A stretch of 32,923 nucleotides of DNA from Chloroflexota bacterium (GTDB lineage Bacteria > Chloroflexota > Limnocylindria > Limnocylindrales > CSP1-4): assembly GCA_003169655.1 (NCBI GenBank), contig PNAZ01000125.1, positions 12,878 to 45,800 of the forward strand. The letters run 5' to 3'. Shown here one piece after another: positions 1 to 32,923 of this stretch. The notes beneath the pieces were generated by a model. That model worked only from the letters and a program-made list of their open reading frames with translations. It was not told where the DNA came from and did not search any database. Each line of letters begins with the position of its first letter. Position 1 is the first letter of the stretch. Made by a program: the position numbers and the translations under genes.

Positions 1-196
1 GCCGGCCCTCGGCCTCGATTCGGGCCGGCGTCGCCGCGGCTCGCAGGGCGTCGACGCCCCCGGCACCGGCGGCCAGGAGGGCGGCCATGGTTCGCGGCGC
101 GCCCGGATCGAGGGTCTCGGCCGGCAGCCAGGCGTCGCCCGAGGCAACGCCCAGGCGATCGCCGTCGCCCGCCGCCCGATAGGAAATCAGGTGCAT
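1..196 (-). CDS. Fumarylacetoacetate hydrolase-family protein, N-terminal fragment (runs off left edge); candidate 2,4-diketo-3-deoxy-L-fuconate hydrolase
   Basis: Own translation from ATG at 196: MHLISYRAAGDGDRLGVASGDAWLPAETLDPGAPRTMAALLAAGAGGVDALRAAATPARIEAEGR; FAH N-terminal domain style. Not in ORF track because it is truncated. Substrate inferred from neighbours. Confidence 0.6.
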   Translation of the reverse strand, partial: MHLISYRAAGDGDRLGVASGDAWLPAETLDPGAPRTMAALLAAGAGGVDALRAAATPARIEAEGR

Positions 197-262
197 TGGT
201 GCGTCATCATTCCGGACATCGGCGGGGACCGGGACCCTGGGCGAAAGCCACCTGCTCCTCGA

Positions 263-280
263 CGTTCAGTATACTGGCCT
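263..280. promoter_or_regulatory. Candidate IclR operator (CGTTCAGTATACTGGCCT) between divergent FAH and AKR genes
   Basis: Shares CGTTCAGTATRCTGG with 2413-2430; partially palindromic about the centre. Confidence 0.5.
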
Positions 281-351
281 GCGGACGGCGGATTGAACGA
301 TACGCGAGCCCAGTCGACGGCGTCAACCGCCAATGCCATGCTGAGGTCCGG

Positions 352-1377
352 ATGGCCTACGAACCCTTTGAGCACCTGCCGCTCGGGCGCACCGGCCTGA
401 CCGTGACCCGCCTGGGTCTCGGAGGTGCATCGATTGGCGGCCTGTTCGAGCCGGTCACGGACGCCGCCGCGGCGGCCGTCGTCGAGCACGCCTGGGGGAT
501 CGGGATCCGCCACTTCGACGTCGCCCCGCTGTATGGCTACGGCGCGGCCGAGCGGCGGATGGGATCCGTGCTCGCGGCCCTTCCACGCGACGACTTCGTG
601 CTGTCGACCAAGGTCGGCCGGCTGGTCCGCCCGCTCGCCGCGCTCCGGCCGGGCGACGACCTCGATGACCAGGCGATCGGGGACCGCGACGACGCCTACT
701 ACGCCGAGGTCGGCGATCGCCGGATCGTCTTCGACTATTCGGCCGATGGGGTCCGCCGGTCCGTCGAGGCCAGCCTCGAGCGGCTCGGGTTGGCACGCAT
801 CGACATCCTCTACATCCACGATCCAGACCGCCATTGGCGGGAGGCGCTCGAAGGTGCCTATCCAGCCCTCGATCGGCTCAGGGCCGAGGGCGTCGTGGGT
901 GCCATCGGGGCGGGCATGAACCAGTGGCAGATGCTCGCCCGGTTCGCCTCGGAGACCGACGTCGACGTCCTGCTCGTCGCGAACCGCTACACCCTCCTTG
1001 ACCCGGGCGCCCTGTCGGAGCTGCTGCCGCGCTGCGTCGAGCGAGGCATCGCGGTCCTCGTCGCCGGGGTCATGAACAGCGGGCTCATGGTTGACCCGGG
1101 TCGGGGCGGCCATTTCGACTACGGCCCGGCACCGGACGAGATGGTCATCCGGGCACGGCGGATCGCTGCCGTCTGCGCCCGCCACGGCGTCCCTGTCCGG
1201 GCCGCCGCGATCCAGTTCCCGCTGGCTCATCCCGCCGTGACCGGGTTGATCGCCGGGGTCCGGACGCCGGCCCACCTCGACGACTACCCGGCTGGACTAC
1301 GGCTGCAGATTCCGGCGGCCCTGTGGGCCGAGCTGCGGGCCGAGGGCCTGATCCCGGCCGATGCGCCCGTGCCCTGA
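352..1377 (+). CDS. Aldo/keto reductase (L-fucose / D-threo-aldose 1-dehydrogenase type)
   Basis: MAYEPFEHLPLGRTGLTVTRLGLGGASIGGLF...HFDVAPLYGYGAAERRMG...LSTKVGRLV. Start 352 preferred over track start 196, which lies across the promoter region. Confidence 0.85.
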   Translation: MAYEPFEHLPLGRTGLTVTRLGLGGASIGGLFEPVTDAAAAAVVEHAWGIGIRHFDVAPLYGYGAAERRMGSVLAALPRDDFVLSTKVGRLVRPLAALRPGDDLDDQAIGDRDDAYYAEVGDRRIVFDYSADGVRRSVEASLERLGLARIDILYIHDPDRHWREALEGAYPALDRLRAEGVVGAIGAGMNQWQMLARFASETDVDVLLVANRYTLLDPGALSELLPRCVERGIAVLVAGVMNSGLMVDPGRGGHFDYGPAPDEMVIRARRIAAVCARHGVPVRAAAIQFPLAHPAVTGLIAGVRTPAHLDDYPAGLRLQIPAALWAELRAEGLIPADAPVP

Positions 1378-1435
1378 TCGCCGGGCTGCCGGTCCTCGAG
1401 CGGAGCGCCGTCCTGGGTGCGACGGCGACCCGGAG

Positions 1436-2275
1436 CTACGGGCTGGGCGAGCTCCGCCGGAGTGGGTTGGAAAGCTCGGTCGCGAGCCGGTTCAGGTCGG
1501 CCAGGAGGGCCGGCACGCGCTCGGCCGTGGCCCGCACCTTGAGCAGGGTCACGCTGGCGGCGCAGGGCGCCTCGCCCGGCTGCCGGCTGGGAACGAGGAC
1601 CCCGTAGCAGACGACGCCTTCCATCGTCTCCTCGTCGTCCATCGCGTAGCCCCGCCGGCGCACCTCGGCGATGTCGGCAAGCAGCTCGTCGACGTTGCCG
1701 TGCGCCTTGCGCGTCGGCCGGGGGAGGGTGGTCAAGCCGGCCAGCCGACGGTCGAGATCCGCGTCGTCAAGCGAGGCCAGGGCAACCTTGCCGACCGCGG
1801 TCGAGAACGCCGGCAGGCGGCGGCCGATGCCCGACGTCAGCCGAACGGGCTGACGACCATCGTGGCGGGCGAGATAGACGACCTCCAGGCCGTCGAGGAC
1901 GGCCAGCTGGATCGTCTCGTCGGAGCCGGTCGGCAGCTGCCGCGAGACCTCGTAGAACTCCTGGACCTGGTCGACGGTGGCCAGGTAGGCGCCGCCCAGC
2001 TCGGCCAGCCGCCGGCCGAGGGCAAAGCCGGTTCCGACCCGGCGTACGAAGCCCGCTTCGGCGAGGGCGCCGCAGATGTTGGCGATCGACGACTTCGGCA
2101 GGCCCAGACGGCGGGCCAGCTCGCTCGGTCCGACCGGCTCGCCGGCCGTCTGCATCAGGACGTCGAGGACCAGCGCCGCACGGGTGACGGCCGGGGCCAG
2201 CGATTCCGCGTCGGCGCCCGAACCACGGAGCTGGCGATCATCTTCGGTTTCGAGGTCGGGCCGGGCACTGGCCAT
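1436..2275 (-). CDS. IclR-family transcriptional regulator
   Basis: N-terminal wHTH (ALVLDVLMQTAGEPVGPSELARRLGLPKSSIANICGALAEAGFVRR) plus effector domain. Start 2275 (MASARPDLE) preferred over track start 2389. Confidence 0.9.
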   Translation of the reverse strand: MASARPDLETEDDRQLRGSGADAESLAPAVTRAALVLDVLMQTAGEPVGPSELARRLGLPKSSIANICGALAEAGFVRRVGTGFALGRRLAELGGAYLATVDQVQEFYEVSRQLPTGSDETIQLAVLDGLEVVYLARHDGRQPVRLTSGIGRRLPAFSTAVGKVALASLDDADLDRRLAGLTTLPRPTRKAHGNVDELLADIAEVRRRGYAMDDEETMEGVVCYGVLVPSRQPGEAPCAASVTLLKVRATAERVPALLADLNRLATELSNPLRRSSPSP

Positions 2276-2353
2276 GTGCGTCACCACTTCGCTACCGAAC
2301 CGCTGGCTCGCCTTCGCCCCGGAGCTTCCGGGACCGGACAGCAGGATGGCGGC

Positions 2354-2430
2354 CGTCCAACATATTGACTTCTGCGAGCCGGGCTCCACATACTGTTCAA
2401 CCTACCGCCGGTCGTTCAGTATGCTGGACG
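2354..2430. promoter_or_regulatory. IclR/SBP divergent promoter region with 18-bp near-palindrome CGTTCAGTATGCTGGACG (2413-2430), inverted partner CATACTG (2389-2395) and degenerate copy CGTCCAACATATTGACTT (2354-2371)
   Basis: Palindrome half-sites match 7/9 (CGTTCAGTA vs CGTCCAGCA). Confidence 0.55.
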
Positions 2431-2457
2431 GACCAGTCGGGGTCAAGAGGAGGAAGG

Positions 2458-4035
2458 ATGCCCGTGTCGCGGTTCAGAACCCTCGCGCCTGCGATCGGCC
2501 TGATCGTCATTCTCGCAGGTTGTGGGTCGGCGACAACGCCAGCTCCGACCGCACCTGCCGCGTCCACTCCGCCGGCGGCGAGTGCTCCGGCGTCTGCCGC
2601 TGCCGGCACCAGCGCGGCCCCGGCTGGGACGCCCGGCACGAAGTTCGCCGGGGCGAACATCAATATCCTGACCTTCAACGGCCCGCAGATCGCCGAGCCG
2701 CTCCAGCGCCGCGCGCCGGACTGGGAGAAGCTGACCGGCGGACACGTCAATATCGTGGCCGTGGGCTTCCAGACAATCTACGACAAGGCCCTGCTCGACG
2801 CGTCCACCGGGACGAACTCGTTCGACGGCTACGTCTTCGACCCGCAGTGGATGGGCGACTTCGTCGGACCGGGCTACCTGGCCGACCTGACCGCCCGGGA
2901 GAAGAACGACCCCCAGCTCAACCAGCAGGACATCGTGCCCTTCTTCCGGGACTACAACTCGACCTACAACGGCAAGAACTACACGATCCCGCTCGATGGC
3001 GACTTCCTGATGGTCTACTACCGCAGTGACCTGCTGGCCAAGGATGGCCTCAAGCCGCCCGAGACCTGGGATGACTACCTCACGATCGCCCAGAAGTACA
3101 ACGGCCAGGACCTGAACGGCGACGGCACGCCCGACTACGGGTCGTGCATCGCCGAGAAGAAGGGCGCCCAGAGCTATTGGTGGATCATCAACATCGCCGC
3201 CGGCCTGCTCCAGAGCAAGGGCACCAGCCAGGGGGCGTTCTTCGACACGACCAACATGAATCCACTGCTGGGCACGAATGACGCGATGACTCTCGCCCTC
3301 CAGACCTATGCCAAGGCCGGCACCTTCGGGCCGCCCGATGGCCTGAACATGGACGTCGGTGGCTCGCGTGGCCTGTTCACGACGGGGCGCTGCGCGCTGA
3401 CCCTGGACTGGGGCGACGTTGGCACCCAGGCCCCCGGCACCTACGCCCAGGACAAGACCGGCGCGGTCATCTCGCCCGGCTGGAAGCAGGTCCTCGACCG
3501 CTCGACCGGCAAGCTCGTGCCGTGCGACCCGACCACCTGCCCGGACGCGGTCAACGGCGTGAATCACGCTCCGTTCGCCGCCTTTGGTGGCTGGTCGGGC
3601 GCCGTCAACGCGAAGGCTCCCGCAGCCAACCAGGACGCGGCCTACGACTTCCTCTCGTACATGAGCGCGCCGGCGCAATCGAGCATCGACGTGACCCTCG
3701 GCAAGACGGGCTTCAACCCGTACCGGACGTCGCAGTTCACCAACAGCGCGCCGTGGCTGGCGGCCGGCCTCAGCCAGGCCGCGACCGACAACTACCTCGG
3801 CGCCATCAAGGACAGTCTGTCGAACCCGAACTTCGTGCTGGACCTGCGTATCCCGCAGACCAAGCAGTACGAGCAGGACGTGCTCGACACGGCCATCGCC
3901 CAATATCTGGCCAAGCAGACCGACGAGACCGCCACCGAGCAGGCCATCTCCGACGGCTGGAACCAGATCACCACCCAGGTCGGCAAGGACAAGCAGCTCG
4001 CTGCCTACATCAGCAGCCTTGGCGTCCAGAAATAA
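2458..4035 (+). CDS. Extracellular solute-binding lipoprotein of a CUT1 sugar ABC transporter
   Basis: Lipobox (LIVILAGCGS), Ala/Pro/Ser linker, CUT1-type SBP fold (ILTFNGPQIAEPLQRRAPDWEKLTGGHVNIV...). RBS AGGAGG upstream of ATG 2458. Confidence 0.92.
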   Translation: MPVSRFRTLAPAIGLIVILAGCGSATTPAPTAPAASTPPAASAPASAAAGTSAAPAGTPGTKFAGANINILTFNGPQIAEPLQRRAPDWEKLTGGHVNIVAVGFQTIYDKALLDASTGTNSFDGYVFDPQWMGDFVGPGYLADLTAREKNDPQLNQQDIVPFFRDYNSTYNGKNYTIPLDGDFLMVYYRSDLLAKDGLKPPETWDDYLTIAQKYNGQDLNGDGTPDYGSCIAEKKGAQSYWWIINIAAGLLQSKGTSQGAFFDTTNMNPLLGTNDAMTLALQTYAKAGTFGPPDGLNMDVGGSRGLFTTGRCALTLDWGDVGTQAPGTYAQDKTGAVISPGWKQVLDRSTGKLVPCDPTTCPDAVNGVNHAPFAAFGGWSGAVNAKAPAANQDAAYDFLSYMSAPAQSSIDVTLGKTGFNPYRTSQFTNSAPWLAAGLSQAATDNYLGAIKDSLSNPNFVLDLRIPQTKQYEQDVLDTAIAQYLAKQTDETATEQAISDGWNQITTQVGKDKQLAAYISSLGVQK

Positions 4036-5212
4036 CCCCATCGAGCTAGAGCCCCGCGAGCCGATCCCCAGCGGATCGGCCCTGCGGAGCCGGGCCACTC
4101 GCCGGGCGACGGACACGCTCGGCGCGTGGCGCTCCGACGGCGCGGCCAGATGGCTGTTCATCTGGCCCGCCGTCTTGCTGATCCTGGCCCTGTCCGTCTT
4201 CCCGCTCGTTACGTCGATCGCCCTGTCGGTCTCCCAGCTGGCCTTCAGTGAGGGCGGCGTCCACCTCGACTTCACCGGGTTCACGAACTACCAGCAGCTC
4301 CTCTTCGGGCTGCAGAGCTCGGAGTTCATCGGCGTCCTCAAGGCGCCGACGCCGCTCGGCTGGGCGGTCATCCTGGCCACGGTCGGCCTGACGGCCGCGG
4401 CCTGGGTCCGGGCGGCCCGGGGTGGCCAGGTCCGCCCGATTGGCCTGATCCTGCGCCTGCTCGGTGGCCTGTTCCTGTGCCTGATGGTCGTGCTCCTGGT
4501 GCGGACCCTGCTCAGTGACGGCGGCCGGCCCGGCTCAGTTGTGGTCACGATCATCTTCGTGCTCGTGGGCATCGCCCTGCAGTACGTCCTCGGCCTGGGC
4601 CTGGCGATCCTCGCCGTCCAGCAGGTGCCCTGGCGGCGGTTCTTCCGGATCCTGTTCCTGATCCCGCTGACGATCACGCCGGTCGGGATCGGCTACATGT
4701 TCCTGATGATGACCGACACCTCGAAGGGTCCCCTCGAGCCGATCTGGGTGGCCCTCGGCCTGCGCGACTTCACGTGGGTCACCGATCCCTGGCTGGCCCG
4801 GATCGCGGTGATCATCGGCGACACCTGGCAGTGGACGCCGTTCGTGTTCATCGTCCTGCTGGCGGCGCTCGAGAGCCTTGACCAGGAGGTCAAGGAGGCC
4901 GCCCTGGTCGACGGCGCGAGCCGCTGGCAGAGCTTCCGGCACATCACCGTGCCGGCCCTCCTGCCGGTGACGACCACGATCGTCCTGATCCGGATCATCG
5001 AGGGCTTCAAGATCATCGACATGCCCAACATCCTGCTCGGCGGCGGCCCGGGCACCGCGACCGAGTCGATGACCCTCCAGGCCTACCTTGCCTGGAACAC
5101 GCTCAACGTCGGCCGCTCGGCGGCGATCGCCTACCTGCTCCTGATCCTGGTGTCGATCGTGGCCACGACCTACGTCAGCTTCGTCCGCCGACGGGTGACG
5201 GACTTCGCATGA
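4019..5212 (+). CDS. CUT1 sugar ABC transporter permease (MalF/UgpA type) with extra hydrophobic insertion
   Basis: EAA loop ([24 protein letters not shown]), multiple TM segments. TTG start overlapping SBP by 17 nt; start uncertain. Confidence 0.88.
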
Positions 5213-6234
5213 CCAATCCCTTCCGCCGCCGCTCGGTCACCGACCTGTCGCCGCGGGCCAAGTTCGCGGCGTTCCTCGTCCTGCTCTTCTGGGCGCTGGT
5301 CGTGCTGTTCCCGATCTACTGGCTCTTCGTGACCTCGTTCAAGACGCCCTACGAGGTGGACAAGGGTCCGTTCTACATCCCGTTCGTCGACTTCCAGCCG
5401 ACCCTCGACGCCTGGAAGTACATCCTGCTCGACCTGGGCAACGACACGATCCGGCCGTACGTCAACACGGTGATCGTCGGCCTGAGCAGCTCGATCCTGG
5501 CCCTCCTCCTGGGCTCGCTGGCCGCCTACGCCCTCGTCCGGTTCACCTATCGGCCCCGGGTGGGGATCGTCGGCCTGTTCATCGCCTCGGTCGCCTTTGC
5601 CTTCGTGGCGACCATCCTGGGGGCACCGGCACTGATCGGCTTCGGCTCCGGAATCGCGGTCTTCCTGATCCTGGCCCAGACGATCGGCCGCCGGTTCGTG
5701 CGCGCCTTCGGCAACAGCGACATCGCCTTCTGGCTGATCTCCCAGCGAATCCTGCCGCCGATCGCGGTCGCGATCCCGATCTACGTCCTCTTCCAGCAGG
5801 TCCACCTGCTCGACAACATCGCCGCCCTGATCGTGACCTATGTCGCGACGAACCTGCCGATCGTGGTCTGGCTGATGCGCGACTACTTCGCCTCGCTGCC
5901 CCGCGAGCTCGAGGAATCGGCGGCCGTCGATGGCGCGTCCGTCTTCCGGATCGTCCGCTCGATCGTCCTGCCAATCTCGATCCCGGGCCTCGTGGCGAGC
6001 TTCCTGATCGTCCTGATCTTCGCCTGGAACGAGTTCCTGATCGCGCTTGTCCTGACCAGCGCGAATGCCCAGACAATGCCCCTCCAGGTGGCCGCCCAGA
6101 ACGCCACCCGGGGCCCACAATGGTGGGCAATGTCCGTCCTGATCCTGATCATGATCGCGCCGGTCGTGGCGATGGCGATTGCCCTCGAGCGGTACATCAC
6201 GCGGGGCATCCTCGTCGGCGCCCTGAAGGGTTGA
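5209..6234 (+). CDS. CUT1 sugar ABC transporter permease (MalG/UgpE type) with extra hydrophobic insertion
   Basis: EAA loop ([26 protein letters not shown]), ATGA overlap with upstream permease. Confidence 0.9.
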
Positions 6235-6239
6235 CCCGA

Positions 6240-7547
6240 GTGACCACGATCATCGGCGTCGACGTGATCGACGTGCGCTTTCCGACCTCGCGCAGCCTCG
6301 ACGGCTCGGACGCGATGAACCGCGATCCCGACTACTCGGCGGCCTACGTCGTCCTGCGGACCGACGCGCCGGACGGCCTCGAGGGTCACGGCCTGACGTT
6401 CACGACCGGTCGCGGCACCGAGGTCGTGGTCGCCGGGGTGCACGCGATCGAGCCGCTCGTCCTGGCTCGCTCGGTCGAGGCGATCGAGGCCGACCTGGGC
6501 GCCTTCTGGCGCGAGCTGGTCGGCGACAGCCAGCTGCGCTGGATCGGGCCCGAGAAGGGCGTCATCCACCTGGCGACCGCCGCGGTCGTCAACGCGGTCT
6601 GGGACCTGGTCGCGAAACGGGCCGGCAAGCCCGTCTGGCAGCTCCTCTCGGAGATGAGCCCGGAGCAGATCGTGGCCCTGGTCGACTTCCGCTACCTGAC
6701 CGACGCGTTGACGCCCGAGCAGGCCCTGGCGATCCTGCAGGAGGCGTTGCCGGGTCGCGACGAACGCCGGGCCGAGCTCGTGCGCGATGGCTACCCGGCC
6801 TACACCACCTCGGTCGGCTGGCTGGGTTACGACGACGACAAGATCCGGCGCCTGTGCCGGGAGGCGCTGGCCGACGGCTGGACCCGGTTCAAGCTGAAGG
6901 TCGGGGCGGACGTGGAGGACGACATCCGGCGAGCCCGGATCGTGCGCGAGGAGATCGGCCCGGACCGGATGCTGGCGGTCGACGCCAACCAGCGCTGGGA
7001 CGTCGGCGTGGCGATCGCCTGGATGGCTCGCCTGGCCGAGTTCGACCCGTACTGGATCGAGGAGCCGACCAGCCCGGACGACATCCTCGGCCACGCGGCG
7101 ATCGCCCGGGCGGTGGCCCCGATCCGGGTCGCGACGGGCGAGCACGTCCACAACCGGATCATGTTCAAGCAGCTCCTGCAGGCCGAGGCGATCTCCGTCT
7201 GCCAGATCGATTCGTGCCGGTTGGGCGGGGTGAACGAGGTCGTCGCCGTCCTGCTCCTGGCGGCGAAGTTCGGGGTGCCGGTCTGCCCGCATGCGGGTGG
7301 GGTCGGCCTGTGCGAGTACGTCCAGCACCTCTCGCCGTTCGACTACATCGCGGTCAGCCGGCGCCTCGACGGCCGGATGATCGAGTACGTCGATCATCTC
7401 CATGAGCACTTCCTCGACCCGGTCACGGTCGTGCGAGGCTTCTACCGGCTGCCCACCCGGCCGGGCTACAGCGCCGAGATGCATCCGGCCTCGCTTGCCG
7501 ACTACACCTTCCCGACCGGGCGGATCTGGCGACAGGAAGCGATCTGA
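6240..7547 (+). CDS. L-fuconate dehydratase (enolase superfamily, ENOSF1-like)
   Basis: [87 protein letters not shown] closely resemble ENOSF1/fuconate dehydratases. GTG start 6240. Confidence 0.9.
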
Positions 7548-7565
7548 CCAGGCGATGAGCCAGGA

Positions 7566-7958
7566 ATGAGCGGAGTCCGGCGGTTTGGCCAGCTGGTCCG
7601 CGTCCGGCCCGAATCGGTCGAGGCCTACGAGCGGCTCCACGCCGCGCCCTGGCCGGCGGTGATCGCCGCGATCCGCCGGGCGAACATCCGGAACTACTCG
7701 ATCTACCGCTACGACGGCTTGTTGTTCGGCTACTACGAGTACGCCGGCGACGACTACCAGGCCGACATGGCGACGATGGCCGCCGACCCCGAGGTCAAGG
7801 CCTGGTGGGCGCTGACGGACGCGATGCAGGAGCCCTTCCCCGAGCGGCGAGCGGGCTCGTGGTGGCTCGACCTGCCCGAGATCTTCCACGCCGACTCAGA
7901 CGCCGTCGGTCCCGAAGCCACGCCAGGATTGGATCCGCCGGGCGATCGTCAGGCCTAA
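7566..7958 (+). CDS. L-rhamnose mutarotase family protein (likely 6-deoxyhexose/fucose mutarotase)
   Basis: RhaM family pattern: FGQLVRVRPESVEAYERLHAAPWPAVIAAIRRANIRNYSIYRYDGLLFGYYEY...WW. Confidence 0.82.
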   Translation: MSGVRRFGQLVRVRPESVEAYERLHAAPWPAVIAAIRRANIRNYSIYRYDGLLFGYYEYAGDDYQADMATMAADPEVKAWWALTDAMQEPFPERRAGSWWLDLPEIFHADSDAVGPEATPGLDPPGDRQA

Positions 7959-8563
7959 CGTCTGATGGGCTGATGCGTCGAGGTGGATCCCGTCAAGCTC
8001 GCTGACGGCGACGACCTGCCCAGCATCGAGGAAGTCCGCGGCGGCCGAGCCGGCCACCTCCTGATACAGGGCTCCCAATTCCCGCGACCGGCCGACGGCA
8101 CCTGCGAGGCCGGACGATGCCGCGATCGATCCGACTGGTCCGAGCGGAGCAGGCGCGATCAGGAGGACCCTCGGGACCGCTCCGCCGAGACCGGCCAGGC
8201 TCTGCCTGGCGAGATCGACCATGAGGCGAGCGCCACGAGCGATATCGGATGCGGTCAGGTCGAAGGTGTCCTTGAGGTCGTTCGTACCGAGCATGATCGT
8301 GACGATGTCGACGGGTGCATGGGACCACAGGCACGGCAGGAGGTAGGCGCGGCCATTCCGACCGTCGCTGTACGGGTCGTCCGAGGCGATCGTCCGCCCA
8401 TTCAGGCCTTCCTCGATGACGTGGTACACGGGTCCAAGTTCGGCCTGCAGGACGCCCGGCCAGCGGATGCTGCTGGGCAGCCTGGTCTGGGTCGCGGGAT
8501 CCCAGCCGTGCGTGTTCGAATCGCCGAAGCAGACGATCGTCCGGGTGGGCGGCGTGGAATCAC
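7896..8563 (-). CDS. SGNH/GDSL-type esterase; N-terminus probably disrupted by a frameshift
   Basis: Track ORF starts at 8429 (GTG), but the frame stays open upstream and encodes TRTIVCFGDSNTHGWDPATQTRLPSSIRWPGVLQAELGPVYHV (GDSN block I). Block V GIHLDASAHQTLG. Convergent 63-nt overlap with 7566-7958. Confidence 0.75.
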
Positions 8564-8874
8564 TCGAGATGGAACACCTCCTCGAGTCGCTGATGAAAGC
8601 CCGTGGTCGGGTCGATGAGCGGATCGATCAAGGCGGTCATTTCGACCTGCCAGCGGGCGTCCACCGGGCTGACTGCCAGCGAGGCGCGGAAGGTAGCGAA
8701 GTCATCCACCTCGAGGTAGCCGAACAGGTCCGAATCGCGGATGAAGATCGTGTAGCTGCGGCAGCCGGCCGATTTCAGCGCCGCCAGCATCTCCGGCCAG
8801 ACCGCGGCATGACGTGTTCGGTATTCCTGCTCCGACCCGGGCAGAAGGCGCATCACGAAGCCGATCCGCTCCAC
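8560..8874 (-). CDS. rhaM: L-rhamnose mutarotase
   Basis: MERIGFVMRLLPGSEQEYRTRHAAVWPEMLAALKSAGCRSYTIFIRDSDLFGYLEVDDF; canonical RhaM pattern. Confidence 0.9.
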   Translation of the reverse strand: MERIGFVMRLLPGSEQEYRTRHAAVWPEMLAALKSAGCRSYTIFIRDSDLFGYLEVDDFATFRASLAVSPVDARWQVEMTALIDPLIDPTTGFHQRLEEVFHLE

Positions 8875-8898
8875 GAGTGGTCCTCCAAATGCACGAAG

Positions 8899-8931
8899 GA
8901 GGCCCCCGGGAGTGCCGCTCCCAGGGGCCTC
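8899..8931 (-). terminator. Stem-loop between binding-protein gene and rhaM (14-bp stem, one mismatch, 5-nt loop)
   Basis: GAGGCCCCCGGGAG-TGCCG-CTCCCAGGGGCCTC; no T-tract evident, so mRNA stabiliser/attenuator equally likely. Confidence 0.7.
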
Positions 8932-8947
8932 GCAGTGACATTGACGC

Positions 8948-10069
8948 CTAGAAGTTGAAGGTGTCGATGTTGTCCTTGTTGAACGTCAGCGGGGGACCCA
9001 GGATCACGACGTTGTTGGCCGCGATCGTATATGGCTTGCCGCCATTGAGGCTGGGCACGGTGAACGTCTCACCGACGGTGCCCTTGATATCGCCGCTCAC
9101 CAGCTTGGCGGAGATCCAGTACGCGAGGTAGCCAAGGTCCGGAACGCTCCACAGGCCAAACTCCGGCGTCGTGCCGTCCTTGACGAAGGAGCGCATGTCG
9201 TTCGGGAAGCCGAGGCCGGTCACCTTGACCGAGCTGCCGGCCTGCTTGACGACCTGGGCCGCAGCCAGGATGCCGACCGTCGTCGGAGCGATGATCACCT
9301 TGAGGTTGGGATACTTCTGGAGGAGGGCCTGCGCCTGGGTTGTGCTGGCCTGTGGGTCGTCGTTGCCGTAGACAACGCCGTCCAGCTTGAGCCCGGCGTA
9401 CTTGGCGCCGGCCAGGACCGTCTTCATCGAGGCGATCCAGGCGTTCTGGTTGGTGGCGGTGGCGGTCGCCGACAGGACGGCGATCTCACCGGTGCAGCTC
9501 GGCGCAAGGTCGCAGGCCCAGTCGGCCATCGACTGCCCGATCAGACCGAAGTCGGTCTGGTTGACGAAGACGTTGTAGGCGCCCGCTGCCGGGCTCGAGT
9601 CGTAACCGACGACCTTGATCCCGGCAGCCATCGCCGCGGTCAGGGCTGGTGCGATCGCATTCGGGTCATCCGCCGAGATCGCGATCGCGCTGACCTTCTT
9701 GGTCGTGGCGTCCTGGATGAACGGCACCTGGGCATCGCTGGCCGCAGTGCTCGGACCCTGCTGGTCAAACGATCCGCCGAGCTCGCAGGCGGCCTTCTTT
9801 CCGCCCGTCGCCGCCGCATCAAAGTACGAGTTGTTGATCTGCTTGGGGATGAACACGACGCTCAGGCTGCCCGAGGCGGCGCAGCTCGCGGCGGGCGAGC
9901 CTGCGACGGTCGACGCGGGAACCGTCGACGCGGGAACCGTCGACGCCGGAGGCGTCGATGCTGCTGGTGTCGACGCCGGAGGCGAGGCGGTGGCCCCGCT
10001 CGAGCAGGCGGCAAAGACGAGCGCAGCCACGCTCGCTACGCCAACCAACCTACTGAACCGATACGACAT
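8948..10069 (-). CDS. CUT2 ABC transporter sugar-binding protein (probable rhamnose)
   Basis: Lipobox (ALVFAACSSG), periplasmic-binding-protein fold (SLSVVFIPKQINNSYFDAAATGGKKAACELG...), context with RhaM/RhaI/RhaB. Confidence 0.88.
   Translation of the reverse strand: MSYRFSRLVGVASVAALVFAACSSGATASPPASTPAASTPPASTVPASTVPASTVAGSPAASCAASGSLSVVFIPKQINNSYFDAAATGGKKAACELGGSFDQQGPSTAASDAQVPFIQDATTKKVSAIAISADDPNAIAPALTAAMAAGIKVVGYDSSPAAGAYNVFVNQTDFGLIGQSMADWACDLAPSCTGEIAVLSATATATNQNAWIASMKTVLAGAKYAGLKLDGVVYGNDDPQASTTQAQALLQKYPNLKVIIAPTTVGILAAAQVVKQAGSSVKVTGLGFPNDMRSFVKDGTTPEFGLWSVPDLGYLAYWISAKLVSGDIKGTVGETFTVPSLNGGKPYTIAANNVVILGPPLTFNKDNIDTFNF
9906..9980. repeat. 15-bp in-frame tandem repeat (5 units, ~ACCGTCGACGCGGGA) encoding PASTV-type linker
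   Basis: Units 9906-9920, 9921-9935, 9936-9950, 9951-9965 (diverged), 9966-9980; within SBP linker. Confidence 0.85.
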
Positions 10070-10105
10070 GATCCCTGTTCCTCCTCTTCTCTACGACCAC
10101 GTTGC

Positions 10106-11107
10106 TCACCCAGGCGCGATCGAGCCGGTCGGCGGAGGCCGACCTGTATGAGCTCGATCAACGGCCTGATTGACCTGGTGAGCAGCATTTGGAAGTCCAA
10201 CGGAGACGATCAGGAGCAAGCCGACGACGATGCTCTGGTAGTCAGCCGGAATGCCCGTGAGGCGAAGTGCGTTCTCGAGGACCGCCAGGGTGGCGGCCGC
10301 CAGCACGACTCCGACGATCGAGCCCGAGCCGCCGAAGATGTTCACCCCACCGAGGAGGACGATCGTCACCACAGTGAGCGTCATCCCGGTTCCGGCATCG
10401 GCCCGGGCGCTGGCAAACCGGGCAGTCAGGATCACCCCGCTGAGGGACGCCACGACACCGGACAGGACGAACAATGAGGCCTTGACCCGAGCGACCCGCA
10501 CGCCCGAGAAGGCGGCGGCCCGGGGGCTCTTGCCGATCGCGTAGATCTCCCGACCGACCCAGGTTCGGTGGAGCATCAGCCCCAGTCCGATGCCGAGGAT
10601 CACGAAGACAACGAGCGGCCAGGGGATCGGAGTGCCGGGGATCTGGCCGAAGCCGAACGTCGTGAAGGCCGATGGGAACTGGCTGATCGCTTGAGGTCCG
10701 AGGACGACCAGGGCAAGGCCGCGATAGAGAGCCAGGGTGCCGAGGGTCACGACCAGCGAGGGCAGGCCGGCGCGGGTCACGAGCAGGCCGTTGAGCAGCC
10801 CGCCCAGCGCCCCGACCGCGAGGACGACCAGGATCGCGATCCAGAGGGGCACGCCGGCGGCGTACAGGAAGCCCAGAATCGAGCTCGACAGGCCGACCAT
10901 CGACTCGACCGACAGGTCGATCTCGCCGGCGATGATCACCAGCGACATCGGCAGGGCCATGATCGATACCTCGATCACGGCAACGGTCAGGTTCGAGAAG
11001 TTGCCCGGCGTCAGCAGGAAGGGCGACGCTAGGGCGCCCAGGATGATGACCGCCGCCAGGGTCACCGCGAGCAGGGTCTCCCAGCGGGCCAGTTGTTGTC
11101 GGATCAT
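10106..11107 (-). CDS. CUT2 sugar ABC transporter permease
   Basis: AGEIDLSVESMVGLSS..., VVLLGGVNIFGGSGSIVGVVLAA. Start ATG 11107 (4-nt overlap with upstream permease) preferred over track start 11431. Confidence 0.9.
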   Translation of the reverse strand: MIRQQLARWETLLAVTLAAVIILGALASPFLLTPGNFSNLTVAVIEVSIMALPMSLVIIAGEIDLSVESMVGLSSSILGFLYAAGVPLWIAILVVLAVGALGGLLNGLLVTRAGLPSLVVTLGTLALYRGLALVVLGPQAISQFPSAFTTFGFGQIPGTPIPWPLVVFVILGIGLGLMLHRTWVGREIYAIGKSPRAAAFSGVRVARVKASLFVLSGVVASLSGVILTARFASARADAGTGMTLTVVTIVLLGGVNIFGGSGSIVGVVLAAATLAVLENALRLTGIPADYQSIVVGLLLIVSVGLPNAAHQVNQAVDRAHTGRPPPTGSIAPG

Positions 11108-12087
11108 CGGGCACGTTGCTCGGCCAGGGAGGCCTGGATCCGCCGAACGATCACGGCATCCGCGGCGACCGCGGCGAGGATGACCGCACCATAGATCGCC
11201 TCGAGCCAGAACTGCGACAGGTTGAGCAGGGTCAGGGCGTTCGAGATGAACCCGAGGAACACGGCACCGAGGGCCGCCCCGACGACCGATCCGGAGCCAC
11301 CGAAGATCGCCACGCCACCGACGACGACAGCCGCTACGACCTGCAGGACGACGCCGTTTGCCGCAGTTGCGTTGATCGAGCCGAACTCGATCCCCCACAG
11401 GACGCCTGCGACCCCGGCCAGCAGCCCGCACAGGGCGAAGACCGTGAAGACGACCACCCGGTTGCGCAGGCCGGCCACCGCCGCGGCGTCCGGATTGCTG
11501 CCAACCGCGTAGACCTGGCGACCGAAGCGCGTCTGGTGCAGGCCGATCCCGGTCACGACGACCACGATCGCCGCCAGCCAGACGAAATCCGGGACTCCAA
11601 GGACTGTCGCTGTCGCCCAGTCGGTATAGCCATCCGGCAGGTCTCCGACCGTGACCTGGTGCCCTCCGGCCAGCAGGAAGTCGACGCCCCGATAGATGCT
11701 CAGCGTGCCCAGGGTCGCGACGATCGCGGGCACCCGAAGGACCGTCACGATCGCCCCGTTGATGATCCCCAGGAGCAGGCCAAGCCCGATTCCGAAGGCG
11801 ACCGCCGCCGGCGCCGATAGAGCGTGGATCCGCAGGACGTTGGCCACGACGAATGCCACCAGCCCGATCGTCGACTCGACCGACAGGTCGACGTTCCGGG
11901 TGATCACGACGAGCGCCTCGCCGACCGCGGCGATCGCGATGATCGCGGCCAGGACCGCCACCTGCTTGAGGTTCGACGCCGACAGGAATTGGGGGGCCTG
12001 AGTTGCCACGAAGCCGCCCAGGACCACCATGACCAGGACCAGGCTCAGCTCCCGTTGGCGTCCAATCGCGGTCACGAGCCGGCCCAT
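11104..12087 (-). CDS. CUT2 sugar ABC transporter permease
   Basis: ITRNVDLSVESTIGL..., VVVGGVAIFGGSGSVVGAALGA. Confidence 0.9.
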   Translation of the reverse strand: MGRLVTAIGRQRELSLVLVMVVLGGFVATQAPQFLSASNLKQVAVLAAIIAIAAVGEALVVITRNVDLSVESTIGLVAFVVANVLRIHALSAPAAVAFGIGLGLLLGIINGAIVTVLRVPAIVATLGTLSIYRGVDFLLAGGHQVTVGDLPDGYTDWATATVLGVPDFVWLAAIVVVVTGIGLHQTRFGRQVYAVGSNPDAAAVAGLRNRVVVFTVFALCGLLAGVAGVLWGIEFGSINATAANGVVLQVVAAVVVGGVAIFGGSGSVVGAALGAVFLGFISNALTLLNLSQFWLEAIYGAVILAAVAADAVIVRRIQASLAEQRAR

Positions 12088-13625
12088 CAGGCGCCGCCCG
12101 CCTGCTGGCCGGTTGCGGCCACCATCACCTTCTCCTCGGTGGCCTCGGCCGAGCTCAGCTCGGCGCTGATCCGGCCCTCATGCATCACGATGATCCGGTC
12201 GGCCATCGCCAGCACCTCGGACAGGTCGCTCGAGATGAGCATGATCGCCAGGCCTTCCGCCGCCAGGGTGCCGATGATCCGGTGGACTTCGGCCTTGGCC
12301 GCGACGTCGATCCCGCGGGTCGGCTCGTCGAGGATCAGGACCTGCGGCTTGGTCGCCAGCCACTTGGCGATCACGACCTTCTGCTGGTTGCCGCCGGACA
12401 GGCCCGAGACAATCCGTTCGACGCCGGCCGGCCGGACATTGAGCTCGGCGCTGAATTCGCCCGCAACGCGCGCCTCCGCACGCCGGCCGACGAACAGGCG
12501 CGGGAAGAGGCGGGCAATGATCGGGAGGCTGATGTTCTCGGCCACCGAGAAGTCGAGGACGAGGCCCTCCTGGTGACGATCCTCGGGCACGTAGGCGATG
12601 CCACCTTGGATCGCCGCAGCCGGAGATTCGAACGAGACCGGCCTGCCGCCGAGCCGGACGACGCCGCGATCGGGCCGTTCGACCCCGAAGAGCACCCGGG
12701 CGACCTCCGTCCGGCCGGCGCCCACGAGGCCCGCGAAACCGAGGATCTCGCCGGCCCGCACGGCGAAGCTGACGTCCTCGAACTCTCCGGCGCGCGACAG
12801 CCCGTCGACCTCCAGCAGGACGTCACCCGGCGTCGCCGCCACCTTCGGGAACATCGTCACGTCCCGGCCGACCATATGCCGGATCAGGTCACGCGGGGTG
12901 AGGCCGATGCTTGGCGCCGTTATGACATGCCGTCCGTCGCGCAGGACGGTCACCCGATCGCTGAGCTCGAACACTTCCTCGAGCCGGTGATTGACGAACA
13001 GGACCCCAACGCCCTTGGCACGCGCCTGGCGAGCGATGACGAACAGCTGATCGACCTCGTGGGTGGAAAGCGACGCGGTCGGCTCGTCGAGGACGAGCAC
13101 CTTGGCGTCGAACGAGAGCGCCCGGGCGATCTCGATCAGCTGCTGGTCGGCCATCGACAAGCCCCGAACGGGCGACGCCACGTCGAGACGGACGCCGAGC
13201 TCGTCGAACAGGGCCTGTGCCGCGCGACGCATCCCGCGCCAGTCGATCGAACCAGCCCGGCCGACCGGCTGATGTCCGAGGAACACGTTCTCTGCGATCG
13301 ACAGGTCGGGGAAGAGGCTTGGTTCCTGGTGGACGACGGCGATCCCGAAGTCGCGCGCCTGCGCCGCTCCGTGGATCTGCTGCGGCTGCCCGTCGAGGAG
13401 CACCAAGCCGCTGTCCGGCGGATAGAGGCCCGCGAGGATCTTGACCAGGGTGCTCTTGCCGGCGCCGTTCTCGCCAACAAGCGCGTGGACTTCGCCAGCG
13501 AGCAATTCGAAGGACACCGAAGCGAGGGCCTGGGTCGCACCGAACCGCTTCGACACCTCGCGGAGCTCGGCCCGGGGTGCCTGGGCAACCGGCCGCTCGA
13601 CGGCAGCACCGCCGGCGATCGTCAT
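12087..13625 (-). CDS. CUT2 sugar ABC transporter ATP-binding protein (tandem nucleotide-binding domains)
   Basis: Walker A GENGAGKS, LSGGNQQKVVIAKWL signature, Walker B VLVLDEPTASL / VLILDEPTRGID. Confidence 0.95.
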   Translation of the reverse strand: MTIAGGAAVERPVAQAPRAELREVSKRFGATQALASVSFELLAGEVHALVGENGAGKSTLVKILAGLYPPDSGLVLLDGQPQQIHGAAQARDFGIAVVHQEPSLFPDLSIAENVFLGHQPVGRAGSIDWRGMRRAAQALFDELGVRLDVASPVRGLSMADQQLIEIARALSFDAKVLVLDEPTASLSTHEVDQLFVIARQARAKGVGVLFVNHRLEEVFELSDRVTVLRDGRHVITAPSIGLTPRDLIRHMVGRDVTMFPKVAATPGDVLLEVDGLSRAGEFEDVSFAVRAGEILGFAGLVGAGRTEVARVLFGVERPDRGVVRLGGRPVSFESPAAAIQGGIAYVPEDRHQEGLVLDFSVAENISLPIIARLFPRLFVGRRAEARVAGEFSAELNVRPAGVERIVSGLSGGNQQKVVIAKWLATKPQVLILDEPTRGIDVAAKAEVHRIIGTLAAEGLAIMLISSDLSEVLAMADRIIVMHEGRISAELSSAEATEEKVMVAATGQQAGGA

Positions 13626-13673
13626 GCCGATCCGGCTTCGTGAGGACAGGCCTCTTGCGACCCGGCCATCGGC

Positions 13674-14534
13674 CTAGCCACGGGTCGGACTGTCCGTGGA
13701 GACTTGGGTGTTCGCGGCACTCGGTCGGCCGGCCGCGACCAATTGGACCTCGATCTGCCGGGCGCGGAGGGCATCGACCATCTCGGGCGGAGCCCCGCCG
13801 TCCGAGATCACCCCCGTGATGGACTCGAGCTGGCAGAACGTCGCGAAGGCGGCCCGGCCCCACTTGGTGTGGTCGACGATCGCGATCACCTCGCGGGCGG
13901 CCTGGACCATCGAGCGCTTGATCTGGGCCTCTTCCTCAGTCGCGTCACTCAGCCCGGATTCGAGGGCGAGGCCGGCCGCGCCCACGAACGCCGTCTGGAC
14001 ATTGATCCGGCTGAAGACGCCGTCGCCGAGCGGCCCGACCAGCGACAGCGCCTCCCAGCGCAGCCAGCCGCCCAGCATCAGGACCCGGATCCCAGGAAAG
14101 CCGGCGAGCTCCGATGCGACCCGCAGCCCGTTGGTGATCACGGTCAGGCTCGTCCAGCCGCCGTGGATCTTGAGCTGGCGGGCAGCCGCCAGGGCCGTGG
14201 TGCTGGCGTCGAAGACGATGCTCTCGCGGTCATGGACGCGCTCGGCGACGGCAGCCCCGATCAGGGCCTTCTCGTCGGCCTGGAGCCGTTCGCGAATCTC
14301 GAAGGCCAGCTCCGGGCGGTTGGCGACGGGCGAGATGGCCCCTCCGTGCGTTCGCACCAGGCGGCCCTCCGCCTCGAGGGCCAGCAGGTCCTTCCGAATC
14401 GTGACCCCGGAGACGCCAAAGTGGGTCGCTAGGTCGGTCACCCAGACCCGGCCGTGCTCCTCGACGACCCGGGCGATGTACTGCTGGCGCTCCCGGGCGA
14501 AGACGCCCGTGAGCACACTGCCCGATTCCCTCAA
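13674..14534 (-). CDS. DeoR/GlpR-family transcriptional regulator (start TTG 14534 or GTG 14516)
   Basis: ERQQYIARVVEEHGRVWVTDLATHFGVSGVTIRKDLLALEAEGRLVRTHGGAI; DeoR sensor domain follows. Confidence 0.93.
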   Translation of the reverse strand: MRESGSVLTGVFARERQQYIARVVEEHGRVWVTDLATHFGVSGVTIRKDLLALEAEGRLVRTHGGAISPVANRPELAFEIRERLQADEKALIGAAVAERVHDRESIVFDASTTALAAARQLKIHGGWTSLTVITNGLRVASELAGFPGIRVLMLGGWLRWEALSLVGPLGDGVFSRINVQTAFVGAAGLALESGLSDATEEEAQIKRSMVQAAREVIAIVDHTKWGRAAFATFCQLESITGVISDGGAPPEMVDALRARQIEVQLVAAGRPSAANTQVSTDSPTRG

Positions 14535-14592
14535 TGCTCCTCCAGGTGGGCATCTGGCCTACGAGTGGTTACGAATACCTTCGATTTGGCGG

Positions 14593-14621
14593 ACGTTAGA
14601 TGGCCGATCAGTTACTGTCAA
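14593..14621 (-). promoter_or_regulatory. Putative sigma70-like promoter for the DeoR operon: TTGACA (14621-14616) - 17 bp - TAACGT (14598-14593)
   Basis: Consensus -35, exact 17-bp spacer, weak -10. Confidence 0.5.
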
Positions 14622-14687
14622 CAAACGATTTGGAAACCAATTGAATCTATTCGGAAGTTGTGGCAGGCTCGACGGGCGCACGACCCC

Positions 14688-14737
14688 GGGATCGCTCGCC
14701 ACCTCCTCCGGCGAGCGATCCCTGCGCCATCGGCGCA
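14688..14737 (+). ncRNA. Structured rhaI leader: perfect 13-bp hairpin (GGGATCGCTCGCC-ACCTCCTCC-GGCGAGCGATCCC) abutting a 6-bp hairpin (TGCGCC-ATC-GGCGCA)
   Basis: Direct inspection of 14688-14722 and 14723-14737; 57 nt between structure and GTG 14794. Confidence 0.55.
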
Positions 14738-14793
14738 TCAGGCAGGGGGCCGTTCCTGTACGGTCGTCAGGCAGCAGGGCTGGGAGGAATCAC

Positions 14794-15960
14794 GTGAGCG
14801 ACCAGGCAGGGGTTGAGTCCGAACTGAAGGGCCAGCGCATCGAACTGCCCTCTTGGGCGTTTGGCAACTCGGGCACCCGGTTCAAGGTGTTTGCCCAGCA
14901 GGGTGTGCCCCGCGACCCGTACGAGAAGATCGCCGACGCCGCCCAGGTCCAGCGTTTCACTCGCGTTGCGCCGACGGTCGCCCTGCACATCCCCTGGGAC
15001 AAGGTCGACGACTATCGGGACCTGGCCCGGCATGCCGCGGAACAGGGCGTCGCCCTCGGGACGATCAACTCGAACACGTTCCAGGACGACGACTACATGC
15101 TCGGCAGCGTCTGCCACCCTGACGCCGGGATCCGGGCCAAGGCCGTCGCTCACCTGCTCGAGTGCATCGACATCATGGATGCGACCGGGTCGCGCGACCT
15201 GAAGCTGTGGTTCGCCGACGGCACGAACTACCCCGGCCAGGACGATATTCGCGGCCGCCAGGATCGCCTGGCCGAAGCCCTCGCCAAGGTCTATGCCCGG
15301 CTGGGGCCGAACCAGCGGATCGTGCTCGAATACAAGTTCTTCGAACCGTCGTTCTACACGACCGACGTCCCCGACTGGGGCACCGCGTTCGCCCATTGCC
15401 TGGCGCTGGGCGAGAAGGCCAAGGTCGTGGTCGACACCGGCCACCACGCCCCCGGCGTGAACATCGAGTTCATCGTCGCCGGCCTCCTCCGCGCAGGCAA
15501 GCTTGGCGGCTTCGACTTCAACTCGCGCTTCTACGCCGACGACGACCTGATGGTCGGGGCGGCCGACCCGTTCCAGCTCTTCCGGATCATGTTCGAGGTG
15601 GTCAAGGTCGACGCACACCGGCCGGAATCCAACGTGTCGTTCATGCTCGACCAGTGCCATAACATCGAGCCCAAGATCCCAGGCCAGATCCGGTCGGTGA
15701 TGAACGTCCAGGAGGCCACGGCCAAGGCGCTCCTCGTCGATCGCGACGCGCTGGGGGCGGCCCAGCGCGTCGGCGACGTGCTCGGCTCGAACGCGGTCCT
15801 GATGGACGCCTACAACACCGACGTGCGTCCGCTCCTGGCCGACGTCCGGCGCGACCTGGGCCTCGACCCCGATCCAATGGCGGCCTACGCCCGGTCGGGC
15901 TATCGCGAGGCGATCGTGAAGGAGCGGGTCGGCGGCCGGCAGGCTGGCTGGGGCGCATGA
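14794..15960 (+). CDS. rhaI: L-rhamnose isomerase, Pseudomonas RhaI-type TIM barrel
   Basis: ELPSWAFGNSGTRFKVFAQQGVPRDPYEKIADAAQVQRFT, LWFADGTNYPGQD, LEYKFFEPSFYTTDVPDWG, VDTGHHAPGVNIEFIVA, GFDFNSRFYADDDLMVGAADPFQLF. GTG start with GGGAGGA RBS. Confidence 0.92.
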   Translation: MSDQAGVESELKGQRIELPSWAFGNSGTRFKVFAQQGVPRDPYEKIADAAQVQRFTRVAPTVALHIPWDKVDDYRDLARHAAEQGVALGTINSNTFQDDDYMLGSVCHPDAGIRAKAVAHLLECIDIMDATGSRDLKLWFADGTNYPGQDDIRGRQDRLAEALAKVYARLGPNQRIVLEYKFFEPSFYTTDVPDWGTAFAHCLALGEKAKVVVDTGHHAPGVNIEFIVAGLLRAGKLGGFDFNSRFYADDDLMVGAADPFQLFRIMFEVVKVDAHRPESNVSFMLDQCHNIEPKIPGQIRSVMNVQEATAKALLVDRDALGAAQRVGDVLGSNAVLMDAYNTDVRPLLADVRRDLGLDPDPMAAYARSGYREAIVKERVGGRQAGWGA

Positions 15961-16009
15961 TCTTGGCGGGCGCGGGAGCAGGAGCGGGGAATCCCCGCCG
16001 GCACCTAGG

Positions 16010-18064
16010 ATGGGCGGCGTGAGTCCAGCGGCCAACCCGACGGTCGACGCGCTACTGGCTCGCGCTCACAGGCTCGGTCAGGATCCGCGCAACACCAACT
16101 ACGCCGGTGGCAACATCTCGGCAAAGGGCGAGGCCGACGACCCGGTCACCGGTCAGCCCACGCCGCTGCTGTGGGTCAAGGGATCCGGGGGCGATCTGGG
16201 CACGCTGACCGAGGCCGGACTCGCCGTCCTGAGGCTCGATCGGTTCCGCCAACTGACCAGCGTCTATCGGGGTGATGCCCACGAAGACGAGATGGTCGAG
16301 GCCTTCGACTACTGTCTCCAGGGCCGCGGTGGAGCCGCCCCTTCCATCGACACAGCGATGCACGGTCTGCTTGACGCCCAGCACGTCGATCACCTCCACC
16401 CCGACTCAGGCATTGCCCTGGCGACCTCAGCCGACGGCGAGCGCCTGACCCGCGATTGCTTCAGGTCGCGGGTTGGCTGGGTGCCGTGGCGGCGTCCAGG
16501 GTTCCAGCTCGGGCTCGACATCGCCGCGTTCCAACGTGCGAATCCGGAGGCGATCGGGGTGATCCTGGGCGGGCATGGCATCACGGCCTGGGGACGGACA
16601 TCCGACGAATGCGCGGCCAACTCGATGGAGATCATCGCGGGCGCCCAGCGCTACCTCGAGACACACGGCCGGGCGGACCCCTTCGGAGCGGAGCTCGACG
16701 GCTACGATCCGATGCCGGCAGCTGAGCGTCAGGCCCGCGCCGCCGCCCTGTTCCCGGTGATCCGCGGGCTCGTCTCGACGGACCAGGCCCAGGTCGGCCA
16801 TTTCGTCGACAGCGATGTCGTCCTTGACTTCCTGGCTCGCACCGAGCATCCCCGTCTCGCCGCGCTGGGCACGTCGTGCCCCGACCATTTCCTGCGCACG
16901 AAGATCCGGCCGCTGCTGCTCGACCTGCCGCCGAGCACGCCCCTCCAAGACGTGCTCGGCCGGCTGCAGGCCCTCCACGCTGCCTACCGGATCGACTACC
17001 AGGCCTACTACGAGCGCTACGCGACGCCTGATAGCCCGGCCATGCGCGGCGCGGACCCGGCGATCGTGCTCGTCCCTGGAATCGGCATGTTCAGCTTCGG
17101 CCCGAACAAGCAGACGGCCCGGGTGGCCTCGGAGTTCTACGTCAACGCGATCAACGTGATGCATGGGGCGGAGGCGGTGTCCACGTACGCCCCGATCTCG
17201 GAGGCCGAGAAGTTCCGGATCGAGTACTGGGCGCTGGAGGAGGCCAAACTCGAGCGGCTGCCCAAGGCCGAGGCCCTGGCGGCCCGGGTTGCCCTGGTCA
17301 CGGGGGCGGGCTCGGGGATCGGCAAGGCGATCGCCCAGCGGTTGGCCGCCGAAGGCGCCTGCGTTGTGATCGCCGATATCGATCTGGCCAGTGCCCAGGC
17401 CGTCGCTTTCGGTCTTGGTGGCCCCGACGCGGCGATCGCGGTCCAGGTGGATGTGACCCAGGAGGCGCAGGTCGTGGCGGCCATCCAGGCCGCCGTGCTG
17501 GCCTTCGGCGGCGTCGACCTGGTCGTCAACAACGCCGGCTTGTCGATCTCCAAGCCGCTCCTCGAGACGACGATCGACGATTGGAACCTGCAGCACGACG
17601 TCATGGCCCGCGGTTCGTTCCTTTTCTCGCGCGAGACGGCCCGGGTGATGATCGAGCAGGGGATGGGCGGCGACCTGATCTACATCGTCAGCAAGAACGC
17701 GTTCTTCGCCGGGCCCAACAACATCGCCTACGGAGCATCGAAGGCCGACCAGGCCCACCAGGTCCGCCTCCTCGCCGCCGAGCTCGGCCAGTTCGGGATC
17801 CGGGTCAACGGGATTAATCCGGATGGCGTCGTCCGTGGCTCAGGCATCTTCGCCAAGGGCTGGGGCGCGGACCGGGCCCGGACGTACGGCATCGCCGAGG
17901 ACAAGCTCGGCGAGTTCTACGCCCAACGGACCTTGCTCAAGCGGGAGGTCCTGCCAGAGCACGTTGCCGCGGCCGTCTTCGCCCTCGCCGGTGGTGACCT
18001 CAGCCAGACCACAGGGCTCCACATCCCCGTCGACGCCGGTGTCGCGGCCGCCTTCCTGCGGTGA
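16010..18064 (+). CDS. Bifunctional L-rhamnulose-1-phosphate aldolase / L-lactaldehyde dehydrogenase (RhaD-RhaE)
   Basis: N-terminal class II aldolase (NYAGGNISAKGE, DHLHPDSGIALA, GGHGITAWG) fused to C-terminal SDR (VALVTGAGSGIGKAIAQRLAAEGACVVIADID, NNAGLS, YGASKADQ). Confidence 0.93.
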   Translation: MGGVSPAANPTVDALLARAHRLGQDPRNTNYAGGNISAKGEADDPVTGQPTPLLWVKGSGGDLGTLTEAGLAVLRLDRFRQLTSVYRGDAHEDEMVEAFDYCLQGRGGAAPSIDTAMHGLLDAQHVDHLHPDSGIALATSADGERLTRDCFRSRVGWVPWRRPGFQLGLDIAAFQRANPEAIGVILGGHGITAWGRTSDECAANSMEIIAGAQRYLETHGRADPFGAELDGYDPMPAAERQARAAALFPVIRGLVSTDQAQVGHFVDSDVVLDFLARTEHPRLAALGTSCPDHFLRTKIRPLLLDLPPSTPLQDVLGRLQALHAAYRIDYQAYYERYATPDSPAMRGADPAIVLVPGIGMFSFGPNKQTARVASEFYVNAINVMHGAEAVSTYAPISEAEKFRIEYWALEEAKLERLPKAEALAARVALVTGAGSGIGKAIAQRLAAEGACVVIADIDLASAQAVAFGLGGPDAAIAVQVDVTQEAQVVAAIQAAVLAFGGVDLVVNNAGLSISKPLLETTIDDWNLQHDVMARGSFLFSRETARVMIEQGMGGDLIYIVSKNAFFAGPNNIAYGASKADQAHQVRLLAAELGQFGIRVNGINPDGVVRGSGIFAKGWGADRARTYGIAEDKLGEFYAQRTLLKREVLPEHVAAAVFALAGGDLSQTTGLHIPVDAGVAAAFLR

Positions 18065-19515
18065 CCTCCGGGGCCTTCGCCGCGGTCGACCTCGGGGCCT
18101 CGAGCGGCCGGGTGATGGTCGCCGAGGTGTCGCCGACGTCGCTCGAGCTGGTCGAGCTGCACCGCTTCGCCAATACGCCGGTCGCCCTGCCCGATGGGCT
18201 CCATTGGGACGTTGAGCGGCTCTACCAGGAGATCCTCAGTGGCCTCGGCCAGGCTGCCCGCCTGCCCGGCGGCCTGCGTGGGATCGGGATCGACTCGTGG
18301 GGCGTCGACTATGGCCTGCTCGACGAAGAAGGCATCCTGCTCGGCAATCCGTATCACTACCGCGATGAGCGATCGATCGTGGCCGTAACCGCAGTCCACC
18401 AGGCCATTCCGCAGCGGGCGCTGTACAGCCGAACCGGCATTCAGTTCATGCCGATCAATACGATCTACCAGCTGGCGGCCGATCGTGGTTCGGCCCGGCT
18501 GGCAGCGGCCGGGAGCTTCGTGATGATCCCCGACCTGCTTGGCTACTGGCTGACGGGCGTGATTGCGGCCGAGGTGACCAACGCGTCGACGACCGGCCTG
18601 CTCGATGCGCAGACCCGGTCATGGGCGCAGGACCTCGTCACGGGACTGGGCCTCCCGGCGGGCATCTTCCCGTCGCCCCGCCGTGCCGGCGAGGTCGTTG
18701 GACCGCTGCGGCCGGCGGTCCAGGCCGAGACAGGGATCGGCGAGAATACGGTCGTGTCACTGGTCGGGTCGCACGACACGGCGTCCGCGGTCGTGGGTAT
18801 TCCCGCGGCCGGCGACCGGTTCGCGTACATCGCCTGCGGCACGTGGTCGCTGGTCGGGGTCGAGCTGGAGAAGCCGGTCCTGTCCGAGGCGAGCCGGGCG
18901 GCGAATTTCACGAACGAGGTCGGGGTGGATGGACGCGTCCGCTACCTGCGCAACGTGATGGGCCTGTGGCTCCTCCAAGAATCGATTCGAACCTGGGAAC
19001 GGGACGGCTATGCGCCCGATCTTGCCAGCCTGATCGAAGCGGCCGCCGAGATTCGTGGCGGTGGACCTGTCATCGACCCGGACGGGCCCGTGTTCCTCGC
19101 GCCGGGCGACATGCCCAGCCGGGTTGCCGACGCCTGCCGGGAGAGCGGCCAGCCGGTGCCGGCGTCCCGTGCTGAGATCGTCCGCTGCATCCTCGACAGC
19201 CTGGCCGCGGCCTATGCCCGCGCGGTCGCGGATGCGATGCGGTTGTCGGGCCGGCCGGTTGACGTGATCCACCTGGTCGGAGGCGGGGCACGCAACGTGC
19301 TCCTCTGCCAGCTCACCGCGGACGCCTGCCAGCTGCCCGTCGCGGCGGGCCCGGTGGAGGCCACCGCGATCGGCAACGTCCTTGTCCAGGCCCGCGCCGC
19401 GGGCATCCTGGCGGGCGATCTCGATGCGCTTCGGGATCTCGTTCGGCAGACGCAGGAGCCGCGCCGCTTCGAGCCGAGACTCTCGGCGGCCGTCCTCGGT
19501 CGGGCCGCTGGATGA
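18061..19515 (+). CDS. rhaB: Rhamnulokinase (FGGY family)
   Basis: AAVDLGASSGRVMVAEV, GIDSWGVDYGLLDEEG, FAYIACGTWSLVGVELEKPV, VIHLVGGGARNVLLCQLTADAC. Confidence 0.94.
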   Translation: MTSGAFAAVDLGASSGRVMVAEVSPTSLELVELHRFANTPVALPDGLHWDVERLYQEILSGLGQAARLPGGLRGIGIDSWGVDYGLLDEEGILLGNPYHYRDERSIVAVTAVHQAIPQRALYSRTGIQFMPINTIYQLAADRGSARLAAAGSFVMIPDLLGYWLTGVIAAEVTNASTTGLLDAQTRSWAQDLVTGLGLPAGIFPSPRRAGEVVGPLRPAVQAETGIGENTVVSLVGSHDTASAVVGIPAAGDRFAYIACGTWSLVGVELEKPVLSEASRAANFTNEVGVDGRVRYLRNVMGLWLLQESIRTWERDGYAPDLASLIEAAAEIRGGGPVIDPDGPVFLAPGDMPSRVADACRESGQPVPASRAEIVRCILDSLAAAYARAVADAMRLSGRPVDVIHLVGGGARNVLLCQLTADACQLPVAAGPVEATAIGNVLVQARAAGILAGDLDALRDLVRQTQEPRRFEPRLSAAVLGRAAG

Positions 19516-20249
19516 AGATCGCCCTGTTCATCACCTGCTTCAACGACCTGCTCTACCCGGACGTCGGCAAAGCGGTGGTCCGGCTGCTCAACCGGCTCGG
19601 CCACGAGGTCGAGTTCCCGGAAGACCAGACCTGTTGCGGCCAGATCCATTTCAACACCGGCTACCGTGACGAGTGTGTGCCGCTCGTCCGGAGCTTCGAC
19701 CAGGCGTTCGATGGGTTCGACGCGATCGTCAGCCCCTCGGCCTCGTGCGCCACGATGGTCCGCCACCACCACGAGACGGTCGCACGGCATAGCGGAGATG
19801 CCAGCCTCGTCGCCTCGGTGGCAGAGGTTTCGCCCCGGGTGTACGAGCTGAGCGAGTTCCTGGTCGATGTCCTGGGGGTGACCGACGTCGGCGCCGTCTT
19901 CCCGCACAGCGTCGCCTTCCACCCGACCTGCCACTCGCTCCGCCTCCTGGCGATCGGCGACCGGCCGCGGCGGCTCCTCGAGGCGGTCAGCGGCCTGGAG
20001 CTCGTCGAGCTGCCCGGCGCGACCGAATGCTGCGGCTTCGGCGGGACGTTCGCGGTCAAGAACGCCGATACGTCAGTGGCGATGGGCGAGGACAAGATCG
20101 GCGCGCTCATCGGCACGGGGGCCGAGGTCCTCGCCTCGGCCGACACGTCGTGCCTGATGCACCTGGGTGGGCTCCTGTCGCGCCAGCGCTCCATGGTTCG
20201 GGTCATGCACCTGGCCGAGATCCTGGCCTCGACCGGCCCGGCGCGATGA
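19512..20249 (+). CDS. lutA: Lactate utilisation protein A (CCG-domain Fe-S protein)
   Basis: Two CCG motifs (DQTCCGQIHFNTGY; ATECCGFGGTFAVKN), FHPTCHSLR. Confidence 0.93.
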   Translation: MKIALFITCFNDLLYPDVGKAVVRLLNRLGHEVEFPEDQTCCGQIHFNTGYRDECVPLVRSFDQAFDGFDAIVSPSASCATMVRHHHETVARHSGDASLVASVAEVSPRVYELSEFLVDVLGVTDVGAVFPHSVAFHPTCHSLRLLAIGDRPRRLLEAVSGLELVELPGATECCGFGGTFAVKNADTSVAMGEDKIGALIGTGAEVLASADTSCLMHLGGLLSRQRSMVRVMHLAEILASTGPAR

Positions 20250-21748
20250 GCGGGTCGCCGGCCGGCCGCGAGCCGCTGCCGACCTTTGCCGGCACGCCGC
20301 CCTTTCCTGAAGCCGCCCGGACGGCTCTGGCTGACGAGCAGCTCCGGCGCAACCTGCGCCACGCCACGACGACGATCCGCACGAAACGCGGCCGGGCGGT
20401 GGCCGAGCGTCCGGACTGGGAGGCGCTCCGGCTGGCTGGCGCGGCGATCAAGGACGACGTGATCGCCCGCTGGCCCGAGCTCCTCACCCAGCTCGAGGCG
20501 AACGTCACGGCCGCCGGCGGGATCGTCCACTGGGCCCGCGATGGCGCCGAGGCGAACGCGATCGTGGCCGGCATCGTCCGGGCCGCGGGCGCGACCGAGG
20601 TCGTCAAGGTCAAGTCGATGACGACCCAGGAGATCGAGCTCAACGAGGCTCTCGCGCGCGAGGGGATCGAGGCCTGGGAGACCGACCTGGCCGAGCTGAT
20701 CGTGCAGCTTGGCCGCGACCTGCCGTCGCACATCCTGGTGCCCGCAATCCATCGCAACCGGGACGAGATCCGGGACATCTTCCGGGCCGAGATGGGCGCC
20801 GCCGGCCGGCCCGCGCCGGCCGACCTGTCGAACGAGCCGCGCGAGCTGGCCGAAGCAGCCCGGCTCCACCTGCGCGAGAAGTTCCTGCGGGCGAAGGTCG
20901 CGATCTCGGGCGCCAACTTCGCGATCGCCGAGACCGGCACGGTGATGGTCGTCGAGTCCGAGGGCAATGGCCGGATGTGCCTGACCCTGCCCGAAACGCT
21001 GGTCACGGTGATGGGTATCGAGAAGCTGCTGCCCACCTGGCGCGACCTGGAGGTGTTCCTGCAGCTCCTGCCGCGTTCGTCGACTGCCGAGCGGATGAAC
21101 CCCTACACCTCGATGTGGACCGGGGTTACCCCCGGCGACGGGCCGCAGGCGTTCCACCTGGTCCTGCTCGACAACGGCCGGACCGACGTCCTGCTCGACG
21201 AGGTCGGCCGGCAGGCGCTGCGCTGCATCAAGTGCAGCGCCTGCCTGAACGTCTGCCCGGTTTACGAGCGGGTCGGCGGCCGGGCGTATGGCTCGCCCTA
21301 CCCGGGCCCGATCGGGGCGATCCTAACCCCCCAGCTGCGGGGGATCGCCCGCCATCCGGTCGACGAGCAGACGGCGTCCCTGCCATATGCCTCCTCCTTG
21401 TGCGGGGCGTGCTTCGAGGTCTGCCCGGTCCGGATCGACATCCCCGAGGTCCTGATCCAGCTGCGGACCCAGGTGGTCCGCCAGCATGGCTGGCGGGCAC
21501 GCACGTTCGGCGAGGAGCCGGTCGCGATGCGCGCCCTGTCCACGGCCTTCGCGAATCCAGGCCGGCTCGACCTCGCCGAGCGAGTCGCCGGCGGCGCCGG
21601 CCGGGTCGTCGGCCGACGGGGGAGGATCGGCCGGCTGCCGCTGCCCGGCCTGCTCGGCGCCTGGTTCCGCCGGCGCGACCTGCCGGCCCCGGCCCGGACC
21701 TCGTTCCGGCGCTGGTGGCGGAGCCGCTCGAGCCGGGGCGAATCGTGA
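20246..21748 (+). CDS. lutB: Lactate utilisation iron-sulfur protein B
   Basis: LUD domain (GIVHWARDGAEANAIV, KVKSMTTQEIELNEAL, ANFAIAETGTVMVVESEGNGRM) plus ferredoxin motifs CIKCSACLNVCPVY and CGACFEVCPV. Start ATG 20246. Confidence 0.94.
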   Translation: MSGSPAGREPLPTFAGTPPFPEAARTALADEQLRRNLRHATTTIRTKRGRAVAERPDWEALRLAGAAIKDDVIARWPELLTQLEANVTAAGGIVHWARDGAEANAIVAGIVRAAGATEVVKVKSMTTQEIELNEALAREGIEAWETDLAELIVQLGRDLPSHILVPAIHRNRDEIRDIFRAEMGAAGRPAPADLSNEPRELAEAARLHLREKFLRAKVAISGANFAIAETGTVMVVESEGNGRMCLTLPETLVTVMGIEKLLPTWRDLEVFLQLLPRSSTAERMNPYTSMWTGVTPGDGPQAFHLVLLDNGRTDVLLDEVGRQALRCIKCSACLNVCPVYERVGGRAYGSPYPGPIGAILTPQLRGIARHPVDEQTASLPYASSLCGACFEVCPVRIDIPEVLIQLRTQVVRQHGWRARTFGEEPVAMRALSTAFANPGRLDLAERVAGGAGRVVGRRGRIGRLPLPGLLGAWFRRRDLPAPARTSFRRWWRSRSSRGES

Positions 21749-22383
21749 CCGGCGGGGCGCCCGGCGAGACCGCCCGTGACGCGGTCCTCGCCCGGATCCG
21801 GGCCGTGGCTGTACCACCGCCGGCGGCGATCCCGCGCGACTACCTGACGAGCCTCAGCCCGGACGTCGACATCCTCGAGCGATTCGCGGAGCGAGTCGCC
21901 GACTATCGGGCGCTTGTCCACCGGGCGACTTCGGGCAACCTGGCGGCGACGGTCGCCGAGGCGCTGAAGGGGCGCGGAGCCCGCAGCCTGGTGATTCCGG
22001 CCGGCTTGCCTGCCGACTGGCTCATCGGGCTCGGGCCGGGGATCGAACGGCAGTCCGATGACCCGCCGCTGACCTACGGCCAGCTCGACGCGATCGATGC
22101 CGTGATCACCGGCTGTGCCGTCGCCATCGCCGAGACCGGCACGATCGTGCTCGACGCCGGTCCGGGCCAGGGACGGCGAGCCCTGTCGCTCCTGCCCGAT
22201 CGACACGTCTGTGTCGTCCGCGCCGAGCAGGTCGTGGGCGAGGTGGCCGAGGCGCTCGCGCGGCTCGATCCGCACCGGCCGCTGACCTGGATCAGCGGTC
22301 CGTCGGCAACGAGTGACATCGAGCTCGATCGGGTGGAGGGCGTCCATGGCCCCCGAAACCTCGACGTGGTGATCGTCGGCTGA
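21745..22383 (+). CDS. lutC: Lactate utilisation protein C (LUD domain)
   Basis: ITGCAVAIAETGTIVLDAGPGQGRRALSLLPDRHVCVV; GTGA overlap with lutB. Confidence 0.93.
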   Translation: MTGGAPGETARDAVLARIRAVAVPPPAAIPRDYLTSLSPDVDILERFAERVADYRALVHRATSGNLAATVAEALKGRGARSLVIPAGLPADWLIGLGPGIERQSDDPPLTYGQLDAIDAVITGCAVAIAETGTIVLDAGPGQGRRALSLLPDRHVCVVRAEQVVGEVAEALARLDPHRPLTWISGPSATSDIELDRVEGVHGPRNLDVVIVG

Positions 22384-22504
22384 GGGGTCGCCGGACCGGC
22401 GCGAGGTTGACGGAATCGCGCCGTGGCCCGATGGTGGGTGTCTCGTCGCAGGCGCCGGGCTCCTATTTTGTCGGTCCGAAGCGCGCGCCGGAACGGAACT
22501 CCCG

Positions 22505-22804
22505 ATGGCTCGAACCCCTTTCTCTTCGCCTGAGGCGAACATCGTCGTGTGCAGCGACGGCTACTTCGACGTCTACTCCACAGCGGCCCGGACGAACGGC
22601 GACAAGCCCGCCTATCGCGGCCGGCTGGCCGAGCTGGGGCCCGGCATTCGTGGTGCGGATGATCGCCTGGCGGTCCGGCCGGGTTCGGTCGCCCTCGCGG
22701 CCGCGATCAGCACCTGGTCGACCGCCCATGGCGCCGCGGCCGTGCGCGGCGAGCTCGGTGGCGGCCGGGACGGCAACGAAGCCGAGGTCGAAGGCGCGGC
22801 CTAG
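22505..22804 (+). CDS. Hypothetical protein (99 aa)
   Basis: Open frame, no recognisable family; may be spurious or a relic. Confidence 0.25.
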   Translation: MARTPFSSPEANIVVCSDGYFDVYSTAARTNGDKPAYRGRLAELGPGIRGADDRLAVRPGSVALAAAISTWSTAHGAAAVRGELGGGRDGNEAEVEGAA

Positions 22805-22814
22805 CCTCCCGGGA

Positions 22815-23007
22815 ATCCTGGCCGACGCCGACCAATGTCTGCTTCGGCGGCCCGAACCATGACGAGCTGTTCGTCACCCAGGACGATCTCGGTGCCGTCC
22901 TCCGCTTTCGCCTTGGGATTCGGCGGGCCCACCTGAACTTCTGCCCCTCGCTTGATCCCGCCCATCCCTGGACCGTGATGCTCGACACCGGCGATCCAAT
23001 GCGATGA
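22815..23007 (+). pseudogene. C-terminal remnant of SMP-30/gluconolactonase-family protein
   Basis: Own translation: ...TPTNVCFGGPNHDELFVTQDDLGAVLRFRLGIRRAHLNFCPSLDPAHPWTVMLDTGDPMR*; PTNVCFGGP is characteristic of the family. No start codon or beta-propeller body upstream in frame. Confidence 0.65.
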
Positions 23008-23011
23008 CCCA

Positions 23012-23857
23012 GTGACGCCGACCGGGGTTGGCTTCGGGCTGGCAACCGCCCTGAGCTGGGGCTCCGCCGACTTCCTCGGCGGCAGCGTCAGCCGCCGGAG
23101 CACGCCGTTGGCCACGGTCGTCCCGTCGCAGGCCGTGGCACTGGCCATCGCGATCGTCGTCCTCGTCGTGGTCCGCGAGCCGACGCCGCCGGTCGCCGCA
23201 CTGGCCTGGGCGGCCCTCGCCGGTTGCGGCGCGTTCGTCGCCCTGTCGTGCCTCTATCGCGCCCTGACGACTGGGGCGATGGGCCTGGTGGCCTCGATCG
23301 CCGCGGTCGTCGGAGCAGGCCTGCCGGTGATCGCCGGGGCGGTCTTCGGTGATCGGCTGACAGCCGCCGACGTCACCGGGATCGGCCTGGCCCTGGTCGC
23401 GATCGTGCTCGTGACCCGGCCGGTCGGGCCGGCCGTCCTGACCCGCGAGGGGATCATCCTGGCCATCCTGTCGGGGGTTGGTGCCGGCTGCTTCTTCATC
23501 GGCATGGGCCAGAGCGCCGACGCCGGCGGCGGAACCTGGTGGCCGATCGCGTTGAGCCACACGACGTGCCTGGGACTGGCCTTCGTCTTCCTGGCCGCTA
23601 CCGGTGGCCTGCAGTGGCCGCCGCGGAGCGTTGTCCCGATCCTGACCGTGATCGGCCTCACCGACGTGCTCGGGTCGGCGTTCTTCCTGCTCGCCAACAC
23701 CCAGGGTTCGCTGAGCATCTCCGCCGTGATCGCCTCGCAGCATCCAGCGGCGACCGCGGTCCTGGCCCGGATCGTCACCAAGGAGCGACTGGCCCGGTCG
23801 CAGCTGGCCGGCATCCTCGTGGCCCTGGTCGCGATCGCGCTGATCGCAGTGCCCTGA
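23012..23857 (+). CDS. EamA/DMT-superfamily transporter
   Basis: Two EamA repeats, ~10 TM segments (FGLATALSWGSADFLGG..., ASQHPAATAVLARIVTKERLARSQLAGILVALVAIALIA). Confidence 0.88.
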   Translation: MTPTGVGFGLATALSWGSADFLGGSVSRRSTPLATVVPSQAVALAIAIVVLVVVREPTPPVAALAWAALAGCGAFVALSCLYRALTTGAMGLVASIAAVVGAGLPVIAGAVFGDRLTAADVTGIGLALVAIVLVTRPVGPAVLTREGIILAILSGVGAGCFFIGMGQSADAGGGTWWPIALSHTTCLGLAFVFLAATGGLQWPPRSVVPILTVIGLTDVLGSAFFLLANTQGSLSISAVIASQHPAATAVLARIVTKERLARSQLAGILVALVAIALIAVP

Positions 23858-23860
23858 GGG

Positions 23861-23980
23861 CTACGTGCCCGCTGCAACCAGCGCGGCCGGGAAGAGGACC
23901 ATGATCAGGAGCCAGCCGACCACGATCAGGACCACGCTCCGAATGGCAACCCTGGCGATTGACCTGTGGGCTTGACTCAT
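23861..23980 (-). CDS. 39-aa single-TM small membrane protein
   Basis: Own translation: MSQAHRSIARVAIRSVVLIVVGWLLIMVLFPAALVAAGT*; GGGAGAG upstream of ATG. Below track length cutoff. Confidence 0.5.
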   Translation of the reverse strand: MSQAHRSIARVAIRSVVLIVVGWLLIMVLFPAALVAAGT

Positions 23981-24091
23981 GTGCCTGGGACTCTCCCGCG
24001 AGCTCGATCGTTGCGTGCGGGCCGATGGAGCTCGGCAGGCCGTCGCTGGAGTCTGCAGCCAGATCAGCCGCGTGTCATGACGATCGAGTCA

Positions 24092-26221
24092 TCAGCGAGC
24101 TCCAGCGCCCGGCGGCTTGGCCAGGCGCCAGCCATCGATCAGCTCGCGGGCACTGTCGCGAAGCGCGAGCGCGTCGGGGTCGCCCGCCTGCAAGGCCACT
24201 TCGATCCCGTCGAGGGTCTGGTAGAACGCATGCCATTGCCTGCGTTCGCCCTCGATCGAGGCTCGAAATCCCGCTCGATCCGCGATGGAGCGGAGCGTCT
24301 CGGCCAGGCGTCCTGATCCGAGGGTCGCGTAGTCGCGACCCCGCTCCGGCTGCCCGCCGGCATACGCCTCGACGATCCGCAGGGCAAACCGGAGCAGGAC
24401 GGTGGTGATCGGCAGCTCGGAGATGAATCCGCCGGTGAACGGGTCCATCAGGGCCTTGAGCGCCCCGACCGTGGCGCTGCCGGACGCCAATCCTGCTGCG
24501 GCGCTGTCGGAGATCGCTCTGGCGTAGGCCGAGAAGACCAGGATCCGGACGTCGTCGCCGACCATCTTGCCGGCCTCGGCGGCTTCGATCGCCGCACCCG
24601 CATACGCCTCCTTGTCGTGGCGCATGACCAGGCCCGCGGCGTGGACGCACGCCAATCGCGGCCCCGGTTGGCCCTGGACCGAGAGCGCGTAGGCCTGGTC
24701 TTCGGCTCGTCCGATGAACGACGGCGTGAACGGCCGATGCCGGCGCAGCGCATCGACCAGGACCCCGCTCGTGCCGCCAGTCACGTGGATTCGCTCGAGC
24801 GCGCTGGCAACGCCGTCCAGTGACGGCGTGTCGTAGCGCTCGAGCATCTCGGCGCGGGTCGAGATCGCCTGGGGCAGCGGGCTGAAGAAGACGTGGTCGG
24901 ACGGCCGCCTCGGGCCCGCCGGCAGCGGGACATCCGGGGTGAACAGGCCGCGGCCGATGTCATCTGCGTTGACCAGCGCGCCCGCGAGCAGGCCGAGCTC
25001 CACGGGACGGCCCATCGTATCGCGGCCCGTGGCACCCCACAGCGGGGTCTGCAGGTGCTCGAGCGCCGTCCGGCCCGTCTCGGCGACCAGCTCGGGTTGG
25101 GGAAAGACCTGGTCGAGGTCGATCTTGAACGTGCCCCGGACGGTGGGATCGACCAGGACCTGCCAGATTGCCGCGATCGCCTTGAGGAACGAGTAGTGGC
25201 GGCCGTATTCGCCATCGACCCCCACGACGTCGAGTCCGCCGCCGTCCCGGTCCGGCGCGGGCGGGCCGAACCTCGCCAGCGCGGGCTCGAGGACCTCCGC
25301 CACGAGCAGGCGAACGTCGGTTTCGGTCGCAACCAGGACATCCACCTGCTCGAGCGCGGGCACCCCGGCCATCTCCTCGATGTAGCGCTGCGCGATGCCC
25401 CGCAGCTCGGCATGGGTCACCGAGACCGACAGGAGGCAGGTCAGGCGGCGCGGCCGTCCATCGGACCCGGGCGGCTCCACTCGCATCGCCGCGTCGAGCC
25501 CGCGCAGGCCGTGCAGCAGCTCGTTGGCGGCCGGTGCCACCCCGATCGGGATTGGGTGATCGAACCAGTAGCGCTGGTCCGCGGCCCGCGCCCGAGCGAC
25601 GGCCGCCACGACCAGCGGATCCAGGTCGGGATCGCCGCCCTCGGACGGCTCGAGCGGGAGGCCGAGGAGCACGTTCGAGGTGAAGAGGACCTCCCGGGCC
25701 GCGTCGACGATCGGATCTGGATTGAGCTCGTCGATCTCGACGATGCGCCGCCGACGGAGGGTGGCGACCGAGCCTTCGACGTTCGCCAGCAGCCCGACCG
25801 CCTCCGGATAGAGGACCGACCAGGTCGCCTCCGTCGCCGCGCCCGGATCCGGTTCTGGGTCGGCCAGGACCGCCGCGGCGGCGGTCAGCGTCCGGGCGAA
25901 TGCCGGATCGGCTGCCGCGCGCTCCGCGATCTCCCGGCGGACCGCCTCGACCCCGGCGCGCAGCAGCTCAACCAGCTCGGCGGGCGCGCCGTCGGGTGGC
26001 GCCTCGAGGATGGCCCGCGCGCGATCAGCCAACGGGTGATCCGGACCCCCGAGGGCGATCAGGAACGCGGCGGACAGGGCCGCCGGCCCGCCGGCCGTCA
26101 ACCACGGGCCGACGTCAACCGGCAGCTCAGCCGGCCCGTAGCGATCCCCGATCAGGTAGCCGACGATCTCCTCGAGCGTCTCCGACATGCTCGAAGCATG
26201 GACGAATGCGCGGTCATCCAT
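24092..26221 (-). CDS. Uncharacterised ~700-aa protein with GT-A glycosyltransferase-like motifs (start 26221 or 26188)
   Basis: FKIDLDQVFP (DxD-like) and FIGRAEDQAYAL (ED-like) within a long, well-biased ORF. Confidence 0.8.
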   Translation of the reverse strand: MDDRAFVHASSMSETLEEIVGYLIGDRYGPAELPVDVGPWLTAGGPAALSAAFLIALGGPDHPLADRARAILEAPPDGAPAELVELLRAGVEAVRREIAERAAADPAFARTLTAAAAVLADPEPDPGAATEATWSVLYPEAVGLLANVEGSVATLRRRRIVEIDELNPDPIVDAAREVLFTSNVLLGLPLEPSEGGDPDLDPLVVAAVARARAADQRYWFDHPIPIGVAPAANELLHGLRGLDAAMRVEPPGSDGRPRRLTCLLSVSVTHAELRGIAQRYIEEMAGVPALEQVDVLVATETDVRLLVAEVLEPALARFGPPAPDRDGGGLDVVGVDGEYGRHYSFLKAIAAIWQVLVDPTVRGTFKIDLDQVFPQPELVAETGRTALEHLQTPLWGATGRDTMGRPVELGLLAGALVNADDIGRGLFTPDVPLPAGPRRPSDHVFFSPLPQAISTRAEMLERYDTPSLDGVASALERIHVTGGTSGVLVDALRRHRPFTPSFIGRAEDQAYALSVQGQPGPRLACVHAAGLVMRHDKEAYAGAAIEAAEAGKMVGDDVRILVFSAYARAISDSAAAGLASGSATVGALKALMDPFTGGFISELPITTVLLRFALRIVEAYAGGQPERGRDYATLGSGRLAETLRSIADRAGFRASIEGERRQWHAFYQTLDGIEVALQAGDPDALALRDSARELIDGWRLAKPPGAGAR

Positions 26222-26321
26222 GGGCCCTGCCCGTTTCCTACTGGCAACGGAATCATTCCGTCCTGATTGTCATAAATGGGCTCGCGGGAGTACTTTCGGC
26301 CCCCCCCTGAGGATAGTTCGA

Positions 26322-27338
26322 ATGTACCCTGACCTTCCGGAAGACCTCGGCTCGAACGACGACGCCGACGATTCGGCTCAATCGAACGAGGCTCCTGTGT
26401 TGGTCGCCGGCGGGCACGCGCCCGATGCGCTCGAAGGCGCGCCGGCAGAGGATTCGACCGACCCAGGCGAACCCGCCGAGTCCGTCGACGAGGACATCCC
26501 GGCGATCGTTCGTCGACCGACCCCGCTCTTCTCGTTCAAGTCCGAGATGGCTCGCGCGATGCAGGTCGTCGCCGACAAGGAGCGTGAGCGGATCGACGCC
26601 GGGGTTGGCGACGAGGAGACGGTCCAGGTCGACAAGATCCACGTCCGGGCAGCGGCCGAGGCCAGCCAGCTGCGCAAGCACGCCGACGAGGACGTGGCCC
26701 TGGTCAACGCCTGGTATGACGACCAGGTCAAGCAGCTCCGCGAGGCAGCCGACCACCAGATCGAGGATCGCCGGCAGGGCCTCGAGGATTCGCTCACCCA
26801 TCACGGCTCGCTGATCGATGCCGAAGTCCAGTCGGTCCACACCGCGGTCGAGGGCTATCGTGCCTCGCTCGACACGTTCTTCGGGGGCCTCGCCGAGGAG
26901 CAGGATCCAAGCGTGATCGCCCGCCTCGCCGGCACGCTGCCGGACCTGCCCGATCTTGACTCCGTGAGGGGCGACGCTCGCGCCCGCGCGATGCGCGAGA
27001 TCGAGCAGGGCTCGGCGACCGACGGCGACCCGATGGGCGATGAGGAGCATGCAGACGGCCTTGGCCGGTTCGAGCTGGAGCGCGAGCTCGTGCCGGTCAT
27101 GGATCCAGAGGCGGTCAAGCAGCGCGTCGGCATTCTCAGCGGATTGGGGATCCCGGTCGGACGGCCCGGTCCGTCGGGCCTGCTGGGCGGTCAGCCGGCG
27201 GCCAGCCCGACGGAGTCGGACGACGCGCAGACGCCTGTCCCGGCGGAAGCCGATTCGGCCGTCGCGAGCGAGGCGGTCCCGGCGATCCAGGCCTCAACGA
27301 TCTGGAACGCGGCCCCGGGAGATTCCGAGGGCCAGTAG
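26322..27338 (+). CDS. Uncharacterised acidic coiled-coil protein
   Basis: Charged helical core (AAAEASQLRKHADEDVALVNAWYDDQVKQLREAADHQIEDRRQGLEDSLTHHGSLIDAEVQSVH...) with low-complexity termini. ATG 26322 preferred. Confidence 0.75.
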   Translation: MYPDLPEDLGSNDDADDSAQSNEAPVLVAGGHAPDALEGAPAEDSTDPGEPAESVDEDIPAIVRRPTPLFSFKSEMARAMQVVADKERERIDAGVGDEETVQVDKIHVRAAAEASQLRKHADEDVALVNAWYDDQVKQLREAADHQIEDRRQGLEDSLTHHGSLIDAEVQSVHTAVEGYRASLDTFFGGLAEEQDPSVIARLAGTLPDLPDLDSVRGDARARAMREIEQGSATDGDPMGDEEHADGLGRFELERELVPVMDPEAVKQRVGILSGLGIPVGRPGPSGLLGGQPAASPTESDDAQTPVPAEADSAVASEAVPAIQASTIWNAAPGDSEGQ

Positions 27339-27384
27339 GCGCAGAACGCCCCGAGGAAGATCGCGGTCAGGGGTAAACCAGGCC

Positions 27385-27597
27385 TTACTCGGGGTGGCGT
27401 TCCAGGAGCACGGCCAGTTCTGTTCTCGATCGGACGCCGAGCTTTCGGTACGCGTTACCCAGGTGATATTCCACAGCCTTCTCGGACACGAAGAGGGCCT
27501 GGGCAATCTCGCGGTTCGTCCCGCCATTCCGGACGAACGCTGCGACCTGCCGCTCGTGAACGGGGTCGTTCGCTACGATCCCGATCGACCAGAGGTA
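27385..27597 (-). pseudogene. LuxR/GerE HTH relic
   Basis: Own translation: YLWSIGIVANDPVHERQVAAFVRNGGTNREIAQALFVSEKAVEYHLGNAYRKLGVRSRTELAVLLERHPE*; in-frame stop at 27598-27600 and no start before the HTH. Confidence 0.75.
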
Positions 27598-27784
27598 TCA
27601 GCCTGGTTTGGCCAGGGAGACCAGGCCTGACGTTCGATCGGAACATCGGGCGACGACCTCGGCTACTCCTTTGCGTCCCAGCGTGTCGACGTAGGACTTG
27701 AGGCTCGACGCGGCTGAGCGAAACAGCCTAGGGACGCTGCCAGTTGAACGGCGCAACCTGTGACCAGCAGGGGGACCGTTGCGC

Positions 27785-29569
27785 ATGCCGAATTCACCGC
27801 CGGGCTGGGTCGAGGATCCAGCCGGGCTGCATTTCATCCGCCGCGATCTGCTGCCCGCCGCCGTCGCGATCGTCGGCCTGTTCCTCCTCGTGGGAATCGC
27901 CCTCCGCCGAGGAAACGAAGGTCTCTATCTCGTCCTCCTGGCCCTTGCCCTGACCCAGGTCGGCCTGGCGATCGCGCTGAACCGCCTTGGCCACCGGCTG
28001 ACCGGGCCCCAGCAACTGAGGATCGTGCTGGCCACGACCCCGGCGACGTTTCTCGTCCTGGCCATGGCAGGCTGGAATGGCGAGCAGGCCGAGTTCCAGC
28101 CGGCCATCCCGGCAATGATCGCCGGGACGCTGGCGATGGTCGTCGCGTTCACCGAGCCGCGTTCGGTCCTGATTCCGTGGGTCGTGGCGAGCTGCGTCGC
28201 GGTGGTCGCCGGTGGCTGGATCGAGGCCGGCCCGACGGGCGCCATCCTCCTGCCGCCGGCCTGCCTCGCCGGTGAGGCGTTCCTGGCCTGGCTGATCCGC
28301 AACGGGATGCAGCGCTATCACGCCGACCGCCGGGCGATCGTCCACGCGGTGTCGGCGCTCCTTCCGCTCGAGTCACCCGAGGCGACCGCGGCGGAAATCG
28401 TGCAGCTCCTGGGTTCCTGGATCGAGTTCGAGTCCGTGGTGATCCTGCGTTTCACGAGCCTCGATGAGACGGTCGTGGTCGCGGCTCTCAATCGGATGTC
28501 GCCGAACGGGTTGACGGTCGGCGAGATCTTGCCCGAGACGCGCAATGAGCTCCTCCGGGGGAAGGCGACCGACGGTCCGTGGCTGACTCGCTGGGCCGCG
28601 CGTCCCGAGGATGGCGCGTACGGAACCCGAATCACCGCCAACGGAATCACCGCGGCCGCGTACATTCCGATCGGACACGACGGTCGAACGATCGGGCTTC
28701 TGGTCGTGTCCGAAGCCCGCGGCGCTGAAGAGAGCCTGGCCACCCTGGCGGATCGCCTGGCGGTCCTGATCGAGGTCGGCGAGCTGGCCGGACCGCTTCT
28801 CGGCCCCGGCTTCGAGCACGTCGACGCGACCTCCGCGGCGCGCGTGCGGCTCGACGGGATTCTGGCCAACCGGGCGTTCGCGCCGGTCTTCCGGCCGGTC
28901 TGCGACCTCGCAACGGGCCACGTCGTCGGCCTCGAAGCCCTGACCCGCTTCATCGGAGCGGGGCCGGAGGAGGTCTTTGGCCAGGCTCAGCTGCTCGGGC
29001 GCTTGCAGGAGCTGGAGATCGCGACGCTGACCGTCGCCCTCGCAGCCGCCGAACGGCTACCACTCGATTGTTGGCTGAGCGTCAACGTGTCTCCTGGGTT
29101 GCTGGCTGACACGACGACCCTCCAGCGACTGCTTGCGGGCTGCCAGCGACAGATCGTGCTCGAACTCTCGGAGCACGAGGCCGTCCTCGAATACGGCGCC
29201 CTGACCACGAGCTTGAAGAGCCTCGGGTCAGGCGTGTCTCTCGCGATCGACGACGCGGGCGCCGGCTTCTCGAGCCTGCGCCACATCCTCGAGACGTCTC
29301 CGGCGTGGGTCAAGCTCGACATCGGCCTCGTCCGTGGCGTGGACGCTGATCCCGCGCGGCAGGCGTTGGTCGCCGGGCTCGTCCACTTCGCCCTGCAGGC
29401 CCGGATCTCCTTGATCGCCGAGGGGATCGAGACCCGGGCCGAGTTCGACACGTTGAAGTCCCTGGGTGTCGAGTTCGGCCAGGGCTTCCTGATGGCTCGA
29501 CCGGCGGCGATCTCCGACGAGATGATCAGCGCGCTGCAGCGCCCCGAGGTGCTTCCCCGGTCAGCGTGA
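27785..29569 (+). CDS. Membrane-anchored EAL-domain c-di-GMP phosphodiesterase with GAF-like middle region
   Basis: N-terminal TM segments; EAL motifs GLEALTR, SVNVSP, LELSEHE, AIDDAGAGFSSL, VKLDIGLVRG, IAEGIET, GQGFLMARP. Confidence 0.9.
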   Translation: MPNSPPGWVEDPAGLHFIRRDLLPAAVAIVGLFLLVGIALRRGNEGLYLVLLALALTQVGLAIALNRLGHRLTGPQQLRIVLATTPATFLVLAMAGWNGEQAEFQPAIPAMIAGTLAMVVAFTEPRSVLIPWVVASCVAVVAGGWIEAGPTGAILLPPACLAGEAFLAWLIRNGMQRYHADRRAIVHAVSALLPLESPEATAAEIVQLLGSWIEFESVVILRFTSLDETVVVAALNRMSPNGLTVGEILPETRNELLRGKATDGPWLTRWAARPEDGAYGTRITANGITAAAYIPIGHDGRTIGLLVVSEARGAEESLATLADRLAVLIEVGELAGPLLGPGFEHVDATSAARVRLDGILANRAFAPVFRPVCDLATGHVVGLEALTRFIGAGPEEVFGQAQLLGRLQELEIATLTVALAAAERLPLDCWLSVNVSPGLLADTTTLQRLLAGCQRQIVLELSEHEAVLEYGALTTSLKSLGSGVSLAIDDAGAGFSSLRHILETSPAWVKLDIGLVRGVDADPARQALVAGLVHFALQARISLIAEGIETRAEFDTLKSLGVEFGQGFLMARPAAISDEMISALQRPEVLPRSA

Positions 29570-29681
29570 CCAGATCAGGGTCCGGCCAGCACCTCGGACC
29601 GATGCGATCTTGACGCGTCGGGTGTCGCAAGACGAAGGGCGTCATCAAGCCAATCGGCGGGCGGCCAGAGCCGAGCTGCGC

Positions 29682-29978
29682 CTAGCGACGGTCCAATGGC
29701 TCGCGGGGATGAGCCGCCCGGCGCTCCGCCTCATCCTCGCGAGCCTCGTCCTCGCGCAGATGGAAGAGGTCACGGGCGCGGTCCGCAACCTGGCGCGCCA
29801 ATCGCCCCAGCCCAGAGCTCTGCTTCTGGGCCGCGGCATCCCGCTCGGCATGGCGCCAGTCCTCAAGCCGATCGGCCGTGGATTCCTCGGCCTCCTCTGG
29901 ATCGCGCTCGCTGACCACGTTCTGCCATTCGCCTCCCGATCGAAGCACAGCCCGGGCCATCTGTAACGGCCCCGACAT
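29682..29978 (-). CDS. Small hypothetical charged protein
   Basis: 98-aa ORF, EWQNVVSERDPEEAEESTADRLEDWRHAERDAAAQKQSSGLGRLARQVADRARDLFHLREDEARED; competing overlapping ORFs exist. Confidence 0.45.
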   Translation of the reverse strand: MSGPLQMARAVLRSGGEWQNVVSERDPEEAEESTADRLEDWRHAERDAAAQKQSSGLGRLARQVADRARDLFHLREDEAREDEAERRAAHPREPLDRR

Positions 29979-30054
29979 AAGTTAGCCAATCGGACAGTGC
30001 CATTTGTTGGCCTGCGTCGTCTGTACTTCATCGGACATAGGGGCTTCATCAGCG

Positions 30055-30792
30055 ATGGATGCAAACATGACGAGCTCGACTCAGGGGATCGACCCGCGGC
30101 AGAATCATCTCCTCGGTGCACTCCGGGATGACGAGTTCGAGCGGATCGCAGCGGCGCTTGAACCTGTCCACCTCGCCCGTCCAACCGAGCTCGAAGGGGC
30201 CAACGAACCGATCAAGTTCGTGTACTTCCCGACGAGTGGGGTCGCCTCGATTCTCGCCATCGATGCGGGCGGGGAAACGGTCGACACGGCGATGATCGGC
30301 CGAGAGGGGATGACCGGACTGGCGGTGTTTCTGGGCACCGGCCAGACGCCGATGCGGACGATCGTGCAGGTGCCCCTGACGGGCGTGCGGCTCCGATCGG
30401 AGCTCCTCCGTGCCGAGCTCGAGCGTGGCGGTCGGCTCATCGGGCTCCTGCAGGCGCACGTCCAGGTCGTGATGGTCACGATGGCCCAGTTGATCCTCTG
30501 CAACCGCAGCCACCGATTGGACCAGCGGGCGGCGCGTTGGTTGCTGCAAGTCGACGATCGCGTCGAGGAGGCTCCCTTCCGGGTGACTCAGGAGTTTCTG
30601 GCCCAGATGATCGGCGCCCAGCGGCCGGCCCTGTCGGTCGCGATGCGTCAATTCAAGGACGCGGGTCTGGTCAGCTACTCACGCGGACAAATCAGCATTG
30701 CCGACCGTGACGGGCTCTTGAAGAGATCGTGTGGCTGCATCCGGATCATCGATGCCGAGACGGAGCGCCTGCGCGAACCTTTCGAGCCGTAG
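30055..30792 (+). CDS. Crp/Fnr-family transcriptional regulator
   Basis: cNMP-binding-like domain (VYFPTSGVASILAIDAGGETVDTAMIGREGMTGL) and C-terminal HTH (FRVTQEFLAQMIGAQRPALSVAMRQFKDAGLVSYSRGQISIADRDGL). Start 30055 likely. Confidence 0.9.
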   Translation: MDANMTSSTQGIDPRQNHLLGALRDDEFERIAAALEPVHLARPTELEGANEPIKFVYFPTSGVASILAIDAGGETVDTAMIGREGMTGLAVFLGTGQTPMRTIVQVPLTGVRLRSELLRAELERGGRLIGLLQAHVQVVMVTMAQLILCNRSHRLDQRAARWLLQVDDRVEEAPFRVTQEFLAQMIGAQRPALSVAMRQFKDAGLVSYSRGQISIADRDGLLKRSCGCIRIIDAETERLREPFEP

Positions 30793-30933
30793 CGCGACGG
30801 AGACAACGATCTGCGCCCGGGATCCCGATCTGGCGATGAGCGCGAGATCGGCGGCCACTGGACCTGGAGGCGCTGTCACGCGGCGGCGGTCGGATCGTCC
30901 GGGCAGATCTCTGGAATGAAAATGCAGATGCCG

Positions 30934-31164
30934 TTAAGCGATGTGGCGCAGGAACCAGAGGATGCCGAGGCCCACGAGCCAGGGCAGCGCGAGGAGGACC
31001 GCCGCACCGGCCCCCACGAGCCAGCCGATCGGGCCGAGCGTCGTGAGGAGAAGCAGTAGGGCCGGCAGGGCAATCGCCCACAGGACGAGCAAGAGGGTCA
31101 GCGGGCCATGGAAGAGGCTATGGCGCTGCGAAATGTAGATCACGGGCGGCTGAGACTGAAACAT
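30934..31164 (-). CDS. Small membrane protein (76 aa, two hydrophobic segments)
   Basis: MFQSQPPVIYISQRHSLFHGPLTLLLVLWAIALPALLLLLTTLGPIGWLVGAGAAVLLALPWLVGLGILWFLRHIA. Confidence 0.7.
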   Translation of the reverse strand: MFQSQPPVIYISQRHSLFHGPLTLLLVLWAIALPALLLLLTTLGPIGWLVGAGAAVLLALPWLVGLGILWFLRHIA

Positions 31165-31272
31165 CGATGATGGTTCCTTGTGCCGGGGGCGGTCATCGCC
31201 CCGTCGGTCTAATTGTCCCAGACAAACACGCGGGGCGCCATCAGCTGATCGGCTTGGGTTTCGTGCGGCCGC

Positions 31273-31461
31273 CTACCGCCGCTTGCGCAGGAACCCGAGC
31301 GTCAGCAAGTCGAGGATGGTCCGCAGGGCCCAAACCAGAAGCCGAGCCAGCCAATACAGGATGGCCAAGGGCCAGGCGATGATCAACAGGATGAGCGTGA
31401 TGATGCAACCGTGGCCATCGCCACGATTGACGACGATGACCCTGGGACGCTCGTTGCTCAT
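31273..31461 (-). CDS. Small membrane protein (62 aa)
   Basis: MSNERPRVIVVNRGDGHGCIITLILLIIAWPLAILYWLARLLVWALRTILDLLTLGFLRKRR. Confidence 0.7.
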   Translation of the reverse strand: MSNERPRVIVVNRGDGHGCIITLILLIIAWPLAILYWLARLLVWALRTILDLLTLGFLRKRR

Positions 31462-31586
31462 GGCCCGAAGCCTCCGCGATCCGCCGTCCTACCCCTTGTT
31501 GACCGCCGGCCTCGAGCGAGACGAGCGATCCCCAACCAGGGCTGAGGCGACTTAGCCGCGCAGCCTGCTGCGTCACGAATGACGGG

Positions 31587-31620
31587 CGTGACCCGCCACG
31601 CGTGAGCGCAGCGGGTCACG
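31587..31620. terminator. 10-bp perfect inverted repeat CGTGACCCGC/GCGGGTCACG just downstream of the glycine-zipper gene
   Basis: Stem 31587-31596 / 31611-31620; 14-nt loop containing CACGCGTG; no T-tract. Confidence 0.5.
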
Positions 31621-31638
31621 GTCTTGGTAGTGGTCGGG

Positions 31639-31920
31639 CTACCAGGTCTTCTCTTCCTTCGTAACGACGACCGTCTCGTCCTTGCGCTTGTCGTCAAGTG
31701 CACCGACCGTCGCACCCGAGGCCGCGCCAATCGCCCCACCGACGACCGCTCCCACGGGTCCTCCAACGACGGCACCCACGACGGCCCCTCCGACTGCGCC
31801 TTCGATGGCGCCGCCGGCCTCTTCGTCACCGTGATTCACCCCCTTCTCGAGGGTCTGGCTCGTGCTCGCGGGCGCTCCAGTCGTCGTCTCGGTTGTGACA
31901 GTTCTACGTTCCTCGGTCAT
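31639..31920 (-). CDS. Glycine-zipper domain protein
   Basis: GGAIEGAVGGAVVGAVVGGPVGAVVGGAIGAASGATVGALDD: repeated GxxxG in a 93-aa ORF. Confidence 0.75.
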   Translation of the reverse strand: MTEERRTVTTETTTGAPASTSQTLEKGVNHGDEEAGGAIEGAVGGAVVGAVVGGPVGAVVGGAIGAASGATVGALDDKRKDETVVVTKEEKTW

Positions 31921-32084
31921 CGTCGACTCCTACTTTGGGTGGCGCGTTCGGCGCTTCAATCGACGATGCCAAATCACATGCCGCCTCCGGCCACTCGTGG
32001 ACGGCCGAAGCATTGCAACCTCGCGCCAGTTTGAGCGCACGTGCGGGATCGGGTGGACGTAGACGTCGGGAGCCTAGGTTGGAG

Positions 32085-32923
32085 TTATTTGTCGGGCACG
32101 ATCACCCGCAGGGCGCGTGGCCTGATCGTGGCGGTGATGGGCGTACTCCCCAGCGAACTGCCATCGGCTTCGACGAGCCGATTCGGCTTTGTCTCGATCG
32201 TCACCTCGCGCGCCTGCGCCCGAAAGACATGGCCGCCCGAGCTCTCGCCTAGATCGGTCTGCCACATCGCTTCCCAGCTGGCCAGGAGCCCTGGGACCGG
32301 CCCCGAAGCGCGCACGATGATGACATCGAGCAGGCCGTCGTCGGCCTTGATCGCCCGGCGGGGCTCGACCATCGGCAGCATCTTGCCAAAGTTCGCCACG
32401 AAGACCTGGGCTGCGTCGAGCTCCGTCACCGTCCCGTCAAGGGTGATCACGTGGGGGACATTGGTGATGCTCCCGGTCTGCCCCAGGACATTGGCGAGAT
32501 AAGCGAGCTTGCCCCAGCGGAGCTTCTGTCCCGTTCCGGTTGCCTCGATGACATCCGCGTCGAATCCGATCCCGCACGCGACCGTGAAATCGTGCTCCTC
32601 GCCATCGACCGTGACGCGGCCCAGATCGATGCGTCTCTTGCGGCCCGATAGGATCGTTTGGACAGCCTCCGCCGTGCCATGGGGGATCTTGAGATTGCCC
32701 GCCAGGAGGTTGCCGGTGCCAGTCGGAATGATGCCCAAGCTCGTCCGCGTCTCGGCCAGCCCGGAAGCGACTCGACCCACAGCGCCGTCGCCACCCACCG
32801 CAACTACGATGTCGTAGCCCGCCTTGACGGCCTTCTCGGCAGCACGCTGAAGCTGGGCCTTCCGGACGACCGTCTTGGCGTCAACCTTCCAGCCGGCCTC
32901 CCGGAGCTGGCGCCGAACCTCGC
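32085..32923 (-). CDS. Diacylglycerol kinase / YegS-family lipid kinase (partial, runs off right edge)
   Basis: Frame open to window end: EVRRQLREAGWKVDAKTVVRKAQLQRAAEKAVKAGYDIVVAVGGDGAVGRVASGLAETRTSLGIIPTGTGNLLAGNLKIP; GGDG and PxGTGN motifs. Track ORF starts internally at 32798. Confidence 0.9.
   Translation of the reverse strand, partial: EVRRQLREAGWKVDAKTVVRKAQLQRAAEKAVKAGYDIVVAVGGDGAVGRVASGLAETRTSLGIIPTGTGNLLAGNLKIPHGTAEAVQTILSGRKRRIDLGRVTVDGEEHDFTVACGIGFDADVIEATGTGQKLRWGKLAYLANVLGQTGSITNVPHVITLDGTVTELDAAQVFVANFGKMLPMVEPRRAIKADDGLLDVIIVRASGPVPGLLASWEAMWQTDLGESSGGHVFRAQAREVTIETKPNRLVEADGSSLGSTPITATIRPRALRVIVPDK

Follow-up and report, generated by a model that had tools for sequence, protein, structure and literature searches.

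Leaders of mRNAs in which the Shine-Dalgarno (SD) sequence is masked by a loop or a pseudoknot occur among translational riboswitches and plasmid rep leaders. The kind closest to the element described here is formed by the cuckoo, or alpha-r14, small RNAs (NfeR1; SmelA075, SmelA099), which present CCUCCUCCC loops on hairpins with highly different stems (PMC10746234, PMC3927594). These are trans-encoded sRNAs of alphaproteobacteria, whereas the present hairpin belongs to a sugar-operon 5′ leader in Chloroflexota. At the transcriptional level, RhaR/DeoR operators of rhamnose regulons are described as two imperfect direct repeats with a period of 10–11 bp (PMC3870299).

The window, which is the whole stretch of 32,923 nucleotides analysed here, corresponds to C141:12878-45800 of a 3.34-Mb assembly with a completeness of about 81%. 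It contains an ordinary L-rhamnose locus. The L-rhamnose isomerase gene rhaI occupies 14794–15960 on the plus strand, starts with GTG and is the first gene of its operon (TIGR02635, 630 bits against a cut-off of 531). Downstream of it are genes for a rhamnulose-phosphate aldolase/dehydrogenase, a rhamnulokinase and lactate oxidation (TIGR02632 and TIGR02627 matches). A DeoR-family repressor gene, probably rhaR, diverges from rhaI on the minus strand (13674–14534; Pfam DeoRC, 5.9e-45; HTH_DeoR, 4.4e-16), and a RhaS-like ABC transporter set follows it. The hairpin leader of rhaI sits in the divergent deoR-rhaI intergenic region, for which a length of 260 bp was used in the chance estimate below.

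An initial annotation of this DNA had described two abutting hairpins followed by the rhaI SD sequence GGGAGGA and the GTG at 14794, and all of them were found at the same positions when the sequence was re-read. The first hairpin, P2, is a perfect 13-bp stem-loop, GGGATCGCTCGCC-ACCTCCTCC-GGCGAGCGATCCC, at 14688–14722 on the plus strand, and its stem covaries over four genera. Its loop, ACCUCCUCC (14701–14709), is anti-SD-like, and the CUCCUCC within it is conserved in five hairpins from these genera. The second hairpin, P3, reads TGCGCC-ATC-GGCGCA (6 bp; 14723–14737), and the SD sequence lies at 14782–14788. P2 is the longest perfect short-loop hairpin of the window. First-order Markov simulation gave an expectation of about 0.07 perfect short-loop stems of at least 13 bp per window, and this amounts to about 5e-4 per 260-bp intergenic region; P2 is unlikely to have arisen by chance. 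The element is single-copy in the assembly even when three mismatches are allowed. The sequence CTCCTCCGG occurs at 95 sites in the genome, and a comparable hairpin is absent among the first 30 of them. The initial annotation had recognised no known riboswitch class, and the Rfam search agrees with it, returning no match at gathering scores. At a relaxed E-value only chance-level matches appeared, and no curated covariance model fits the leader.

A block running from TGTCAA to ATTGAAAnCAAtCGnAAnnnTGTGGCAnnCTG is conserved in the alignment of 12 orthologous regions, including that of L161 from another family. It contains a predicted minus-strand deoR promoter, direct repeats of 10–11 bp and a predicted plus-strand rhaI promoter. 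The predicted deoR promoter, TTGACA-N17-TAACGT, is at 14593–14621 on the minus strand; it was unlisted by a simple consensus scan, and the form TTGACA-N17/18-TAnnnT can be read in the orthologs. The predicted rhaI promoter, TTGAAT-N17-CAGGCT, is at 14641–14669 on the plus strand and is assigned from its conservation and spacing, the orthologs having TTGAAA-N17-CAnnCT. Its −10 element is weak, and the consensus promoter scan found no promoter in the region. The conserved block places the predicted rhaI start near 14676. P2 is downstream of this position and would begin about 12 nt after it. The leader proposal had been made to depend on the start not lying downstream of 14737, and the predicted start agrees with this. 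Because the hairpin is downstream of the conserved promoter block, it is probably transcribed with rhaI. The predicted deoR promoter is to the left of the hairpin, which would place the hairpin outside this deoR transcript.

The direct repeats, GATTTGGAAACC AATTGAATCT ATTCGGAAG at 14627–14657, have the ortholog consensus ATTGAAAnCAAtCGnAA and form the probable RhaR/DeoR operator. They are kept in 12 species, among which one belongs to a different family, and have the repeat form given in PMC3870299. The initial annotation had offered the 35-bp P2 element as an alternative, spaced operator for the DeoR protein, and its place between a deoR-type gene and the probable target operon would suit such a role. 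However, P2 is an inverted repeat, its arm sequences are unconserved between orthologs, and the operator-type direct repeats are found upstream of it and also in a relative without the hairpin. An operator function of P2 is therefore extremely improbable.

Folding of the leader RNA at 14676–14781 predicted a four-way junction. In the minimum free energy and centroid folds, the closing stem P1 pairs a 5′ arm at 14676–14685 (core ACGACC, 14680–14685) with a 3′ arm at 14762–14772 (core GGTCGT, 14762–14767). P2, P3 and a third hairpin, P4 (14742–14759; 7 bp with a 4-nt loop), complete the junction, all on the plus strand. This segment is more stable than its shuffles (z = −3.37, 1/200). The wider segment 14640–14810, for which the initial annotation had suggested folding, turned out to be unremarkable (z = −1.06). 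The P2 loop of the window has an unpaired probability of 1.00 in the predicted fold, and the complementarity between loop and SD noted earlier was computed as 6 bp, UCCUCC with GGAGGA. The energy of this duplex is −11.5 kcal/mol, against −10.2 for the pairing of 16S rRNA with the SD in the same calculation, from which pseudoknot penalties are excluded. In the folding model, the loop is thus available for pairing and matches the SD of its own message, as a loop-SD pseudoknot in cis would need. The four leaders that bear the motif all fold better than shuffles (z from −2.2 to −4.0). In L005 and L006, too, the loop hairpin lies within another stem or stacks on one. The distance from loop to SD ranges from about 60 to 180 nt among leaders, a point against pairing in cis.

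Relatives were sought within the family (107 genomes), the class (177) and the phylum (400). With the window's own gene counted, this gave 13 full-length rhaI genes of at least about 80% identity, and a divergent deoR is present at 12 of the 13. CTCCTCC-loop hairpins are found in the window (genus g1), L005 (g26), L006 (g27) and L007 (g21), the last of which has two. The leaders of L004 and L121 (g3) hold only a CCTCC remnant, which is mostly paired. CTCCTCC is absent from the leaders of L122, L123, L124 and L126 (g3) and of L125 (g14), and the leader of L161 is about 45 nt long and has no hairpin. The leader of L126 is identical to that of L041. The element is dispensable, since several orthologous leaders do without it. 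The initial annotation had made its case dependent on conservation or covariation in close relatives. The outcome favours it: covarying CTCCTCC-loop stems occur in three other genera. The element is not universal, and seven other leaders have no such element or only the CCTCC remnant. In the rhaI tree, with modest support at most forks, L005–L007 cluster with L161, and the rhaI of the window clusters with g3. By this grouping, either the element is ancient and has been lost repeatedly, or it was gained more than once.

In the g3 leaders (L004, L121–L124 and L126), the flanks GGCTACCA... and GTCCGCCAGGTAGACAGGGATGGAG are kept and the hairpin between them is almost wholly replaced in each species, as if it were a cassette with fast turnover. 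A DNA search with the intergenic region in 100 relatives returned short matches alone and no orthologous leader. Actinobacterial rhaI genes (Streptomyces and others, 75–81% identical) have different upstream regions, and none of those inspected by eye showed a leader hairpin with a CTCCTCC loop. A second rhaI lineage of the same family (L008–L017, about 60% identical) has no leader of this type and no deoR intergenic region; in several genomes it lies directly 3′ of a kinase-like gene. The rhaI matches of L014 (G004:C48) and L130 (G101:C81), genus g2, each contain one in-frame TGA.

The stems of the five hairpins were aligned over 9 bp, in a register set by hand by removing variable loop bases. 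In this alignment 86.7% of the cells pair, against 57.3% in shuffles. Both sides are altered in 8 of the 9 stem pairs by compensatory changes, and the CTCCTCC of the loop is invariant. Because the register had been set by hand, the test was repeated with every site free to take whichever of four loop offsets paired best. With the same register freedom, the five leader hairpins pair more than 340 control CTCCTCC sites, and their sum was reached in none of 200000 draws; when the window's copy was left out, the value against the same sites was about 1e-4. Five copies of CTCCTCC are observed in 1186 nt of leaders, where 0.07–0.32 are expected, according to the background used. Since the four genomes are related by descent, all of these numbers overstate independence. 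The pairing between loop and SD cannot show as covariation, since the SD is near-constant. A by-eye count tying a leader CCTCC to a GGAGG SD (5 of 6 against 2 of 6) was too weak to use.

Several other explanations were weighed. The first is that the hairpin has no function: it would be an inverted repeat that is transient or arose by chance where the intergenic DNA is GC-rich, and the shared CTCCTCC would reflect common descent or coincidence. The orthologs without the element agree with this, as do equally perfect CTCCTCC-loop stems within coding genes of other genomes (L179, L188). The low chance expectation at the locus and the compensatory changes throughout the stem argue otherwise, and we regard the absence of function as rather unlikely. 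The second is that P2 is a generic hairpin that stabilises the 5′ end of the mRNA or shields it from RNases, so that any strong 5′ stem suffices and the loop sequence is incidental. The short distance from the predicted start to P2 would fit such a role, and the g3 leaders hold different hairpins with unrelated loops between their conserved flanks. It leaves unexplained, however, why five CTCCTCC loops occur in four genera, and the leaders without CTCCTCC, except that of L121, mostly fold no better than shuffles. This explanation, too, is rather unlikely.

The balance of G.U and A.C mismatches in the stems leaves the strand undecided. On the minus strand the loop reads GGAGGAGG, and it could serve there as an SD for a short ORF, or as a CsrA-type site, upstream of deoR. 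In L004, L006 and L121 an ATG follows the GGAGG after 9 nt, in L007 a GTG does so at the same distance, and in L005 an ATG follows after 12 nt. In L004, L005, L006 and L121 the GGAGG and ATG give short ORFs on the minus strand, which extend into the promoter region; the window has no such ORF. Against a minus-strand role, the window's copy has no start codon at a usable spacing, the hairpin is not situated between the predicted deoR promoter and deoR, and within the part that the orthologs share the frame is disrupted by one-base indels. CsrA was not found in the window's own assembly, which is about 81% complete. A minus-strand role is thus very improbable.

A further possibility is action in trans, in which a small RNA set free from the leader would block the SDs of other mRNAs with its CUCCUCC loop. 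The kept anti-SD loop, the diverged stems and the tandem pair in L007 do follow the alpha-r14/cuckoo pattern (PMC10746234, PMC3927594). However, no intrinsic terminator or attenuator (a GC-rich stem with a U-tract) was found between the hairpin and rhaI, the leader continues without a break into the rhaI SD, and the genome has no second copy of the element. Action in trans is accordingly held to be quite improbable.

The covariance model R1 of the leader hairpin was run over the 107 family genomes. It returned the known leaders together with other matches of similar score. Those with strong stems whose frames were read lie inside MerR-like ('KYERAGLLRPAR') and thiamine-dependent enzyme genes, and the remaining matches mostly overlap long open frames. 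From their position, the matches elsewhere look mostly like coding coincidences, and no evidence for a dispersed family was found with R1 in the 107 genomes. One intergenic ACCTCCTCC-loop hairpin follows a Dps-like gene on the minus strand of L176 (G105:C130, about 1440–1560). It is enclosed by a long outer inverted repeat, GAAACACGGGCGTCGAAGTC / GACTTCGACCCGTGTTTC, whose 3′ arm overlaps a possible SD and the GTG of a lipoprotein-like ORF. The structure may simply be a terminator.

The best reading, which we put forward tentatively, is a cis-acting leader whose anti-SD loop damps rhaI translation. The case is based on five hairpins in four genomes. A loop that is conserved while its stem diverges and yet stays paired, at a position in the mRNA leader, points to a function of the loop in RNA. 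Since four genera retain the loop on stems of altered sequence, it probably helps to set the amount of enzyme. The simplest partner for the loop may be the SD of the same message, an assignment which we also make with reserve. The 5′ leader of the rhaI operon mRNA would expose an unpaired CUCCUCC loop at the tip of a strong hairpin, and this loop would pair reversibly with the rhaI SD in competition with the 16S anti-SD. Such pairing in the cell would lower or buffer translation of the operon, as a layer beneath transcriptional control by a DeoR-type RhaR at the upstream direct repeats. No ligand or trigger forms part of the proposal. Of the initial reading, the probable co-transcription of the hairpin with rhaI, the recurrence of CTCCTCC loops on covarying stems and the freedom of the loop to form 6 bp with the SD are retained, and the DeoR operator is dropped. 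We conclude that the leader element is real, probably functional and narrow in distribution, with the mechanism as a working proposal.

More speculatively, the leader could represent an undescribed class in Chloroflexota of cis-acting sugar-operon leaders, in which a fast-evolving hairpin keeps the CUCCUCC anti-SD loop alone and tunes translation of its own operon. It would be the 5′ UTR counterpart of the cuckoo sRNAs, although we consider this class doubtful at present. If it is true, a design known from trans-acting sRNAs of alphaproteobacteria, in which the anti-SD loop is conserved and the stem changes freely, has also arisen among mRNA leaders of a distant phylum. Chloroflexota, a phylum with little studied RNA regulation, would gain such an element, and a translational layer would be added below the DeoR-type control of rhamnose use.

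Among the known systems, translational riboswitches and other SD-masking leaders share with this one a structured leader containing an element complementary to its own SD. Unlike translational riboswitches, the leader has no conserved aptamer core, and Rfam returned no match for it. The locus resembles the L-rhamnose regulons with a DeoR-type RhaR in Chloroflexales (PMC3870299) in its probable control by direct repeats and in the bifunctional aldolase-dehydrogenase of its operon. The Chloroflexus isomerase is named RhaA there, whereas that of the window is of the RhaI type, and a leader hairpin is not among the features found in the passages of that paper considered here. With the cuckoo RNAs the leader shares an unpaired anti-SD loop of the CCUCCUCC type and diverging stem sequences. 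Cuckoo RNAs may carry several loop-bearing hairpins, whereas the leaders of the window, L005 and L006 have one and only that of L007 has two. A cuckoo RNA is an independent transcript; the present hairpin, judged from the sequence, is flanked by the conserved promoter block on one side and the rhaI SD on the other, with no terminator found. On these two points, the number of hairpins and the independence of the transcript, the leader falls outside the cuckoo RNAs. As to the letters of the loop, ACCUCCUCC followed by G in the window agrees with the cuckoo loop CCUCCUCCC in 8 of 9, and the core common to the five hairpins is CUCCUCC.
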